This document shows positions 1 to 64,000 of a DNA stretch of 64,000 nt, one piece after another. The notes beneath the pieces were generated by a model. The model worked only from the letters and a program-made list of their open reading frames with translations. It ran no database searches and was not told the origin of the DNA. The position numbers were made by a program, and so were the translations under genes. Source of the stretch: Kitasatospora sp. NBC_01287 (lineage in GTDB: Bacteria > Actinomycetota > Actinomycetes > Streptomycetales > Streptomycetaceae); contig NZ_JAPEPB010000001.1 in NCBI RefSeq assembly GCF_026340565.1, positions 2,952,501 through 3,016,500 on the forward strand, in the 5' to 3' direction. How positions within the stretch are numbered: position 1 is the stretch's first letter; each line of letters starts with the position of its first letter.

Positions 1-2988
1 GCGCTGGTCGCCAAGCTCGCGGCCATGCGCGACCTCGGCTTCGGCGCCTTCCAGCTGCAGTTCGACGACGTCAGCTACGACGAGTGGCACTGCTCGGCCG
101 ACAAGGACGCGTTCGGCACCGGCCCGACCGCCGCCGCCAAGGCGCAGGCGCGACTGGCGGCCGCCGTCCAGCAGCGGCTGATCGACCCGGACCCGGCGCT
201 CGCCTCGCTCTCGGTGGTGCCCACCGAGTTCCACCAGCAGGGCGCCAGCCCCTACCGCACCGCGCTGGCCGCCGCGCTGCCCAAGGCCGTGCAGATCGCC
301 TGGAGCGGGGTCGGGGTGATCCCGGGCAAGATCACCGCCGCGCAGACCGCGGCCACCGGGCTGCTCTTCGACCACCCGCTGGTCACCATGGACAACTACC
401 CGGTCAACGACTCCTCCCCGGACCGGCTCTTCCTGGGCCCCTACACCGGGCGCGACCCCGAGGTGGCCGGCCGCTCGGCGATGCTGCTGACGGCCGCCAT
501 GCAGCAGCCCACCGCCTCCCAGCCCGCGCTGTCCACCGCCGCCGACTACGCCTGGAACCCGGCCGGCTACCAGTCGGACGCCTCCTGGCAGTACGCGCTG
601 CGGGCACTGGCCGCCGAGACCGCGCCGGGCGGCGCGGGCGCCTCCGCCACCGGCGGCCCGGCCGCCGCCACCGACACGGGTGCCGCGCTGGCCGCGCTCA
701 CCGCGCTGGCGGGCAACAGCTCGTCCTCCCCGCTCTCGACCCAGGAGTCGGGCTACCTGACCCCGCTGCTGGACGCCTTCTGGGCGGCCCTGCAGCCCAC
801 CGGCGGCGGCGCGGTGGACCTCGGCAGGCTGCAGCAGGCCGCCGACCCGCTGCGGGCCGCCTTCACCACCATGGCCGGGGCCCCGGACGCGCTGCGCGGC
901 AGCGGCCCGCTGGCCGCCGAGACCGGGCCGTGGCTGACCCGGCTGAGCCTCTACGGCAAGGCCGGGCAGGCCGCGCTGGACATGCTGCTCGCCCAGCACC
1001 GGGGGGACGGCGCCGCCGCCTGGCAGGCCCGGGTGCAGTTGCGGGCGCTGCGCGACCAACTCGCCGCGCAGGTCTCGGTGACGGTCGGCGCGGGCGTCCT
1101 CGACCCGTTCCTCGACAAGGCCACCCAGGCCGCCGACAGCTGGTCGGGGGTGAGCGCCGGCGGGCTCAGCCCGACCACCACGATGGGCAGCGCGAGCGGC
1201 CACGGTCCGGCGCTGATGACCGACTCCTCGTCCGACACCTTCTACTGGAGCTCGGCCCCGCCGCAGGTGGGCGACGCGATCGGAGTGGCTCTCGGCGACG
1301 GGCGCCCGGTCGCCTCCGTGACGGTGCAGATGGGCTCCACCGACACCCCGGCGCCCGACGGCGCCCCGAGCGACGACACCGGCGCGGCCGCCGACGACTA
1401 CCTGCGGGACGGGGTGCTGGAGTACGTCGGCGACGACGGCGTCTGGCACCCGCTGCTGACGGCGCACGAGCAGAAGACGATCACCGCCCGGCTGCCGGAC
1501 GGCGTGCTGGTCAAGGCGATCCGGCTGCGGGCCACCAAGACGCAGCAGACGGCGGTCGCGGTGCGCGAGTTCACCGTGACCGCGCCGGACAGCGCCGGCG
1601 TCACCGTCTCCGGCGGCCCGGCCGCCGCGCCCGGCTCCTCGCCCGCCTCGGTGCTGGACGGCGACCCCGACACCGCCTACCGGGCGGCCGCCGCCCCCAC
1701 CGCCGCGGACGCCCCGCTCACCGTCGAGCTGGGCGCCGCCCGCCCGCTGGATCGGCTCACCGTGCTGACCGACCCGACCGTGCGGGCCACCGCGACCGTC
1801 TCGGTGCGCCGCCCGGACGGCAGCTGGGCGGACCTCGGCACCCTGAAGCCCGGCTACAACGAGCTGCCGGCCGGCGGCCAGTCGACCGACGCGGTGCGGC
1901 TGACCTGGCAGCCGGGCGGTGACGCGCCGGTGGTCAACCAGATCGTGCCCTGGTACGCGGACACCCCCGTCGCCCGGCTGACCCTCGCCGACCCGGTGCT
2001 CGACGTGATCGCCGGGGCTCCGGCGCCCGCGCAGACCCAGGCCGTGGTGGACGCGCTGCGCCCCGACGGCGCCACCGGTGAGATCACGGCGGCGGCCCCG
2101 GCCGGGGTGCCGGGGATCACCGTCGCCCCCGCCGCCGCGCCGGCGCCCGCCGGTGGCCGCCCCGGCTCGCCGGTCAGCGTGCCGCGCGGCGGCCGGGCCG
2201 ACACACCGGTGCAGGTCAGCGCGGCGGCCGGGACCCCGTCGGGCACCTACCAGGTGCCGGTGGACTTCACGGCCGGCTCGGTGACGATCCAGCAGACGCT
2301 GCAGGTGCACGTGGTCCCGCCGACCGGTGGCCCAGATCTGGCGCCGGGCGCGAGCGCGAGCTCCTCGGGCGACGTGTCGGCCAAGTTCCCCGCCTCGGCG
2401 GTGAACGACGGCGACCCGACCACCCGCTGGTCCTCGCAGCCCGCCGACAACGCCTGGGTGGAGCTGAAGCTGCCGCAGGCCGCGCACCTGGGCGAGGCGG
2501 TGCTGCACTGGCAGGACGCCTACGCCAGCGCCTACCGGCTGCAGACCTCGGTGGACGGCACCAACTGGACCACGGTGGCCACCGTGCCCAACGGCCACGG
2601 CGGCACCGAGACGGTCAGGTTCGACGCACCCGGCGCGCTCTACCTGCGGATGCAGGGGGTCAGTCGGTCCACCAAGTACGGCTACTCGCTCTACGGGATC
2701 GAGCTGTACGGGGTCACCGACCCGGCCGCCACCACGGTGCCGCCGGCCCAGCCGCCGGTGGGCGTGCCGCTGCCGACGCCGACCCCGGGCGGGGTGCCGG
2801 GCCCGGTGCCCAGCGGTACGCCGACGCCCCCGGTGCCGGTGCCCACGCCCGTGCCGAGCCCCAGCACGGCGCCGAGCACGGCCCCCAGCGGCACCTCCAC
2901 CCCGGCGCCCGGCCCCTCGGGCACCCCGCCGGTGGCGGGGGCCGGGCCGAGCCCGAGCCCGAGCGGGACCCCCACCATCGCGCACTGA
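1..2988 (+). CDS. GH84 beta-N-acetylglucosaminidase, C-terminal part (5' end outside window)
   Basis: The frame is already open at base 1, so the gene starts upstream of the window. Near the left edge lies QLQFDDVSYDEW. The adjacent Asp pair (codons 22-23 counted from base 1) matches the catalytic Asp-Asp pair of GH84 hyaluronoglucosaminidase/O-GlcNAcase-like enzymes, which release terminal beta-N-acetylglucosamine by substrate-assisted catalysis. After the catalytic part come a helical region, two beta-sandwich regions of F5/8 type C (discoidin, CBM32-like) character (the last around codons 795-910, with WSS and a Trp-rich core), an Ig-like stretch, and a Pro/Thr/Ser-rich tail of about 80 residues ending in plain HIAH. 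The tail resembles a cell-wall-spanning linker, but no sortase motif or TM helix follows. A secreted enzyme acting on amino-sugar glycans is inferred. The family assignment rests on the Asp pair and domain layout; the signal peptide is not visible. Confidence 0.75.
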   Translation, partial: ALVAKLAAMRDLGFGAFQLQFDDVSYDEWHCSADKDAFGTGPTAAAKAQARLAAAVQQRLIDPDPALASLSVVPTEFHQQGASPYRTALAAALPKAVQIAWSGVGVIPGKITAAQTAATGLLFDHPLVTMDNYPVNDSSPDRLFLGPYTGRDPEVAGRSAMLLTAAMQQPTASQPALSTAADYAWNPAGYQSDASWQYALRALAAETAPGGAGASATGGPAAATDTGAALAALTALAGNSSSSPLSTQESGYLTPLLDAFWAALQPTGGGAVDLGRLQQAADPLRAAFTTMAGAPDALRGSGPLAAETGPWLTRLSLYGKAGQAALDMLLAQHRGDGAAAWQARVQLRALRDQLAAQVSVTVGAGVLDPFLDKATQAADSWSGVSAGGLSPTTTMGSASGHGPALMTDSSSDTFYWSSAPPQVGDAIGVALGDGRPVASVTVQMGSTDTPAPDGAPSDDTGAAADDYLRDGVLEYVGDDGVWHPLLTAHEQKTITARLPDGVLVKAIRLRATKTQQTAVAVREFTVTAPDSAGVTVSGGPAAAPGSSPASVLDGDPDTAYRAAAAPTAADAPLTVELGAARPLDRLTVLTDPTVRATATVSVRRPDGSWADLGTLKPGYNELPAGGQSTDAVRLTWQPGGDAPVVNQIVPWYADTPVARLTLADPVLDVIAGAPAPAQTQAVVDALRPDGATGEITAAAPAGVPGITVAPAAAPAPAGGRPGSPVSVPRGGRADTPVQVSAAAGTPSGTYQVPVDFTAGSVTIQQTLQVHVVPPTGGPDLAPGASASSSGDVSAKFPASAVNDGDPTTRWSSQPADNAWVELKLPQAAHLGEAVLHWQDAYASAYRLQTSVDGTNWTTVATVPNGHGGTETVRFDAPGALYLRMQGVSRSTKYGYSLYGIELYGVTDPAATTVPPAQPPVGVPLPTPTPGGVPGPVPSGTPTPPVPVPTPVPSPSTAPSTAPSGTSTPAPGPSGTPPVAGAGPSPSPSGTPTIAH

Positions 2989-2989
2989 G

Positions 2990-3023
2990 CCGGTGGCCTC
3001 CCTCCTGCGGGGGAGGCCACCGG
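2990..3023 (+). terminator. Intrinsic terminator hairpin after the GH84 gene
   Basis: A perfect 13-bp stem (CCGGTGGCCTCCC at 2990-3002 with its complement at 3011-3023) and an 8-nt loop start one base after the TGA stop. No T-run follows, as is usual in actinobacteria. Confidence 0.85.
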
Positions 3024-3123
3024 TTCCCCCTCGGCGGCGATCCGCGATGAGCCCGCCGCTCGGCAGGATCTTCCTTGTCAGCAACGGCCGGCAGCAGCCC
3101 GGCAGACCTGGAAGGACCACGAG

Positions 3124-3777
3124 ATGACCACCGTCGTCACCACCGCGACCAGCACCACCGGCGCCACCGGCAGCACCGGCAGCACCGGCAGCCCGGCCGG
3201 CACCACCGCCCGCACCGCTGCCGGCCGCACCGCTGCCGGCCTCGCCCGGATCGCCGCCCCCGCCCTGCTCGGGGTGTACGGGCTGATCCGGCTGATCCCC
3301 GGCTCCAAGCAGCCCGGCGCCGGCTGGACCACCGGCCACACCGCGCTGCTCGCCGCGCTGCTGCTCTTCGGCGTGCTGGCCCATCAGCTCCACCGGCTCG
3401 CCGCCGAGCGCGGCAGGATCGCCGCCGGCACGGGCTTCGGCCTCTTCCTGGTGGGCCTGGCCGCCTCGCTGGCCCAGGTCTCGATCGACCTCTGGGTGGG
3501 TCTGCGGACCTCGACCGAGGCACAGCAGAACGCGCTCTTCGCCCAGATCCAGTCCCACCCCGGGGTACTGCCGGCCGTCTACCAGATCGGCCCGCTCTTC
3601 TTCTACCTCGGCCTGCTGGTCCTGCTGACGGTCCTCGCGGTGCGCCGCCGGCTGCCCTTCTGGAGCCCGGCGCTGCTGCTGGTCGCCACCCTGGCGATGG
3701 CCGCCTCGCTGGACCTGATGACGGTCGGTGCCGTGCTCTACGCCCTCGCGCTGGCCCCGCTGGGCCGCGCGCGCTGA
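3124..3777 (+). CDS. Small multi-pass membrane protein of unknown function
   Basis: This 217-residue protein has a low-complexity Thr/Gly/Ser/Ala N-terminus (first ~35 residues, with repeated TGSTGS). About four to five hydrophobic helices follow, roughly at residues 43-58, 72-92, 100-120, 155-175 and 182-205. The start ATG at 3124 follows a GGAAGG ribosome-binding site at about 3110. I do not recognise a family. It stands alone between a terminator and the convergent HAD gene, and its stop is only 15 bp from that gene's stop. The Thr-rich head is encoded by a GC-rich near-repeat (ACCGGCAGC units), so its length may vary between strains. Confidence 0.7.
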   Translation: MTTVVTTATSTTGATGSTGSTGSPAGTTARTAAGRTAAGLARIAAPALLGVYGLIRLIPGSKQPGAGWTTGHTALLAALLLFGVLAHQLHRLAAERGRIAAGTGFGLFLVGLAASLAQVSIDLWVGLRTSTEAQQNALFAQIQSHPGVLPAVYQIGPLFFYLGLLVLLTVLAVRRRLPFWSPALLLVATLAMAASLDLMTVGAVLYALALAPLGRAR

Positions 3778-3792
3778 ACGCCCCTCAGGCTC

Positions 3793-4497
3793 TCAGCGGG
3801 CCGGCGACTCCAGCAGCACCAGCAGCGCCGTCAGGGCCGGGATCTCGGTGATCCCGGCCCGCGCGGCGCGTTCGGCGCCGGGGCCGGGGCCGCGCCGGTT
3901 GAGCCAGCGGGCGTGCAGTCCGGCCGCGCGGGCGCCGAGCACGTCCTCGTCCAGGTGGTCGCCCACGTGCAGCACGGCGGCGGGCGGCACACCCAGGCGC
4001 TCGGCGGTGAGGTGGAAGATCCGCGGGTCGGGCTTCTGGAAGCCCGACTCGTACGGGTTGGTCACGCACCGGAAGACGCCGCCGAGGCCGGCTGCGGCCG
4101 GGTCGGTGTTGCCGTTGGTGGTGACCGCGAGCGGGAACCGGGCGGCGAGCTCCGCCAGCACCGCGGGGACCTCCGGGTAGGGGGTCACCCCGCCGTGGCG
4201 CTCGCGGGTGAACTCGGTGAAGACCTCCCGGGCCAGCACCGGATCGGGGCGGCCGCAGGCGGCGAGCGCGGCCTCGAAGGCGGCGGTCCGGATGTCGTCC
4301 AGCGTCCCGCCCGGCAGCGCCGCGGCGGCCCGCGCCCGCAGCGCGTCCAGCCAGTCGGCGGTCACGGGGCCGTGGGGAGCCCGCAGCCCCATCGCGGTGA
4401 GCCGCCGCGCGGTGGCGGCGAGGGCGGCGCGGTAGGGGGTGCCGAAGTCCCAGAGGGTGTCGTCGGCGTCGAAGGAGATCGCGGCTATCGAGGTCAC
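3793..4497 (-). CDS. HAD-superfamily hydrolase
   Basis: A soluble haloacid-dehalogenase-type phosphatase of 234 residues. All four HAD motifs are visible: motif I SFDADDTLW (nucleophile Asp10, acid/base Asp12), motif II TTNGN, motif III Lys in FQKPDP, and motif IV HVGDHLDED. A helical cap sits between motifs I and II, as in the YjjG/pyrimidine nucleotidase-like and epoxide hydrolase-like subgroups. The open frame extends to 4683, but the GTG at 4497 is preferred because the HAD beta-strand starts directly after it and a TATCCT -10 element lies 6 nt upstream, implying a leaderless message. The physiological substrate cannot be told from sequence. Confidence 0.88.
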   Translation of the reverse strand: MTSIAAISFDADDTLWDFGTPYRAALAATARRLTAMGLRAPHGPVTADWLDALRARAAAALPGGTLDDIRTAAFEAALAACGRPDPVLAREVFTEFTRERHGGVTPYPEVPAVLAELAARFPLAVTTNGNTDPAAAGLGGVFRCVTNPYESGFQKPDPRIFHLTAERLGVPPAAVLHVGDHLDEDVLGARAAGLHARWLNRRGPGPGAERAARAGITEIPALTALLVLLESPAR

Positions 4498-4503
4498 CGG
4501 CCG

Positions 4504-4509
4504 AGGATA
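4504..4509 (-). promoter_or_regulatory. Candidate -10 element for a leaderless HAD transcript
   Basis: TATCCT on the minus strand ends 6 nt before the GTG start at 4497. No ribosome-binding site precedes that GTG, which fits leaderless transcription common in actinobacteria. Confidence 0.45.
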
Positions 4510-4576
4510 GCGGCGGGCCGGCGACGCGCTCCCGTGCGCGGCACCGGCCCATGAGGCACCGTTCGGCCCTCGCTGG

Positions 4577-5194
4577 TCAGGCGGTGAGTGCCTCCGGCTG
4601 CTCACCGCGGTGGACGGGACGGGACCGGCCCAGCGGAACCGGTGCTCCCGCGTGGTCGGTATGGTCGTGGTGCTCGAAGTCACGGAACTGGTCCGTGCCG
4701 CCGTACGGCTCCAGGTAGGGCCGCCAGCGCGGGTCCTTGATCCCGGTTCCGATGATGCGCCAGGCGAGCCCGCTGGGCGGCGCCGGAGGTCGCTTCATCC
4801 GCCACCCGAGCTCGGTCAGGTGGCGGTCGGCCTTCATGTGGTTGCAGCGGCGGCAGGCCGCCACCACGTTGTCCCAGCGGTGCTGACCGCCGCGGCTGCG
4901 CGGGATCACGTGGTCGACGCTGGTCGCGGCGGCCCCGCAGTAGACGCAACGCCCGTGGTCACGGGCGAACAGTGCGCGGCGGGTGAGCGGTACTGGCCCG
5001 CAGAACGGCACCCGGACGAACCGGGTGAGCCGGACCACGGAGGGCGCCGTAACGGCGCTGGTGGCGCTGTGCAGAGTGACACCCGAGTCCTCCAGGCTGA
5101 CCGCCTTGTGGTTGAGGACGAGGATGAGGGCGCGGCGCATCGATACGACGCCGAGTGGCTCGTAGGACGCGTTGAGGACCAGGACATGCGGCAC
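4577..5194 (-). CDS. HNH endonuclease family protein
   Basis: A 205-residue protein with a clear HNH nuclease module at about residues 83-128: CVYCG, then SVDHVIPRSRGG, WDNVVAACRRCN and HMKADR. These give the zinc-binding Cys pairs and the catalytic His/Asn. The first 70 residues form the beta-rich head (PHVLVLNASYEPLGVVS) found in a widespread actinobacterial HNH family that is chromosomal rather than phage-borne. The C-terminal ~60 residues are basic and His/Asp rich. The GTG start at 5192-5194 has an AAGGAGG site 6 nt upstream. The DNA target and role are unknown. It lies 79 bp from the HAD gene on the same strand, so cotranscription is possible. Confidence 0.88.
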   Translation of the reverse strand: MPHVLVLNASYEPLGVVSMRRALILVLNHKAVSLEDSGVTLHSATSAVTAPSVVRLTRFVRVPFCGPVPLTRRALFARDHGRCVYCGAAATSVDHVIPRSRGGQHRWDNVVAACRRCNHMKADRHLTELGWRMKRPPAPPSGLAWRIIGTGIKDPRWRPYLEPYGGTDQFRDFEHHDHTDHAGAPVPLGRSRPVHRGEQPEALTA

Positions 5195-5581
5195 GGATGC
5201 CTCCTTGGACGCCTGCGGCGCGTGGCTCGCGCCGGGACGAGCGGATGACCGCGCATCTCTGCGCGATCACCCCCAGTGTCGCCTTACGGTTCTGTACGGC
5301 GCCACCACTACCGGGTAACGGGCCGAAGAGGCTTCGGTCCGCGCCGGTCGTCCTGATCTCTATGCCCAGCCGCGGACCCCGTCGCACTCGAACGGCCGTG
5401 GCGCGCCGCTCGACGCCCCAGCGGGGCCAGCGGGACCACCGCGGCGGCAGCGCAAGATCACCCGCGAGGGAAGCGGCTGGGAAACGGGGGTCCGGCCGGA
5501 CGCTAGGCTGAGTCGCACGGTCCGCGCGGGCGGCGTGTCCGCCCGGACCGGTCGTGTGCCCCTCTGCAGGAAGGTTCGACC
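5195..5581. other. Intergenic region between divergent HNH and MscS genes
   Basis: 387 bp without a credible gene. It must hold promoters in both directions. A TAGGCT hexamer at 5504-5509 is a weak -10 candidate for the MscS gene, with no convincing -35. AGGAAGG at 5568-5574 is the MscS ribosome-binding site. I see no repeats or hairpins of note. Confidence 0.6.
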
Positions 5582-6727
5582 GTGAGCTGGTCCGGTTCCC
5601 CGGCCCTCCTCCCCCTGGCCGCCGCCGGCCCGTCCCCCGCCCCGTCCACCGCCCCGCCCCAGGCACCCGTCCTGCGGCTGCCCACCAGCGCGCAGGACGT
5701 GAGCACCAGCACCAAGGAGGCGGCCGGCTGGCTGGACGCCAACTGGGCGAGCTGGGTCGAGGGCGCGGTGCGGATCGTGATCATCGTGGTGCTCGCGCTG
5801 CTGCTGCGCGCGGTGGTGCGCAAGCTGATCGCGCAGTTCATCCACCGGATGACCCGCGAGCCGGAGGCGGACGTCGAGACGGTCAGCCGGCTGGGCGGCC
5901 TGCTGGTCAACACCGAGCGCCGCCAGCAGCGCTCGGCCGCGATCGGCTCGGTGCTGAAGAGCGTCTCCTCCTTCACCATCCTGGGCACCGCGGCGCTGAT
6001 GGTGCTCTCGGCGCTCGGCATGGACCTGGCCCCGCTGCTGGCCAGCGCCGGGGTGGCCGGGGTGGCGATCGGCTTCGGCGCCCGCAACCTGGTGACGGAC
6101 TTCCTCTCCGGGGTCTTCATGATCATGGAGGACCAGTACGGCGTCGGGGACGAGATCGACACCGGCGTGGCCACCGGCACGGTGCTGGAGGTCGGCCTGC
6201 GGGTGACCAAGCTGCGCGGCGCGAGCGGCGAGATCTGGTACATCCGCAACGGCGAGGTGAAGCGGATCGCCAACATGAGCCAGGGCTGGTCGACCGCGAC
6301 GGTGGACGTCCAGGTCGGTTACCGGGAGCGGCTGGACCGGGTCGAGGAGCTGATCCTGCAGACCGCCCAGGAGTTCGCCAAGGAGGCGCCCTGGGACGAG
6401 CTGCTCTGGAACCCGGTGGAGGTGCTCGGCGTGGAGTCGGTGGCCGCCGACACCGTGGTGCTGCGGGTGCAGGCCAGGACCATGCCGGGCAAGGCGGCGC
6501 TGGTCACCCGGGGTCTGCGGCAGTGGCTCAAGCAGGCCTTCGACGATGCCGGGATCAAGTTGAAGGAGGAGCCGGGCACGGCCTCGGCACTCGCCGTCCC
6601 GCCCACCGTCGCGGACGCGCTGCCGCCCTCCGCGCTCGCCGATCCGGCCTCGGCCCGCTCGCTGGCCACCCGTCCGATCCCGCTGCCCACGCCGGAGGAG
6701 CAGCAGGCCTTCGGCAAGCTGCCCTAG
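5582..6727 (+). CDS. MscS-family mechanosensitive ion channel
   Basis: A 381-residue small-conductance mechanosensitive channel homologue, expected in the cytoplasmic membrane to release solutes on osmotic down-shock. There is one N-terminal amphipathic/TM helix (about 58-83) and one or two further TM helices. Then comes the pore-lining, Gly/Ala-rich TM3 region LLASAGVAGVAIGFGARNLV and the beta-domain signature (DFLSGVFMIMEDQYGVGDEI). A cytoplasmic alpha/beta vestibule follows, to about residue 330. The last 45 residues are Pro/Ala-rich and not conserved in the family. The GTG start is set by AGGAAGG, 7 nt away. It is transcribed alone, with a strong hairpin after the stop. Confidence 0.9.
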   Translation: MSWSGSPALLPLAAAGPSPAPSTAPPQAPVLRLPTSAQDVSTSTKEAAGWLDANWASWVEGAVRIVIIVVLALLLRAVVRKLIAQFIHRMTREPEADVETVSRLGGLLVNTERRQQRSAAIGSVLKSVSSFTILGTAALMVLSALGMDLAPLLASAGVAGVAIGFGARNLVTDFLSGVFMIMEDQYGVGDEIDTGVATGTVLEVGLRVTKLRGASGEIWYIRNGEVKRIANMSQGWSTATVDVQVGYRERLDRVEELILQTAQEFAKEAPWDELLWNPVEVLGVESVAADTVVLRVQARTMPGKAALVTRGLRQWLKQAFDDAGIKLKEEPGTASALAVPPTVADALPPSALADPASARSLATRPIPLPTPEEQQAFGKLP

Positions 6728-6777
6728 CCCCGGCCCCAACCCCGGCCCCAGCCCTGGCCCTGCCTGCGGCGCCCGAC

Positions 6778-6807
6778 AGCCCCGAGACCTCCCCAGGTCT
6801 CGGGGCT
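6778..6807 (+). terminator. Terminator hairpin after the MscS gene
   Basis: A perfect 13-bp stem (AGCCCCGAGACCT at 6778-6790 with its complement at 6795-6807), a CCCC tetraloop and a short T-containing tail (TCGTTT). Confidence 0.85.
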
Positions 6808-6859
6808 GCGTCGTTTCCGCATCGCAACCCGACGGAACCCGTCGAACTCGTCAGAGCCA

Positions 6860-6895
6860 TTGACACTCGGGGAACTGTTAGTAAAGTTTCCAATC
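6860..6895 (+). promoter_or_regulatory. Promoter with overlapping imperfect palindrome upstream of the ROK regulator
   Basis: TTGACA at 6860-6865 and TAAAGT at 6882-6887, 16 nt apart, give a plausible vegetative promoter. A 19-bp imperfect palindrome (GTTAGTAAA-G-TTTCCAATC, 6877-6895, 6 of 9 arm positions complementary) covers the -10 element. This AT-rich patch in GC-rich DNA is a likely operator, probably for the ROK protein encoded downstream (inference). No second copy is seen before the transporter genes. Confidence 0.5.
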
Positions 6896-7014
6896 ACGAC
6901 GAGGCCGTCGGTAATCCGCCACCGAGCGATCACCACGCGCCCGCGCGCCGCCCGTCGTACCAACCACCGCGCAACCGCCGCACCGACTGCCGCCGATGGA
7001 GGAGGATCAAGGTC

Positions 7015-8202
7015 GTGACCGACACCACCAGCACCCCCCGCCCCGGCACCCCCAGCCGCCTCCGGGCGATCAACGACCGGGCCGCACTCGACCTGCTGCT
7101 CGCGCACGGCCCGCTCTCCCGCACCCGGATCGGCACCCTGACCGGCCTGTCCAAGCCCACCGCCTCCCAGCTGCTGGCCCGCCTGGAGGCGGCCGGCCTG
7201 GTCGTCCCGGTGGGCACCACGGCGGGCGGCCCCGGCCCCAACGCGCAGCTGTACCAAGTGAATCCGGCCGCCGGGTACGTCCTGGGACTGAACGTGACCC
7301 CTGGTCACATCCGCTTCGCGGTGGCCGACATCACCGGCCGCACCGTGGCCGAGCTGCGCCTGCCCACCCCCGGGCGGCAGGCCGCCGGCACGGTGGGCCG
7401 GGTCACCGACGGGGCGGAGCGGACGCTGCGCGAGGCCGGCCTGGCGCCGGGCTGCCTGAGCGAGGTCACCATCGGCACCCCCGGCGCGATCGACCCGGCC
7501 ACCGGCAAGCTGCGCTACGCGCCGCACCTGCCCGGCTGGCACGATCCCCGGCTGGCGTCCGAGCTGACGGCGGCCCTGGGCGCGCCGGTGTCGATCGAGA
7601 ACGACGTCAACCTGGCCGCCATCGCCGAGCGGACGCTCGGCTCGGCGCACGGCTGCGAGGACTTCGTGCTGCTCTGGGTCGGCGAGGGCATCGGTGCCGC
7701 GATCACGATCGGCGGCCGGCTGCACCGGGGCTTCACCGGGGGCGCCGGCGAGGTCGGCTACATGCCGGTGCCCGGCGCGCCGGTGGTCCGCAACGTCCGC
7801 CGGGAGAACTCCGGCGGCTTCCAGCACCTGGCCGGCGCCAACGCCGTGCTGGCGCTGGCCAAGAAGTACCGGCTCCCCGGCAGATCGGCCGAGGCGACGA
7901 TCGAACGCGCACTGGCGACCCCGGGCGCGGGCGAGGAGTTCCTCGGTGAACTGGCCAACCGGCTTGCCACCGGACTGGCCGCGATCGTCGCGGTGATCGA
8001 CCCCGAACTCGTCGTACTCTCCGGCGGCATCCCGACCGCCGGTGGCGAGCGGCTGCGCGAGCTGGTCCAGGACGAGCTCACCGGCCTCGCGGTACCCCGC
8101 CCCCAGCTGCTCAGCAGCACGGTTCCGGGCTCGCCCGTGCTGCACGGCGCCCTGCACCACGCCCTGACCGCCGCACGGGAAAGGGCCTTCACCACCGCCT
8201 GA
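7015..8202 (+). CDS. ROK-family transcriptional regulator
   Basis: A 395-residue protein with an N-terminal winged helix-turn-helix (about residues 15-75; SRTRIGTLTGLSKPTASQLL is the HTH) fused to a ROK sugar-kinase-like fold (about 85-390) with the first phosphate-loop-like strand and Asn-Asp pair (IENDVNLAA). The usual ROK zinc-binding Cys cluster (CxCGxxGC) after GEVGY is missing; the region reads VRRENSGGFQHLAGANAV instead. It is therefore likely a regulator without kinase activity that senses a sugar or sugar phosphate. The GTG start follows an unusually strong GGAGGAGGA site at 6998-7006. It precedes the sugar transporter, glycosidase and kinase genes on the same strand, so it probably controls them. 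Confidence 0.88.
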   Translation: MTDTTSTPRPGTPSRLRAINDRAALDLLLAHGPLSRTRIGTLTGLSKPTASQLLARLEAAGLVVPVGTTAGGPGPNAQLYQVNPAAGYVLGLNVTPGHIRFAVADITGRTVAELRLPTPGRQAAGTVGRVTDGAERTLREAGLAPGCLSEVTIGTPGAIDPATGKLRYAPHLPGWHDPRLASELTAALGAPVSIENDVNLAAIAERTLGSAHGCEDFVLLWVGEGIGAAITIGGRLHRGFTGGAGEVGYMPVPGAPVVRNVRRENSGGFQHLAGANAVLALAKKYRLPGRSAEATIERALATPGAGEEFLGELANRLATGLAAIVAVIDPELVVLSGGIPTAGGERLRELVQDELTGLAVPRPQLLSSTVPGSPVLHGALHHALTAARERAFTTA

Positions 8203-8336
8203 CCCGGCGGCACCCGCACGACCGCCATGACCTCCCCGCACCAGAACCCGCACCAGAACCCACCAGCACTGCCTCCCCCCTTCCCCCGCCGGGTGGACGG
8301 GCGATGCCGCCCGCCCCCGTACCTCCAGGAGGACGC

Positions 8337-9704
8337 GTGTCCCAGACCCGTACCCAGACCCAGACCCGTACCCGGGCCCGCAGAACGTCCCTCGCCGCGC
8401 TGGCGCTCAGCTCCAGCGTGGTACTGCTGGCCGGCTGCACCGGAACCAACTCCAGCGGCTCCGACACCACGGCCAACGGCAAGGACGTGACCATCACGTT
8501 CTGGCACGGCTGGAGCCAGGACAACGAGACCGCGGCGATCAACGCCAACATCGCCAACTTCGAGAAGCAGAACCCGCACATCCACGTGAAGGTCGTCGCC
8601 AACATCTCGGACGACAAGAGCGAGCAGGCGCTGCGGGCCGGCGGCCCCGACGCCCCCGACGTGGTCTCCTCGTTCACCACCGACAACGTGGGCAAGTTCT
8701 GCTCGGACAAGATCTGGGTGGACCTGACGCCGTTCCTCAAGCAGGACAACATCGACCCGAACGCCACCTTCCCGGCGCCGATGCTCAAGTACAGCGGCTT
8801 CCAGGGCGACCAGTGCTCGCTGCCGCTGCTCGGCGACGACTACGGCCTCTACTACAACAAGAAGGCCTTCGCCGCCGCCGGGATCACCGCGCCGCCCAAG
8901 ACGCTCAGCGAATTCGACGCCGACGCGGTGAAGTTGACCATCCCGAGCGGCGACGGCTACCAGCAGCTCGGCTTCATGCCGGACTACCACGGCTACGAGT
9001 CCACCCCCGCCCACTTCCTCGCCCAGTGGGGCCCCAGCTACTTCGACTCCTCCGGCAAGTCGAACCTGGCCGGTGACCCGGCGGTGAACCAGATGCTCAC
9101 CTGGCAGCAGGGGCTGGTGAACCAGCTGGGCGGCTTCGCCAAGCTGGAGAAGTTCCGCACCGGCTTCGGCGACGAGTTCAGCGCCAAGAACCCGTTCGAG
9201 ACCGGCCAGGTGGCGATGGCGATCGACGGCGAGTGGCGCACCCAGTCGATCGCCGACGACAAGGCCACGCTCGACTGGGCCACCGCGCCGTTCCCGGTGC
9301 CGGACGCGCTCGCCGACACCTACGGCCGCGGCTACCAGACCGGCACCATCATCGGCATCTCCCGCAGCAGCCAGAAGCAGCAGGCCGCCTGGCAGTTGGT
9401 GAAGTACCTGACCACCAACACGCAGGCCGTGGTGAGCTTCGCCAACGCCATCCACAACGTGCCGAGCACCATAGCCGCGCTCAACTCGCCCGACCTGACG
9501 GCGGATCCGAACTTCAAGACCTTCCTGGACATCGCCAAGGACCCGAACTCCACGACCACGCCGGCCAGCATCAACGGCGGCGCGTACCAGGTGAGCCTGC
9601 AGAACTTCGCCTACGACGTGGAGAGCGGCAAGAAGACCGATCTGGCGGGCGGCCTGAAGGCCACCGACCAGGAGATCGACGCCGCCATCGCCCAGGCGAA
9701 GTGA
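8337..9704 (+). CDS. Sugar ABC transporter substrate-binding lipoprotein
   Basis: A 455-residue family 1 extracellular solute-binding protein. The N-terminal signal has a basic stretch (RARR), a hydrophobic core and the lipobox LAGC, with Cys34 as the lipidated residue. After a short Ser/Gly/Thr linker the mature domain begins VTITFWHGW, typical of CUT1-type carbohydrate receptors (MalE-like). The GTG start has AGGAGG 4 nt upstream. It would capture an oligosaccharide or sugar outside the membrane and deliver it to the two permeases encoded next. The glycosidase and kinase in the operon suggest a beta-linked glucose or glucosamine disaccharide, but the ligand is not determinable here. A GC-rich QTRTQTQTRTRTRAR head precedes the signal core. 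Confidence 0.9.
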   Translation: MSQTRTQTQTRTRARRTSLAALALSSSVVLLAGCTGTNSSGSDTTANGKDVTITFWHGWSQDNETAAINANIANFEKQNPHIHVKVVANISDDKSEQALRAGGPDAPDVVSSFTTDNVGKFCSDKIWVDLTPFLKQDNIDPNATFPAPMLKYSGFQGDQCSLPLLGDDYGLYYNKKAFAAAGITAPPKTLSEFDADAVKLTIPSGDGYQQLGFMPDYHGYESTPAHFLAQWGPSYFDSSGKSNLAGDPAVNQMLTWQQGLVNQLGGFAKLEKFRTGFGDEFSAKNPFETGQVAMAIDGEWRTQSIADDKATLDWATAPFPVPDALADTYGRGYQTGTIIGISRSSQKQQAAWQLVKYLTTNTQAVVSFANAIHNVPSTIAALNSPDLTADPNFKTFLDIAKDPNSTTTPASINGGAYQVSLQNFAYDVESGKKTDLAGGLKATDQEIDAAIAQAK

Positions 9705-9711
9705 CGCTCAC

Positions 9712-10680
9712 ATGGCCCTGACCCGCTCCGCCCGCCCGGCGGTGCCCGCGGCCCTGCGCCGCAAGCACCGCCGGGAGGCCGCCCGCACCGTCGCCTTCCT
9801 GTCACCCTGGCTGATCGGCTTCTGCGTCTTCTTCGCCTACCCGCTGATCTCCACCGTCTACTTCTCCTTCATGAAGTACGACGGGTTCAACGCACCAGTC
9901 TTCACCGGTCTGAAGAACTGGAACTACGTCTTCAACCAGTACCCGTTCTTCTGGCAGGGCCTGGGCAACACGCTCTGGCTGGTGGCGGTGATGGTGTCGC
10001 TGCGGGTGGTCTTCGGACTGGGGATCGGCCTGCTCATCACCAAGGTGAAGAGCGGCGCGGGCTTCTTCCGCACCGCCTTCTACCTGCCCTACCTGGCGCC
10101 GCCGGTGGCCGCCACCATCGCCTTCGCCTTCCTGCTCAACCCCAGCACCGGCCCGGTGAACCAGCTGCTCAAGCTGCTCCACCTGCCGCAGCCGGGCTGG
10201 TTCACCGACCCCACCTGGTCCAAGCCCGCCCTCACCATGCTGGCCCTGTGGGGCATCGGCGACCTGATGGTGATCTTCATGGCCTCGCTGCTCGACGTGC
10301 CGCAGGAGCAGTACGAGGCGGCCGAGTTGGACGGCGCGGGGCCGGTGCAGCGGTTCCGCTACGTCACCTGGCCGAACATCACGCCGATCGTGATGTTCGC
10401 GGTGGTCACCGGCGTGATCCAGACCATGCAGTACTACACCCAGGCGATCGTGGCCGGGAAGGTGGCCAGTGGCGTGATCGGCGGCTCCGGCCAGCAGTTC
10501 GAGCCCGGCTACCCGCACGGCTCCACCTGGACCCTGCCGCAGATGGTCTACAACCTGGGCTTCCAGCGCTTCGACACCGGCTCGGCCTGCGTGGTGGCGC
10601 TGGTCCTGTTCGCGCTCTCGATGGCCTTCACCAGCCTGCTGCTGCGCCGCCGGGCCGGCTTCGTGACGAACGAGGACTGA
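9712..10680 (+). CDS. Sugar ABC transporter permease (MalF-like)
   Basis: A 322-residue inner-membrane permease with six predicted TM helices. The EAA loop (QYEAAELDGAGPVQRFRYVT, about residues 201-220) docks the ATPase. It starts 7 bp after the stop of the binding-protein gene and is followed by the partner permease 2 bp after its own stop, so translation is probably coupled. It is of the CUT1 family, with N-terminal KHRREAARTVAFLSPWLIGF typical of actinobacterial MalF-type proteins. Confidence 0.92.
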   Translation: MALTRSARPAVPAALRRKHRREAARTVAFLSPWLIGFCVFFAYPLISTVYFSFMKYDGFNAPVFTGLKNWNYVFNQYPFFWQGLGNTLWLVAVMVSLRVVFGLGIGLLITKVKSGAGFFRTAFYLPYLAPPVAATIAFAFLLNPSTGPVNQLLKLLHLPQPGWFTDPTWSKPALTMLALWGIGDLMVIFMASLLDVPQEQYEAAELDGAGPVQRFRYVTWPNITPIVMFAVVTGVIQTMQYYTQAIVAGKVASGVIGGSGQQFEPGYPHGSTWTLPQMVYNLGFQRFDTGSACVVALVLFALSMAFTSLLLRRRAGFVTNED

Positions 10681-10682
10681 GG

Positions 10683-11585
10683 ATGACCCTGACTTCGACC
10701 CCTGTCCTCGCCCAGCCGGCCGGCTCCGCGCCGCGCAGCGCCGCGGAGCGCGTCGCGCGTCGCCGGGCCGCCCTGCACTGGGTGGCCGTGCACTCGACGG
10801 CGGTGGCGGCGGCGCTCTTCTTCCTGCTGCCGTTCGTCTTCGTCCTCCTCACCTCGGTGATGAGCGACCGCCAGGCACTGACCACCGACTACTGGCCGCA
10901 GCACTGGCAGTGGGGCAACTACGTCAAGGTGTGGCAGACCCCGGGCTTCCTGACCTGGTGGCGCAACACCCTGGTCTACGCCGTCGCGGGCACCGTGCTG
11001 ACCGTCGCCTCCAGCCTGCCGGTCGCCTACGCGCTGGCCCGGTTCCGGTTCCGCGGGCGCCACACCGCCCTGATGGCGGTCATCTCGATGATGATGCTGC
11101 CGCCGCAGGTGACGGTGATCCCGATGTACCTGTTCTGGGCCAAGCAGTTGCACCTGACCGGCACGCTCTGGCCGCTGATCATCCCGATGGCCTTCGGCGA
11201 CGCCTTCTCCATCTTCCTGCTGCGGCAGTTCCTGCTCACCATCCCCAAGGAGTACACCGAGGCGGCCCGGGTGGACGGCTGCGGGGAGCTGCGCACCCTG
11301 CTGCGGGTCATCCTGCCGATGGCCAAGCCGGCCATCTACGCGGTGGGGCTGTTCCAGTTCTTCTACTGCTGGAACGACTACTTCGGACCGCAGATCTACG
11401 CCAGCGAGAACCCCGGTGCCTGGACGCTGAGTTACGGCCTGGAGTCGTTCAAGAGCGCGCACCACACCAACTGGAACCTGACCATGGCGGCCACCCTGCT
11501 GGTCATGGCGCCGGTGATCATCCTCTTCTTCTTCGCACAGAAGGCCTTCATCGAAGGCGTGACACTGACAGGGGTCAAGGGCTGA
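10683..11585 (+). CDS. Sugar ABC transporter permease (MalG-like)
   Basis: A 300-residue partner permease with six TM helices, the EAA motif EYTEAARVDGCGELRTLLRV, and the C-terminal FIEGVTLTGVKG that is standard for MalG-type subunits. ATG 10683 lies 2 bp after the previous stop. Its TGA overlaps the ATG of the GH4 gene by one base. No ATPase gene lies in the operon, so, as known for streptomycete CUT1 systems, a shared ATPase such as MsiK encoded elsewhere must energise it (inference). Confidence 0.92.
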   Translation: MTLTSTPVLAQPAGSAPRSAAERVARRRAALHWVAVHSTAVAAALFFLLPFVFVLLTSVMSDRQALTTDYWPQHWQWGNYVKVWQTPGFLTWWRNTLVYAVAGTVLTVASSLPVAYALARFRFRGRHTALMAVISMMMLPPQVTVIPMYLFWAKQLHLTGTLWPLIIPMAFGDAFSIFLLRQFLLTIPKEYTEAARVDGCGELRTLLRVILPMAKPAIYAVGLFQFFYCWNDYFGPQIYASENPGAWTLSYGLESFKSAHHTNWNLTMAATLLVMAPVIILFFFAQKAFIEGVTLTGVKG

Positions 11586-12877
11586 TGTCGCTCAAACTCG
11601 CCATCGTCGGCGGCGGTTCCACCTACACGCCCGAACTGATCGACGGCTTCGCCCGGTTGCGCGACACCCTGCCGATCGCCGAGCTGGTGCTGGTCGACCC
11701 GGCCGCCGAACGGCTGGAGCTGATCGGCGGCCTGGCCCGGCGGATCTTCGCCAAGCAGGGGCACCCGGCCCGCGTCACCACCACCGGCGACGTGGACGCG
11801 GGGGTGGCGGACGCCGACGCCGTGCTGCTGCAGCTGCGGGTCGGCGGACAGGCGGCCCGCAACGAGGACGAGACCTGGCCGCTGGAGTGCGGCTGCGTGG
11901 GCCAGGAGACCACCGGCGCGGGCGGCCTGGCCAAGGCACTGCGCACCGTGCCGGTGGTGCTGGACATCGCCGAGAAGGTCCGCCGGGCCAACCCGGACGC
12001 CTGGATCATCGACTTCACCAACCCGGTGGGCATCGTCACCCGGGCGCTGCTGGACGCGGGCCACAAGGCGGTGGGCCTGTGCAACGTGGCGATCGGCTTC
12101 CAGCGCAAGTTCGCCGCCCACCTGGGTGTGGCCCCCGAGCTGGTGCGGCTCGACCACGTCGGGCTGAACCACCTGACCTGGGAGCGCGGGGTCACCGTGC
12201 TGCCCGAGCCGGGCGCGGCGGCGGGGCGCGAGGTGCTGCCGGAACTGCTGGCCGGCTTCGGCACCGAGATCGCCGAGGACCTGCACCTGCCGCTGCCGGT
12301 GATCCGGCGCCTGGGCGTGGTGCCCTCGTACTACCTGCGCTACTTCTACCAGCACGACGAGGTCGTCCAGGAGCTGCTCACCAAGGGTTCGCGGGCCGCC
12401 GAGGTGGCGGCCATCGAACGCGAGCTGCTGGACCTCTACGCGGACCCGGCGCTGGACACCAAGCCCGAGCTGCTCGGCCGGCGCGGCGGCGCCTTCTACT
12501 CGGAGGCGGCGGTGCAGCTGCTCGCGGCGCTGCTCGGCACCGGGGGCGGGGCGTACGGCGTGCAGGTGGTCAACACCCGCAACAACGGGGTGCTGCCGTT
12601 CCTGCCGCCCGAGGCGGTGATCGAGGTCCCGGCCACCGTGGACCAGCGCGGCATCACCGCGCTGCCGCAGTCGCGCCCCCTCGAACCGCTCTACCGGGGG
12701 CTCGTCGCCGCGGTCACCAGCTACGAGGAACTGGCCCTGGAGGCGGCCCTGAAGGGCGGCCGGGAGCGGGTCTTCGACGCGCTGCTCGCGCACCCGTTGG
12801 TCGGCCAGCTCGACCTGGCCGACCAGCTGACGGACCGCCTGCTCGCGCACAACGAGCAATACCTGCGCCGGCTCTGA
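11585..12877 (+). CDS. Family 4 glycosidase (6-phospho-beta-glucosidase-like)
   Basis: A 430-residue cytoplasmic GH4 enzyme. The N-terminus is a Rossmann dinucleotide site (LAIVGGGSTYTPELI), followed by the family's DFTNPVGIVT, the metal-binding Cys in GLCNVAIGF and His in LNHLTW, and a conserved C-terminal NNGVLPFLPPEAVIEVPATV. GH4 enzymes use NAD+ and Mn2+ and cleave by an oxidation-elimination mechanism, usually on 6-phosphorylated disaccharides. The start overlaps the upstream permease stop (TGATG). Coupling to the transporter and the downstream kinase suggests hydrolysis of an imported beta-glucoside or chitobiose-like sugar. Which step phosphorylates the substrate is not evident. Confidence 0.9.
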   Translation: MSLKLAIVGGGSTYTPELIDGFARLRDTLPIAELVLVDPAAERLELIGGLARRIFAKQGHPARVTTTGDVDAGVADADAVLLQLRVGGQAARNEDETWPLECGCVGQETTGAGGLAKALRTVPVVLDIAEKVRRANPDAWIIDFTNPVGIVTRALLDAGHKAVGLCNVAIGFQRKFAAHLGVAPELVRLDHVGLNHLTWERGVTVLPEPGAAAGREVLPELLAGFGTEIAEDLHLPLPVIRRLGVVPSYYLRYFYQHDEVVQELLTKGSRAAEVAAIERELLDLYADPALDTKPELLGRRGGAFYSEAAVQLLAALLGTGGGAYGVQVVNTRNNGVLPFLPPEAVIEVPATVDQRGITALPQSRPLEPLYRGLVAAVTSYEELALEAALKGGRERVFDALLAHPLVGQLDLADQLTDRLLAHNEQYLRRL

Positions 12878-12896
12878 CGACCAGCCGCGCACCGCG

Positions 12897-12917
12897 CTCC
12901 GGCCGCAGGGGCCGGAG
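12897..12917 (+). promoter_or_regulatory. Hairpin overlapping the kinase ribosome-binding site
   Basis: CTCCGGCC (12897-12904) pairs perfectly with GGCCGGAG (12910-12917) across a 5-nt loop. The 3' arm contains the GGAG that would serve the ATG at 12921. Translation of the kinase from 12921 could thus be reduced, or the true start may be ATG 12942, which has its own AGGGA 4-5 nt upstream. Confidence 0.45.
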
Positions 12918-12920
12918 CCC

Positions 12921-13994
12921 ATGGACGAGCCCAGGGATCCGATGGACCACCACCAGCTGGAACCGCACCTGCCCGACGCCGAGCCCGGCGGCGTGCTCGC
13001 CGTCGACGCGGGCAACAGCAAGACCGATGTGGCACTGGTCGCCGCCGACGGCCGGCTGCTCGGCACCGCACGGGGCGGCGGCTTCGCCCCGCACCTGCAC
13101 GGTTCCGAGGCCGCGGTCGCCACCCTGGCCCCGCTGGTCGCGGCGGTGGCGCGGGAGGCGGGACTGACGCCCACCGGGGGGCCACTGGTCCAGCACGTCC
13201 AGGCCTGCCTGGCCAACGCCGACCTGCCGATCGAGGAGCAGCGGCTGGAGCGGGCCCTGGCCGAGCACGGCTGGGGCCGCACGGTCGCCGTCGCCAACGA
13301 CACCTTCGGGCTGCTGCGGGTCGGCACCGACGCCCGGCGCGGGGTGGCGGTGGTCTGCGGCGCCGGGATCAACTGCGCGGGCCTGCTGCCGGACGGCCGC
13401 ACCGCGCGCTTCCCGGCGCTCGGCCAGCTGACCGGTGACTGGGGCGGCGGCGGGGGCCTGGCCGGCGAGGCGATGTGGCACGCCGCCCGGGCCGAGGACG
13501 GGCGCGGGCCCGCCACCGCGCTGGCCGCCGCCATCGCCGCGCACTTCGAGCTGGCCAGCGCCACCGCCGTCGCGGAGGCGCTGCACCTGGGCGAGCTGCC
13601 CGGGCAGCGGATCTACGAGGTGGTGCCGCTGCTCTTCGCCTGCGCGGAGCGGGGCGACGCCGCCGCGCTGGAGCTGATCGACCGCCAGGCCGACGAGATC
13701 ACCCGGCTGGTCCGGGTCACCCTCGCCCGGCTCGACCTGCTGGACACCCCGACCCCGGTGGTGCTGGGCGGCGGGGTGCTGGCCGCCGGCCAGCCGCTGC
13801 TGCTGGAGAACCTGACCGCCCGGCTGCGCACCCAGGCGCCGCGGGCGCTGCCCCGGGTGGTCACCGCGCCGCCGGTGCTGGGCGCGGCGCTGCTCGGTCT
13901 CGACCGGCTGGCCGCCGCGGGCCTGGGCGGCGGCCCGGCGGCCCAGGCGCGGCTGCGCGCGGCGTACGGCAGCGCGGCGGCGGTGGCGGCCTAG
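12921..13994 (+). CDS. N-acetylglucosamine kinase-like protein (BadF/BadG/BcrA/BcrD ATPase family)
   Basis: A 357-residue actin-like ATPase-fold kinase. The phosphate-1 loop is VLAVDAGNSKTDVALV; a second motif VAVVCGAGINCAG and the glycine-rich DWGGGGGLAGEAM fit the BadF/BcrA family, whose members include eukaryotic-type GlcNAc kinase. It is the last gene of the sugar operon, 43 bp after GH4, so phosphorylation of the monosaccharide released by GH4, or of the imported sugar, is likely. Start choice is uncertain: ATG 12921 has its ribosome-binding site in a stem, while in-frame ATG 12942 has AGGGA. A palindromic terminator begins at the stop codon. Confidence 0.85.
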   Translation: MDEPRDPMDHHQLEPHLPDAEPGGVLAVDAGNSKTDVALVAADGRLLGTARGGGFAPHLHGSEAAVATLAPLVAAVAREAGLTPTGGPLVQHVQACLANADLPIEEQRLERALAEHGWGRTVAVANDTFGLLRVGTDARRGVAVVCGAGINCAGLLPDGRTARFPALGQLTGDWGGGGGLAGEAMWHAARAEDGRGPATALAAAIAAHFELASATAVAEALHLGELPGQRIYEVVPLLFACAERGDAAALELIDRQADEITRLVRVTLARLDLLDTPTPVVLGGGVLAAGQPLLLENLTARLRTQAPRALPRVVTAPPVLGAALLGLDRLAAAGLGGGPAAQARLRAAYGSAAAVAA

Positions 13995-14013
13995 AGGACT
14001 CCTTGGAGTCCTC
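13994..14013 (+). terminator. Terminator at the end of the sugar operon
   Basis: A perfect 9-bp inverted repeat GAGGACTCC-TT-GGAGTCCTC whose first base is the last base of the kinase TAG stop. Confidence 0.7.
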
Positions 14014-14129
14014 CGGGCCCTGGTGCGCCCGCGTGCCGTCCGTCCGGGAGCTGTGGGGGCTCTCGGAGGCGGGGCGCGGGGTGCCCGGTGGGGTCGCCGG
14101 TGGGGCGGCGCCACCGGGCGAGGGGCTGG

Positions 14130-14158
14130 TTGCCGCTGTACCTACCGGTAGGTACGCT
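14130..14158 (+). promoter_or_regulatory. Promoter plus perfect 18-bp palindromic operator for the TetR gene
   Basis: TTGCCG (14130-14135), a 17-nt spacer and TACGCT (14153-14158) lie so that transcription would start at or next to the ATG at 14166. A perfect palindrome GTACCTACCGGTAGGTAC (14138-14155) fills the spacer and touches the -10. This is the standard geometry for TetR autorepression (inference). Confidence 0.75.
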
Positions 14159-14165
14159 CGGGCCC

Positions 14166-14738
14166 ATGAACACCTCCGAGCGCCTGATCGAGAGCACCCG
14201 AGAGCTGCTGTGGGAGCGCGGGTACGTCGGCACCAGCCCCAAGGCGATCCAGCAGCGCTCGGGGGTGGGCCAGGGCAGCATGTACCACCACTTCGACGGC
14301 AAGCCGGACCTGGCGCTGGCCGCGATCAGCCGCACCGCGGAGGAGCAGCGGGCCAGGGCCGAGGCCGAGTTCACCGGGCCCGGCGGCTCGCTGGCCCGGA
14401 TCACCGCGTTCCTGCGCCGGGAGCGCGACGTGCTCAAGGGCTGCCCGGTGGGCCGGCTCACCCAGGATCCGGAGGTGATGGCCGATCCGGCGCTGCGCCG
14501 GCCGGTCGAGGAGACCTTCGGGTGGCTGCGCAGCCGGCTGACCGACCTGCTGGCCGAGGGGCGCGAGCGCGGCGAGTTCGCCCCGGCGCTGGCCCCGGCC
14601 GCCACCGCCTCCACCATCGTCGCGGTGCTCCAGGGCGGCTACGTGCTGGCCAGGGCCGCCGACTCGACCGAGCCGTTCGACGAGGCCGTCGCCGGTGTGC
14701 TCGGCCTGCTCGCCGCCCAGGCGCGGGCCGGCCGGTGA
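14166..14738 (+). CDS. TetR-family transcriptional regulator
   Basis: A 190-residue repressor. The N-terminal HTH spans about residues 5-50 (LIESTRELLWERGYVGTSPK, then SGVGQGSMYHHFDGK). The C-terminal ligand domain contains KGCPVGRLTQDPEVM, as in LmrA/YxaF-like members. The start ATG 14166 has no ribosome-binding site but sits 7 nt after a -10 element, so the mRNA is probably leaderless. It very likely binds the palindrome in its own promoter. No obvious target gene is adjacent: the neighbour upstream belongs to a terminated sugar operon and the downstream gene is convergent. The regulon may lie elsewhere and is unknown. Confidence 0.9.
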   Translation: MNTSERLIESTRELLWERGYVGTSPKAIQQRSGVGQGSMYHHFDGKPDLALAAISRTAEEQRARAEAEFTGPGGSLARITAFLRRERDVLKGCPVGRLTQDPEVMADPALRRPVEETFGWLRSRLTDLLAEGRERGEFAPALAPAATASTIVAVLQGGYVLARAADSTEPFDEAVAGVLGLLAAQARAGR

Positions 14739-14763
14739 CCGGAGCGCGCGTCCGCGCACCGGG

Positions 14764-14787
14764 GCCCGGCCGGGCTGCCGGCCGGGC
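14764..14787. terminator. Bidirectional terminator between convergent genes
   Basis: A perfect 10-bp stem (GCCCGGCCGG / CCGGCCGGGC) with a GCTG loop lies in the 66-bp gap between the stops of the TetR gene and the minus-strand propeller gene. Confidence 0.8.
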
Positions 14788-14804
14788 GCGCCTGGTGACC
14801 GGGC

Positions 14805-16160
14805 TCAGCCGCGGGGCAGCCGCAGCGTGAAGGCCGCGCTCGCCAGGTCGCTGCTGCCGGTCGGCAGGGTGCTGCTCGCCGCGCCGAGGAGCAGGGTGCT
14901 CCCCCGGCCGTCCACCGAGGCGCCCAGGCTCTCGGCCTCGGTGTTCGCGGCGCCGGGCAGTTGCAGCAGCCGTTCGGTCGCACCGGTGCGCAGGTCGCGG
15001 CGGAAGTAGCCGAAGGCCTGGGGCGCGGTGCCGGGCAGCAGGTTGTCCGCGTCGGAGGTGAAGTAGACCCAGCGGTCGTCCGGACTGATCCCCACCAGGG
15101 TGGAGGACTGGTCGCCCACCGTGCCGTCGGGGGCGGTGCTGACCACCGTCGTGGTGCCGCGGTCCAGGTCGCGGACCAGCACCTGGCTCGGCGCCGAGAA
15201 GTCGTTGTCCAGCGAGGTGAAGACCGCGTAGCGGCCGTCGGCGCTGAGCACCCCGCGGATCACGGCCGCGGTGCTGCCGTCGGGCTCGACGCTCGCCACG
15301 CTGGTCAGCCCGGTGCGCAGGTCGTGCAGGTAGAGCGGGTAGAACCGGGCCCGCCTCGGGCTCACCGCCTGCCCGGCGGACGGCTTCGGCGCCGGGGCCC
15401 CGGCGGTGGGGACCAGGCCGGGATCGCGGGAGACGAAGACCACCCGGGAGCCGTCCGCGCTGATCGCGGGCCAGAGCGAGGCGGCCGCGGCCTGAGCGCC
15501 GCCGGTCGCCACCGAGGCCCGCGCGGTGCGGCCGGTGCGGCGGTCGAGGACGAAGACGTCCCCGGCCTGGTTGGTGTCGCCGGGCACCAGGTCGGCCCGG
15601 TTGGACTCGTAGGTGATGTAGCGGCCGTCGGGGCTGATGCCCGCCTGGTCGCTGTCGCCGCTCTGCGGCAGGGCGCCGCTGCCCATGCTGACCAGTTGGG
15701 TGCGGCCGGTGCGCAGGTCGCGCAGGTAGACGTTGGCAACGCCCTTGGTGGCGGCGGGCCCCAGGTTGTCGGCCGTGGAGGTGAAGACGACGTAGCGGCC
15801 GTCGGCGCTGATCGCGTCGCTGTGGCCGTAGCTGTCGGGCTGGACGCCGCCCGGGCCCAGGTCGACCTGGCGCAGCCGTCCGGTGCGCAGGTCACAGACG
15901 AAGACACCGCCGGGCCCGCTGCCGCCCCCCGGCAGCAGGTTGGTGGCGGGCGAGTCGACGAGCGCGAAGCGGCCGTCGCCGCTGATCGCGTTCGGGTAGA
16001 CCGCCTGGTCCGGCTGCGCGCCGCCGGGCGCCAGGCAGACCTGGCGCACCGCGGGCGGCACCGCCGCGCCGGCCGGCGCGGCGCCGGTGACCGCCAGGAC
16101 GACGGTCACCGCGCAGACGCCCGCGGTGGTCAGGCTCTTGGCTCGGCCGAGTCCGAACAT
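14805..16160 (-). CDS. Secreted TolB/WD40-like beta-propeller protein
   Basis: A 451-residue protein with an N-terminal Sec signal peptide (MFGLGRAKSLTTAGVCAVTV..., cleavage after APAGA). The rest is built from about seven repeats carrying the pattern I-S-x-D-G-R-Y-V-x-F-x-S-x-x-x-N-L followed by VYLRDLRTG..T. Those are the PD40/TolB-like blades. No lipobox, TM anchor or sortase motif is visible, so it is predicted to be released or loosely wall-bound. The open frame extends to 16220, but ATG 16160 is followed directly by the signal sequence and preceded by a GGAGGGGA ribosome-binding site. Ligand and function are unknown. It stands alone, convergent with the TetR gene. Confidence 0.85.
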   Translation of the reverse strand: MFGLGRAKSLTTAGVCAVTVVLAVTGAAPAGAAVPPAVRQVCLAPGGAQPDQAVYPNAISGDGRFALVDSPATNLLPGGGSGPGGVFVCDLRTGRLRQVDLGPGGVQPDSYGHSDAISADGRYVVFTSTADNLGPAATKGVANVYLRDLRTGRTQLVSMGSGALPQSGDSDQAGISPDGRYITYESNRADLVPGDTNQAGDVFVLDRRTGRTARASVATGGAQAAAASLWPAISADGSRVVFVSRDPGLVPTAGAPAPKPSAGQAVSPRRARFYPLYLHDLRTGLTSVASVEPDGSTAAVIRGVLSADGRYAVFTSLDNDFSAPSQVLVRDLDRGTTTVVSTAPDGTVGDQSSTLVGISPDDRWVYFTSDADNLLPGTAPQAFGYFRRDLRTGATERLLQLPGAANTEAESLGASVDGRGSTLLLGAASSTLPTGSSDLASAAFTLRLPRG

Positions 16161-16289
16161 GGTTCCCCTCCCGAAGTGGCCGCCCCCGCGGCCGTTGACC
16201 GGACGAACGCCACGAGCCAACCGCCGCGACGGCGGCCCGTCAACGGGTAGGGGGCAATCTCTTTACCCAGCCATGGGTTTGACTGACCG

Positions 16290-16769
16290 TCAACTCCCGC
16301 CACGGATCAGGCCGGCGATCATCTCGGGGCCGGCGTCCAGGGCGGCCGCGCTCTCCAGCACGTTGAAGTAGTCGCGCGAGGAAGCGATCAGCCCGTCGCG
16401 GACCCGGACCACCATGATGTAGGTGAAGGTGAACTCCCGCCCGGTGGCGGTGACCGTGCCGTGCACCTGGTACTCGGTCACCAGCACCTCGGGATCCCCG
16501 GTCTCGTGCAACCGCACGCCGTCCACGCCGGTGAACGACCAGAGGCCGGCGCGCTCCTTCATCCTGGCCCGCAGTTCCTCGCGACCGTGCGAGACCTGGG
16601 GAACGCCCGCCGGGGCGAACGGCATCTCGATCACCACGTCGGGCGCGTAGAGGTCGGCGACCTCGTCGCGGGTGCCGTGCACGATCGTGCGGAACAGCTT
16701 CTCCAGCACCTGACGCGGGGTCAGATCGGTCGGGGTCGAGCCGGTCGGGGTCAGCTCGGTTTCGGACAT
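16290..16769 (-). CDS. SnoaL-like / NTF2-fold polyketide-cyclase-like protein
   Basis: A 159-residue protein whose residues ~20-150 form the cone-shaped NTF2/SnoaL fold (VLEKLFRTIVHGTRDEVADL, IEMPFAP, VTEYQVHGTVTATGREF, RVRDGLIASSRDYFN). Such proteins may be small-molecule isomerases, hydrolases or ligand binders, and no catalytic pair can be assigned. The first 18 residues are a low-complexity ELTPTGSTPTDLTP stretch. ATG 16769 has GAGGAG upstream. It is divergent from the TetR gene at 16943; the shared 173-bp spacer suggests regulation by that repressor (inference). Confidence 0.85.
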   Translation of the reverse strand: MSETELTPTGSTPTDLTPRQVLEKLFRTIVHGTRDEVADLYAPDVVIEMPFAPAGVPQVSHGREELRARMKERAGLWSFTGVDGVRLHETGDPEVLVTEYQVHGTVTATGREFTFTYIMVVRVRDGLIASSRDYFNVLESAAALDAGPEMIAGLIRGGS

Positions 16770-16789
16770 GGGTGTGCTCCTCGGTGGCT

Positions 16790-16916
16790 CGCGTGATTCG
16801 CGCGATTCGGGTGATTCGCACGGCTTCGCCTGGCAAGCCGACGCGCGCCGACGCGCATGGGACAATCGGAACGGTGGCCCCGCTTCGAGTATCCGGAACG
16901 ACCGCCCCGGTTGTCC
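16790..16916. promoter_or_regulatory. Repeat-rich divergent control region (SnoaL / TetR)
   Basis: Three 9-bp direct repeats of the form CGNGNGATT lie at 16790-16816. Farther on, GGACAATCGG (16860-16869) and CCGGTTGTCC (16907-16916) form an inverted repeat with 9 of 10 positions matching, centres 47 bp apart. Either could be an operator for the TetR protein encoded at 16943. Clear -35/-10 boxes are not recognisable. Confidence 0.4.
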
Positions 16917-16942
16917 AGTCCCAACCGCCGAGAGGACGCCGC

Positions 16943-17524
16943 ATGCCCGCCGAGAACACCCCCGCCCGCCCGCTGCGCGCGGACGCCCGCCGCAACCGGG
17001 CGGCCATCCTGAGCGCGGCCCAGGACGCCTTCGCCGCCGAGGGGTTGGCCGTACCGCTGGACGAGATCGCCCGCCGGGCCGGGGTCGGCGCGGGCACCGT
17101 GTACCGGCACTTCCCGACCAAGGAGGCGCTCTTCGAGGCCGTGGTGCTGGACCAGTTGGAGCGCCTCGCCGAGCAGGCCGGCGCCGCCCGCGGGGCCGCC
17201 GACCCCGCCGAGGCGTTCTACGCCTTCGTCACCGGGCTGGTCGCGGACGCGCACGTGAAGAAGGACCTGGCCGACGCCCTGGCCGGCGCCGGCGTCCCGC
17301 TCTCCGCCGGGACCATGGCGGCGAGCGCCGCGCTGCGGCACGAGTTCGGCGAACTGCTCACCGCCGCGCAGGCCGCCGGCGCGGTGCGCGCCGACATCGA
17401 CCAGGCCGACCTGCACGCCCTGGTGCTGGCCGCACTCACCGCCGAACGGCACCGCGACGATCGGCGGCGGCCCGGACGGATCACCGCGCTTATCCTCGGC
17501 ACGCTCCGCCCCGGCCCGAATTGA
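16943..17524 (+). CDS. TetR-family transcriptional regulator
   Basis: A 193-residue repressor with HTH at about residues 18-62 (RAAILSAAQDAFAAEGL, IARRAGVGAGTVYRHFPTKE) and the SBP/TetR_C-type C-terminal domain with AFVTGLVADAHVKKDLADAL. ATG 16943 is chosen over earlier in-frame codons (frame open from 16772) because the RADARRNRAAIL start of TetR domains follows at once. It is divergent from the SnoaL-like gene, a typical repressor-target layout. The stop is 8 bp from the convergent gene at 17532. Confidence 0.9.
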   Translation: MPAENTPARPLRADARRNRAAILSAAQDAFAAEGLAVPLDEIARRAGVGAGTVYRHFPTKEALFEAVVLDQLERLAEQAGAARGAADPAEAFYAFVTGLVADAHVKKDLADALAGAGVPLSAGTMAASAALRHEFGELLTAAQAAGAVRADIDQADLHALVLAALTAERHRDDRRRPGRITALILGTLRPGPN

Positions 17525-17531
17525 CGATACG

Positions 17532-18065
17532 TCAGAATCTCAGCAGGCCATAGGCGTTGCCCTCCACCGCGTTGAGCAGTAGATGATCGGGCTCGGTCGC
17601 GGCCAGCGAGCGGCGCAGCCGGTCCAGCAGTTGCTCCGGCGCCGGGATCGCCAGGCCGAGCAGCCGGGCGACCTCGTCGCGCTCGGCCTCGTAGTCGGGG
17701 TGGTCCTCACGCATCTCCTCGGAGAGCTCCACCAGCTCGGTACCCCCGTCGCGCCACTCGGGGTGGCCCAGCAGCAGTTCGAGCAACTCGGCCAGCCCGC
17801 CCAGCGCGAGCACCGCGGCGCTGCCCTCGGAGTCCGCGTAGAGCACCGGGCGGCGCTCGCCGAAGGGGTCGTCGGCCGCCGGTTCGCCGCAGAAGAAGTA
17901 GGTGCCTCCGCAGCCGGTGCCCGCGAACGGGTCCAGCCGCGCGCCGGAGGCCAGCACGACCTCCTCCACGTGGTCATCGCCGGACAGGTCGAAGTCGCAC
18001 GGCACCAGCAGCAGGTCTTCGGCGGCCTCGTGCTCGGCGATGGCGGCCAACAGGGAGCGTTCCAT
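17532..18065 (-). CDS. Unknown acidic protein
   Basis: A 177-residue, strongly acidic soluble protein (for example ELSEEMREDHPDYEAERDEV). The central segment with FAGTGCGGTYFFCGE and VLYADSEGSAAVLA is reminiscent of SMI1/KNR4 (SUKH)-like folds, but this is only a resemblance and I do not assign a family. An in-frame ATG at 18074 would also fit. 18065 is preferred because the first ATG lies inside a perfect 20-bp palindrome. No ribosome-binding site is visible; a TAGCGT 7 nt before ATG 18065 suggests a leaderless mRNA. It is convergent with the TetR gene. Confidence 0.7.
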   Translation of the reverse strand: MERSLLAAIAEHEAAEDLLLVPCDFDLSGDDHVEEVVLASGARLDPFAGTGCGGTYFFCGEPAADDPFGERRPVLYADSEGSAAVLALGGLAELLELLLGHPEWRDGGTELVELSEEMREDHPDYEAERDEVARLLGLAIPAPEQLLDRLRRSLAATEPDHLLLNAVEGNAYGLLRF

Positions 18066-18067
18066 GG

Positions 18068-18087
18068 CGGGCACGCTAGCGTGCCCG
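18068..18087 (-). promoter_or_regulatory. Perfect 20-bp palindrome at a leaderless start
   Basis: CGGGCACGCTAGCGTGCCCG reads the same on both strands and ends 2 nt before the ATG at 18065. It contains the putative -10 TAGCGT. It could be a repressor operator or an mRNA hairpin. Confidence 0.55.
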
Positions 18088-18143
18088 ACCGTCAGCGCGG
18101 ACGACGGGACGGGCCACGGGACAGGCCGCGGGGCGGACCGGCG

Positions 18144-18779
18144 CTACGTGGGCGGGGACGCCCGGAGCTCGCGGGCCACCGCCTCGGGGAGCGGCGGGTA
18201 GGGCGCCTCGGCGGGCAGCAGCGCGGCGGCGGCCGTCCGGTCGCCGGCCCGGACCAGCTCGCGCACCCGGTGGGCGAGCGGGGTGACGTCACGCACCGAG
18301 CCGAGCCAGTGGTCGGCGTAGTCCCGGGTGGCCCGGCCGGCCAGGCCGAGTTGGAGCGAGCGGTGCGGCAGGGCGTTGAGGTCGAGGTCGCGCTCCGGGT
18401 CCCACTGCACCCGCACAGTGCTCTGCCGCAGCCGCTCGGTCCAGGCCTCGCGGTCGGTGTGCACCGCGGCGTCGTAGTGCGAGAGCACCGCCCCGGCGAG
18501 CGCGGACTCGAAGCCGGCCCGGCTGATCTCCAGGGCCAGCACCACCTCCTGGCCCGGCTTGGTGCCCCAGCCGCTGCGGTACATCATCCAGCGGAAGCTG
18601 GGCTTGATCCAGGTCATCCGGCTGCGGCTCCAGCTCGCCGGGAAGGCGCCGTGCCGGGCCGCGTGCTCGCCGATCACGGGCGGGTAGGCCTGGTAGACCG
18701 TCACGGTCCGCTCGGTGAAGGCCGCGCGGATCTGCCGCGGCGGCACGGGGGTGGGCTCGGCGGCGTCCTGGTGCTGCAT
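18144..18779 (-). CDS. DUF4291 family protein
   Basis: A 211-residue soluble protein matching DUF4291 closely: IRAAFTERTVTVYQAYPPVI, RMTWIKPSFRWMMYRSGWG, KPGQEVVLALEISRAGFE, and the later VQWDPERDLDLNALPHRSLQ. The family is found in bacteria and fungi with no established function; the invariant Trp/Lys/Pro/Ser block suggests a conserved binding surface. ATG 18779 gives the usual family length. The region upstream of its start carries the heptamer repeat array and then the insertion-sequence island, so its native promoter context has probably been altered. Confidence 0.9.
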   Translation of the reverse strand: MQHQDAAEPTPVPPRQIRAAFTERTVTVYQAYPPVIGEHAARHGAFPASWSRSRMTWIKPSFRWMMYRSGWGTKPGQEVVLALEISRAGFESALAGAVLSHYDAAVHTDREAWTERLRQSTVRVQWDPERDLDLNALPHRSLQLGLAGRATRDYADHWLGSVRDVTPLAHRVRELVRAGDRTAAAALLPAEAPYPPLPEAVARELRASPPT

Positions 18780-18851
18780 CGGGCCAGTCTGCCGGGCGGG
18801 GCGGGCGGGCGCGGCCGAATTTCCGCCCGCCCGCCACCGGGCGGCAACCTC

Positions 18852-18942
18852 CGGCTACCGGCTACCGGCTACCGGCAACCGGCAACCGGCAACCGGCAAC
18901 CGGCTACCGGCAACCGGCTAGCGGCTAGCGGCTAGCGGCTAG
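18852..18942. repeat. Tandem array of thirteen 7-bp repeats
   Basis: Thirteen contiguous heptamers: three CGGCTAC, four CGGCAAC, one CGGCTAC, one CGGCAAC and four CGGCTAG. The array ends exactly where the mobile island's inverted repeat begins. The sequence right of the island resumes as CTAGCGGCCGA, so the array formerly abutted the stop codon of the gene now at 25380. Confidence 0.95.
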
Positions 18943-19909
18943 CCGAGTAGTTCCGATGTCTGGCTGCGGAGACAGCAAGAGGGTCCCGATGATCCGTGTG
19001 TGACGACAGACCTCGCAACCCTCTTGACCTCACTCTATGTGGAAGTTGACGACGAGATCGGAGGAACCCGATGGATGGGAACGCCACCGCTACTGAGCGA
19101 CAGCGAGTTGGTCTGTCTGGCGGTCGCGCAGGCACTGCTCGGGTACCACTCCGAGGCCCGGTGGCTGCGCTACGCGAACAAGCACCTGTCGGACATGTTC
19201 CCCTACCTGCCGCAGCGGCCGGGCTACAACAAGCGTCTGCGATCCTCGCTTCCGCTGCTCAAGCGCGTGATCCGGGAGCTGGCCATGGACAGCGACTTCT
19301 GGTTCGACAACCACTGGATCGTCGACTCGACGCCGGTCCCGTGCGGGATGTCGCGGCGGACGGTGTTGCGGTCGAACCTGGCCGGGTGGGCGCAGTACGG
19401 ATACTGCGCGTCACATTCCCGGTTCTTCTCGGGACTTCGGCTCTACCTGGTCTGCACGCCCACCGGTATGCCGATCATGTGGGCGCTTGCCTCCGCGAAG
19501 ATCGGCGAGCGCGAGGTGCTGTCCGCGATGCTTGAGGTCGACGCCGGCGTGGTCGCCGCCCGCGAGGGCATCCTGCTCATCTCGGACAACGGCTTCGCGT
19601 CCAAACTTCGAGCGGGAGCTTCTCGATCAGGGCATCGAGCTGCTGCGGCCTTCGCGCAAGCGCGAGAAGGAGCGGTACGGCGAACCGATGCTCAAGAAGG
19701 TCCGCCAGCTGATCGAGTCGGTCAACGACACCCTCAAGGGGCAACTTGACCTGGAACAACACGGCGGACGGACCTTCGAGGGCGTCGCGGTCCGGGTCAC
19801 ACAAAGGATCTTGGCGATGCCTGCCGGGATCTGGCACAACAACCGGATCGGCGCACCGGTCACCCGCTCGCTGATCGCTTACGATCACTGACCACTTCGG
19901 TGCAACTCG
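18943..19909 (+). mobile_element. IS982-family insertion sequence (copy A)
   Basis: About 967 bp, the normal size for IS982. The left end CGAGTAGTTCCGATGT (18944-18959) and the right end at 19894-19909 form imperfect inverted repeats (12 of 16 positions). The transposase is frameshifted, so the copy is probably immobile. No target duplication is seen at its own right end. Confidence 0.7.
19000..19891 (+). pseudogene. IS982-family transposase, frameshifted
   Basis: Two reading frames join to one DDE transposase of about 296 residues. Frame 1 (19000-19605) runs from MTTDLATLLTSLYVEVDDEI through DSTPVPCG (first Asp) to LLISDNGFASK (second Asp). Frame +1 from 19607 continues FERELLDQGIELLRPSRKRE (catalytic Glu region) to VTRSLIAYDH and TGA 19889-19891. 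One extra base, or two missing, at about 19606 breaks the gene. Programmed frameshifting is not usual in IS982 and no slippery heptamer is visible, so a degenerative mutation is the simpler reading. Confidence 0.88.
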
Positions 19910-19948
19910 TCAAGCTCCACCGGAACCCCGGCATTGTCGCCGGCCGCG

Positions 19949-19974
19949 AGCCCCGCGCCGTTCGGTGCGGGGCT
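19949..19974. terminator. Hairpin between the IS982 copy and the aldo/keto reductase gene
   Basis: AGCCCCGC (19949-19956) pairs with GCGGGGCT (19967-19974). The inner bases extend the stem to about 11 pairs with a GTTC loop. It could terminate either neighbouring convergent transcript. Confidence 0.65.
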
Positions 19975-20086
19975 TCGCCGGTTCACCCGTGGGCGAGCGG
20001 CACGCCGGGCGGCAGCGGCGGCTTCACCGGGAGCCGGACCGTGCCGCCGACGTGCCTTGCGCAGCGCCCGTACTCTCCCGGGCTGC

Positions 20087-21043
20087 TCAGGCCACGGCGA
20101 GTTCCGCGTCGAGGACCGCGTCGATCTCGGCCAGTTCCTCGGAGGTCGGCACCCACTGCCCGGCGGCGGCGTTGGCACGCACCTGCTCGGCACTGCTCGC
20201 CCCGGCGATGACCGAGCCGCAGCCGGGCCGTGCGGCGAGCGCTCCCACACCGATCTCAAGGACGCTCCGGCCGTGCACCTCGCCCCAGGCGGCGAGACGT
20301 TCGACCGCGTCGAGGCCGGCTTCGGTTACTCGCTCGGGCCGCGATGCCAGGCGCGAGCCCGCGGGCACGCCGGTGGCACGGCGTACCTTGCCGGTCAGCA
20401 GGCCGTTGGCGAGCGGGTAGAACGGCAGCACGCCGAGGCCGTAGTGCAGTGCCGCGGGTACCACCTCCCGCTCAGCGCCGCGTTCGAGCAGCGACCACTC
20501 GTTCTGGGCCGAGACGAACGGAACAGCCCCGATCTCCCGGGCGACGTGCGCGGCCTCGGCAATCTGCCAGCCGGCGAAGTTGGAGTGCCCGATGTAGCGC
20601 ACCTTGCCTTCGCGCACCAGCTCGCTGAGCGCGGCGAGGGTCTCGGCGATCGGTGTGCGCGGGTCGGGAGTGTGCAGCTGGTAGAGGTCGATGTGGTCGG
20701 TCTGCAGGCGTCGCAGCGACTCCTCGACCGCGCGCCGGATGTAGGCCCGACCGCCCTTCGCCCCGGCCGCCGGCCCGTACCCCAGGTCCGCACGCTGATA
20801 GCCGAACTTGGTGGCCAGCACGACCTCGTCGCGCCGCCCTTTCAACGCCCGGCCGAGCAGCGTCTCGGAGCCGCCCCCGGCGCCGTAGATGTCGGCGGTG
20901 TCGAAGAGCGTCACCCCGGCGTCGAGTGCCGCGTCGACCACCGCGAGTGTCTGCGCTGCGTCGAGACGTCCGCCGAAGTTGTTGCAACCGAGTCCAACTA
21001 CGGAGACGAGGAGTCCGCTGTTGCCGAGCGTTCGATATTCCAT
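20087..21043 (-). CDS. Aldo/keto reductase
   Basis: A 318-residue NADPH-dependent oxidoreductase with the (beta/alpha)8 AKR fold. The start MEYRTLGNSGLLVSVVGLG and the catalytic tetrad are visible: Asp48 and Tyr53 in FDTADIYG, Lys79 in LATKFGY, and the His in LYQLHTPDP. The C-terminal coenzyme phosphate site GSVIAGASSAEQVRANA is present. The gene looks intact and lies inside the mobile island between the IS982 copy and an IS5-type element, so it is a cargo candidate. Its start is only 16 bp from the IS5-type terminal repeat at 21060, so its promoter may lie in that element. Substrate unknown. Confidence 0.92.
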   Translation of the reverse strand: MEYRTLGNSGLLVSVVGLGCNNFGGRLDAAQTLAVVDAALDAGVTLFDTADIYGAGGGSETLLGRALKGRRDEVVLATKFGYQRADLGYGPAAGAKGGRAYIRRAVEESLRRLQTDHIDLYQLHTPDPRTPIAETLAALSELVREGKVRYIGHSNFAGWQIAEAAHVAREIGAVPFVSAQNEWSLLERGAEREVVPAALHYGLGVLPFYPLANGLLTGKVRRATGVPAGSRLASRPERVTEAGLDAVERLAAWGEVHGRSVLEIGVGALAARPGCGSVIAGASSAEQVRANAAAGQWVPTSEELAEIDAVLDAELAVA

Positions 21044-21136
21044 GGGGTGACTCTAGTTCTGAGAGGGCGGTTCGAGAGTCGATGTCCGTTTCGAAGTGAG
21101 ACAGGACAGGACTGCTGGTCGCGGGGGCTCAGTCGG

Positions 21137-21532
21137 CTACTGCTTCTTGGTAAAGCTGCCGGCGTCGACTTCGGTGAGGACGTCGAGTTTGACCAGGCGT
21201 TTCAGCTCGGCGCGAGTGCCTTCGATGTTCTTCGGCTGTGGTTCGTGGCCGAGGGCTTCGCAGACGTCACGGGCTCGCAGGGGGCCGGTCGCCTCGTTGA
21301 AGAGCGAGAGGATGCGGGGGTAGTCCGGGTGCTCGGGCGGGGTGGTCCGGGCCGGGAGGCGGTCGGCGAGGGCGGTGACGGTCTTGCGGGTGATCGCGAG
21401 GTGTTCGAGCTGGGTCTCGGCCTCCCGCAGTCGGCCCTGCAGTTCCTGGATTTGGCTGCGGAGGTCGTCGGCCAAGGCCCGGGCGGCGTCTTCTTGGATG
21501 TCGAGCGCGTCGAGGAGGGGCTGGATGGTCAC
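21137..21532 (-). CDS. IS-associated passenger protein, coiled coil plus winged-helix-like domain
   Basis: A 131-residue protein of unknown function. Residues ~8-48 form an amphipathic coiled coil (EDAARALADDLRSQIQELQG). A linker follows, then a small alpha/beta domain (YPRILSLFNEATGPLRARDV, then CEALGHEPQPKNIEGTRAEL) resembling a winged helix, by pattern only. It is homologous to the protein at 24816: both share ITRKT, GPLRAR-VCEA and LKRL. The GTG start overlaps the transposase stop (GTGA), implying coupled translation. The frame is intact although the transposase is broken. It may assist transposition or regulate it (inference). Confidence 0.78.
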   Translation of the reverse strand: MTIQPLLDALDIQEDAARALADDLRSQIQELQGRLREAETQLEHLAITRKTVTALADRLPARTTPPEHPDYPRILSLFNEATGPLRARDVCEALGHEPQPKNIEGTRAELKRLVKLDVLTEVDAGSFTKKQ

Positions 21533-22232
21533 GCCGTCACCGCCTGCGGGTCGCGCCAGGTGGGCGTGTTCGCGCAGGTGAGGCGGCGGGCCATGACCCA
21601 GGCATGGCCCAGTAGACGCGGGAGGCGGAGGAGGCCGGGCTGTGCTCGTAGTCGCGGACCAGGCGCCGGTGCAGGACCAGGATCCCGTAGGTCTGCTCGA
21701 CCCTCCAGCGTTTCGGCTGCGGGACGAACCCCTTGTCCTGCGGGTTGCGTTCGATGATCTCGACGTCGATGCCCAGGCCGGCGCCGTGCGCGGCGACCTG
21801 CTTCTTGAAGCCCTGGTCGACCAGGGCCTTGCGGACGGTGCCGCCGGTGTGTTCGGCGACCTGGTCCAGCAGGGCGATGCCCGCGGCGTTGTCGTGCGTG
21901 CTCGCAGCCAGAACGATGACAGCTATGACCAGGCCCAACACGTCGACGGCCAGGGCCCGTTTGCGACCGGACACCCGTTTCGCCGAGCCCAGGCCGGTCG
22001 TGGAGGCGGGGACCCCGGCGGCCACGTGGACGCTCTGCGTGTCCAGGACCACCAGGGTCGGGTCCTCTGATCGGCGGGCCCGCTCGCGGACCTGGCAGCG
22101 CAGGAGTTCGTGGATGACCTGGTCGGTTCCGTCGTCGCGCCAGGCAGCGAAGTAGTAGTAGGAAGCGCTCTTCGGCGGCAGATCGCGCGCCGGGGCCCGG
22201 GCCGCCCACCGAAGCAGTTCCCTGCCAGCTGA
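21529..22232 (-). pseudogene. IS5-family transposase, 5'-truncated and frameshifted
   Basis: The minus-strand frame opens after a stop at 22233-22235 and reads DLPPKSASYYYFAAWRDDGT, LVVLDTQSVHVAAGVP (first catalytic Asp), KALVDQGFK (second Asp region), RWRVEQTYGILVLHRRLVRD and RVYWAM. After a 1-base deletion near 21605 it continues in the next frame as VMARRLTCANTPTWRDPQ to TGA 21529-21531. The N-terminal ~60 residues of the family are absent. The comparison with element 2 (YWAISDVMTRRLTG) fixes the frameshift position. Confidence 0.85.
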
Positions 22233-22252
22233 TCATGTCCGGCGTGGTGAGA

Positions 22253-22480
22253 TTACTGCCGATATTCGGCCGGCTTCGCGCGGGTGAGTTCGCTCCACCG
22301 CCCGAGTTCCTCTCGGTGGCTGCCGACCGCCGTTGTGAGGGCGACGGCTGCCAACTGTTCCGGTGTCGGCTCGCCGTTGCGGCGGGCGAGGAGCGTCAGC
22401 GGCCAGGCCGGGAAGCTGGGCTGCTCACCTTCAGCCTTGAAGGGGTGCCAGTCCCAGGCAGCGTCGAACCGCCAGGAGCC
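22253..22480 (-). pseudogene. Possible C-terminal fragment of an unrecognised gene
   Basis: The minus strand encodes WRFDAAWDWHPFKAEGEQPS, FPAWPLTLLARRNGEPTPEQ, LAAVALTTAVGSHREELGRW and ends PAEYRQ. The Trp-rich composition and GC-rich third positions look coding. Toward its 5' side the frame runs into the plus-strand gene at 22502, so only a C-terminal piece appears to survive. I do not recognise the family, and it could be a chance frame. Confidence 0.35.
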
Positions 22481-22501
22481 GCGCTGCTCAATCCGTGGGC
22501 T

Positions 22502-22831
22502 ATGCCGAAGAAGCCGTCGGCGTCCATGCAGCACCATCTGCTCCAGCGGCTGAACACCCGCGCCGCCGAGCGCTGGCCGCAACTGGCCCGGGTCCACGTC
22601 CGCCTTCGCGCAGGATTCGCCTACGTGGAAGGTGAGTTGAAGGACGGCGAACGCCTGCCGCCGGGTCGCCTCCGCTTCGCCGGAGTCCTGCATACCTGGG
22701 GCTTCGCGGGCTTCCTCGCCGGCCGAGGCGGCTACGAGGACAACGTGCTCCCCAGCGGCCTACCCGTCGGCGCCCCCGAAGAGTGCCTGGACTGCGCCTG
22801 CGGCCTCTACCTCGACAGCCCGGCGGCCTGA
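22502..22831 (+). CDS. Conserved hypothetical protein of actinobacterial accessory regions
   Basis: A 109-residue protein: MPKKPSASMQHHLLQRLNTR, AERWPQLARVHVRLRAGFAY, then LRFAGVLHTWGFAGFLAGRG and YEDNVLPSGLPVGAPEE, ending DCACGLYLDSPAA. Similar small proteins are common in streptomycete accessory DNA (recalled, not searched). No catalytic motif is visible. ATG 22502 or 22526 may be the start, neither with a strong ribosome-binding site. It lies between the truncated IS5-type element and a hydrolase fragment, within the mobile island. Confidence 0.6.
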   Translation: MPKKPSASMQHHLLQRLNTRAAERWPQLARVHVRLRAGFAYVEGELKDGERLPPGRLRFAGVLHTWGFAGFLAGRGGYEDNVLPSGLPVGAPEECLDCACGLYLDSPAA

Positions 22832-22842
22832 CCCCTCCACGA

Positions 22843-22953
22843 ATGCAGCGCGAGTTCGCCCGTCGGGCCGGCAAGGTCGTCGAGCTCGACGCCGGCCACC
22901 ATCCGTTCCTGTCCCGGCCCGCAGCGGTCCTCGACCTGGTGCTGAGCCTCTGA
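22843..22953 (+). pseudogene. C-terminal fragment of an alpha/beta-hydrolase
   Basis: Thirty-six codons, MQREFARRAGKVVELDAGHH then PFLSRPAAVLDLVLSL, ending TGA 22951-22953. This is the typical C-terminal end of an alpha/beta-hydrolase carrying the catalytic His (GHHPFLSRP). The nucleophile and acid parts are missing, so it is a relic left by rearrangement in the island. Confidence 0.65.
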
Positions 22954-23146
22954 CGACGGCGACGGCGACGGCAGCGGCGCACGGATGGGCCGGATATCGT
23001 CTCCGGTGCAACTCCCCGACGCAGGGGACGGCTTGGGAGGGAGCCGTCCTGGTGGCGACGGTTGCCGAACGCCGAGGAACTGACGGTCTCCGGGTCGCGA
23101 CGTGCTCGTGAGTCGGGACAGCGGCGGGGCCATCCGGCGGGTCGAT

Positions 23147-23539
23147 TCAGCCGGTGTGAGGCGGTGGCGCATCGGCGTCGGGGCGGGCCCCGGCGGCGTA
23201 TTCGGCGCGGTCGGCGATCTGTTGGAGCGTGGCCAGGTGGGCGCGCAGCCGTTCGCGGCCGGCGGTGGTGGCCCGTACCCAGGTGCGGGGGCGCTTGCCG
23301 ACGTGGCCCTTGCGGATCTCGACGAGGTCGGCGTTTCCGAGCGTGGTGAGTTGCTTGGACAGCGCCGAGTCGCTCAGCCGGGCGTGGTCGCGGACGAAGG
23401 CGAACTCGCACCAGGTGGTGGCGGACACCAGCGCCACGATGGTCAGTCTGGTGGGGTCCAGGAGGAGTTGTTCCAGGCCGCCGACGGCGTCGGGGACAGC
23501 GTCCGGCGCGGCGTCGCCGCCCTGGCCGCTCACGCTCAT
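23147..23539 (-). CDS. Winged-helix (MarR/ArsR-like) transcriptional regulator
   Basis: A 130-residue regulator with a winged HTH spanning about residues 20-105: LLLDPTRLTIVALVSATTWC, RLSDSALSKQLTTLGNADLV (recognition helix) and wing VRATTAGRERLRAHL. This is the short type that pairs with a membrane protein. ATG 23539 overlaps the stop of the upstream membrane-protein gene by 4 bp (ATGA), so the two are translationally coupled. Twin operators upstream of the pair suggest autoregulation. It lies inside the mobile island but looks intact. Confidence 0.85.
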   Translation of the reverse strand: MSVSGQGGDAAPDAVPDAVGGLEQLLLDPTRLTIVALVSATTWCEFAFVRDHARLSDSALSKQLTTLGNADLVEIRKGHVGKRPRTWVRATTAGRERLRAHLATLQQIADRAEYAAGARPDADAPPPHTG

Positions 23540-24039
23540 CGGGCCGCTGCGCGATGGGCCATCCGGCGCAGCACCGCGTTGATCAGCAGGCCCACGGCGA
23601 CGCAGAGGACGGCGTACGGGAGGGCGATGGTGATGGAGGGGTGGTCGTGGATCCAGGCGGGCGTGCCGGAGCCGGTGAGCGCGCGGTGCACGGGTGGTTC
23701 GGCGAAGAACCGGAGGGCGCCGAAGGCGAGGCCGATCAGGAGGACGGGCAGCCAGGCGTAGCCGGGCAGGGCGCTGCGGTGCAGGGTACCGGAGGTGGCG
23801 GCCACGCGCGGGCTGCGGCGTCCGGCGACGACCCAGGCGACGGTGAGGGCGCCAAACCCGAGGGAGGCGACCTCCTGGACGGCGGGGCCGAAGTCCTCGG
23901 CGGCGGTGACCAGGGCCAGGACGGCGCCGAGCGCGGCCCACAGCCACCAGGGGGTGCGGAGCGAGCCGGCCGTGTCGAGGCGGACCTCGCGGACGCGGGC
24001 CAGGGCGTCCCGGGCTTCGGCGGGGCTGGGAGTCTTCAT
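23536..24039 (-). CDS. Integral membrane protein coupled to the winged-helix regulator
   Basis: A 167-residue protein. The first ~25 residues are charged (EARDALARVREVRLDTAGSL). Then follow four TM helices, roughly at 30-48, 55-72, 93-112 and 136-158. Such membrane protein/small winged-helix pairs are common in streptomycetes and may form an anti-regulator or sensor system, but no function is established for this one. It is the first gene of a two-gene operon. GAGGAGGAA upstream of ATG 24039 is a strong ribosome-binding site. Confidence 0.8.
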   Translation of the reverse strand: MKTPSPAEARDALARVREVRLDTAGSLRTPWWLWAALGAVLALVTAAEDFGPAVQEVASLGFGALTVAWVVAGRRSPRVAATSGTLHRSALPGYAWLPVLLIGLAFGALRFFAEPPVHRALTGSGTPAWIHDHPSITIALPYAVLCVAVGLLINAVLRRMAHRAAAR

Positions 24040-24059
24040 GGCGTTCCTCCTCAGGCGAG

Positions 24060-24105
24060 TACTTTCCTATGGAGAAAGTAGCTCGTACTTTCCTGCGAGG
24101 CAAGT
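24060..24105 (-). promoter_or_regulatory. Promoter with two palindromic operators for the membrane-protein/regulator operon
   Basis: On the minus strand TTGCCT (24103-24098), a 17-nt spacer and TACTTT (24080-24075) form a promoter. Palindrome 1 is TACTTTC-N7-GAAAGTA (24060-24080). Palindrome 2 is ACTTTCCT-GCG-AGGCAAGT (24087-24105, 7 of 8 pairs). Their centres are 26 bp apart and cover -10 and -35, so binding by the encoded regulator would block transcription (inference). Confidence 0.72.
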
Positions 24106-24224
24106 GGACACGCCCATGGGGCGGCTGACGGCAACGCCGTGGAGGCGCAGCAAGCCCCTGCAAAGCCAGGGCCGCGACCAGCCTTCCCGGGCGCAGGCCC
24201 GCATGGCGGCGAGGTCCTGCGGCG

Positions 24225-24262
24225 GCCGCCCCGCCCGCGTGGTGCTGTGCGGGCGGGGCGGC
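24225..24262 (-). terminator. Strong hairpin downstream of a decayed secreted-protein gene
   Basis: A perfect 14-bp stem (GCCGCCCCGCCCGC at 24225-24238 with its complement at 24249-24262) and a 10-nt loop, 28 bp beyond the stop of the minus-strand pseudogene. Confidence 0.8.
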
Positions 24263-24289
24263 TCAGTTCTGCTACCGGCGCGGCGGCGT

Positions 24290-24584
24290 TCAGTACAGGA
24301 GGCTGCAGCCTGCGTAGCCGGCCGCCAGGTGGTTCGAGGCCAGGTTGATGTCCATCTCGCTGACGCAGACGTAGTTGTGGCTGCCGGCGGTGCTGTCGGC
24401 GACCCAGCCGCCCTGCGCGCTGGCCCGTTGGCGACGGTGCAGCTCGGCCCGGTCGGGCCCGTCTGGTAGGTGTAGAACTGAGCCGTACACGTGACCGCCA
24501 CCCCGGCCGGGTTGTCGGCGTTCACGGCGACCTGGACCTGGCCGGTGGGCTGCCAGTCGGTGTTCATCACCGCGTGGCAGTAGT
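24290..24584 (-). pseudogene. Remnant of a small secreted protein gene cut by an IS5-type element
   Basis: The minus strand encodes YCHAVMNTDWQPTGQVQVAV, NADNPAGVAVTCTAQFYTYQ and TGPSCTVANG. After a 1-base loss near 24426 it continues in another frame with SAQGGWVADSTAGSHNYVCV, SEMDINLASNHLAAGYAGCS and LLY to the stop at 24290-24292. Four or five Cys residues and the composition suggest a secreted, disulphide-bonded protein. Its 5' part is missing because the IS5-type terminal repeat begins at 24585. I do not recognise a family. Confidence 0.7.
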
Positions 24585-24708
24585 TCAGAGGGCGGAATGT
24601 GAGCTGATTTCCGTTCTGTCGTCGCCTGAACGTGTGGCTTTGCCGTCTGCGGCAGGTCGCGGGGCTGGCGCCGTGCTGAGGTGACTGCGTGAGTGACCGC
24701 AAGCCGTA

Positions 24709-24819
24709 CGTGACTACGAGCACCGGCCCGCTTCGGCCGAGTCCCGGGTGTACTGGGCGATAAGTGACGTGATGACCCGTCGGCTGACCGGCAGTGCGAC
24801 GTCCTGGCGCGGCGCGTGA
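24709..24819 (+). pseudogene. C-terminal fragment of an IS5-family transposase
   Basis: Reads RDYEHRPASAESRVYWAISD then VMTRRLTGSATSWRGA and stops at TGA 24817-24819. It aligns without gaps to the transposase end at 21529 and supplies the bases that copy has lost. The upstream ~250 codons are deleted. Confidence 0.8.
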
Positions 24820-25244
24820 CCAGCGGGGAGCTGACCCTGGGGGCGGTGCTGCTACGGCTGGAGGAGCGCGAGCGGGAGATCGCCGCGCAGGTCGAGGAGA
24901 CCCGTGAGCAGATCTCGCGGCTCACCGCCGTGCTGGACGAGCTCGGCCGGGCTGCCGAGGAAGTGCGGATCACACGCAAGACGCTGCTGGAGCTGCCCGA
25001 CCCGGACCCGCCCGCGCCGTCGGCGTCCGCCCCGCAGCTGCCGGACAGGGCGGCCTACCAGGAAATCATGGCGGTGTTCGCCCAGGCGGACGGTCCGCTA
25101 CGGGCACGGGGCGTGTGCGAGGCGATGGACCTGGACCCGGCTCCGAACAACATCAACAACGTCCGTTTGAAGCTCAAGCGCCTGACCGGGCGCAACATCC
25201 TGGCCGAGACCGAACCGGGCCTGTTCACCCTGCCGCGACCGTAG
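24816..25244 (+). CDS. IS-associated passenger protein, second copy
   Basis: A 142-residue homologue of the protein at 21137. Residues ~10-48 form a coiled coil (LLRLEEREREIAAQVEETRE). Then come ITRKTLLELP, a Pro-rich linker, and the C-terminal domain YQEIMAVFAQADGPLRARGV, CEAMDLDPAPNNINNVRLKL, KRLTGRNILAETEPGLF. The GTG start at 24816 overlaps the transposase TGA (GTGA) exactly as in copy 1. That this frame stays open in an element that has lost nearly all its transposase suggests either recent deletion or selection on the passenger. Confidence 0.8.
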   Translation: MTSGELTLGAVLLRLEEREREIAAQVEETREQISRLTAVLDELGRAAEEVRITRKTLLELPDPDPPAPSASAPQLPDRAAYQEIMAVFAQADGPLRARGVCEAMDLDPAPNNINNVRLKLKRLTGRNILAETEPGLFTLPRP

Positions 25245-25309
25245 CCGTCCGGCGCGGCCACTTCCTCCACTACCGCGAAGCGGACATCAGCTCACGTTCC
25301 GCCCTCTGA

Positions 25310-25360
25310 CACGACAACCGGACCGGCCAGCCCGTCACCCGGTCACTGATCGACCACTGA
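25310..25360 (+). pseudogene. Seventeen-codon remnant of a second IS982 transposase
   Basis: CAC GAC AAC ... TGA encodes HDNRTGQPVTRSLIDH, the C-terminal signature of IS982 transposases (compare HNNRIGAPVTRSLIAYDH in copy A). It is followed 3 bp later by the right border repeat 25364-25379. Element 2 joins it directly on the left, so most of this copy was removed. Confidence 0.8.
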
Positions 25361-25379
25361 GCGCATCGGAACTACTCGG

Positions 25380-25886
25380 CTAGCGGCCGACCGCGCCGTC
25401 CAGCAGCTCGCGCAGGATGTCGGCGTGGCCGACGTGCCGGGCGGTCTCCTCGACCATGTGCACCAGGATCCAGCGCATCGAGGGGGCCGGCGTCTCCCGC
25501 AGCGAGCGGGCGCCCGGGCCGTCCAGGTCGGCGCAGCCGCGCACCACCTCGTTGGCGGCGGCGACGGCCGCCCGGTAGGCGGCGGCCAGGTCCGCGGCGG
25601 TGTCCTCGGCGGTGACCACGGGCTCGTCGTCCCACTGCTCGCGGTCGGGGCCGGCGTAGGACCAGACGAACCAGTTGAGCTCGACCGCCGTCAGGTGCTT
25701 GACCAGCCAGAGCAGGCTGGTGCCGGAGCCGACGGCCGGGGTGCGCAGGGCCTCGTCGTCCAGCCCGACCAGCTTGGCGAGCAGGGACTCGCGCAGGTAG
25801 TCGAGGAAGGCCAGCAGCGTGGTCCGCTCATCGGCCTCGATGCCGGGCGGACGCAGGTCGGGGCGCGGGGTCTCGGTGGTCGTCAT
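25380..25886 (-). CDS. DinB-family (DUF664-like) protein
   Basis: A 168-residue four-helix-bundle protein of the DinB/YfiT superfamily. FLDYLRESLLAKLVGLDDEA, LLWLVKHLTAVELNWFVW (metal-ligand His in helix 2) and MRWILVHMVEETARHVGHAD (two further His) give the three-His metal site. Members act as thiol-dependent transferases or are of unknown role. ATG 25886 is followed by TTTETPRPD; a TAGGCT -10 element lies 8 nt upstream and there is no ribosome-binding site, so the mRNA is probably leaderless. Its TAG stop lies in the CTAG that borders the mobile island: the insertion occurred at the stop codon but preserved it. Confidence 0.88.
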   Translation of the reverse strand: MTTTETPRPDLRPPGIEADERTTLLAFLDYLRESLLAKLVGLDDEALRTPAVGSGTSLLWLVKHLTAVELNWFVWSYAGPDREQWDDEPVVTAEDTAADLAAAYRAAVAAANEVVRGCADLDGPGARSLRETPAPSMRWILVHMVEETARHVGHADILRELLDGAVGR

Positions 25887-25894
25887 GGGGTGTG

Positions 25895-25900
25895 AGCCTA
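25895..25900 (-). promoter_or_regulatory. Candidate -10 element of the DinB-family gene
   Basis: TAGGCT on the minus strand, 8 nt before ATG 25886. No ribosome-binding site is present between them. Confidence 0.45.
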
Positions 25901-25993
25901 GACCCGGCCCGGCGCGGGCCACCGCTCGGCCCGGCCTCCTCAGCCCTCCCCCGGCCTGCCCCCCGCCCGCCCCCGCCCGCCCCCGCCCGCCCC

Positions 25994-26575
25994 TCAGGCC
26001 GCGCCGAACTCGCCGTCCAGCCAGGCGGCCAGCTGCTTGGCGCAGTCGTCGACCGAGTCCCGCCAGGCGCGGGCCGCGCCCTCGCCCGCCTCGTCGCTGA
26101 CGTACTTGACCAGCCGCACCGGCACCTGCGCGCGCCGGGCGACGCCGGCCACCGCGTAGCCCTCCATGTCGACCAGGTGGGCCGCGGCGGCCAGCCGCTC
26201 GCGGGCGGCGGGGTCGGAGACGAAGAGGTCGCCGGTGGCCAGGGTCGGGCCCTCGGGGGCCAGGGTGATCGGGCCGCCGTAGGTCCGGCCGGTGAGCTGG
26301 TGCAGCACGGCGGTGTCCAGGTCGTGCTGCAGGACGGTGCCGATCCGGTGGATCCGGCCCGCCAGCCCGGTCCGCAGCGCGCCGGCCGTGCCGAGGTTGA
26401 CCACCTCCAGCGGGTGCGGGCCGCTCGCCAGCACGGTGGCCAGCGCGGCCGCGGCGTTGACCTTGCCGATGCCGGTGAGCAGCACCGGCAGCTCCGCGCC
26501 CAGGTGGGCGGCCTCCTCCTGGACGGCGAGGACGAGGAGCGGGCGGTCAGGGGTGACGGTTCCGATCAGCTGCAT
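25994..26575 (-). CDS. Nucleoside phosphorylase / MTA-SAH nucleosidase-like protein
   Basis: A 193-residue protein of the PNP/UDP phosphorylase superfamily. LLVLAVQEEAAHLGAELPVL and LTGIGKVNAAAALATVL open the fold, VVNLGTAGAL is the phosphate/ribose strand, and VDMEGYAVAGVA carries the Met-Glu ribose-binding pair; the base-binding Asp is in KYVSDEAGEG. It would cleave a nucleoside such as 5'-methylthioadenosine, S-adenosylhomocysteine or futalosine; which one cannot be decided. ATG 26575 is preceded 7 nt upstream by TACGAT (26583-26588) and no ribosome-binding site, so the message is probably leaderless. Confidence 0.82.
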   Translation of the reverse strand: MQLIGTVTPDRPLLVLAVQEEAAHLGAELPVLLTGIGKVNAAAALATVLASGPHPLEVVNLGTAGALRTGLAGRIHRIGTVLQHDLDTAVLHQLTGRTYGGPITLAPEGPTLATGDLFVSDPAARERLAAAAHLVDMEGYAVAGVARRAQVPVRLVKYVSDEAGEGAARAWRDSVDDCAKQLAAWLDGEFGAA

Positions 26576-26589
26576 GCGGCCGATCGTAC

Positions 26590-27624
26590 TCAGCCCTCGG
26601 CGCCGTACCGGTGCTTCAGGTTGGGGTCGTCCAGCCACCACGGGCGCAGCCCCACCTCGGCCGGCGCACCTTCCGAGCCTGCCGTGCCCCGCTCGACGGC
26701 GGCCGCGGCGGCCGCCTCGTACTGCGCGTCCAGCGCCGCGTCCACCGCCACCGTCTCCTCGCGGCCCTGCACGATCATGCGGCGGACCAGCGCGCACAGG
26801 AACGGCAGGCCGACCAGGTCGCCCAGCACCCAGAGCGAGTTGCCGCCCCAGGTCTGGTCCTGGGCGATGCTCGGGCCCCACGGGCGGCCGAGCGTCGCGT
26901 AGTAGTGCTCGGCCATGATGTGGCCGCCGTAGATCAGCACGATGCCGAGCGCGGCGTCGAAGATCACCTCGGCGAAGGTGATGAAGAGGCCGACCAGGTG
27001 CGGGTACTCGTGGCCGACCGGGTCGAGCTGCAGCCGCGGCCAGAAGTAGGCCAGCCCCAGCAGCACCAACGAGACGTGCAGGCCGATGTTCCAGGTGCCG
27101 CTGCTCAGGCTCTTCTCGTACCAGGGGGTGAAGTAGAGCAGCCACGGCGGCGCCATCAGCAGCGCGGTGGAGACCGCAGGGAACATCAGCAGCTTCGAGG
27201 GCCTGCTGCGCAGCGCCCGCAGGATCCGCTCGCGCCGGGGCGGCGCCGACGCCTCGACCAGCAGCGAGACCGGCGCGCCCAGCGCGATCAGCAGCGGGAC
27301 CAGCATCAGCAGCAGGACGATCTGCACGGCGCGGTCGGTGAACAGGATCCGCTCGTAGACGCCGATGCCCGAGCAGGTGACCCAGATCCAGAGCAGCAGG
27401 CCCGCGAAGAAGTTCAGCGTGCGGGTGGGCTGCCAGCGCTGCCCGGCCCTGGCCAGTCGGCGCAGGCCGAGCAGGTAGCCGCCGCCGAGCAGCGCGCACA
27501 GCGCCAGCACCACCGGCTCGGCGGTCCACGAGGTGGCCAGGTCGGCCCACTGCCAGGGCGGCGGGCCGTGGTAGCCGACGGCGAGGTGGCCGACGCCCTG
27601 GGCCAGGACTGCTGTGCTCTGCAT
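26590..27624 (-). CDS. CtaG-like cytochrome c oxidase assembly protein
   Basis: A 344-residue membrane protein of the caa3-type CtaG family with about seven TM helices. Typical features are LATSWTAEPVVLALCALLGG at the start, LLLMLVPLLIALGAPVSLLV, APPWLLYFTPWYEKSL and the His-containing loops DPVGHEYPHLVGLFITFAEV and YGGHIMAEHYYATLGRPWGP, thought to handle copper. The last ~70 residues are cytoplasmic and end PNLKHRYGAEG. It should help build the terminal oxidase copper centre. It is 14 bp upstream of the nucleosidase gene, but that gene has its own probable promoter. GGAG precedes ATG 27624. Confidence 0.87.
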   Translation of the reverse strand: MQSTAVLAQGVGHLAVGYHGPPPWQWADLATSWTAEPVVLALCALLGGGYLLGLRRLARAGQRWQPTRTLNFFAGLLLWIWVTCSGIGVYERILFTDRAVQIVLLLMLVPLLIALGAPVSLLVEASAPPRRERILRALRSRPSKLLMFPAVSTALLMAPPWLLYFTPWYEKSLSSGTWNIGLHVSLVLLGLAYFWPRLQLDPVGHEYPHLVGLFITFAEVIFDAALGIVLIYGGHIMAEHYYATLGRPWGPSIAQDQTWGGNSLWVLGDLVGLPFLCALVRRMIVQGREETVAVDAALDAQYEAAAAAAVERGTAGSEGAPAEVGLRPWWLDDPNLKHRYGAEG

Positions 27625-27932
27625 CGTTCGCGCTCCATGCTCCGCCCGGGAACGGCGGGTTCTCCCGAGCCATCATGGCCGATCCGCAGTCGATCACCGT
27701 CGGCGGGGCACGGCGCCGCGCCGTCCGCACGGCCGTCCGCACGGTCGCAGGGCCGTCCGCACGGTCGCAGGGCCGCAGGCCGGGGGCCACCCGCCGCTCG
27801 CGCCAGGTCGGAACCGCACTAAGGTGCAGACGCGTCTTGGCGCAAGTCACGTGCGGCCGTCGGACCCGGTGGCCATACTGCTGGCAGCGGGCCGGTCCCG
27901 ACCGTCGGGCGGCTGCGGGGAGGGTGGGGCGG

Positions 27933-29318
27933 GTGGCGACACCAGCGCAGACGGCGGCACTGCCGCCGGGACCGGGTGGCAGCGCGCCACCGCCGTATCC
28001 GACACAGCAACCGCAGCAGCCCCCGCGACCCCCCGCGCCGCCGCGCGCCCGCCGGCGCGACCGCTGGCGGGCCGCCGCCCGCACCGCGCCCGGGCAGCTG
28101 CGGCTGACCGGCACCGCCCTGGTGGTCCTGGTGCTCGGCTTCGGTGCCCTGACCGGCTGGCAGGTGGCCGACCGCAGCGCCGCGGCCGAGCAGGTGGTGA
28201 CGCACAGCCAGCCGCTGAGCCAGAACGCGACCGAGATCTACCGCTCGCTGGCCGACGCCGACACCACCGCGGCCGCCGGCTTCCTGCTGGCCGGTGACGA
28301 GCCGCGCGAGGTCCGCCAGCGCTACCAGGACGACCTGGCCAACGCCGCCCGGCTGCTCACCCAGGCCGCCGCGCAGAGCGGCGGCTCGGGCCAGGCGCAG
28401 ACCTGGATCGACCAGCTCAACGCGCAGCTGCCGGTCTACTCCGGCCTGGTGGAGACCGCGCGGACCGACGACCGCCAGGGCCTGCCGCTCGGCGCGGCCT
28501 ACCTGAGCTACGCCTCCGGGCAGATGCAGGGCCAGCTGCTGCCCGCCGCCCAGCACCTGTCGGAGGCCGAACTGGCCCGGCTGACCAGCGACTACCGCGA
28601 CGCCAGGGCCACGCCCTGGGCCGCCTACGTGCTGGGCGTGCTGGTGCTGGCCGCGCTCCTCTGGTTCCAGGCGCGGCTGTTCCGCCGCACCAACCGGGTG
28701 GTCAACCCCGGGCTGCTCGGCGCCACGGCCGCGGTGCTGGCCGTCCTCCTCTGGCTGACCGCCGGGGTGCTGGCGGCGGACTCGGCGCTGACCGACAGCC
28801 TCAAGCACGGCTCCGCACCGCTCCAGGCGCTCAACCTGGCCCGGGTGCAGGCGCTGCAGGCCCGCACCGCGGAGAACCTCAACCTGGTCGCCCGCGGCTC
28901 CACCACCCAGTACGCGGACCAGTGGACCAGCGCCTCGAAGGCCGACTCCAGCGCGCTGGCCGGCGCCCAGTTGCTGGCCCCCGCCGGCGCGGTGGACGAC
29001 ATCAAGGCGGCCCGGGACCAGTTCGCGCTCTGGACCCAGCGCCACGGCGCCGCCGACGCGCTGAACAACAACGGCGACTACGACGACGCGCTGCAGGCCA
29101 CCGTCGGCAGCGGCCCGACCAGCGCGCAGCCCGCCTACCAGGCACTGGACCAGGACCTGGCGAAGGCGGTCCAGGTCGAGCAGGCCGGTTTCCTGAGCGC
29201 GGCGAAGAACGGACGGGACGCCACCGGTACGGTCGTGGTGGCCACCGCCGTGCTCGCCCTGCTGGGCGCGGCGGGCGTGCTGCGCGGGATCGGCCGCCGG
29301 CTGGCGGAGTACCGATGA
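27933..29318 (+). CDS. GlnX-like membrane sensor protein
   Basis: A 461-residue protein with four TM helices at about residues 58-80, 228-250, 258-283 and 432-455, and two large extracytoplasmic helical domains (~81-226 and ~284-431). These resemble each other and four-helix-bundle sensor domains. The N-terminal 55 residues are cytoplasmic and Pro/Arg-rich. Order and topology match GlnX, the mycobacterial membrane protein that relays GlnH binding to PknG. The frame is open from 27675, but GTG 27933 has GGGAGG upstream and begins a normal Pro-rich head. The stop overlaps the GlnH start (ATGA). Confidence 0.72.
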   Translation: MATPAQTAALPPGPGGSAPPPYPTQQPQQPPRPPAPPRARRRDRWRAAARTAPGQLRLTGTALVVLVLGFGALTGWQVADRSAAAEQVVTHSQPLSQNATEIYRSLADADTTAAAGFLLAGDEPREVRQRYQDDLANAARLLTQAAAQSGGSGQAQTWIDQLNAQLPVYSGLVETARTDDRQGLPLGAAYLSYASGQMQGQLLPAAQHLSEAELARLTSDYRDARATPWAAYVLGVLVLAALLWFQARLFRRTNRVVNPGLLGATAAVLAVLLWLTAGVLAADSALTDSLKHGSAPLQALNLARVQALQARTAENLNLVARGSTTQYADQWTSASKADSSALAGAQLLAPAGAVDDIKAARDQFALWTQRHGAADALNNNGDYDDALQATVGSGPTSAQPAYQALDQDLAKAVQVEQAGFLSAAKNGRDATGTVVVATAVLALLGAAGVLRGIGRRLAEYR

Positions 29319-30388
29319 CGGGGGGACGCGTGACGGACGAACAGCCGACCCGGCCACAACTGACCGGGCGACGGCCGACCGGGCCGCGGCTGACCGGGCC
29401 GCGGCCGGCGGGACGGCGAACAGCCGGGCGCCGGCTGCCCCGCCGGGTGCGGGCCCTGCTGCTCACGGCTGCCCTGCTGGCACCGCTGGCGCTGGCCGGC
29501 TCGGCCGCGGGGGCGCCGGGCCGCCCGGCGGCCGGCACCCGGACCGCGGCGGCGGCCGGCCTGCTGAGCACCGCCCAGGACAGCGCCCAGAGTTGCGATC
29601 CGACCAAGAGCCTGCTGCCGAGCGGCAGCGACAGCGGACCGGCCGTCAGCGCGATCCGCAAGCGCGGCGTGCTGATCGCGGGCGTGGACCAGAACAACTA
29701 CCACTGGGGCTTCCGCGACCCCGCCACCGGCCAGGTGGAGGGCTTCGACATCGACATCGTGCACGCGATCGCGCAGGCCGTGCTGGGTGATCCCAACAAG
29801 GTCAAGTTCCTGATGGTGCCCACCGCGCAGCGTATGGAAGCCATCAAGAGCGGCCAGGTGGACGTGATCGCGCGTACCATGACGATCACCTGCGACCGGC
29901 TGAACGACGTGGCCTTCTCCACGGTCTACTTCCAGGCCGGGCAGCAGGTGGTGGTGCCCAAGTCGGCCCACGCGAAGAGCGTCGACGACGCGCTGAGGGG
30001 GAAGACCGTGTGCGTGTCGGACGCCTCGACCGCGCAGGACCAGCTGAAGCAGAACCCGCGCGGGGCCAAGGCCGTCAAGGTGGTGGCCAACGACCTGGAC
30101 TGCCTGGTGCTGATGCAGCTCGGGCAGGTGGACGCCACCCTCACCGACAACGCGATCGCCGTCGGCCAGGCCGCCCAGGACCCGACGGTCCAGGTGATCG
30201 GCCCCTCGATCACCAACGAGCCCTACGGCGTGGCGATGTCCAAGAACTCGCCCGACCTGGTCGCCCGGGTCAACCAGGTACTGGCCGACTACCGGGCCGA
30301 CGGCGGCTGGCTGGCCAGCTACGACAAGTGGCTGGCGCCCTACCTGGGCCCCTCCCAGGGACCGCCGCCGGCCAACTACCTGCCGTAG
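29315..30388 (+). CDS. GlnH-like amino-acid-binding protein
   Basis: A 357-residue periplasmic-binding-protein type 3 domain (about 105-345): IRKRGVLIAGVDQNNYHWGF, GQVEGFDIDIVHAIAQAVLG, MEAIKSGQVDVIARTMTITC, LRGKTVCVSDASTAQDQL. It is expected to bind glutamate, glutamine or aspartate outside the membrane. A low-complexity Arg/Pro/Thr/Gly head (residues 5-40) precedes one hydrophobic segment (RALLLTAALLAPLALAGSAA). No lipobox Cys follows it, unlike the mycobacterial lipoprotein, so it may be N-terminally anchored or secreted. ATG 29315 overlaps the GlnX stop; GTG 29330 is an alternative start. Three Cys in the binding domain are unusual for the family. Confidence 0.85.
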   Translation: MTGGRVTDEQPTRPQLTGRRPTGPRLTGPRPAGRRTAGRRLPRRVRALLLTAALLAPLALAGSAAGAPGRPAAGTRTAAAAGLLSTAQDSAQSCDPTKSLLPSGSDSGPAVSAIRKRGVLIAGVDQNNYHWGFRDPATGQVEGFDIDIVHAIAQAVLGDPNKVKFLMVPTAQRMEAIKSGQVDVIARTMTITCDRLNDVAFSTVYFQAGQQVVVPKSAHAKSVDDALRGKTVCVSDASTAQDQLKQNPRGAKAVKVVANDLDCLVLMQLGQVDATLTDNAIAVGQAAQDPTVQVIGPSITNEPYGVAMSKNSPDLVARVNQVLADYRADGGWLASYDKWLAPYLGPSQGPPPANYLP

Positions 30389-30465
30389 CAGCCATCCACC
30401 CGCCGCAGTGGGCCAACTGCCCGCCGTAGCAAGCCGAGTGACCAACTGACCGAGGAGAGAAGGGC

Positions 30466-31815
30466 GTGGCGTTGACAGGATCCGCTGGCCCGGTGCTGAG
30501 CCGGGAGGAGGTGGACCGCGAGCTGTCCCGGCTGAGCGCCGAGCGCGAGGCCGTCGAGACCGCGCTGCTCGCGCTCCAGGACCACCCCGGCAGGCGCCTG
30601 CTGGAGGGCGCGGCCCTGTCCGGGCGGACCGAGGAGCGCTGGTCGGTGGCGGCGCACGGGCTCTCGCTGCTCTGGTCCTTCTTCGACCGCTACTGCGAGG
30701 CGCTGGCGGCCGCCCGGGCGGTGCGTTCGCGCCGGGTGCGCCCGAGTTCGCCCGAACTGGCCGAACTGAACGCGCTGCTGCGCGGTCCGGCGGTCACCGT
30801 CTCGGGCGGCCAGCTGCCCGACGCGGCCCTGCGGTTGACCGGGCCGGCCCGGCTGGTCGAGCAGATCAGCCTCGGCGAGCTGATGAACCGGATGAACTCC
30901 TGGTACGGCACCGTGCTGGAGGTGGTCAACGCGGCCGACGCCGTCTGGTCGGCCCTGCCGACCAGGATCGACCTGCTGCTGGCCGAGCTGCGCCGGGTGG
31001 CCACGCTGGCCGCCTCGGTCGGCGTGCGGGTCGGCGCGCACCCGCTGGGCGACGAACTGGCCCGGCTGGAGCAGGAGCTGACGGCGCTGCGGGCCGAGGT
31101 GATCGCCGACCCGCTGGCACTCTGGCGCCCGGCCCGGGTGCCGGCCCAGCGCGGTCGCGAGACGGCCGGCAGCGTGGCCACCGCCCACGCGGCGGCCGCC
31201 GGCGCGGTGGACACCGAGCGCTTCGACCGGGCCGGGCGGGCGCTGGACGGCGTCCGGGTCGAGCTGGAGCAGTTGCTGCGGCTGCGCGACGAGGCGGACG
31301 AGCGACTGCACCAGGTCGCCGACCTGCTGCGGCGCGCGGACGCCACGCTGGGCGAGGCCCGGCAGGCACGCGGCGAGGTGCTGGCCAAGATCGCGGCCAC
31401 CGAGGTGCCGGCCGTGCCCGGGCCGCTGGCCGCGCTGCGCGAGGGTGTGCACCAGGCGGCCGAGCTGCGCCAGAGCGGCCAGTGGCACCGGCTGGCACCG
31501 CTGCTCGACGCCCTGGAGGAGCAGGCGGCCCAGGAGCTGACCCGGGCCCGGCAGTCGCTGGGCGAGGTGACCGCGCCGCTGGCCGTGCGGGCCGAGCTGC
31601 GCGGCCGGCTGGACGCCTACAAGGCGATGGCGGCCCGGCTGCGGGTGGCCGAGGACCCCGAGGTGATCGAGCGGTACGAGAAGGCCCGCTGGCTGCTCTG
31701 GAGCGCGCCGTGCGATCTTCGCGCGGCCGCGGCGGCGGTGACGAGGTTCCAGCAGGCGCTCCGTCCGGCGGCGGCGCCGCGGGACGTGCGGCGCGACGAA
31801 GGACAGGGGGATTGA
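30466..31815 (+). CDS. Unknown helical protein of the PknG cassette
   Basis: A 449-residue protein, almost wholly alpha-helical, Ala/Leu/Arg/Glu-rich with several predicted coiled-coil stretches (REEVDRELSRLSAEREAVET near the start, LEQELTALRAEVIADPLALW in the middle, VRVELEQLLRLRDEADERLH later). No TM helix, signal peptide or catalytic motif is visible. GTG 30466 follows a GAGGAGAGAAGG ribosome-binding site. It lies 77 bp after the GlnH gene and 5 bp before the PknG gene, so it probably belongs to the operon and may link the membrane sensor to the kinase. I do not recognise a named family. Confidence 0.72.
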   Translation: MALTGSAGPVLSREEVDRELSRLSAEREAVETALLALQDHPGRRLLEGAALSGRTEERWSVAAHGLSLLWSFFDRYCEALAAARAVRSRRVRPSSPELAELNALLRGPAVTVSGGQLPDAALRLTGPARLVEQISLGELMNRMNSWYGTVLEVVNAADAVWSALPTRIDLLLAELRRVATLAASVGVRVGAHPLGDELARLEQELTALRAEVIADPLALWRPARVPAQRGRETAGSVATAHAAAAGAVDTERFDRAGRALDGVRVELEQLLRLRDEADERLHQVADLLRRADATLGEARQARGEVLAKIAATEVPAVPGPLAALREGVHQAAELRQSGQWHRLAPLLDALEEQAAQELTRARQSLGEVTAPLAVRAELRGRLDAYKAMAARLRVAEDPEVIERYEKARWLLWSAPCDLRAAAAAVTRFQQALRPAAAPRDVRRDEGQGD

Positions 31816-31820
31816 GAGCC

Positions 31821-34409
31821 ATGGGCGAAGCCTGTGTGCGGCCGGACTGCTCCGGCGGCGTGATCGACGAGGACGGCTACTGCACCGAGTGCGGCCTGGC
31901 CCCGCTGGCGGCGGCGACCGGGTCTGCCAAGGCGGCCGCCACCGGGTCGGCCGCGGCCTCGGCGGTCGGGGTCGCTGCGGCCGGAGCCGCTGCGGTAGGT
32001 GCCTCGGCGGTCGGGACGCGCTGCGTGCGCCCGGACTGCTCGGGCACCATCGACGCGGACGGCTTCTGCGACGAGTGCGGCCTGGCCCCCGAGGGCGGCG
32101 CCGCCGCGGCCGCGCCGGTGCTCCCCGCCGCCCGCCGCCCGCCGGGCTCCGCCTCGGTGCGCTCGCTGCCCTCCGGCCGCACCGGCTCGGCCCGCTCGAT
32201 GTCCGGCCGCTCGCGCTCGCACCGCTCCACCCGCACCGGCACCCGCGGCTCGGTCTCGGTGCGCAGCAGCAAGTCCACCGGCACCACCACCGGCCGCCCC
32301 CGGCTGGGCGCGGGTCTGGTGACGGTGCCCAGCGTGCCGAGCGCCGACCCGGCCCAGGCCGTGCTGGAGAACCCCGAGGTCCCCGAGCGCAAGCGGTTCT
32401 GCAGCAAGTGCGAGCGCCCGGTGGGCCGGGAGAAGAACGGCCGCCCGGGCCGCCCGGACGGCTTCTGCAGCAACTGCGGCACGGCCTACTCCTTCACCCC
32501 CAAGCTGCGCCGCGGCGACCTGGTCGGCGGCCAGTACGAGGTGCTCGGCTGCCTGGCGCACGGCGGCCTGGGCTGGATCTACCTGGCGGTCGACCGCCGG
32601 GTCTCGGACCGCTGGGTGGTGCTCAAGGGCCTGCTGGACAGCGGCGACGAGGACGCGCTGGCGGCGGCGATCGCCGAGCGGCGCTTCCTGGCCGAGGTGG
32701 ACCACCCGAACATCGTCCGGATCATCAACTTCGTCGAGCACCCGGACCTGCGCACCGGCTCGACCGACGGCTACATCGTGATGGAGTACGTCGGCGGCAA
32801 GTCACTCAAGGACATCGCCAACGAGCGCCGCACCCCGGACGGCAGGCGCGAACCGCTGCCGGTCGAGCAGGCCATCGCCTACGCGCTGGAGGCGCTGCCG
32901 GCGCTCGGCTACCTGCACGGCCGGGGCCTGGTCTACTGCGACTTCAAGATCGACAACGTGATCCAGAGCGAGGACTCGCTCAAGGTCATCGACATGGGCG
33001 CGGTGCGCCGGCTGGACGACGACGGCCCGATCTACGGCACCGTCGGCTACCAGGCACCGGAGATCGCCACCGAAGGCCCCTCGGCCGCCTCCGACCTCTA
33101 CACCGTGGCCCGCACCCTGGCCGTGCTCACCTTCGACTTCCAGGGCTACAGCACCACCTGGGTCGACGAGCTGCCCGGCCCCGAGCAGGTGCCGGTCTTC
33201 GCCGAGTACGAGTCCTTCTACCGCCTGCTGGTGCGCGCCACCGACCCGGACCCCGGCCGCCGGTTCGCCTCCGCCGAGGAGATGGCCGACCAGCTGACCG
33301 GCGTGCTGCGGGAGATCCTGGCCCTCAAGGACAGCCGCCCGCGCCCCGCGCTCTCCACCCTCTTCGGTCCCGAACTGCGCGTGGTGGACACCGAGCTGGT
33401 GACCGACGGCGAGCCGCCGGCGCCGGGCCTGCCGCGGGTCGCCGCACTGGACGCGGCGGCCGCCGCGCTCGCCCTGCCGGTGCCGCGGGTGGACCCGGGC
33501 GACCCCAACGCGGGCTTCCTGGCCGCGCTGATGGCCACCAGGGCCGCCGATGTGCTCAGCGCCCTGCAGGGCGCGCCGGTCAACTCGGTGGAGCGCCGGC
33601 TGCGCGAGCTGCGGGCTCTGATCGAGCTGGGCCGGCACACCGACGCCGCCCAGGCGCTGGCCGAGCTGCAGTCCGACCACGCGGACGACTGGCGGGTGGT
33701 CTGGTACCGCGGCCTCTCCCAGCTGACCGCTGCCGGGGCGGCCGGCGAGGCCGCCCAGGCCAAGGCGCTGGCCGAGGCGGCCGCCGAGGCCTTCGACGCG
33801 ATCTACGACGCCTTCCCCGGCGAGAGCGCGCCCAAGCTGGCGCTGGCCGTCTGCGCCGAGCTGCTCGGCCGGGGCGACGACGCCGCCGAGTTCTACCGCC
33901 TGGTCTGGAGCACGGACCACGCCTACGTCAGCGCCGCCTTCGGCCTGGCCCGGGTCAGCCTGGCGGCCGGCGACCGGAGCAGCGCGGTGGGCGCCCTGGA
34001 GTCGGTGCCGGAGACCTCCAGCCACTACACCGCCGCCCGGATCGCCGGCATCAGGGCCCGGCTGCGCGAGCGCCCCGGTGCGGAGCCGCTGGGCGCCGAC
34101 CTGCTGGCCGGCTCGGCGCAGCTGACCGCGCTCGGCCTGGAGGACCGGCGGCGCGAGCAGCTCTCGGTCGAGGTGCTGGACGCCGCGCTCGGCTGGGTGC
34201 TGGCCGGCCGGCCAACCCCCACCGCGAGCCACCCGCTGCCGGTGGGGGACGCGGATGTGCGGGTGCTCGGGCACCCCGCGCGGGAACGAGAACTGCGGTT
34301 CGCGCTGGAGCGCTCCTACCGGGTCCTGGCCCGGCTGGCGGAGCGCTCCGAGGACCGGATCGAGCTGGTCGAGCGGGCCAACCGGACCCGACCTAGGACA
34401 TGGGTGTGA
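31821..34409 (+). CDS. pknG: PknG-type serine/threonine protein kinase with three zinc ribbons and TPR domain
   Basis: An 862-residue soluble kinase. Zinc ribbons lie at Cys5/10/21/24 and Cys68/73/83/86. A Ser/Arg-rich linker follows (~100-180), then the PknG rubredoxin-like ribbon Cys194/197/216/219. The kinase domain (~230-505) has the PknG-type loop HGGLGWIYLAVDRR, Lys269 (VVLKG), the catalytic segment YCDFKIDNV (Asp374, Asn379) in place of HRD, and DMGAV (Asp391) in place of DFG, with GTVGYQAPE. C-terminal TPR helices span ~540-855. Mycobacterial PknG has one ribbon domain, so the two N-terminal ribbons are extra. It should couple amino-acid sensing to metabolism through phosphorylation of an FHA protein. 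The stop overlaps the phosphatase start. Confidence 0.92.
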   Translation: MGEACVRPDCSGGVIDEDGYCTECGLAPLAAATGSAKAAATGSAAASAVGVAAAGAAAVGASAVGTRCVRPDCSGTIDADGFCDECGLAPEGGAAAAAPVLPAARRPPGSASVRSLPSGRTGSARSMSGRSRSHRSTRTGTRGSVSVRSSKSTGTTTGRPRLGAGLVTVPSVPSADPAQAVLENPEVPERKRFCSKCERPVGREKNGRPGRPDGFCSNCGTAYSFTPKLRRGDLVGGQYEVLGCLAHGGLGWIYLAVDRRVSDRWVVLKGLLDSGDEDALAAAIAERRFLAEVDHPNIVRIINFVEHPDLRTGSTDGYIVMEYVGGKSLKDIANERRTPDGRREPLPVEQAIAYALEALPALGYLHGRGLVYCDFKIDNVIQSEDSLKVIDMGAVRRLDDDGPIYGTVGYQAPEIATEGPSAASDLYTVARTLAVLTFDFQGYSTTWVDELPGPEQVPVFAEYESFYRLLVRATDPDPGRRFASAEEMADQLTGVLREILALKDSRPRPALSTLFGPELRVVDTELVTDGEPPAPGLPRVAALDAAAAALALPVPRVDPGDPNAGFLAALMATRAADVLSALQGAPVNSVERRLRELRALIELGRHTDAAQALAELQSDHADDWRVVWYRGLSQLTAAGAAGEAAQAKALAEAAAEAFDAIYDAFPGESAPKLALAVCAELLGRGDDAAEFYRLVWSTDHAYVSAAFGLARVSLAAGDRSSAVGALESVPETSSHYTAARIAGIRARLRERPGAEPLGADLLAGSAQLTALGLEDRRREQLSVEVLDAALGWVLAGRPTPTASHPLPVGDADVRVLGHPARERELRFALERSYRVLARLAERSEDRIELVERANRTRPRTWV

Positions 34410-35719
34410 GCCTGATGGAGTTTCAGCGGGTCTGCCCGTTCTGCGCCGAGCCGCTGGACGCGGCCGACGTCTTCTGCGAGGCCTGCGGGCGCCACCTGGC
34501 GTCGGCGGCCGAGCGGGGCGAGCAGGCGCGGGCGCGGTCGGAGGTGCGGTCGCAGGCGCGGCCGGACGGAGCGGGAGGGCCGGAGGCAGTGGGCACAGCG
34601 GGCGAAGTGGGCGCTTCGGAGGAGGACTTCGAGCTGCCGGCCTCCGAAGGCTGCGCGCGGTGCGGCTCGCTGCAACTCAGCCAGGACGGCTACTGCGAGG
34701 CCTGCGGGGCCGCCCAGCCGCGACCGCGCGACCACCAGGAGCGCGAGCTGTCCGGGGTGGCCGCGGTGAGCGACCGCGGCATCCGCCACCACCGCAACGA
34801 GGACGCCTTCGCGGTGGCCGCCACCTCGCTGCCCGGCGGCGAGGGCGCGCAGGTCGCGGTGGTCTGCGACGGGGTCTCCTCGGCCTCCCGCCCCGACGAG
34901 GCCTCCCAGGCCGCCGCCGACGCCGCCAGTGAGGCGCTGCTCACCGCGTTGGAGCACGGCGTCGAGCCGGAGCCGGCGATGCGCCGGGCGATCATGACCG
35001 CCGCCGAGGCGGTCGCCGAGCTGGGCCGCGCCGGCAGTCCCGAGGTCGGGCGCAACTCCCCCGCCTGCACCTTCGTCGGCGCCGTCGCGGCGGCCGGGGT
35101 GGTGACCGTGGGCTGGGTCGGCGACAGCCGGGCGTACTGGGTCCCGGACGACCGGGGCGCCGAGCCCTACCGGCTGACCGAGGACGACTCCTGGGCGGCC
35201 GGCATGGTCGCGGCCGGCCTGATGAACGAGGCCGAGGCCTACGCCGACGCCCGGGCGCACGCGATCACCGGCTGGTTGGGCGCGGACGCCGAGGAGGTCG
35301 AGCCGCACACCGTGGCCTTCACCCCGCACGTGCCCGGGGTGCTGGTCATCTGCACCGACGGCCTGTGGAACTACGCCGAGGCCGCCACCGACCTGGCCGA
35401 GCTGGTGCGGGCCGACGCCCAGCAGGACCCGCTGCGCGCCGCCCGGGCCATGGTCTCCTTCGCGGTCGCGGCGGGCGGCCACGACAACATCACGGTGGCG
35501 GTGCTGCCGGTGCGGCCCGACCCGGCCGGCGGCTACACCGACACCCTGCTCGACCTGCCGGTGATCACCGCGCCCGCCACGCCGGCCACCCCACCGGCCT
35601 CACCCGCAGCGCCGGCCACCCCGCCGGCCGTACCCACCGCGCCCGCAGCGCCGCCGGCCGTACCGCCGGTGCCGCCACTGCCCCCGGTACCGCCGCTGCC
35701 CCCGGTGCCGCCGAGCTGA
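34400..35719 (+). CDS. PP2C-family protein phosphatase with two N-terminal zinc ribbons
   Basis: A 439-residue metal-dependent Ser/Thr phosphatase. Zinc ribbons are at Cys12/15/26/29 and Cys85/88/99/102. The PP2C domain (~115-375) has all metal ligands: Asp135 in RNEDAF, Asp157-Gly in VVCDGVSS, Asp320-Gly in CTDGLWNY, and Asp362-Asn in HDNITVAVL; GDSRAYW is also present. A Pro/Ala/Val tail of ~60 residues (PPVPPLPP repeats) closes the protein. It should remove phosphates placed by the kinase just upstream. The start overlaps the PknG stop. In-frame GTG 34406 (GTGA overlap) and ATG 34415 are alternatives. Confidence 0.93.
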   Translation: MGVSLMEFQRVCPFCAEPLDAADVFCEACGRHLASAAERGEQARARSEVRSQARPDGAGGPEAVGTAGEVGASEEDFELPASEGCARCGSLQLSQDGYCEACGAAQPRPRDHQERELSGVAAVSDRGIRHHRNEDAFAVAATSLPGGEGAQVAVVCDGVSSASRPDEASQAAADAASEALLTALEHGVEPEPAMRRAIMTAAEAVAELGRAGSPEVGRNSPACTFVGAVAAAGVVTVGWVGDSRAYWVPDDRGAEPYRLTEDDSWAAGMVAAGLMNEAEAYADARAHAITGWLGADAEEVEPHTVAFTPHVPGVLVICTDGLWNYAEAATDLAELVRADAQQDPLRAARAMVSFAVAAGGHDNITVAVLPVRPDPAGGYTDTLLDLPVITAPATPATPPASPAAPATPPAVPTAPAAPPAVPPVPPLPPVPPLPPVPPS

Positions 35720-35790
35720 GCTGCCGACGGCCGCACCGCGGCCGCCCGCCACGCCCCTTCCCTGCCTGCACGCCTCAGGAGTCCACGGCC

Positions 35791-37152
35791 ATGGCCAGTC
35801 TCGCCAAGTCGAACCTGCCCCGCTTCACCACCGACATCTTCCAGAACGAGTACCTCGCCGAAGGCGCCCGCGAGGTCAACGCGATCGTCACCGTCACCGC
35901 CACCGGTGGCGGCACCACCGGCGGCCGCCCGCTCGGCGCCACCGACCACGCCGAGGGCGGCGGGCAGAGCGCCGCCGTGGTGCTGATGGTGGACTGCTCC
36001 GGTTCGATGGACTACCCGCCGACCAAGATGCGCAACGCCCGCGACGCCACGGCGGTGGCCATCGACACCATCCGCGACGGAGTGGCCTTCGCGGTGGTGG
36101 CCGGCACCCACGAGGCCAAGGAGGTCTACCCGGGCAACGGCACCCTGGCGATAGCCTCCGCGGCCACCCGGGAGGCCGCCAAGCAGTCGCTGCGCAAGCT
36201 CAGCGCGGGCGGCGGCACCGCGATCGGCACCTGGCTGAGCCTGGCCGACCAGCTCTTCCTGACCCGCCGCGACTTCGCGATCCGGCACGGCATCCTGCTC
36301 ACCGACGGCCGCAACGAGCACGAGAAGCCGGAGGACCTGCAGCGCGTCCTGGACCGGGTCGGAGGCCACTTCACCGCGGACTGCCGCGGCGTGGGGACCG
36401 ACTGGGAGATCCCCGAGCTGCGCCGGATCTCCTCCGCGCTGCTCGGCACGGTGGACATCGTGGCCGAACCCTCGGGCCTGGCCGACGACTTCCGCTCGAT
36501 GATGGAGGCCGCGATGGGCAAGCAGGTCGCGGACGTGGCGCTGCGGGTCTGGACCCCGGCCAACGCGACCGTCAAGTTCGTCAAGCAGGTCGCGCCGAAC
36601 CTGGAGGACCTGACCGAGCGCCGCGCCGAGGCCGGCCCGCGGGCCGGCGACTACCCCACCGGCTCCTGGGGCGACGAGAGCCGCGACTACCACGTCTGCG
36701 TGGAGGTGCCGACCGCCGCGGTCGGCAACGAGATGCTGGCCGCACGGATCTCGCTGGTGCTGCCGCAGCCCGGCGGCACCAGCGAGGTGCTCTCCCAGGG
36801 CCTGGTCAAGGCGCTCTGGACCGACGACCTGGCCTCCTCCACCAGGATCAGCCCGCAGGTGGCCCACTACACCGGCCAGGCCGAGCTGGCCGACGCGATC
36901 CAGGAGGGCCTGGAGGCGCACCGGGCCGGCGACGTCGACCGGGCCACCTCCAAGCTCGGCGCCGCGGTCCGCCTGGCGCACCAGACCGGCAACGACGGCA
37001 CCTTCAAGCTGCTGCAGAAGGTGGTCGACGTGGTGGACGCCAAGGAGGGCACGGTCAGGTTCCGCAAGGACGTCAGCGAGGCCGACTCGATGACCCTGGA
37101 GACCCGCTCGACGAAGACGGTGCGGGTGGCGGGCAAGAAGCGCTCCGAGTGA
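35791..37152 (+). CDS. von Willebrand factor A domain protein
   Basis: A 453-residue cytoplasmic protein with a vWA fold (~60-235). The MIDAS motif is complete: DCSGSM (Asp68, Ser70, Ser72), a later Thr (GGGTAIGTWL) and Asp (LLTDGRNEHE). A beta-rich region (~235-370) and a helical region (~370-430) follow. The C-terminal end TLETRSTKTVRVAGKK is Thr/Ser-rich and could be a kinase target (inference). ATG 35791 comes 71 bp after the phosphatase stop with AGGAG at 35777-35781. vWA proteins in such cassettes probably serve as metal-dependent adaptors. Confidence 0.9.
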   Translation: MASLAKSNLPRFTTDIFQNEYLAEGAREVNAIVTVTATGGGTTGGRPLGATDHAEGGGQSAAVVLMVDCSGSMDYPPTKMRNARDATAVAIDTIRDGVAFAVVAGTHEAKEVYPGNGTLAIASAATREAAKQSLRKLSAGGGTAIGTWLSLADQLFLTRRDFAIRHGILLTDGRNEHEKPEDLQRVLDRVGGHFTADCRGVGTDWEIPELRRISSALLGTVDIVAEPSGLADDFRSMMEAAMGKQVADVALRVWTPANATVKFVKQVAPNLEDLTERRAEAGPRAGDYPTGSWGDESRDYHVCVEVPTAAVGNEMLAARISLVLPQPGGTSEVLSQGLVKALWTDDLASSTRISPQVAHYTGQAELADAIQEGLEAHRAGDVDRATSKLGAAVRLAHQTGNDGTFKLLQKVVDVVDAKEGTVRFRKDVSEADSMTLETRSTKTVRVAGKKRSE

Positions 37153-37170
37153 TCCACCCGCGCCGGCGCC

Positions 37171-37208
37171 GCGCCCCCTGGGGGGAGTTCAGGGAGTTCA
37201 GGGGGCGC
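37171..37208 (+). terminator. Hairpin between the vWA and FHA genes
   Basis: GCGCCCCCT (37171-37179) pairs with AGGGGGCGC (37200-37208). The loop contains a tandem GGGAGTTCA repeat. It may be a terminator or an attenuator within the cassette. Confidence 0.55.
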
Positions 37209-37346
37209 CGCGGGCGCGGGCGGTCGCGGGCGGGGCATGAGCAGCCCCGACGCGACGTTCACCGCTTCACCACCCATCGGTATCGTGGTGCGCTGGCATG
37301 ACCTGGTGCCACCGCGAGCCGGACCTGCTGAGATGTGGGGGACTTG

Positions 37347-38369
37347 ATGCCGTTCTGCCCTAGGGGCCATGAGTCGCAAGCCGAGGACTGGTGCGACTTC
37401 TGTGGCTTCCCGATGAACCCGGCCTCCGGCTCGGCGCCGGTGGGGGCGGCGGGTGGGGCACCGTTCTCGGCCGCGCCGCCGATGCCGCCGATGCCGCCCG
37501 GCCCGCCGATGGGGCACCCCGGGGGCTTCCCCGGTGCCACCGAGGCCCTGGTCACCTGCCCGATCTGCCAGACCCCGCAGACCGGCCGGTACTGCGAGGA
37601 GTGCGGCTACGACTACGAGCTGGCCGCCGCTCCCCAGGCGCAGCACCAGCAGCATCAGCAGCCCGGCTACGGGTACCCGCAGGCCCCCGGACCGCTGCCG
37701 ACCGGCCCGGCGCCGGGCAACTACGGCTACCCGCCGGTGGGCGCCGGCGGGCCGGTCTACCAGCAGCCGCAGTCCGAACCGCAGTACCAGCAGCACCAGC
37801 AGCCGGCCGAGCAGCAGTACCAGCAGCACCAGTACCAGCCGCAGGCCGAGCACGGCTACCCGCCGGTCGCCGAGCAGCAGGCGCCCCCGGCGCCGATGGA
37901 GTACCCGACCTCGTTCGCGCTGACCCCACCGGCCGCCCCCGCCTACCACGAGCCGGTCCGCTCCACCTGGATGGCCGTGGTCGCCGCCGACCGCGAGTAC
38001 TTCACCGACATGATGGCCCGCAGCGGTCCGGAGGCCTCCGGGCTCTTCTTCCCGCCCTACTGCCCCGAGCGCCGGATCCCGATCACCGGCCGCGGCCAGC
38101 TGCGGATCGGCCGGCGCAGCCAGCACAAGGGCACCGTCCCGGAGATCGACCTGTCGGTGCCCCCGGAGGACCCGGGCGCCTCGCACCAGCACGCCCTGCT
38201 CGCCGAGCAGCCGGACGGCAGCTGGGTGCTGGTCGACCAGGACTCCACCAACGGCACCACCATCAACGGCGGCGCCGACCCGATCACCCCGCACACCGCG
38301 ATCCCGCTGGGCGAGGGCGACCGGATCCACATCGGCGCCTGGACCACGATCACGCTGATCAGGGGCTAG
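37347..38369 (+). CDS. FHA-domain protein with N-terminal zinc ribbons
   Basis: A 340-residue protein. The head has a ribbon with Cys4/His8/Cys16/Cys19 and a second with Cys71/74/83/86. A Gln/Pro/Tyr-rich linker (~100-190, QQHQQ and QYQQHQ repeats) leads to the FHA domain (~240-338). The phosphothreonine-binding residues are present: Arg253 in RIGRRS, Ser-His in GASHQHALL, and STNGTTIN (Ser300). FHA proteins are the classical partners of PknG (GarA/OdhI), but this one lacks their short N-terminal ETTS phosphorylation segment. Start ATG 37347 has GGGGGA upstream; GTG 37335 is an alternative. A strong terminator follows. Confidence 0.9.
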   Translation: MPFCPRGHESQAEDWCDFCGFPMNPASGSAPVGAAGGAPFSAAPPMPPMPPGPPMGHPGGFPGATEALVTCPICQTPQTGRYCEECGYDYELAAAPQAQHQQHQQPGYGYPQAPGPLPTGPAPGNYGYPPVGAGGPVYQQPQSEPQYQQHQQPAEQQYQQHQYQPQAEHGYPPVAEQQAPPAPMEYPTSFALTPPAAPAYHEPVRSTWMAVVAADREYFTDMMARSGPEASGLFFPPYCPERRIPITGRGQLRIGRRSQHKGTVPEIDLSVPPEDPGASHQHALLAEQPDGSWVLVDQDSTNGTTINGGADPITPHTAIPLGEGDRIHIGAWTTITLIRG

Positions 38370-38374
38370 GGCCG

Positions 38375-38414
38375 CGGCGCTGTTGTCCCACCCGGGCGTG
38401 GGACAACAGCGCCG
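38375..38414 (+). terminator. Strong terminator at the end of the PknG cassette
   Basis: A perfect 17-bp stem (38375-38391 with 38398-38414; core GCTGTTGTCCCAC) and a CCGGGC loop, 5 bp after the FHA stop. Confidence 0.9.
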
Positions 38415-38444
38415 TCCCGCATCCGACCGGCGCCGCACCCGCGC

Positions 38445-38601
38445 AGCCCGAGAAGGAGTCAGACCTCGACGCGGTCGACGGCACGCCGGTCCTGGACGTG
38501 AAGCGTGGTTCGGCGAGATGGGCCCGCGCGGCGACCAGCGCCAGGCCGAATGGACCAGCACCATGCTCCGCGACTACTTCGCGCCCGCCACCGACGCGTA
38601 G
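38445..38601 (+). pseudogene. C-terminal remnant of a TrmO/TsaA-like gene
   Basis: The plus strand reads EKESDLDAVDGTPVLDVK. After a 1-base loss at about 38504-38505 it continues in another frame as WFGEMGPRGDQRQAEWTSTM and LRDYFAPATDA to TAG 38599-38601. The DAVDGTPVLD-K--WF block is the C-terminal signature of TsaA/TrmO (tRNA threonylcarbamoyladenosine methyltransferase) proteins. The rest of the gene is absent. The two frames are separated only by the missing base. Confidence 0.65.
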
Positions 38602-38694
38602 CGGCGATCCGCCGCCCGGGCCGGGCGGCTCGCGGCGCCTGCACCGATCCTCCGTTCCCGGGCCTGGCAGTGGTGGTCGGTGCCCCGCCACCCG

Positions 38695-38700
38695 TACTGT
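38695..38700 (+). promoter_or_regulatory. Candidate -10 element of the ABC exporter operon
   Basis: TACTGT lies 8 nt before ATG 38709, with no ribosome-binding site between. A leaderless transcript is likely. Confidence 0.45.
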
Positions 38701-38708
38701 CTGGCGCT

Positions 38709-39626
38709 ATGACAACTGCAATAACCGCCGACGGGATCCGGAAGCGGTACGGGGATGTCCAGGCGGTCGACGGGGTCTCACTCACCGTCGGCACTGGCGA
38801 GTTCTTCGGTCTGCTCGGGCCCAACGGCGCCGGCAAGACCACCACCTTGGAGATCCTGGAAGGGATCCGCGAGGCCGACGAGGGCCGCGTCGAGCTGCTG
38901 GGGCTGGCGCCGTGGCCGCGCAATCCGCAGCTGCTGCCGCGGATCGGGGTGCAGTTCCAGGCGACGGCGTTCTTCGACAAGCTCACGGCGCGGGAGACCA
39001 TCCGCACCTTCGCCTCCTTCTACGGCATCGGGGCCAAGCGGGCGGACGTCTGGCTGGAGCGGGTCGGGCTGACCGACTCCGCCGCGGTGCGCACCGACAA
39101 GATGTCCGGCGGGCAGGCCCAGCGGCTCTCGATCGCCTGCGCCCTGGTGCACGACCCGGAGCTGGTCTTCCTGGACGAGCCGACCACGGGTCTCGACCCG
39201 CAGGCCCGGCGCAACCTCTGGGACCTGCTGCGGGACATCAACGCCGAAGGCCGAACGGTCGTGCTGACAACGCACTACCTGGACGAGGCGGAGGTGCTCT
39301 GCGACCGGGTCGCGGTGATGGACCACGGCAAGGTCCTGCGCACCGGCGCGCCCGCCGCGCTGGTCCGCGAGCTGGACGACACGGTCCGGGTCAGCGTGGA
39401 GTCCGGGCTGCTCGACGTGGAGCGGGCGCGCGAACTGCTGCTGGCCGCCGGGGCGGAGATCGCCGCGCTGGAGGACAACGGGGTGCTGCTCTCGGTCTCC
39501 ACCCGGCTGCCCGCGCCGGTGCTCTCCGTGCTGGCCGAGCAGAACGCGCTGCGCGGCCTGGAGGTCCGCGGCGCCACCCTGGAGGACGTCTTCCTGCACC
39601 TGACCGGACGGGAGTACCGCGCATGA
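38709..39626 (+). CDS. ABC exporter ATP-binding protein
   Basis: A 305-residue ATPase of the DrrA/CcmA (ABC-2) type. Walker A is GPNGAGKTTT (~38-47), the signature MSGGQAQRLSIAC, Walker B LVFLDEPTTGLD, and the H-loop TTHYLDEAE. The C-terminal extension after ~220 with GATLEDVFLHLTGREYR is typical of drug-resistance or lipid exporters. ATG 38709 lacks a ribosome-binding site (leaderless). The stop overlaps the permease ATG (ATGA). Substrate unknown. Confidence 0.92.
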   Translation: MTTAITADGIRKRYGDVQAVDGVSLTVGTGEFFGLLGPNGAGKTTTLEILEGIREADEGRVELLGLAPWPRNPQLLPRIGVQFQATAFFDKLTARETIRTFASFYGIGAKRADVWLERVGLTDSAAVRTDKMSGGQAQRLSIACALVHDPELVFLDEPTTGLDPQARRNLWDLLRDINAEGRTVVLTTHYLDEAEVLCDRVAVMDHGKVLRTGAPAALVRELDDTVRVSVESGLLDVERARELLLAAGAEIAALEDNGVLLSVSTRLPAPVLSVLAEQNALRGLEVRGATLEDVFLHLTGREYRA

Positions 39627-40714
39627 GCGCTCCGACGAACGAGCGGGCCAGTGCCTTCGCGGGCCTCTCCCGGGTGATGCTGCTGACCTTCCTGCGGGAC
39701 CGCACCGCGCTCTTCTTCACGCTGGCGATGCCGCTGATGTTCCTGGTGCTCTTCGGCTTCCTCTTCAAGGGCGCGACCTCCCCGCACCTGAAGATCGCCC
39801 AGGTCGGGCCGGTCGCGGTGCTGGACTCGGCCCAGGGGGCCGACCGGGCGGCGATCGACCAGGTGCTGACGATCACTCAGGTCCCGGACGAGCGGACCGC
39901 GTTGAGCAAGGTCAAGAAGGGCGACTACGACGGGCTGATCGAGCAGGGGCCCGGCGGCCAGGTGGTGGTGCGCTACAGCGCCTCGGACACCGTCAAGGCG
40001 GGCGGCGTGCAGGCCGTGGTCAACTCCCTGGTGCAGCAGGCCGACCAGGCCGCCACCCAGCAGGCTCCCGCCTACACCATGGTGGCGAGCCAGGTGGAGG
40101 ACCAGAGCCTCAAGCCGATCCAGTACCTCACCCCCGGCCTGCTCGGCTGGGCGATCGCCACCGGGGCGATCTTCGGGGCCTCGCTCAGCCTGGTCAACTG
40201 GCGCAAGAAGCGGATCCTGCGGCGGCTGCGGCTGGCGCCGATCAGCGTGGGCGCGATCGTGGGTTCGCGGCTGCTGGTCACCTGCGTGGTGGCGCTGGCG
40301 CAGACCGCGATCTTCCTGGCGGTGGCGACCACCCCCGCCTTCGGCCTCAAACTGACCGGTGACTGGCCGCTGGTGATCCCGCTGGTGCTCTGCGCCACCC
40401 TGGCCTTCATGTCGATCGGCCTGGTCACCGGCGCGATCGCGAAGACCGAGGAGGCGGCCAACGGCATCAACCAGGTCATCATCCTGCCGATGTCCTTCCT
40501 CTCCGGCGCCTTCTTCCCGCTGGACAACTCCCCGCACTGGCTGCAGCAGTTCTCCAAGGTCTTCCCGCTGCACTACCTGGTCACCTCGGCGCAGAGTGTG
40601 CTCAGCCGCGGCGGCGGCCTGATGGACGTGCTGCCGCAGATGGGCGGCCTGCTGGCGTTCGCCGCGGTGCTCAGCCTGATCGCCTGGCGGATCTTCGACT
40701 GGGAAGAGGCCTGA
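39623..40714 (+). CDS. ABC-2 type exporter permease
   Basis: A 363-residue membrane protein of the ABC-2 family. An N-terminal TM helix (~30-48) is followed by an extracytoplasmic domain of ~130 residues. Five TM helices then run from ~170 to the end, including LSGAFFPLDNSPHWLQQFSK, the conserved late extracellular loop. It pairs with the ATPase just upstream through a 4-bp overlap. The layout is that of a two-gene efflux system. A long hairpin follows the stop. Confidence 0.92.
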   Translation: MSAPTNERASAFAGLSRVMLLTFLRDRTALFFTLAMPLMFLVLFGFLFKGATSPHLKIAQVGPVAVLDSAQGADRAAIDQVLTITQVPDERTALSKVKKGDYDGLIEQGPGGQVVVRYSASDTVKAGGVQAVVNSLVQQADQAATQQAPAYTMVASQVEDQSLKPIQYLTPGLLGWAIATGAIFGASLSLVNWRKKRILRRLRLAPISVGAIVGSRLLVTCVVALAQTAIFLAVATTPAFGLKLTGDWPLVIPLVLCATLAFMSIGLVTGAIAKTEEAANGINQVIILPMSFLSGAFFPLDNSPHWLQQFSKVFPLHYLVTSAQSVLSRGGGLMDVLPQMGGLLAFAAVLSLIAWRIFDWEEA

Positions 40715-40735
40715 GCCCTGTCCGGCAGCCGCCCA

Positions 40736-40776
40736 GGGGCCCGGGGCCTAGGACGAACGTCCTGGTTCCGGGCCCC
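40736..40776 (+). terminator. Terminator after the ABC exporter
   Basis: GGGGCCCGG (40736-40744) pairs with CCGGGCCCC (40768-40776), and an inner AGGAC-GAAC-GTCCT stem-loop closes the hairpin. Confidence 0.75.
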
Positions 40777-40801
40777 GGGGGCGGTCTGCGACCATGGACG
40801 G

Positions 40802-41203
40802 GTGACTGAGATCGGGCAGGACGAGACGCGCGAGGAGACCTTCTTCGAGGCGGTCGGCGGCGAGGCCGCCTTCCGGCGACTGGTGCACCGCTTCTACCAG
40901 GGGGTGGCCGAGGACGAGCTGCTGCGCCCGATGTACCCCGAGGAGGACCTCGCCGGGGCCGAGGAGCGGCTGGCCCTCTTCCTGATGCAGTACTGGGGCG
41001 GCCCGCGCACCTACAGCGAGCAGCGCGGCCACCCGCGGCTGCGGATGCGGCACGTCCCGTTCAAGGTCGACCGGGCCGCGCACGACGCCTGGCTGCGGCA
41101 CATGCGGGTCGCCGTGGACGAGTTGGAGCTCGCGCCGGCCGCCGAGCGGCAGCTGTGGGACTACCTGACCTACGCGGCCGCCTCGATGGTGAACTCGCAC
41201 TGA
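40802..41203 (+). CDS. glbO: Group II truncated haemoglobin (GlbO-like)
   Basis: A 133-residue 2-on-2 globin. Phe31-Tyr32 form the B-helix pair (B10 Tyr), [20 protein letters not shown] is the E helix region, His84 in RMRHVPFKV is the proximal haem ligand, and Trp97 in DAWLRHM is the G8 Trp characteristic of group II (TrHbO). Such proteins bind O2 and NO and are thought to aid oxidative-stress tolerance or respiration. GTG 40802 is the start; in-frame upstream alternatives are absent. Its TGA begins a 14-bp repeat block. Confidence 0.93.
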
Positions 41204-41299
41204 CGCCGGACACAGCAGGCCCGACGCCGGAGGCCGGACACCTGACGCCGGAGGCCTGACGCCGGACACCTGACGCCGGGGGCCTGACGCCTGACGCCC
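41201..41299. repeat. Short imperfect tandem repeats (14-bp period)
   Basis: Three consecutive 14-bp units of the form TGACGCCGGAGGCC or TGACGCCGGACACC at 41243-41284, with partial units on both sides. They begin with the globin stop codon. Confidence 0.8.
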
Positions 41300-41422
41300 C
41301 TGGCCACGGCCCCCGCGTATCACGATCCGGACGCACGTTCGCCCACATCCCTTCCACCAACGTCCATGATCTGGCAACATCGCCTCCGTTATTCGGACGT
41401 TTCGGGGGGAGCAACGCCGTCC

Positions 41423-44400
41423 ATGGGCTTTGTCCTGCGCAGACTGCGCGGTCGCTGGCCGCTGGCCGCCGCCGCCTCGCTGACCGTGTTGCTGACCGCC
41501 GCCGTGCTCTGCGCGCTGAGCGCCTTCAACAGCGGGCTCGGGGACGCCGGAGTGCGCCGCGCACTCAGCGTCCAGGATCACAGCAGCACCACCCTGCGGA
41601 TCACCGCCGCCAGCACTGACGTGAGCGGCCGGGCCGCCGCCGAGCAGCAGGTCCAGGGGCTGGCCGCGAGGATCTTCGGCCCGCGGCTGCCCAGCACCGT
41701 GCACGAGCTGGCCACCAGCCACGCGTACGCGCTGCCCGCGTCGGCGAGCGCCACCCCCGCGGCCCCGAGCACCACCCCCGCGAACACCACCTCCGCGAGC
41801 ACCACCCCCGCGAACACCGGCAGCAAGCCGGCCGACCCCGACCTGACCCTGCTCGCCGCGCTCGACCCGGCCCAGGTCACCGTCACCGCCGGCCGCCTGC
41901 CGCAGCCCGCCGCCGCCGCCGGCGAGCCCCTGCAGGTGGCCGTCCCCGACATCGCGCTCAGCCGGCTCGGCCTGCGCACCGCCGCGCTGCCCGCCACCCT
42001 GCACCTGGTCGACCGCTACGACGGCTCCGCGCTGGACGTCCAGGTCACCGGCAGCTACCGCGCCACCGACCCGACCGCCCCCTACTGGCAGATCGACCCG
42101 GTCGGCGGACGCGGCCTGCAGGTCAGCGGCTTCACCACCTACGGCCCGCTGCTGGCGCCCGACAGCGTCTTCACCGGCGGCCGGATCGCCCAGCAGGGCC
42201 TGAGCTGGGTGGTCACCACCGACTTCACCCGGGCTCGGGCGGACGACCTGGACGCCTTGCGGGACCGGACGAGCGGTCAGCTGACGGACTTCCAGCAGCA
42301 GACCGGTTTCACCGCGACCAGCCTGCTGCCGGACGTCCTCGACGAACTGCACAACGACCTGCTGGTGGCCACCTCCACCCTGGTGATCGGCAGCCTCCAA
42401 CTGGCCGTGCTGGCGATCGCCGCGCTGATCCTGGTGACCCGGCTGCTGACCGAACGGCAGGTCGCCGAGGACGCGCTGCTCACCGCGCGCGGCGCCGCCT
42501 GGTACCGGATCGCCGGGCTGACCGCGCTGGAGGCCGGCCTGCTCGTGCTGCCCGCCGCCGGGCTCGCCCCGCTGCTCACCGCCCCGCTGCTGCGCCTGCT
42601 CGACCACTTCGGTCCACTGGCCCACAGTGGGGCGCGGCTGGACGACGGGCTCTCGCCCGGCTCCTGGCTGGTCGCACTCGTGATCGCCGCCTGCGCGGGG
42701 CTGATGATGCTGGTGCCCAGCGCCCTGCGGGCGGGCGGCTCGGCGCTGCGCCGCCGGCCCGGCCGGCGCCAGGCGCTGCGTTCCGGGCTGGTCAGGTCCG
42801 GCGCCGACCTGGCCCTGCTGGCGCTCGCCGTCCTCGCCTACCTCCAGCTCGCGCACTACAGCTCGGCGTCCGGTGCCGGCACCACCGCCACCGCCGCGGG
42901 CCCCGCCGCCACCGGTGGCGGGGCGCTGTCCGCGGACGCGACCGGCCGGCTCGGACTGGATCCGGTCCTGGTCACCGCGCCCACCCTGGCACTCTGCGCC
43001 GGCACCCTGCTGGCGCTGCGGCTGCTGCCGCTGGCCGCCAAGCTCGGCGAGCGCTGGGCGGGCCGCCGCACCGGGCTGCCGGCCGCGCTGGCCGGCTGGC
43101 AGTTCGCCCGGCGCCCGCGGCGCAACGCCGGACCGGTGCTGCTGCTGGTCCTCGCGGTCTCGATGGGCCTGCTCGCGCTCGGCCAGGGCGCCTCCCTCAC
43201 CGCCTCGCAGCGCGACCAGGCCGACTTCGCCACCGTGGGCGGCCTGCGGGTGAGCGCCCTGGGCGTCCCGGCGGTCGGCCAGGGCGGGGTGCTCGCGGCG
43301 CTGCCCGGCGGCAGCCGGTTCCTGCCGGTCTCCCGCCAGCCGCTGCCGCTGCACGGCGGGGTGATCGGCCAGCTGCTGGCCGTGGACAGCAAGGACGCGG
43401 CGACCTCGGTGCGGCTGCGCCCCGACCTGACCGGCGGACGCGGCGCGGCCCAGGTCTTCGCCCCACTGACCGCGGGCGCCGGGCCGGCCGACGGCCTCGC
43501 GCTGCCCGGCGAGCCGACCGCCCTGGACCTCGACATCTCGGTGCGGACCGCCGAGAGCCCGCCCCCGACCGACCTGCCACCGGACGTCGTCCTGCCGCCG
43601 GCCAGTTTGAACGCGCCCGAACTCAGCCTGGAGCTGCGCGACCGCTTCGGGGTGACCTTCGAGGGAATCACCGACGCCCTGCCGGACAACGGTGACCGCA
43701 CCGTCCGGATCGACCTGGGTCATCTCTTCGCCGACCCGGTCGGCCGCCCCGCCTACCCGCTCACCCTGACCGGCTTCCAGCTGAGCAACAGCGGCGGCTT
43801 CGGCAGCAGCGAGAACGAGAAGCAGCAGGTGGTGGTCCACCAGATCCGCACGGTGGGCACGGGCGACGGGGCGGGCACCGCGGTGGCGACGGCTGCCGGG
43901 CTGAACTGGCAGGCCCGGACCGCCGACTCCACGCCCGGTGCGCCCTCCAGGGCTCCCCAGCTGAGCCCGGGGCAGGACCTGCTCGACGTGAGTTACCTGA
44001 CGGACAGCCGTGCCACCCAGGAGGTGAGCGCGGCCGGACCCGGCGGCGCCGCCCCCGACACCGTCGACGCCGTGGCGACCGAGGACTTCCTCGCCGCCAC
44101 CGGCGCCTCGGTCGGCCGGCACATCCCGCTGCAGCTCGGCACCGCGAACCTGGACATCACGATCGTCGAGGCACTCCCCGCGCTGCCCACCGCCGGCAGC
44201 GACAGCGGCGGTCCGACCGCCGCGCTGATGGTCGACCTGGCCACCCTGGACCGGGCGTTGACCGACGGCGGCGGCGCGCCGCTCGGGCCCACCGAGTGGT
44301 GGCTGCCCAGCACCGGCCCGGCCGACCAGGTGCCCGCCCGGGCCGCCACCGCGCTGCGGGCCGGCACCGTGCCGGCCCGGGTGGACCTGGCCGGCGAGCA

Positions 44401-44866
44401 ACTGGCGGGGATGCGCGACGACCCGCTGGGGGCCGGCCCGCAGAGCGCGCTGCTGGCGCTGACCGTCGCCGCCGCCGTGCTGGCCGCGATCGGCTTCGCG
44501 GCGGCCGCGGTGGGCGCTGCCGGGGAGCGGGCGGCCGAGTTCGCCGTGCTGCGCGCGCTGGGCGCCCCGCACCGCCAACTGGCCAGGACCGCCGCCGCCG
44601 AGCAGGGGATCCTGATCGCGCTCGGCCTCGGGGTCGGCACGCTGCTGGGCACGGTGCTGGTGCACCTGGTGGTGCCGCACACCGTGCTCACCCCGGCGGC
44701 GCACCGCCCGATGCCGCCGGTCCTGGTGGTGCTGCCGCCCTGGCAGGTGCTGGTGCTGCTCGGGGCCGTCGCCGCGCCGCCCGTGCTGCTCACCCTCCGC
44801 CGGGTGCTGCGGCGGCCCCGCGCCGCCGAGACCGTCGCCCGCCTGCGTCACTCGGAGGAGATGTGA
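41423..44866 (+). CDS. FtsX-family ABC transporter permease (large)
   Basis: A 1147-residue MacB/FtsX-type permease. One N-terminal TM helix (~12-32) is followed by a Thr/Ala/Ser-rich extracytoplasmic domain. A core of FtsX-type TM helices lies near residues ~320-470 and ~520-570, a second large extracytoplasmic domain spans ~590-1010, and three TM helices close the protein (~1015-1130). RLLTERQVAEDALLTARGAA and FAVLRALGAPHRQLARTAAA are the coupling-helix motifs that touch the ATPase. ATG 41423 is preferred over 41366 because the RRLRGRWPLAAAASLT TM start follows. The stop overlaps the next permease (GTGA). Confidence 0.87.
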   Translation: MGFVLRRLRGRWPLAAAASLTVLLTAAVLCALSAFNSGLGDAGVRRALSVQDHSSTTLRITAASTDVSGRAAAEQQVQGLAARIFGPRLPSTVHELATSHAYALPASASATPAAPSTTPANTTSASTTPANTGSKPADPDLTLLAALDPAQVTVTAGRLPQPAAAAGEPLQVAVPDIALSRLGLRTAALPATLHLVDRYDGSALDVQVTGSYRATDPTAPYWQIDPVGGRGLQVSGFTTYGPLLAPDSVFTGGRIAQQGLSWVVTTDFTRARADDLDALRDRTSGQLTDFQQQTGFTATSLLPDVLDELHNDLLVATSTLVIGSLQLAVLAIAALILVTRLLTERQVAEDALLTARGAAWYRIAGLTALEAGLLVLPAAGLAPLLTAPLLRLLDHFGPLAHSGARLDDGLSPGSWLVALVIAACAGLMMLVPSALRAGGSALRRRPGRRQALRSGLVRSGADLALLALAVLAYLQLAHYSSASGAGTTATAAGPAATGGGALSADATGRLGLDPVLVTAPTLALCAGTLLALRLLPLAAKLGERWAGRRTGLPAALAGWQFARRPRRNAGPVLLLVLAVSMGLLALGQGASLTASQRDQADFATVGGLRVSALGVPAVGQGGVLAALPGGSRFLPVSRQPLPLHGGVIGQLLAVDSKDAATSVRLRPDLTGGRGAAQVFAPLTAGAGPADGLALPGEPTALDLDISVRTAESPPPTDLPPDVVLPPASLNAPELSLELRDRFGVTFEGITDALPDNGDRTVRIDLGHLFADPVGRPAYPLTLTGFQLSNSGGFGSSENEKQQVVVHQIRTVGTGDGAGTAVATAAGLNWQARTADSTPGAPSRAPQLSPGQDLLDVSYLTDSRATQEVSAAGPGGAAPDTVDAVATEDFLAATGASVGRHIPLQLGTANLDITIVEALPALPTAGSDSGGPTAALMVDLATLDRALTDGGGAPLGPTEWWLPSTGPADQVPARAATALRAGTVPARVDLAGEQLAGMRDDPLGAGPQSALLALTVAAAVLAAIGFAAAAVGAAGERAAEFAVLRALGAPHRQLARTAAAEQGILIALGLGVGTLLGTVLVHLVVPHTVLTPAAHRPMPPVLVVLPPWQVLVLLGAVAAPPVLLTLRRVLRRPRAAETVARLRHSEEM

Positions 44867-47790
44867 GCGCCGCCCGCCCGTTGGCCCCCTGGGTGCGGAC
44901 CCGGCTGCGCACCAGCCGCGCCGCCGCCCTGCTGCTCGCCCTGCTGGTGCTCGGCACCGCGTTCCTGGCCGCCGCGCTGCCGCGGGTCCTGGACCGGGAC
45001 GGCGACCAGGCGGTGGCGAAGCTGCTCTCCGCTGCCACACCGGGAAGCCGCAGCCTGACCGCCACGACCACCAGCGCCGCACAGCCGACCGCCGACGGCC
45101 CGGACGTCGATGCCCCGAGCAGCGGCAGCCCGGCCGGGTACAGCCAGGCCATCTCCGACCAGGTCGCCCAGCTGCTCCGGGGTGAGGTCACCCAGCCGCT
45201 GGCCCCCTCCCTCACCGAGCAGACCTACGGCGCCCGCACCAAGTACTCCCGCGGCCTCACCACGCCCGGCCTGCCTGCCCCCGACGGCCTGCCGCCCGTG
45301 ATGAACCTGATCACCCTGCACGACCAGGATCCGCACCTGCGGCTGCTGGCCGGCCACCTGCCCGACGCGGTCACCCCGGGGCCCGGCGGCGCCCGCGTCT
45401 TCGAGGTCGCCCTCGCCAAGCCGACCGCGGACCTGCTCGGCGTGGGAGTGGGCGCGGTCCTGGACACCAACCTGAAGGGCCGGCCGAAGCTCTTCCAGGC
45501 GGTGGTCACCGGGATCTTCCAGCCGAACGCCCCGAACGAGGCGTTCTGGTCCGCCACCCCGTGCCTGACCGGCCCCTGCCTCGAATCCACCCCGTTCACC
45601 CAGGCCTCGCCACCCGCCCAGTACTGGGAGGCCAACGCGCTGGTCGGTCCTGGACAACTGGACCAGCTGCCGCTCTGGGGCGGCCAGGGGGAGCTCTTCT
45701 GGCAGCTCCCGATCGACCCGCACCACCTGCACGCCTACCAGCTCGGCCAGGCGCAGCACCTGGTCAGCTCGATCCTGGACGGACCGCTGGCCGCGGACCT
45801 CGCCACCAACAGCGGCATCCCCGGCCTGCGGGCCGAGTCGATGCTGCCCTCCCTGCTGGACCAGGCCCAGCAGCAGCGCGCCGCGGTCGCCCCGCTCAGC
45901 GCGATCGGCCCGCTCGGCGCGGGCGCGGTCGCCATCGTGGTGCTGCTGCTGGCCGCCGGGCTCGCGGTGGACCGCCGCGGTGCCGAGCTGAGCCTGCTGC
46001 GCGCCCGCGGCGGCTCGCTGCGGGCGATCGGCGGCCGGCTGCTGGCCGAGACCGCCGTACTGGTGCTGCCCGCCGCCCTGTTGGGCACCGCGCTGGCGCT
46101 GCTCCTGCTGCCCGCACCCCGGTGGACGGCCGCGGTGCTGCTCGGTGTGCTGACCGGGCTGGTGGGACTGCTGCCGTTCCCGGTGCGGGCGGTGGCGATG
46201 CTGCGCGCCACCGGGCCGCGCGGGCCCGGGCGCGGCGGCCCCGCTCCGGCCAGGCGGGCCCGGTTCGCCCGGCTGCTCGGCGAGCCGCGCCGGGCGGTGG
46301 CCGAACTGGCGGCGCTGGCACTGGCCGCCGCGGCCGTGCTGGCGGCGCGACGGCGCGGGGTGACCCCGCAGGGCAGTTCGGTGGACCTGCTGCTGAGCGG
46401 CGCGCCGGTGCTGCTGGCGGTGGCGGGCGCGGTGCTGCTGGCCCGGCTTTTCCCGCTGCTGCTGGCACCCGGAGCCCACTGGGCGGCCCGGCGGCCCGGG
46501 GCGATCGGGTTCCTCGGGCTGGCCAGGTCCACCCGCGGCGGTGGCTCGGCCGGTTCGTCCGGTCCGGCCGGTTCGCGGCTGCGGCAGGCACCCACGGTGC
46601 TGCCGTTGATGGCGCTCATGCTCGCGGTCGCCACGGCGGGCTTCGGTGTCACCATGCTGGACTCCGCCGGCTCCGCGCGGCAGCTGGCGGTCCGCCAACT
46701 CGTCGGCGGCGACGCCCGGGTGATGGCGAACCAGGACGACACGCTGCCGGCCGCCTTCCCGGCGGCCGCCGCCCAGCTGCCCGGGCTGCGGACCGGCACC
46801 TCCGTGGTGGTCGACGGGGACGCCGCGCTGGACACCGCCGGCGGCGACTCGATGGCCGGGGCCGTGCTGGTCATCGTGGATCCGCGGGGCTACGCCGCGC
46901 TGGCGCAGTACCTCGGGTACGGCCAGTTCGACCCGGCCGTGCTGGACGGCTCCAACGACGCGCCGAGCGACCCGGTCCCCGCGCTGATCAGCGACAACGT
47001 CGCGGCCCAGGTCGGCGCCCAGGAGTCCTTCATCCAGCTGCCGGCCAGCTACGGCAACCTGCGGATCAAGCAGGCGGGCTCGGTGCACCGCACCGCCGCC
47101 ATGCCGGACCCGGCCGAGCGTCCGGTGGTCATCGTCTCCGCCGCGGCGGTCGGCCGCCAGCTGCCCAAGGCCGGGCCGCTGCTGGCGGCGCCCACCGAGT
47201 GGTTCGGCGCGGGCAGCGGGATCAGCAGCGCCGCGCTGCGCGGCCTGCTGGCCAAGGAGCTGCCCGCGGCACCGGGCGCCGGCGAGGACCGGGTCGATCT
47301 GCGGTACACCATCGCCACCGAGGGCGACTACGTCCAGCGGCTGGGTGGTGCGCCGCTGCAGCGGTCGACCGAGCGGCTGTTCTGGAGCTCGATCCTTGCC
47401 GCCGCCGGGTACAGCGCGCTCTCGCTGCTGCTCAGCCTGCTGCGGGCCGCGCCCGAACGCGCGGCGCTGCTGGCCCGGTTGCGCACCATGGGCCTGCGGC
47501 CGCGCCAGGGGCTGACACTCATCCTGATCGAGGCGCTGCCGCCGGCCCTGGTGGCGGCGGTGGCCGGGGCGGGCCTGTCCCTCCTGGCCGTGCCGCTGCT
47601 GGGCTCGGCGGTCAACCTGTCGGCCATGGCCGGCGCCGTCGTGCCCGGCGGCCTGCGCATCGCGCCGGGTGCGGTGGCCGTGCAGGCGCTGCTCCTGGCG
47701 GCGCTGTCCTGCGCGGTGGTGGTCGCGGAGACGCTGCTCGCCGGGCGGCGGCAGATCAATACCGAGTTGAGAGCGGGTGACCAGCGGTGA
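44863..47790 (+). CDS. FtsX-family ABC transporter permease (second subunit)
   Basis: A 975-residue partner permease with the same plan: an N-terminal TM helix (ALLLALLVLGTAFLAAALP), an extracytoplasmic domain, and central TM helices with the coupling motif DRRGAELSLLRARGGSLRAI. A second extracytoplasmic domain (~590-840) and three C-terminal TM helices with LLARLRTMGLRPRQGLTLIL follow. GTG 44863 overlaps the previous stop and has GGAGGAG upstream. Together the two permeases and the ATPase form a tripartite system, probably exporting or extracting lipids or peptides from the membrane, or acting in signalling (inference). Confidence 0.87.
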   Translation: MSAARPLAPWVRTRLRTSRAAALLLALLVLGTAFLAAALPRVLDRDGDQAVAKLLSAATPGSRSLTATTTSAAQPTADGPDVDAPSSGSPAGYSQAISDQVAQLLRGEVTQPLAPSLTEQTYGARTKYSRGLTTPGLPAPDGLPPVMNLITLHDQDPHLRLLAGHLPDAVTPGPGGARVFEVALAKPTADLLGVGVGAVLDTNLKGRPKLFQAVVTGIFQPNAPNEAFWSATPCLTGPCLESTPFTQASPPAQYWEANALVGPGQLDQLPLWGGQGELFWQLPIDPHHLHAYQLGQAQHLVSSILDGPLAADLATNSGIPGLRAESMLPSLLDQAQQQRAAVAPLSAIGPLGAGAVAIVVLLLAAGLAVDRRGAELSLLRARGGSLRAIGGRLLAETAVLVLPAALLGTALALLLLPAPRWTAAVLLGVLTGLVGLLPFPVRAVAMLRATGPRGPGRGGPAPARRARFARLLGEPRRAVAELAALALAAAAVLAARRRGVTPQGSSVDLLLSGAPVLLAVAGAVLLARLFPLLLAPGAHWAARRPGAIGFLGLARSTRGGGSAGSSGPAGSRLRQAPTVLPLMALMLAVATAGFGVTMLDSAGSARQLAVRQLVGGDARVMANQDDTLPAAFPAAAAQLPGLRTGTSVVVDGDAALDTAGGDSMAGAVLVIVDPRGYAALAQYLGYGQFDPAVLDGSNDAPSDPVPALISDNVAAQVGAQESFIQLPASYGNLRIKQAGSVHRTAAMPDPAERPVVIVSAAAVGRQLPKAGPLLAAPTEWFGAGSGISSAALRGLLAKELPAAPGAGEDRVDLRYTIATEGDYVQRLGGAPLQRSTERLFWSSILAAAGYSALSLLLSLLRAAPERAALLARLRTMGLRPRQGLTLILIEALPPALVAAVAGAGLSLLAVPLLGSAVNLSAMAGAVVPGGLRIAPGAVAVQALLLAALSCAVVVAETLLAGRRQINTELRAGDQR

Positions 47791-47876
47791 GCGGTGGGGC
47801 TGAGGTGAGCGGTGGGACCGCGGTGAGCAGTGAGGCTGAGGTGAGCGGTGAGGCCGCGGTGAGCAGTGAGGCTGAG
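47787..47876 (+). repeat. Five 18-bp tandem repeats at the ATPase start
   Basis: Five 18-bp units beginning GTGAGC (GTGAGCGGTGGGGCTGAG and variants) occupy the first 30 codons of the ATPase gene; a sixth GTGAGC follows at 47877. Every unit supplies an in-frame GTG, so six possible starts are stacked. Confidence 0.9.
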
Positions 47877-48833
47877 GTGAGCTTCGAGGAGCTGCAGCAG
47901 CGGGTCCGGACCGCCGAGCGGCAACCCGCCTACGGGCACGACTCGGTGATCGCCTGCGACCGCCTGGTCCGCATCTTCACCGCCGACCGGGTCGAGGTGC
48001 AGGCGCTGCAGGGCCTGGACCTGCTGGTCCGCAAGGGCGACCTGGTCGCCCTGGTCGGGTCCTCCGGCAGCGGCAAGTCCACCCTGCTCAACATCCTGGC
48101 CGGTCTCGACGTGCCCTCGGCCGGCTCTGCCACCGTGGCCGGTGCCGACCTGCTGACCATGACGGCCAAGGAGCGGCTGCGCTACCGCCGCGAGGTGGTC
48201 GGCTTCATCTGGCAGCAGACCGCGCGCAACCTGATGCCGTTCCTGACCGCCGCGCAGAACGTCGCGCTCCCCATGCAGTTGAACGGCACCCGCTGGGCAC
48301 CCGGTCTGGCCCGGCGCCGAGCCGCCCGCGCGGCGGAGCTGCTGGAGGCGATCGGCATCGGCCACCTGGCCGACCGCCGGCCCGCCCAGCTCTCCGGCGG
48401 CGAGCAGCAGCGGGTGGCGATCGCCGTCGCCATGGCCAACAACCCCTCGGTGGTGCTGGCCGACGAGCCGACCGGCGAGCTGGACTCGGAGACCGCCGCC
48501 GGGATCTTCGAGGCCTTCCGCACCGTCAACCGCGAGCTGGGCGCCACCGTGGTGATCGTGACGCACGACCCGATGGTGGCCGGCGAGGTCCGCCGCACGG
48601 TGGCGATCCGGGACGGCCGGACCAGCTCCGAGGTGCTGCGGCAGACGAGTACCGACGAGCAGGGGCAGGAGACGGTCAGCGAGCGGGAGTACGTGATGCT
48701 GGACCGCACCGGACGGGTGCAACTGCCGCGCGAGTTCCTGGCCGCGCTGGGCATGGAGCACCGGGTCGCGGTCGAGCTGGCCGCCGACCACATCGCGCTC
48801 CACCCGGACGACCGTGCCGGGCAGGCCGACTGA
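47787..48833 (+). CDS. ABC transporter ATP-binding protein with C-terminal AbrB-like domain
   Basis: A 348-residue MacB/LolD-type ATPase: Walker A GSSGSGKSTLL (~95), Q-loop FIWQQTARNLMPF, signature LSGGEQQRVAI, Walker B VVLADEPTGELDSE, H-loop VTHDPMV. The last ~45 residues, VMLDRTGRVQLPREFLAALG then MEHRVAVELAADHIALHP, look like a SpoVT/AbrB-type swapped-hairpin domain, an unusual addition. The N-terminal ~30 residues are a 6-residue repeat from the 18-bp DNA repeats. GTG 47787 overlaps the upstream stop; GTG 47877 (SFEELQQRV) may be the real start. It should power the two FtsX permeases. Confidence 0.88.
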   Translation: MSGGAEVSGGTAVSSEAEVSGEAAVSSEAEVSFEELQQRVRTAERQPAYGHDSVIACDRLVRIFTADRVEVQALQGLDLLVRKGDLVALVGSSGSGKSTLLNILAGLDVPSAGSATVAGADLLTMTAKERLRYRREVVGFIWQQTARNLMPFLTAAQNVALPMQLNGTRWAPGLARRRAARAAELLEAIGIGHLADRRPAQLSGGEQQRVAIAVAMANNPSVVLADEPTGELDSETAAGIFEAFRTVNRELGATVVIVTHDPMVAGEVRRTVAIRDGRTSSEVLRQTSTDEQGQETVSEREYVMLDRTGRVQLPREFLAALGMEHRVAVELAADHIALHPDDRAGQAD

Positions 48834-48906
48834 CCCCGGGCCGGCTGGGAGCGGGGCGCGGGGGACGCGGCGCGGGGCGGGCCCGCGGCAAGTCAGCTGA
48901 ACGGGG

Positions 48907-49668
48907 TCAGCCGAGCGGGGTCAGCCCGAGGCCGGCGCCCGGCGCGTCGGCGGCGCGCAGCGCGACCGTGCCGTGCGGGGCGGTCAGCCGCAGCCAGCCG
49001 CCCGCGCGGTGCGCGCTCAGCCGTGCGCCCGGCTGCAGGAAGCCGATCCGGTAGGCCGCGTGGGCGGCACGCAGCGGCAGCGCCGGGAGCGCGGTGAGCG
49101 GTCGGGACCAGATCTCGTCGGCGATGCCGTCCAGCACCGCGCGGGTCCGATGCTGCTCCGGCACCTGGGCCGTGCGCTCCTTGAACTCGCCCACCGCGGC
49201 CAGCAGCTGCGGGAGCACCCGCTCGGCGCCGATCACGCCCAGCGGCTGCCAGCCACCACGCGGCGGCAGCAGGCCCGCCCAGGCAGGCCCGGTCACCGGT
49301 GGCGGCACGGCGAGCGCGCCCCGCTCCTCGTCCACGCCCTCCAGCAACTGGCCCGCCGAGAGCGTCAGGTCGAGCAGCACGCCAGTACCGATGACGGCAC
49401 CGGCACCGGCCTGAGCCTTGGCGTCGGAGGCGAGCCGGGCGGTGCGGAGCGCGAGCACACCGGTGCTGCCGAGCGGCAGGCGTCCGTAGACGGCCAGCAC
49501 ACCGGCTCCGGCCTCCTGGTCGGCGCCGACCTCACCGGCGAGCGTCTGCAGGCGGACCGCGGCCGCGCGGTCGAACCGCAGCAGCCGCCCCAGGAACGCG
49601 CCGAGGTCGGCCGCCTCACGGGGATCGGCGAGGACGAGCCTGGCGGTACTGATCACGGGAGCGCTCAC
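48907..49668 (-). CDS. Conserved hypothetical protein
   Basis: A 253-residue soluble protein without a motif I recognise. The N-terminus VSAPVISTARLVLADPREAA leads to a helix (LGAFLGRLLRFDRAAAVRLQ), a beta-rich middle (GVLAVYGRLPLGSTGVLALR), a helical segment (AVGEFKERTAQVPEQHRTRA), and a C-terminal beta part (HRAGGWLRLTAPHGTVALRA). GTG 49668 is chosen because residues before it read as non-coding. It lies 38 bp downstream of the thioesterase gene on the same strand, and may be cotranscribed with it. Confidence 0.75.
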   Translation of the reverse strand: MSAPVISTARLVLADPREAADLGAFLGRLLRFDRAAAVRLQTLAGEVGADQEAGAGVLAVYGRLPLGSTGVLALRTARLASDAKAQAGAGAVIGTGVLLDLTLSAGQLLEGVDEERGALAVPPPVTGPAWAGLLPPRGGWQPLGVIGAERVLPQLLAAVGEFKERTAQVPEQHRTRAVLDGIADEIWSRPLTALPALPLRAAHAAYRIGFLQPGARLSAHRAGGWLRLTAPHGTVALRAADAPGAGLGLTPLG

Positions 49669-49706
49669 ACTTCGTTTCGTCCGGTCCGGGTACGTCTCGG
49701 CGTCGG

Positions 49707-50192
49707 TCAGGCGGCCGCGGGCACCTTGTCGCCCCGCTCGCTCCTCGCCGCCACCTGGTCCACCTCGTCCGGCTCGTCCATGAAGCGGCTGAGGAACTCC
49801 CGCTCCACCGGGCTGATCCGGCGCGGACGGGCGTTCTTCAGGTCGTACGGGACCACGACCGTGGAAGCCCGGACGTAGACCGTCTCGGTGCCGTCCTCGG
49901 CGATGTCCTTCACCTCGTAGCGGACGGTGAGCGAGGCCCCGCCGATCCTGGTCACCCAGGTCTCGATGGTCACCGGCGTCGGACGGTGCACCAGCGGCAG
50001 CTTGTAGTCGATCTCGTGCCGCGCCACCACCGAGCCGCCCGCGAACTCGCCCGCCCCGGCCTCGGCGGCCTGGGTGAACATGAAGTCGATCCGGGCCTCC
50101 TCCAGGTAGCGCAGGAAGACCACGTTGTTCACATGGCCGAAGGCGTCCATGTCGGACCACCGCAACGGGCAGGCGTAGATGTGGCGCGCCAC
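49707..50192 (-). CDS. 4-hydroxybenzoyl-CoA thioesterase-like (hotdog) protein
   Basis: A 161-residue acyl-CoA thioesterase of the 4HBT/YbgC type. CPLRWSDMDAFGHVNNVVFL carries the catalytic Asp and the HVNN turn; ARIDFMF, RHEIDYKLPLVHRPTPVTIE and VRASTVVVPYDL give the hotdog strands. It hydrolyses a short- or medium-chain acyl-CoA. GTG 50192 is set by GAAGGAGAG, 6 nt upstream; an ATG at 50213 is less likely. It follows the EttA gene on the same strand, with a hairpin between. Confidence 0.9.
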   Translation of the reverse strand: MARHIYACPLRWSDMDAFGHVNNVVFLRYLEEARIDFMFTQAAEAGAGEFAGGSVVARHEIDYKLPLVHRPTPVTIETWVTRIGGASLTVRYEVKDIAEDGTETVYVRASTVVVPYDLKNARPRRISPVEREFLSRFMDEPDEVDQVAARSERGDKVPAAA

Positions 50193-50222
50193 GAACGTCT
50201 CTCCTTCTTCCACTCACTCGAT

Positions 50223-50261
50223 CGGCCCGGCCGGGCACCGCAGGGGTACCCGACCGGGCCG
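50223..50261 (-). terminator. Hairpin between the EttA and thioesterase genes
   Basis: CGGCCCGG (50223-50230) pairs with CCGGGCCG (50254-50261), and inner GGG/CCC pairs can extend it. It follows the EttA stop by 26 bp. Confidence 0.55.
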
Positions 50262-50286
50262 CTACCGCATCACCGCTGACCGAAGG

Positions 50287-51951
<1,665 letters not shown>

Positions 51952-52088
51952 GTGAGATCGCTCCGGCGTCGTCGAGGAGTGTTTCAGGCTGTCAGCTTTC
52001 CATTGTGCCGCACCGGACGTCCCACCCCGAACCCGCAGCCGGGGGCGCGACGGGCGGGAGCAGCCGGGGCGGGGGCGGCAGACCGACG

Positions 52089-52133
52089 GACGCCAGTGGC
52101 CTGGCCCCGCGAAGGGACCAGGCCACTGGCGTC
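52089..52133 (-). terminator. Strong hairpin downstream of the thioester adhesin gene
   Basis: A perfect 16-bp stem: GACGCCAGTGGCCTGG (52089-52104) with its complement at 52118-52133. It lies 102 bp beyond the adhesin stop and upstream of the EttA gene. A low-complexity CTAC/CTAA run occupies 52204-52232 between them. Confidence 0.85.
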
Positions 52134-52234
52134 TGTCAGGTATCGGCGGCCGCGCCTCGGCTTCGGACCTCAAGTGCCCGACGCCGAACCGCGGCCGCCC
52201 TCCCTACTGCCTACCTAACTACCTACCTACTGCC

Positions 52235-53515
52235 TCAGGCAGTGGTGCGGCTGTGCCGACCGCGGCGGCGCATCATGAACACCGCGCCACCGCCGAGCAG
52301 CACCAGCGCACCGGCGACACTCGCGATCAACGGAGTGGACCCGCCACCACCGGTGAAGGCCAGGCTCTTGCCTCCCGTGCTGCTCGGGCTGCTCGAAGCA
52401 CTCGGCACCGGGGCAGCGGCGGAGGTGCTCGGCGAAACACTCTTGCTGGGAGTGGTGCTGGGGGTGGTGCTGGGGGTGGCCGAGCCGGACGGCGTGGCCG
52501 AGGGGCTCGGGGACGAGGACGTGGTGGCCACGGTCCAGCTGACAGTGGCAGTGGCCTTGACCGTGTTGGTCTGGCTGCCCGCCAGGATCAGGGACTGGCT
52601 GTGGTCAGTCGGCGTGTAGTTGAGGCTGCGGAACGCCCGACCGACCTGCACCTCGACCGAGGTGCTGGCGGAGATGGTCGCCGACCCGGCACTCGCGCCG
52701 GCCGGAGCCTTCACGTAAAGCTTGTCGCCGTCCTTCGCGGGCTTGATCAGCTTGCCGCTCTTGTCGGACAGGACGACGGTGCCGGTGGCGTCCGTGAAGA
52801 CCACACCGGCCTTGCTGGAGATCTCATCGAGCTGAGCGGTGACGGCGGCACCCGTGGTCGCGATCGTGATCGGCCCGAGCGGCGCACCGGGGGCGCCGGC
52901 GGCACCGGGCGCGGTCAGGGTCAGGGTCGGGGTCACCGACTGGGTCGGCTGCTTCACGTCCGTCGCGTTGGCGATGAGGTACGTGGCCAGCGCCGCGGCC
53001 GTGGAATCGACCGGAACCGCCTTCACGTGGTCGGAGTAGGTCCAGATCGCCGCCTGGGTACCGGCCGCCGCCTCGTCCGCCGTGAGCGGAGCACCCTTGA
53101 TGTCCTTGCTCAGGGCGGTCAGGTCGCTCACCTGCGGGTAGGAGTTCTGCAGGATCCAGTTGATCTTGCCGGCGTCCGGGTTGGTCGCGAGCGAGATACC
53201 CGACCAGTCGCTCTCCTGGTACTTCGCGCCGGTCTGGGTCTCGTTGTGGAGATCGATGCAGTAGGTGTCGAACTCGGTGCCGTCGGCCGCCTTGAGGACG
53301 ATCAGGCCGCCGCCGGCGTTCCAGCTGCCGTCGTTGATCGTGATCTGACCACCGGACTTCAGGCCGTCCTGGAGCGTCGCGACCGCTCCGGAACCGCCGG
53401 TGCCACTGTCCGCGACAGCCGCACTCGCGATCGCGAGCCCGCCACCGACCATCATGCTCGACGCGAGCATGACAGAGGTTATGCGGGAGATCCCCCGCCG
53501 TTGCATGTGGTACAT
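52235..53515 (-). CDS. Thioester-domain surface protein with LAFTG sortase signal
   Basis: A 426-residue secreted adhesin-like protein. A Sec signal peptide (~1-36) leads to a thioester domain (~40-205). Cys86 in DTYCIDLHN and Gln154 in AAGTQAAIWTYSD are the pair that forms an internal Cys-Gln thioester able to bind host or surface amines. An Ig-like domain (~210-335), a Ser/Pro/Thr stalk (~340-380), then LAFTG (385-389), a TM helix and RRRGRHSR form the anchor; LAxTG is the motif for actinobacterial class E sortase. ATG 53515 has GGAGGGG upstream. In streptomycetes such proteins may serve aerial hyphae or attachment (inference). Confidence 0.9.
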   Translation of the reverse strand: MYHMQRRGISRITSVMLASSMMVGGGLAIASAAVADSGTGGSGAVATLQDGLKSGGQITINDGSWNAGGGLIVLKAADGTEFDTYCIDLHNETQTGAKYQESDWSGISLATNPDAGKINWILQNSYPQVSDLTALSKDIKGAPLTADEAAAGTQAAIWTYSDHVKAVPVDSTAAALATYLIANATDVKQPTQSVTPTLTLTAPGAAGAPGAPLGPITIATTGAAVTAQLDEISSKAGVVFTDATGTVVLSDKSGKLIKPAKDGDKLYVKAPAGASAGSATISASTSVEVQVGRAFRSLNYTPTDHSQSLILAGSQTNTVKATATVSWTVATTSSSPSPSATPSGSATPSTTPSTTPSKSVSPSTSAAAPVPSASSSPSSTGGKSLAFTGGGGSTPLIASVAGALVLLGGGAVFMMRRRGRHSRTTA

Positions 53516-54000
53516 GAATGACCCCTCCGGGCAGGGCCGCGCCCATGACGGCCCGCCGTGCAATGCCGCGCTTCTGGCGCTGCCGCACTTGTATGAACCA
53601 GACGCATCATATTGAGAACCACCGACAAGCAAACCTGAATGTCTAACGATGCGACTTCTGTATCGGAATTGTTATCAAACAGGTTGCTCGCGCGTCCACC
53701 TGACGGAGCGCCAGATATTCGTCACTTTATCGACTCTCTGACCTTCCCCCACCGCCCATTGCACGGTCTGCGACGAGAAGTGTCGCTGAAAGCTCAACTA
53801 ACGCTCAAGAGCCGGGCTCCTTATGACCGCTGACCGGCATGGCGCCGACCACCGCTTCTTTCCCCGCCCGCCCTCGATGTATCGGCTCAGCCCGCGCACC
53901 GCCGGCCGCCGAACCGCCACCAGGCAGGCCACCATCGGACAGGGCCGCGCCCACCGCGCTGCCCACTGCCGCGCGCTCGACCCGCCGGCACCACGCCGCT
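53516..54000. other. Control region upstream of the thioester adhesin gene
   Basis: No credible gene. It is less GC-rich than its surroundings around 53600-53830. On the minus strand TATGAT (53611-53606) is a good -10 candidate, with a poor -35 (TTGCTT, 15 nt away). The region may carry regulatory sites for the surface-protein gene; I see no clean palindrome. Confidence 0.5.
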
Positions 54001-54135
54001 CACATCACAGCCGCTCGGATCACAGCCGCTCACACCGCTGCTTCTGACATCACGGCCGTTGGCATCGCGGCCGTTCACACCGTGGCCCTTCACGTCGCGG
54101 GCGTTCAGACCGCAGCCGTTCAGACCGCAGCCGTT
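54001..54135. repeat. Nine 15-bp tandem repeats beside the SSB stop codon
   Basis: Nine consecutive units of the type CAGACCGCAGCCGTT or CACATCACAGCCGCT, with partial units at either end. The units next to the gene are identical and the distant ones diverge. The SSB stop (54135-54137) falls at the array edge. Confidence 0.92.
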
Positions 54136-54983
54136 CAGACAGCGACCACCCCACCCTCCGACCCGAGCCGACGCCCCTGCCCCTCCGGCGCCCGGCCGGC
54201 CCCGCGCCCCGCCCTCGGCGGCCGCGACGACGCCGCACCCTGCGTGGCTCGAGACGCCCGCGCAGCACGCCCCGCCGGGGAACCGGAGGCACCCTCTTCG
54301 CCCTCTTCGCCCTCTTCGCCGTCGGCGCCACGCACCTCACGCGCCCCAGAAGACTCGGTGGACCCTGCGACCACCGCCAACTCACCCGCAACAGCACGGC
54401 CGTTCGCACACGGCTCGGCGCTCACCGCGACACCCACCCCTACGCCCGCGTTGGCATCGCCACCGGCCCCATCCGCTTCACCCGACCGTGCCCCCTGCGC
54501 CGCCCGCTCTGCCCGCTCCGCCTGCGTGGCCCGGTATTCACGGATCGCCGCCGTGATCCACTCCGGCACCGCCTCGCCCGCGGTCCCGCCCACCGGCTGC
54601 GCCGGCACCACCTCGGAGCGACCGCGCACCGCCCACCGAAACGCTGAGGTGCCACGGCCGAGATCGTGCCCCACCGAGCGGGCGTCGATCTCCACCGCGT
54701 TGCGACGCCTGCCCTCCTCCTCCCACTCCCTGATCCGCAACCGCCCGCAGACCAGCACCGGATCACCCTTGCCGAGCGAACTCACCACATTCGTGGCCAG
54801 CCCGCGCCACACCGTCACCGTGACCCAGTTGGTGTCACCGTCGACCCACTCGCTGCGCGCCCGGTCGTAGCGCCGCTCGGTCGCCGCGAGCCGGAAGTTG
54901 GCCGTCGGCACTCCCGCAGCGGTCTGTCCGTAGCTAACCGCCGAGGCGACATTTCCGATCATCGTCACCAGAGTCTCGTTCAC
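54135..54983 (-). CDS. Single-stranded DNA-binding protein (SsbB-like)
   Basis: A 282-residue SSB. The OB fold covers ~1-110: VNETLVTMIGNVASAVSYGQ, FRLAATERRYDRARSEWVDG, TVTVWRGLATNVVSSLGKGD, VLVCGRLRIREWEEEGRRR. The long C-terminus (~110-282) is Ala/Gly/Arg/Glu-rich with an EEGEEGEEG run and lacks the DDDIPF-type acidic tip that recruits partner proteins, so this resembles the second, specialised streptomycete SSB (SsbB), involved in sporulation chromosome segregation or natural uptake-like processes, rather than the main SsbA. GTG 54983 has GGAGGG upstream; ATG 54998 is in frame. Confidence 0.88.
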   Translation of the reverse strand: MNETLVTMIGNVASAVSYGQTAAGVPTANFRLAATERRYDRARSEWVDGDTNWVTVTVWRGLATNVVSSLGKGDPVLVCGRLRIREWEEEGRRRNAVEIDARSVGHDLGRGTSAFRWAVRGRSEVVPAQPVGGTAGEAVPEWITAAIREYRATQAERAERAAQGARSGEADGAGGDANAGVGVGVAVSAEPCANGRAVAGELAVVAGSTESSGAREVRGADGEEGEEGEEGASGSPAGRAARASRATQGAASSRPPRAGRGAGRAPEGQGRRLGSEGGVVAV

Positions 54984-55005
54984 AGCAGCCCTCCGCATTT
55001 CTCGT

Positions 55006-55028
55006 GTTTCTCCGTCCTCCGGAGAAAC
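55006..55028 (-). promoter_or_regulatory. Stem-loop in the SSB 5' leader
   Basis: GTTTCTCCG (55006-55014) pairs with CGGAGAAAC (55020-55028) over a 5-nt loop, 22 nt before the start codon. It could be a transcription or translation control element. Confidence 0.5.
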
Positions 55029-55087
55029 CTCCGACTGCTGCTGATGATGTCCGGTTCGACGAGCACAGGATCAGGATCTTTTATTTC

Positions 55088-55113
55088 TGTGGATAACCAG
55101 CACCTGTGGACAG
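55088..55113. promoter_or_regulatory. Two DnaA-box-like sites upstream of the SSB gene
   Basis: TGTGGATAA (55088-55096) is the complement of the classical DnaA box TTATCCACA. TGTGGACAG (55105-55113) is the complement of CTGTCCACA, close to the streptomycete box TTGTCCACA. They are 17 bp apart in the same orientation. A weaker CTGTCCACG lies near 55225-55235. Two boxes do not make an origin; control of ssb by DnaA is a possibility. Confidence 0.5.
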
Positions 55114-55578
55114 CTTTGCCATCCTTTGGCAATACCATTCTCATGGCTGACAATCACGGCATTCTGCGTGCATGACAAGATGACCCCCACTGCCCCGCCC
55201 CCACCCCCTGAACGAGTGGCTCCAAGGGCGCTCTGTCCACGTCATCCGACCGGACGAACCGAAATCCCGCCCGCGCCCGGCCCTCGCCCAACCGTCACGT
55301 TCCCAACACACCCTGCTACCAGCACGGCAAGTCCATAACGGGTGAGGAGACATCGCCGTAACGACTGCACAACGTCCGGCAGCAAGGCACCCCGCAATGC
55401 TGCACCCCGCTCGTCCACCTGCGATTATCAGACCGCTCTGGCGAGGCCGACACACCAGCTCCACCGGTGGAAAGCCGAGCAAGGCGTCCATACCCCCTTA
55501 TCCTGTCCCCGGCAGGACAAGGACCACCCCCACCCAGGGATAAGCCACCAGCCCCCACTCGGGCCCAACTCCCGCCCC
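55114..55578. other. Intergenic region between ssb control region and tRNA-Arg
   Basis: 465 bp with no convincing coding frame. It holds the upstream region of the tRNA gene. I see no clear promoter boxes, repeats or hairpins apart from a few short GC-rich inverted repeats. Confidence 0.55.
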
Positions 55579-55651
55579 GCCCCCGTAGCTCAGCGGAAAG
55601 AGCAGGTGCCTTCTAAGCACTTGGCCGCAGGTTCGAGTCCTGCCGGGGGCA
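55579..55651 (+). tRNA. tRNA-Arg (anticodon UCU)
   Basis: 73 nt. The acceptor stem GCCCCCG (55579-55585) pairs with CGGGGGC (55644-55650), followed by discriminator A651. The D-arm contains AGCTCAGCGGAAAGAGC. The anticodon loop is CTTCTAA (anticodon TCT, codons AGA/AGG), and the T-arm contains GGTTCGAGTCC. The CCA end is not encoded, as usual in streptomycetes. Confidence 0.95.
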
Positions 55652-55656
55652 CAGCC

Positions 55657-55691
55657 GCGCCCCGCCGATCCGAGCCGGATCAGCGGGGCGC
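55657..55691 (+). terminator. Terminator after tRNA-Arg
   Basis: GCGCCCCGC (55657-55665) pairs with GCGGGGCGC (55683-55691), and an inner GATCCG-AGC-CGGATC stem completes the hairpin. TTTC follows. Confidence 0.88.
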
Positions 55692-56127
55692 TTTCGCAGC
55701 TCAGGGCAGTGGAAGTCGCACGAAGCCGCAGCCGCCTGTCCGAAGGCCGGGCAGCCCGCCCCCGCCCGCCGTCCGGCCGGCTCGCGCCGTGCGCACTTGG
55801 TGCCCAGCGTCACCGCTTCGGCGAGCCAAGCCGACTTCCGGACGCTGCCCGAGGTGACAGCGCCGCCGTCTTCGCTTGCGAGCCAGGTGAGGCGGCGAAC
55901 GCAGCACCGCCAAGCCACCCCCCGACACCGTCGAGGCCCGGACTCGAATCGCGCCCTCACGGATCCGCCCAGCCCGGCCCAGCACGGCCCAGCACGGCCT
56001 CGCCCCGCCCGACCCAGCCCGGCCCAGCACGACAGCACGCGGAGCAGCGCAGCATCGCCCCGACCTGATTGACCGTCAGATCACCATGACTCGCGCACCA
56101 CTTGCTGCTCGATCAGCCCAGCTCAGC
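55692..56127. other. Intergenic region after tRNA-Arg
   Basis: 436 bp without a supported gene. It contains GGCCCAGCAC-type repeats around 55975-56035 and a CAGCT/CTCAG pentamer run at about 56118-56140 that overlaps the stop of the next gene. No direct repeat of the tRNA 3' end was noticed, so no integrated element is indicated here. Confidence 0.6.
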
Positions 56128-56895
56128 TCAGCTCAGCTGCAGCCGCCCAGCGAGCCCGGCCGCGGCGAAGGCGGCCAGCAGGGCCTCGCGGCCCTCGGTG
56201 AAGTGGGCCCAGCTGTCGAAGTGGGCGGGCACCACCCGGCGGGCGTCGAGGACGGCGGCGGCTTCGGCGGCCTGGGCGCTGTCCAGGGTGAGCAGCGCGC
56301 CGTCGAAGAGGGGGGTTCGGGCGCCACCGGCGAAGAGGACGGCGGTGTCGATCGGGCCGAAGCGTTCGGCGATCTCCTTGACCAGTTCGAGTGACGCGTT
56401 GTCGCCGCTGATGTAGACGGTCGGCAGGTCGGCGGCGGTCAGCAGGAAGCCGATCACCTGGCCGGTCACCGGCTCGCAGCCGTCGGGCCCGTGCAGGGCC
56501 GGGGCGGCGGTGACGGTCACGGTGCCGCCGTCCGGCCGGGTCAGCTCGACGGACGCCCACGGGGCGAGCCCTTGCGCGGTGCCGCCGAGGCGGTCGGCGC
56601 CGCCAGTGGTGGTGAGCACGAGCGGGACGTCGGCGAGCAGCGCGCGGCCCGACCTGTCCAGGTTGTCGGGGTGCTCGTCGTGCGAGAGCAGGACCGCGTC
56701 GACCGGGCCGAGCTCGGCGGGGGAGATCGCGGCGGGGGCGGTCTTGGTCAGGATGGTGGCGCCATCGCGCTGATAGTCGCCAGGCACGTCGAAGGTGGGG
56801 TCGGTGAGGAAGCGCAGGCCGCCGAACTCGATGAGGGCGGTCGGGCCGCCGAAGACGCGGATGGGGGTCTGCTCGGGGGTCAGGTCGTTCGCCAT
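56128..56895 (-). CDS. Metallo-beta-lactamase-fold hydrolase (UlaG-like)
   Basis: A 255-residue protein of the MBL-fold superfamily. FGGPTALIEFGGLRFLTDPT and AVLLSHDEHPDNLDRSGRAL give the first metal motif (HDEHPDNLD, a variant of HxHxDH). PALHGPDG, TVYISGDNASLELVKEIAER (metal-bridging Asp) and VVPAHFDSWAHF (His) complete it. The layout is like UlaG/L-ascorbate-lactonase-type hydrolases; the substrate is unknown. The ATG at 56895 is preceded by GAGGAAC. It is divergent from the CGNR regulator with a short shared spacer, so it is a likely target of that protein (inference). Confidence 0.85.
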   Translation of the reverse strand: MANDLTPEQTPIRVFGGPTALIEFGGLRFLTDPTFDVPGDYQRDGATILTKTAPAAISPAELGPVDAVLLSHDEHPDNLDRSGRALLADVPLVLTTTGGADRLGGTAQGLAPWASVELTRPDGGTVTVTAAPALHGPDGCEPVTGQVIGFLLTAADLPTVYISGDNASLELVKEIAERFGPIDTAVLFAGGARTPLFDGALLTLDSAQAAEAAAVLDARRVVPAHFDSWAHFTEGREALLAAFAAAGLAGRLQLS

Positions 56896-56903
56896 GTCAG
56901 TTC

Positions 56904-56955
56904 CTCACGAGAAAGTCGTTGTTTTGCCGTGAGAGAAACCTAGCCCGCCCTCACG
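56904..56955. promoter_or_regulatory. Repeated CTCACG motifs between the MBL and CGNR genes
   Basis: CTCACG at 56904-56909, CGTGAG at 56928-56933 and CTCACG at 56950-56955 form two overlapping inverted repeats (spacing 18 and 16 bp), each followed by RGAA or AGAA. Candidate operators for the divergently encoded CGNR protein. Confidence 0.45.
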
Positions 56956-56974
56956 GAGAAGCGCAAGGTTTAAC

Positions 56975-57604
56975 ATGAGAGGCATGACGGAGACTGTGAC
57001 CCCCACCCGCGCCCCGCTGCCTCCCGCGCCGGGCGCGGACGAGCACGTCGCGCTCGACTTCGCCAACAGCGACCTGGTACTGCCCGCCGGGCCGCTCGAC
57101 CTGCTCGACACCCCCTCCGCATGCACGCGCTGGCTGGTCGAGCACGACCTCGCGCCGGCCGACGCCGTCCTCTACGAGTTCTGCGCCGGCCGACTGCGCG
57201 AGCTGCGCGCCCACCTGCGGGCGCTGCTCGCCTCCCGCACCACCGGCACCCCGGCCCCACCGGAGTCCCTGTGCGCCGTGAACACCGCGCTCACCACCGC
57301 GCCCTCGGCCGCCCTGCTGCACTGGGACTCCACCCAGGGCCTGCACCGCGCCCCCGTCCACCCCGCCGACCGGGTCGCCGAGCACGCGATGGCCGTCATC
57401 GCCGCCGACGCCGCCGAACTCCTCACCGGCCCCGACGCCGAACGCCTCGCCTCCTGCGGCGGCAGCCCGTGCACCCGCTACCTCGTCCGCACCCACGCCG
57501 CCCGCCACTGGTGCTCCACCCGCTGCGGCGACCGGGTCCGCGCCGCCCGTGCCTACGCGCGGCGCCAGCAGGCGAAGGAGCGGCAACCGGTGACAGGGGG
57601 CTGA
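56975..57604 (+). CDS. CGNR zinc-finger / ABATE-domain regulator
   Basis: A 209-residue protein. The N-terminal ABATE-like helical domain (~15-130; LDFANSDLVLPAGPLDLLDT, CTRWLVEHDLAPADAVLYEF) probably binds a ligand. The C-terminal CGNR-type zinc finger (~158-200) has Cys158/Cys163 (SCGGSPC) and Cys178/Cys182 (WCSTRCGDRVRAARAYARR); here CGDR replaces CGNR. It is a probable stress-responsive transcription regulator. ATG 56975 or the internal ATG 56984 may be the start. Divergent from the MBL-fold gene. Confidence 0.85.
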   Translation: MRGMTETVTPTRAPLPPAPGADEHVALDFANSDLVLPAGPLDLLDTPSACTRWLVEHDLAPADAVLYEFCAGRLRELRAHLRALLASRTTGTPAPPESLCAVNTALTTAPSAALLHWDSTQGLHRAPVHPADRVAEHAMAVIAADAAELLTGPDAERLASCGGSPCTRYLVRTHAARHWCSTRCGDRVRAARAYARRQQAKERQPVTGG

Positions 57605-57724
57605 GCGGGCGGGCGGTGCCGTGCTGGAGCCCTCGCCCGGGCGGGCGGCTGAAACCGGTTTGCCCGGATGCCGGGCCACCGGCGATCATCCTGGGGACCT
57701 GGCACCCCCGACCACCGGAGACAC

Positions 57725-59074
57725 ATGACCGCCGAACTGTCCAACGCCTGGGAGCTCTTCGAGTCCGGCGACCCGCAAGGGTCGATGCGGACGCTGCGGC
57801 TCGCCGCCGACGAGCTCACGCCCGCCGAGATCGCGCCGCTGGTGGCCAAGTTGGCCGGAGGTGCCGGTTTCACGGACCTCGCCGAGGCGTCGACAGCGCT
57901 GGCGGGCCGACCAGGCGAGGCCGACCGGCTCTACCGGTACGGCTACGCCTGTGTCGGACGCGGCATCCCGGCGCTGGCCGTTCCCGCCCTGCGGGAGGCA
58001 CTACGGCTGACTCTGGTGCCGCCCGCACCCGCGCCGCCCGCACCGGAGCGCACCGGCCTGTTCCGCCGCAAGCCCAAGCAGCGGCTCGACCCGGAACTCA
58101 CCTCTCGCCAGGTGCTGCTGGAGCTGGTGACGTCCCTGGAGCGTGGCGGGCGGCACACGGAGGCCCTGGCCGTGCTGCGCGAGCACGATGCCCTGCTCGG
58201 CGACTGGCCGGACCGCTACCTGATGGTCTACAACGCGCTGATGAGCGGTGAGACAGCCATCGCCCAGCGGGTGTTCGATGCCCTTTCGGCGCCCGAGGGA
58301 GTCTGGGTGGGGCCCGGCCAACGGGTCGGTCGGATGCTCGAACGTGCCGCGGCCCTGCCCCCGGCAGGGGACCAGGACCTGCGTGGCTGGCACTACGCAC
58401 TGACCGGCGGACTGCTCACCACGCTCTCACCGTACGGCTTCGACCAGGGCATGACCGGCCGCTGGGCCTACCTGCAGGACGGCTTCGACTCCTGCCGGCA
58501 CGGTCTGGAGCGGCTGCGGACGGTGCTGGAGGCCGGCGGTCGCAAGCCCGCGTCCGTCGGCCTGCTGCCGGACCGGGGCAGCCGGGCGCTCGGCCTGGCA
58601 GCGGCCCGCCTGCTCGGCGTCCCGGCCGCTCCGTACCAGCCGGGCACCGCGGACGCGCTGGTGGTCGCGTACGACCTGAACGACTGCGATCCCGCCGCGG
58701 TGACCGCGCTGCGCGAGCGGGCGGCAGGCGAGCTGCTCTTCGAGCACGCCAGCTGCTGGACCGACACTCCTGGCGTGACGGCCGATGTCTGCACCCTGCT
58801 GGTGCAGAGTGTGAGCGCCCCCTGGCAGCAGGGCCTACGGTTCACCGAGGAGGGTGGGGCCGAGCAGTCGGAGCCTGACGAGCGCTCGGCCGAAGAGCTC
58901 GCCGAGGCGATCCTGGCCGCCGCCCCGGTCCCGCAGGAGGGCGACGGTCAGACCCCGGCCGACTCCGACGAGGCACTGGCCGCCTTCGCCGCCCGCGCCG
59001 CCGGGCTGTGGGCGAGCGGCCCGCGGGATCGGATCCGTTCCTCGGGTCCGGTGCGCAGCTCGCGCTTCGCCTGA
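57725..59074 (+). CDS. TPR-like helical protein of unknown function
   Basis: A 449-residue soluble protein. Residues ~5-210 contain helical repeats resembling tetratricopeptide motifs (LSNAWELFESGDPQGSMRTL, ADRLYRYGYACVGRGIPALA, RGGRHTEALAVLREHDALLG). The second half (~225-400) is alpha/beta and includes WHYALTGGLLTTLSPYGFDQ and VVAYDLNDCDPAAVTAL. The acidic ~395-430 part is followed by a Ser/Arg tail. It resembles conserved streptomycete proteins by composition, but I assign no function. ATG 57725 has GGAG 6 nt upstream. No partner gene is adjacent. Confidence 0.75.
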   Translation: MTAELSNAWELFESGDPQGSMRTLRLAADELTPAEIAPLVAKLAGGAGFTDLAEASTALAGRPGEADRLYRYGYACVGRGIPALAVPALREALRLTLVPPAPAPPAPERTGLFRRKPKQRLDPELTSRQVLLELVTSLERGGRHTEALAVLREHDALLGDWPDRYLMVYNALMSGETAIAQRVFDALSAPEGVWVGPGQRVGRMLERAAALPPAGDQDLRGWHYALTGGLLTTLSPYGFDQGMTGRWAYLQDGFDSCRHGLERLRTVLEAGGRKPASVGLLPDRGSRALGLAAARLLGVPAAPYQPGTADALVVAYDLNDCDPAAVTALRERAAGELLFEHASCWTDTPGVTADVCTLLVQSVSAPWQQGLRFTEEGGAEQSEPDERSAEELAEAILAAAPVPQEGDGQTPADSDEALAAFAARAAGLWASGPRDRIRSSGPVRSSRFA

Positions 59075-59492
59075 GCCCCCGATCAGCCCTGGCGACGGCG
59101 CCGCACGAGTGGCGCTCCGGACTGTGAGGCGGTGTCAGCCCGAGAGCCACGGCCCGCGAACCGTGGACCGCACGCAGCCGGCCGCGGGCCGCGAAGCACC
59201 ACCGCGAGCCGGGGGGCGTCGGCTCCCCCGCTGCCGCGGGCGGCCCGGTAGACTGGTCGGCTTGAGGAAGCAGCGGCCGCCGTCCGCCATGACGTGGGGA
59301 AAAACCATCACACGCCCTATCAGAGTGAATCGAGGGCGTCCGCGAGACGGCGGCTGGTCGTGGCCGGCGGCGTCGTGGCGCGACGGAGCGGCCGCGTCAT
59401 CCGAGCAGACCCCCGCGCGGTGCCGACACTGAGCCGACGAGGCAAGCTGACGCAGATCCACGCCGCGACCACCCCTGACGAAAGGCACCGCC
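59075..59492. other. Intergenic region upstream of the DUF4193 gene
   Basis: 418 bp without a credible gene. TAGACT at 59249-59254 is a possible -10 element, and a less GC-rich block (GGGGAAAAACCATCACACGC) lies at about 59295-59315. The DUF4193 ribosome-binding site is GAAAGG just before 59493. Confidence 0.55.
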
Positions 59493-59798
59493 ATGGCAAC
59501 TGACTACGACGCACCGCGCAATACCAATGACGAGTCGAACGACGAGAGCATCGAGGAGCTGAAGAGCCGCCGCGACGACAAGACGGGCTCCGCGGTCGAC
59601 CTCGACGCCGAGGCTGTCGAGGGCATCGAGCTCCCCGGCGCCGACCTGTCGGGCGAGGAACTCACCGTGCGGGTCGTCCCGCTCCAGCAGGACGAGTTCA
59701 CCTGCATGACCTGCTTCCTGGTCCACCACCGCACGCAGCTCGCCGGCGAGGACAAGAAGGGGCAGCCCATCTGCCGCGACTGCGCCTCGACGGCCTGA
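59493..59798 (+). CDS. DUF4193 family protein
   Basis: A 101-residue acidic protein nearly restricted to actinobacteria. The N-terminal half is disordered and Asp/Glu-rich (MATDYDAPRNTNDESNDESI). The C-terminal half has two Cys pairs, FTCMTCFLVHHRTQLA and GQPICRDCAST, forming a zinc ribbon. The close match over the full length makes the family call firm, but no biochemical role is established. GAAAGG precedes ATG 59493. A hairpin follows 11 bp after the stop. Confidence 0.95.
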   Translation: MATDYDAPRNTNDESNDESIEELKSRRDDKTGSAVDLDAEAVEGIELPGADLSGEELTVRVVPLQQDEFTCMTCFLVHHRTQLAGEDKKGQPICRDCASTA

Positions 59799-59808
59799 TC
59801 ACCGCGCC

Positions 59809-59834
59809 ACCCGCTCGCGCCAGGGCGGGTGGTC
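59809..59834 (+). terminator. Terminator after the DUF4193 gene
   Basis: CCACCCGC (59809-59816) pairs with GCGGGTGG (59827-59834) over a 10-nt loop. Confidence 0.75.
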
Positions 59835-60266
59835 CGAAGCCGGGGCTCCCCGAGCCGAGCAGGACCGGGCAGGGCCGGACCGGACCGAACCGGGCCACCG
59901 GTCGGCCCTGGGGAGCTGCTGACGTAGGACGGGGACAGGGACAGGGACGGGGCCGGGAACGAGGGGCCTGGGCGGAGGGCGATGACGGCCGTCCGCGCGA
60001 TCGGACGATGCCCAGGTCGGCTCAGGCCCTCTCGGCCACCGGCCCCTCCCCGCCCTCCGTCCGGGCCCGGCCGCCCGTGCCCGGACGCCCCGGCTCCTCG
60101 GGCTGCTTCCTCGGGCCGCTCCTCGGCCTGGCCCAGGCTGCCAGGGCCGGCCCGGCTGCGGGCTCCTCGCCGGGCAGCAGCGCGCCTCGCTCAGGTGGCC
60201 GCGACCGTGGTCCCGGCGGGCCCGTAGCCGTGGAGGAGCGGGAGCCGACCGCGCAGCCCCCGGCCG
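59835..60266. other. Intergenic region between DUF4193 and PPTase genes
   Basis: 432 bp, very GC-rich, with short GGGACAGGGAC-type repeats around 59928-59950. Open frames here lack start signals and conserved motifs. It contains the 3' side of the convergent phosphopantetheinyl transferase gene. Nothing else recognised. Confidence 0.55.
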
Positions 60267-61061
60267 CTACGCCAGCCGCAGCTCCGCCGTCCGCACCCGG
60301 ACCGCCTCGCCGGCCGAGCCGGGCCGCAGTCGCAGCGCGATCGCCGCGTCGAACCCCGGCGGGACCTCGATCGCCCGCAGCTCCCAGCCCGCCGGCGGCC
60401 GCGCCGAAGCGGCCGGCCCGGTGCCGAACCCGGGCCCCAGACCCACGTAGTCCTGGTCCGCGCCCTGGCCGAGCCCCATCCCGGTGCCCTTGAGGTAGGC
60501 CTCCTTGCGCACCCAGCAGCGCAGTGCCCCGGCGGCCCAGCGGTCCGGCGCCCGCTCGGCCAGCGCGGCCAGTTCGGCCCGCTCGACCGGGTGCAGCTGG
60601 GTGACCACGTCCGCGGCGGCCCCCTGCTCGAAGGCGCCGGCCAGCTCGACGTCGGCGCCGACCGGGTCGGCCGCCAGCGCGATCAACGCCAGCCCGCTGG
60701 CGTGCGAGAGCGAGAATTCGAGGCCGGGGGCGTCGGCCTGCTCGGGTCGGCCGTGCGGCTCCCCGCAGCCCGGGCAGGCGGCCCGCCGGAAGGTCACCGA
60801 GCCCGGCGCCCGGTCCAGCCGCTGGCCCAGCAGCCGCCGCAGCGCCACGTGGGCGACCTGGTAGAGCGCCCGGTCCTCGGCCCGCCGGAAGACCGCGGCA
60901 CGCCGCAGCTCCTCCGCGTCGAGGACCCCACGCGCGGCCTCGGCCTCGGCCGCGGCCGCGTTGTCCGGTGTCACCGCCACCCAGTGGACCTCGACCCGAC
61001 CGTCGGCCTGGCCATCGCCCCGGCCTCCTGTCACCCCTGCCACCTCGTCCACCCCGTCCAC
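60267..61061 (-). CDS. 4'-phosphopantetheinyl transferase (Sfp-type)
   Basis: A 264-residue enzyme that transfers phosphopantetheine from CoA to a Ser of carrier proteins in fatty-acid, polyketide or peptide synthases. CGEPHGRPEQ and LEFSLSHASGLALIALA, then PVGADVEL (Mg2+ ligands Asp and Glu) and CWVRKEAYLKGTGMGLGQG (WxxKEAxxK) are the family motifs. The frame begins at GTG 61061 with many in-frame GTGs (61061, 61052, 61043), and the conserved part starts at VEVHWVAV, so the true start is uncertain. No carrier-protein gene is nearby, so it probably serves synthases elsewhere. Confidence 0.9.
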   Translation of the reverse strand: MDGVDEVAGVTGGRGDGQADGRVEVHWVAVTPDNAAAAEAEAARGVLDAEELRRAAVFRRAEDRALYQVAHVALRRLLGQRLDRAPGSVTFRRAACPGCGEPHGRPEQADAPGLEFSLSHASGLALIALAADPVGADVELAGAFEQGAAADVVTQLHPVERAELAALAERAPDRWAAGALRCWVRKEAYLKGTGMGLGQGADQDYVGLGPGFGTGPAASARPPAGWELRAIEVPPGFDAAIALRLRPGSAGEAVRVRTAELRLA

Positions 61062-61139
61062 TCCGCTTCCGTCACGTCCCCGCCCGACCAGGCACCGACC
61101 GGCTCCCTACCGGATCTCGGTCAGCTCCCGATGAACTCC

Positions 61140-61220
61140 CACCAGCGACCGGCCAACGACCCACCAGCAACCATCAACGACCACCAGCGACCACCAGCGA
61201 CCACCAACGACCCACCAGCG
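61140..61220. repeat. Short ACCACCAGCG-type repeats upstream of the PPTase gene
   Basis: Units such as CGACCACCAGCGACCACCAG and CAACGACCCACCAGC recur with a 10-11 bp period between the PPTase start and the Nudix stop. Low-complexity, no function evident. Confidence 0.75.
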
Positions 61221-61233
61221 AGCGATCACCGGC

Positions 61234-61722
61234 TCAGATCCCCGAGACGGTGCCCGCCACGATCCGGACCACGCCATCGGCCCGCGCCGCCAGTGCCGCG
61301 CGCAGCCGCGGTGCGCGGGCCTCCCCGAGCAGCTCGTAGGCCTGCTCCGGCGCCACCCACCGGTACTCCTCCAACTCGCTCTCCTGCAGCACGATCGCGG
61401 TGTCCACCGGCACGGTGCCCGCGTCGAACATGAAGTGCACCGAAGGATGGTTCAGTTGCTCGGAGGGGTGGATCCAGCCCACCACCAGCAGCCGGCCGAT
61501 CTCCCGGTCCAGGCCGGTCTCCTCCAGCAGCTCGCGCCGGGCGCACTGCAGGGCGTCCTCGCCCGCGTCGATGGTGCCGCCGGCGAACTGCCAACCGGGC
61601 CGGTAGTTGGGCTTGAGGACCAGCACCCGCCCCGCCTCGTCGGTCAGCAGGGTGCCGGCCGCGGTGTAGGACCGCGGCAGCGAGGCGAGCCAGGCGTCCC
61701 GGGGTAGCAGCTCCTGGTCCAC
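61234..61722 (-). CDS. Nudix hydrolase
   Basis: A 162-residue hydrolase of nucleoside diphosphates linked to another group. The Nudix box is GGTIDAGEDALQCARRELLE then ETGL, matching GX5EX7REUXEEXGU. YTAAGTLLTDEAGRVLVLKP and WQFAGG flank it. The start GTG 61722 is set by AAGGAG, 5 nt upstream. Substrate cannot be told. The region after its stop is the repeat-rich spacer before the PPTase gene, with which it shares the strand. Confidence 0.9.
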   Translation of the reverse strand: MDQELLPRDAWLASLPRSYTAAGTLLTDEAGRVLVLKPNYRPGWQFAGGTIDAGEDALQCARRELLEETGLDREIGRLLVVGWIHPSEQLNHPSVHFMFDAGTVPVDTAIVLQESELEEYRWVAPEQAYELLGEARAPRLRAALAARADGVVRIVAGTVSGI

Positions 61723-61819
61723 GTCGACTCCTTGGTCTCCCCGCGCGGTGGTCGTCTCCCGCGCATTCAACCATGCCCCCTGCCCCGAGCAGCGGGATTC
61801 GCCTGCGAGAGTGGGCACC

Positions 61820-62635
61820 ATGACCGACCAGACCCTCACCACCGGCCGCGGCGAACTCCCCTCCCCCGCCCCGGGGCTGCGCGCCTTCCACGACGGGGCC
61901 GACGGCCTGGCCGTCCTGCTCCTGGACCGTCCCGAGCGCCGCAACGCCGTGACGCTGGCGATGTGGCGGGCGCTGCCGGAGCTGCTGGCCGGGTTGGCGG
62001 CTCGGCCCGGGGTGCGGGCGCTGCTGGTCACCGGCGCCGCGGGCACCTTCAGTGCCGGGGCCGACATCGCCGAACTCGCCGAGGTGTACGGCGACCCGGC
62101 CCGGGCGGATGCCTACCACGCGGACAACGTCGCGGCGGAGCAGGCGCTGGCCGCCTTCCCGCACCCGACGCTGGCCGTGGTGCACGGCTCCTGCGTGGGC
62201 GGCGGCTGCCAGCTGGCGCTCGCCTGCGACCTGCGCTTCGGCGCCGCCGACGCACGGCTGGGGATCACCCCGGCCAAGCTCGGCGTGGTCTACCCGGCGG
62301 TGCCCACGGCGCGGTTGGCCGCGCTGGTCGGGCCGGCCCGGGCCAAGTACCTGCTCTTCTCCGGGGAGTTGGTGGACGCTGCGCGGGCCGAGCGGTTCGG
62401 TCTGCTGGACGAGGTGCACCCGGCGCCGCTGCTGGACGCGCGTGCCGTGGAGTTCGCCCGGCTGCTGGCCCGGCGCTCGCCGCAGACCATCGGCGCCGCC
62501 AAGGCGGCCCTGGCCGCCCCCGACCCCGCCGCCGCGCGGGCCGCCCTCGCGCCCTGGGAGCGCCGCTCCCGCCAGGCGCCCGACGTCCGCGAGGGGTTGG
62601 CGGCGTTCCTGGAGCGGCGTGAGCCGGCTTTCTAG
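61820..62635 (+). CDS. Enoyl-CoA hydratase/isomerase family protein
   Basis: A 271-residue crotonase-fold enzyme. LDRPERRNAVTLAMWRALPE is the start of the fold, GTFSAGADIAELAEVYGDPA the first oxyanion loop, and VVHGSCVGGGCQLALACDLR the second. Usual catalytic Glu positions are replaced or shifted: the second loop lies at PAKLGVVYPAVPTARL. A true hydratase is possible but not certain. ATG 61820 is chosen over 61748 because the latter would add a non-conserved 24-residue head. Role in fatty-acid or amino-acid breakdown inferred. Confidence 0.87.
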   Translation: MTDQTLTTGRGELPSPAPGLRAFHDGADGLAVLLLDRPERRNAVTLAMWRALPELLAGLAARPGVRALLVTGAAGTFSAGADIAELAEVYGDPARADAYHADNVAAEQALAAFPHPTLAVVHGSCVGGGCQLALACDLRFGAADARLGITPAKLGVVYPAVPTARLAALVGPARAKYLLFSGELVDAARAERFGLLDEVHPAPLLDARAVEFARLLARRSPQTIGAAKAALAAPDPAAARAALAPWERRSRQAPDVREGLAAFLERREPAF

Positions 62636-62670
62636 CCCGCTCTCGCCGCGCCTCCCCCCTCAGCCGCCCG

Positions 62671-62760
62671 CCGACCTCGACCGACCCCGGTCGGCCTCTA
62701 CCGACCTCGACCGGCCCCAGTCGGCCTCTACCGACCTCGACCGACCCCGGTCGGCCCTGC
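62671..62760. repeat. Three 30-bp tandem repeats with internal palindromes
   Basis: Three units starting CCGACCTCGACC at 62671, 62701 and 62731. Units 1 and 3 contain the palindrome CCGACC-CC-GGTCGG; unit 2 has a variant (CCGGCC-CC-AGTCGG). They lie in the 297-bp gap between the enoyl-CoA hydratase and DUF1918 genes, which otherwise has no gene. Confidence 0.92.
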
Positions 62761-62932
62761 CTGCCCCGGGTCGGCCCCGAGCCCGGCGCTGGGCCCGACG
62801 GAGTAACACAGGGCGTGGCTGCGGTCACTCTCTGGTGGGATGCCCTCAGGGAGCAGTCCTCGACCCGAGGAACAGCTCCCCCGAATCCCCAGGCCCGCAG
62901 GCACAGGCCCCCAGAACAAGGAGTCACCGGAG

Positions 62933-63127
62933 ATGCGTGCAGACGTAGGCGACAAGATCCACATCCACAGCCGGTCGGTCGGCATGGACGAGCTCCAGGG
63001 CGAGATCATCGAGGTGCGCGGCCAGGACGGCGAGCCCCCGTACATGGTCAGGTTCGCCGACGGTCACGTGGGACTGCTCTACCCCGGGCCGGACAGCATG
63101 ATCGAGCACCGGTCCGCCCAGGCCTGA
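62933..63127 (+). CDS. DUF1918 family protein
   Basis: A 64-residue protein matching DUF1918 end to end: MRADVGDKIHIHSRSVGMDE, then LQGEIIEVRGQDGEPPYMVR and FADGHVGLLYPGPDSMIEH. The small SH3-like barrel fold is typical of actinobacteria; its role is unknown. ATG 62933 has GGAG upstream. After the stop there is a CCCAAG-rich repeat (63130-63185). Confidence 0.92.
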   Translation: MRADVGDKIHIHSRSVGMDELQGEIIEVRGQDGEPPYMVRFADGHVGLLYPGPDSMIEHRSAQA

Positions 63128-63205
63128 GCCTGAGCCCGCCCCCAAGCCCAAGCCTGCCCCTAAGCCCAAGCCCAAGCCCAAGCGGGGGCCCGAGCGTGGA
63201 CCGGC

Positions 63206-64000
63206 TCAGCGGATCGGCATCCCGGAGATGGCCCGCGCGATGACCAGCCGCTGGATCTCGCTGGTGCCCTCGAAGATGGTGTAGATCGCGCTGTCGCGGT
63301 GCATCCGCTCCACCGGGTACTCCCGGGTGAAGCCGTTGCCGCCGAGCAGCTGCATCGCCTGCCCGGTGACCCACTTGGCGGTCTCGCCCGCGTAGAGCTT
63401 GGACATCGACCCCTCGGCCGCGGTGAACGGCTGCTGGTTGGCGGCCATCCAGGAGGCCCGCCAGACCAGCAGCCGCGCCGCGTCGATCCGGGTGCGCATG
63501 TCGGCCAGGGTGAAGGCCACGCCCTGGTTGTCGATGATCGGACGGCCGAACTGCACCCGGGTCTTGGCGTAGTCGAGCGCCACCTCGTAGGCGGCCCTGG
63601 CGATGCCGATCGCCTGCGCGCCGACCGCCGGACGGGAGGCCTCGAAGGTGGCCATCGCGGCGTTGCGACCCGACTTGCGGACCCCTTCACGGGCGCGGGC
63701 CAGCCGCTCGTCGAGCTTCTCCTTTCCGCCCAGCAGGCAGTTCCCGGGGACCCGCACGCCGTCCAGCACCACCTCGGCGGTGTGCGAGGCGCGGATGCCG
63801 TGCTTCTTGAACTTCTGCCCCTGGGAGAGACCCCGGGTGCCCGGCGGCACCACGAAGGACGCCTGCCCCCGGGCGCCGAGCTCCGGCTCGACGGTGGCGA
63901 CGACCACGTGCACGGCCGCTATGCCGCCGTTGGTGGCCCAGGTCTTGGTGCCGTTCAGCACCCACTCGTCCGTGGCCTGGTCGTGGACGGCCCGGGTGCG
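63206..64000 (-). CDS. Acyl-CoA dehydrogenase, C-terminal part (5' end outside window)
   Basis: The frame is still open at the right edge, where RTRAVHDQATDEWVLNGTKT marks the middle domain. ATNGGIAAVHVVVATV, FKKHGIRASHTAEVVLDGVR, ALDYAKTRVQFGRPIIDNQG (the ACAD signature), QLLGGNGFTREYPVERMHRD and IYTIFEGTSEIQRLVIARAI (with the catalytic Glu region EGTSE) establish the family. It oxidises an acyl-CoA to enoyl-CoA with FAD. About 265 codons are present, and 120-140 N-terminal residues probably lie beyond the window. It is convergent with the DUF1918 gene. Confidence 0.95.
   Translation of the reverse strand, partial: RTRAVHDQATDEWVLNGTKTWATNGGIAAVHVVVATVEPELGARGQASFVVPPGTRGLSQGQKFKKHGIRASHTAEVVLDGVRVPGNCLLGGKEKLDERLARAREGVRKSGRNAAMATFEASRPAVGAQAIGIARAAYEVALDYAKTRVQFGRPIIDNQGVAFTLADMRTRIDAARLLVWRASWMAANQQPFTAAEGSMSKLYAGETAKWVTGQAMQLLGGNGFTREYPVERMHRDSAIYTIFEGTSEIQRLVIARAISGMPIR

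Follow-up and report, generated by a model that had tools for sequence, protein, structure and literature searches.

A family of small passenger proteins with a predicted winged helix is linked to four transposase lineages in actinobacterial insertion sequences

The window analyzed here, a stretch of 64,000 nt from the genome of Kitasatospora sp. NBC_01287, contains two related and damaged IS5-type elements, each with a small second gene that we designate the passenger. Element 1 (21062–22189, minus strand) is a 5′-truncated copy composed of a transposase remnant, the passenger and one terminal repeat, and shows 96.5% nucleotide identity over 1129 bp to an intact relative (L004). Its sole surviving terminal repeat (21062–21093, minus strand), on the passenger side, shows 81% complementarity to element 2 at the right end of the latter, and can be aligned to the ends that L004 and L005 have on their passenger side. 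The transposase remnant (21533–22189, minus strand) matches DDE_Tnp_1 (E = 3.3e-9) and the IS5 family model NF033580 (66 bits), falling under the curated cut-off of 110 bits for the latter because it is truncated; the transposase of L004 reaches 150.6 bits and belongs to the family. Homology to L004 starts only at about 22189, so that the element lacks its left end and the transposase its first ~60 codons, and the frame is broken near the 3′ end. Element 2 (24585–25309, plus strand) is an internal-deletion derivative of 725 bp that keeps both ends, with a left terminal inverted repeat of 29 bp (24585–24613, plus strand) that is 93% complementary to the right one, also of 29 bp (25281–25309, minus strand). 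Comparison with the L004 and L016 transposases, and tblastn of the tail (L033), show that its transposase remnant (24689–24819, plus strand) joins the first 7 codons (24689–24709) to roughly the final 36, counting the stop codon (24712–24819), in a different reading frame. Both transposases are thus defective, as originally predicted, by different kinds of damage, and the two copies are leftovers, i.e., remnants of IS5 elements and not functional members of the family.

The two passenger reading frames are uninterrupted from a GTG start to the stop codon, and encode products of 131 aa (P0001; 21137–21532, minus strand) and 142 aa (P0002; 24816–25244, plus strand) whose predicted homology was confirmed (39% identity over 115 aligned columns, E = 3e-21, well above chance). 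The overlap of the passenger start with the transposase stop, proposed for both elements, holds for element 2, where the passenger GTG (24816) shares bases with the terminal TGA of the transposase (24817–24819); element 1 retains the GTGA (21532–21529), but the remnant frame ends a few bases earlier, at 21537, owing to the loss of one base near the 3′ end of the transposase. A third passenger homologue of the window type is present in the same genome, together with additional family members that accompany other transposase types.

AlphaFold2 models of both passengers (mean pLDDT 91.1 for P0001 and 87.9 for P0002) predict a coiled-coil helix (residues 4–58 and 8–58, respectively) followed by a C-terminal winged helix (residues 71–129 and 79–138). 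Conserved positions occur where the long helix ends, in an ITRKT/IARET-like motif, and in the recognition helix. In structure comparisons, the winged-helix part (residues ~76–142, or 62–142 at most) gave Z scores of 8.5–9.8 over 56–78 aligned residues among the 50 matches listed, with 7–24% sequence identity, and no solved family was distinguished by fold beyond the winged helix; Foldseek retrieved no match with E ≤ 0.001 for the passenger model. The Zalpha, ArsR/SmtB, Fur and MarR domains share this fold, although the identity of the passenger to them is just 7–24%. The winged helix is a common fold and, therefore, no function follows from it; indeed, it fits a repressor equally well, a point against reading the passenger as an accessory protein. 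Searches of Pfam, NCBIfam, PHROGs and PADLOC produced no passenger match above a curated cut-off, and matches to models that have none were weak and coiled-coil-like; the best helix-turn-helix match was HTH_12 for the passenger of L134 (19.5 bits, cut-off 21.4). Likewise, a sequence search of solved structures returned chiefly coiled-coil matches, the best with E = 0.006.

Homologues beside intact transposases, on whose existence the original prediction depended, were found, with both genes intact at 27 of 80 named loci and a 4-base start/stop overlap at 54 of the 80. The predicted coupling of a coiled-coil and winged-helix protein with a transposase of IS5 type agrees with the modeled fold and with this linkage, but proved too narrow, since related passengers accompany four transposase lineages, including ISKra4, in three layouts. 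The passenger is downstream and overlapping in the window-type IS5 elements, convergent in another IS5 lineage, and upstream of the transposase both in a lineage with DDE_Tnp_4 transposases and in ISKra4. The assignment to ISKra4 rests on 306 bits for the transposase of L130 against model NF033572 (cut-off 205), and that to DDE_Tnp_4 on 70.0 and 72.9 bits for L134 and L142 (cut-off 24.8); the latter lineage is termed IS5-like only, because these two transposases score 65.7 and 70.9 bits against the IS5_4 model NF033581, below its cut-off of 140.

Linkage was high when counted from the transposases. The passenger lies downstream of 68 of 81 listed close transposases of the window type (70 genomes of the genus), adjacent to 56 of 60 transposases of the convergent lineage (52 plus 4 added by profile search), and with all the transposases that have their N terminus in the IS5-like (21/21) and ISKra4 (10/10) lineages. 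A profile check found a passenger near seven of the eight convergent-lineage transposases first counted as lacking it; close transposases without one are L334 (convergent lineage) and L342 (window type). More distant IS5 groups had the passenger at 0/66 and 0/19 transposases, and the profile check, with 8/8 positive controls, detected no passenger adjoining the transposase at 20 places in the first of these groups and 9 in the second. Related IS5 lineages that lack the passenger are multi-copy (e.g., five equal-scoring matches in G006) and apparently thriving, indicating that IS5-type chemistry in general needs no passenger. Counted from the passengers, a transposase of the panel or a fragment of it was nearby at 57 of 60 loci; the homologues at L143, L214, L225 and L044 have no panel transposase nearby, and that at L220 has a fragment only.

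In five multi-copy sets (1366, 1689, 1725, 1804, and 2212 bp; 2–4 copies compared in each), the repeated unit includes both genes, and across the four lineages no cargo other than the passenger was seen within it. The 1366-bp element of set G062 is intact, as is the convergent element in the genome of the window (L305), for which nine copies were listed. Among the copies listed and examined, none of these lineages showed a multi-copy element without the passenger. Matching terminal repeats were identified in 27 of 42 relatives tried, not all of them independent; in this search, none was found in 12 and three (L024, L030, and L068) were doubtful. The ends often occur in CTNAG-like contexts, where a target-site duplication is not separable from the repeat, and the printed ends of the different lineages appear unrelated by eye, with no common DNA target found. 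The passenger is conserved across species and genera, with homologues in at least 5 of 396 genomes of the phylum and at least 22 of 394 of the class (own genome included), these being lower bounds because few candidates were scored per genome (10 and 8, respectively).

Passengers from different lineages are homologous to each other by hhalign (E = 1.8e-21, 4.3e-20, and 3.5e-30), and their tree tracks the partner transposase, requiring 4 changes of partner versus a minimum of 3 and an average of 32.7 in shuffles. Distances among transposases and among their passengers are also correlated (r = 0.87; none of 2000 permutations equally high), showing that both genes diverged in step. The median dN/dS of the passenger was 0.50, whereas the shifted frames gave 1.02 and 1.67, indicating purifying selection, although this constraint is weaker than that on the transposase (0.24). 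Together with the invariant residues of the alignment, the confident predicted fold and the conservation among genera, the restriction of this signal to the true frame leaves virtually no room for an origin of the passengers as spurious overlapping frames beside broken transposases, even though many such frames arise in high-GC DNA.

The original prediction also implied that the passengers of these two copies were selectively retained while their transposases broke, which is not borne out by the data. An intact passenger beside a broken transposase is unremarkable, because the gene is short, 3′-terminal and served as search bait, and passengers decay too, being interrupted, early-stopped or decayed beside three near-full-length transposases, and shortened or extended at L095, L125, and L128. 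Element 1 differs from its intact relative at 4 of 396 bases in the passenger and 30 of 657 in the transposase (Fisher p = 0.001); however, the branch of the intact relative has a like imbalance (1 versus 12 changes) and, in the pair L004–L005, the passenger diverges faster (65/396) than the transposase (57/658). Recombination is, therefore, a likelier cause than selection after decay, and the passenger-wide dN/dS, higher than that of the transposase, does not favor selective retention either. Median pairwise dN/dS values were alike for orphan (0.48) and linked (0.49) passengers, a comparison uninformative on later selection because most of the divergence may have accumulated before the transposase was lost. 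We also considered, and rejected, a family of passenger-only mobile mini-elements: among 24 candidates whose transposase is absent, a remnant or in some other way not intact, matching AGAG-type ends occurred only in element 2 and in L118, whose passenger is itself shortened, after setting aside weak, chance-level repeats at L056, L060, L064, L078, L092, and L112.

The IS5 family (NF033580, IS5_3 group; "IS5 family transposase" in PGAP) resembles the window-type elements in the DDE transposase, a length of about 1.4 kb and the short terminal inverted repeats, but not in the second gene that overlaps the transposase stop. Small element-encoded partners beside a DDE transposase are known from IS66 (TnpA/TnpB) and IS21 (IstB), and IS1373, an old Streptomyces insertion sequence, has a second ORF. 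The likeness to the IS66 and IS21 genes is in this arrangement, and we saw no sequence relation of these proteins to the passengers; the single IS66 TnpA match (14.7 bits, cut-off 74) falls on the transposase of L142. ISKra4 has been placed in p-MULT 4, which is Mutator-like, and four ISKra4 elements were reported with additional genes of unknown function that, in the available text, are called different and of which none is given as a winged-helix or DNA-binding protein (PMC3942029). The upstream gene of our ISKra4 elements is homologous to the IS5 passengers. In each of three plasmid regions that we viewed, the passenger carries the annotation "hypothetical protein"; in one of them, with an incomplete gene table, an annotated IS5 transposase adjoins it. 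We found the passenger–transposase pair undescribed in annotation and in the searchable literature, a search made without ISfinder and most subscription journals.

The linkage inside a mobile unit with four transposase groups points to a protein, little known so far, that may help or regulate transposition. With a probability of roughly one half, we favor the passenger as a DNA-binding accessory protein of transposition that constitutes a dedicated family. The long N-terminal helix would probably form a coiled coil, through which the protein would dimerize, contact the transposase, or both; the winged helix at the C terminus would probably bind DNA of the element itself, at its ends or promoter region. 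The most likely effect would be positive, with the passenger aiding the transposase in assembling on, or choosing, the element ends; in window-type elements both proteins are probably produced together, because the passenger start overlaps the transposase stop.

A less probable, yet still serious, reading is that the passenger is a repressor or autoregulator binding the promoter or the ends, in which case solo copies from decayed elements could dampen their relatives. The predicted resemblance to ArsR-, MarR- and Fur-type regulators is in line with this, as are the convergent layout of one lineage, which implies a promoter for the passenger itself, and the frequency of intact passengers without an intact transposase (23 of the 80 loci in this passenger-baited set, two of them at contig edges). 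Nevertheless, most of these solo copies are accounted for by the absence of a left end and by the bait, and a repressor should vanish from spreading derivatives, against which stand the lack of multi-copy, passenger-free copies among those listed and examined, the complete retention in the IS5-like and ISKra4 lineages, and the passengers recovered by profile in the convergent one. It is rather improbable that the passenger is a host-benefit or selfish cargo with no part in transposition. There are transposable elements that carry additional genes whose function is different or unknown (PMC3942029, available text), the dN/dS of the passenger exceeds that of the transposase, and among the few homologues without a panel transposase that of L044, surrounded by ordinary-looking genes, may be a solo host gene; however, the proximity of a panel transposase or fragment at nearly all passenger loci, the sole-cargo condition in four lineages and a tree that follows the partner argue against cargo, as do family libraries that return only sub-cut-off or weak coiled-coil-like matches, the best from PADLOC being JetC2 for L130 (E = 0.00035, 16.6 bits).

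The passengers of ISKra4 are placed in separate parts of the passenger tree, so that the gene may have moved between kinds of transposase. More tentatively than the accessory role itself, the coiled-coil/winged-helix family might thus be a general, exchangeable co-factor of actinobacterial insertion sequences, serving at least two kinds of DDE transposase (IS5-type and the Mutator-like ISKra4) in three layouts, and obligatory for the mobility of those lineages. Descriptions of an insertion sequence usually name just a transposase with its two ends; if this proposal is correct, many elements of Streptomyces and Kitasatospora would hold a hidden second gene, annotated as a hypothetical protein where we viewed it, and annotation from the transposase alone can overlook conserved parts of these elements. 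How accessory factors are exchanged between transposons, and whether these factors affect genome plasticity in antibiotic producers, would then become directly askable.

The window contains the remnants of two IS5-type elements, each with a small intact second gene (here, the passenger): passenger 1 (21137–21532, minus strand; 131 aa) in element 1 and passenger 2 (24816–25244, plus strand; 142 aa) in element 2. The two passengers are homologous (39% identity, E 3e-21) and both transposases are broken, just as the original prediction had described. Element 1 (ca. 21062–22189, minus strand) is an IS5-type remnant truncated on its 5′ side, 96.5% identical in nucleotide sequence over a 1129 bp alignment to the intact element L004, which belongs to a different genome of the genus; because this alignment begins around position 22189, transposase 1 lacks approximately its first 60 codons and the element its left end. 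The same alignment places a one-base loss near the 3′ end of transposase 1, disrupting its frame. Element 2 (24585–25309, plus strand) keeps both terminal repeats (29 bp, 93%), and on reading its sequence the transposase remnant retains seven codons from the start and roughly 36 from the end, out of frame. In the vicinity, there is an IS982-type transposase remnant at ca. 19000–19891 (119.6 bits, cut-off 130), and 48 bases of its tail recur as an 81% copy at 25305–25352, directly flanking the right end of element 2, as if this element had inserted into a second, mostly lost IS982 copy. Additionally, an open aldo/keto-reductase-like gene (20087–21043), with all its matches under curated cut-offs, adjoins element 1.

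A scan of genome contigs using the passenger as bait retrieved 180 stretches that encode relatives, and the analysis kept the best 80. Among these, and by our own criteria, both genes were intact in 27, which are the full-length relatives sought by the original prediction; the passenger alone was intact in 23 (two of them at contig edges), an intact transposase accompanied a shortened or extended passenger in three, and neither gene was intact in 27. The transposase stop and the passenger start overlapped as ATGA or GTGA (distance −3) in 54 of the 80. These relatives occur in Streptomyces, Kitasatospora, Streptacidiphilus, Actinacidiphila, Nonomuraea and Streptosporangium. Of three plasmid regions inspected, one is annotated with an “IS5 family transposase” and a “hypothetical protein”, overlapping as in the window-type pairs; the incomplete gene tables of the other two show a hypothetical protein alone at the place of the passenger.

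Association was also evaluated from the transposase side, in 70 genomes of the genus. Among the listed matches sharing 60% or more identity with the transposase of L004 (lineage A, including element 1), 68 of 81 were followed by a passenger on the same strand, which in 61 of the 68 was no more than 41 bp from the end of the transposase match. Conversely, none of the 66 more distant transposases listed (44–51% identity, setting apart three 41% matches belonging to the convergent lineage B, below, and unlisted matches) had a downstream passenger. As the passenger list omits the weakest matches, absence was tested with a profile, which recovered 8/8 known loci: 19 of 20 distinct places from this distant group lacked a passenger and the remaining one (L330) had a short fragment ca. 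900 bases away. Thirteen lineage A matches were without a listed passenger, one of them at a contig start. Inspection of the other 12 revealed one interrupted passenger (L151), one cut off by the contig end (L346), two reduced to an early-stopped or decayed passenger start (L150 and L161) and eight with no passenger by profile; seven of these eight do not include the transposase 3′ end, and L342 (query range 32–275) is a real exception.

The idea that selection makes passengers outlive their transposases was not borne out. The 80-locus counts overstate passenger survival, because the passenger served as bait, and the pattern is accounted for by gene order, gene length and this bait. Passengers also decay, as in L150, L151, L161 and the three altered copies among the 80, and low divergence marks not just passenger 1 but also the branch of its intact relative.

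Pursuing weaker passenger matches led to three other transposase lineages. Lineage B is another IS5 lineage (L141, 190 bits against NF033580) in which both genes are convergent with overlapping ends; of 32 convergent loci, some of them repeated, 25 have an overlap of 35 or 44 bp. After dropping 16 shorter matches in this identity range, 52 of the 60 listed transposases with at least 59% identity had a listed passenger; by profile, four of the other eight had it adjoining (L313, L335, L336 and L337), three had it ca. 700–900 bases away (L338, L339 and L340), and L334 had none. A related group (51–52%) contained a passenger by profile in all six stretches taken (L305–L310), and L311 (44%) and L312 (49%) had none. 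Nine equal-scoring transposase copies, at 51% identity to lineage B, are listed for the window's own genome; both of those extracted (L305 and L306) have a convergent passenger. In lineage C (DDE_Tnp_4, IS5-like) a same-strand passenger precedes the transposase: it accompanies 21/21 transposases with the N terminus present and 1/10 truncated at the 5′ end, and it was found with 0/19 transposases below 45% identity, nine places being empty also by profile. Lineage C loci L134–L136 have unusually long terminal inverted repeats (ca. 110 bp, 92.7%). Lineage D is ISKra4 (306 bits, cut-off 205), with an upstream passenger in 10/10 transposases retaining the N terminus and 1/4 truncated; the genes overlap as GTGA in L130, and possibly in L179 and L202, and in L180–L182 the transposase starts ca. 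72 bases past the passenger stop. From the passenger side, 57 of 60 loci (at least 10 of them representing a protein retrieved twice) had a transposase of the panel, or a fragment, in the retrieved stretch; L220 had only a fragment. True homologs by profile without a panel transposase were L214 and L225 and, from other searches, L143 and L044; this last one sits amid ordinary-looking genes and may be a solo host relative.

Profile-profile comparisons united the window-type passengers with those of lineages B, C and D (E 1.8e-21, 4.3e-20 and 3.5e-30, respectively; 124–136 columns). On a tree of 69 passengers, made by a quick method and with several long branches, the partner label required four changes (minimum 3; shuffled mean 32.7). 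ISKra4 passengers fell in separate parts of this tree, and its starred branches require two or more changes, which could be either gains or losses. The L202 passenger (ISKra4), on a long branch, grouped with the window type and not with those of L180–L182, a possible exchange between families. Five sets of near-identical copies were examined, with two to four copies compared in each; in every set both genes lay inside the repeated unit, the flanks differed, and the unit measured 1804, 1366, 2212, 1725 and 1689 bp, respectively. The 1804-bp unit (set G061: L139, L144, L145 and L016) exceeds the usual window-type elements by ca. 370 bp and has extra sequence past the passenger. Transposase and passenger distances were correlated in the window type (r 0.87, 25 distinct loci; reached in 0/2000 permutations).

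AlphaFold2 models of both window passengers were confident (mean pLDDT 91.1 for passenger 1 and 87.9 for passenger 2) and predict one helix of at least 50 residues, a linker, and three helices with two strands; the placement of the helix relative to the domain is not predicted, since pTM was 0.46–0.50. Residues ca. 76–142 of the passenger 2 model fell among winged helices by structure comparison (Z 8.5–9.8), and Foldseek with this model returned no match at E 0.001 or better. The passenger had a median dN/dS of 0.50 and the transposase one of 0.24, calculated from non-independent pairs with dS within 0.05–1; passenger controls in shifted frames gave 1.02 and 1.67. Together, these results show that the passenger is a conserved, selected, element-internal partner gene common to four transposase lineages.

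Accessory proteins encoded by mobile elements are of a known kind. Neither the family libraries Pfam, NCBIfam, PHROGs and PADLOC nor the literature searched yielded a passenger family common to IS5-type and ISKra4 elements. PMC3942029 mentions extra unnamed genes in four ISKra4 elements, which could include this family.

The winged helix would bind DNA, the long helix would mediate pairing, and the passenger would act positively at the ends of the element. The passenger could instead be a regulator, as the original prediction allowed; its retention argues against a dispensable brake, yet is compatible with a regulator. Other IS5 lineages do without the passenger, which is therefore a trait of certain lineages and not a general need. 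It is kept in lineages C and D, nearly completely in B, and in A except for truncated or decayed copies, and this retention argues for a part needed in the spreading of these elements.
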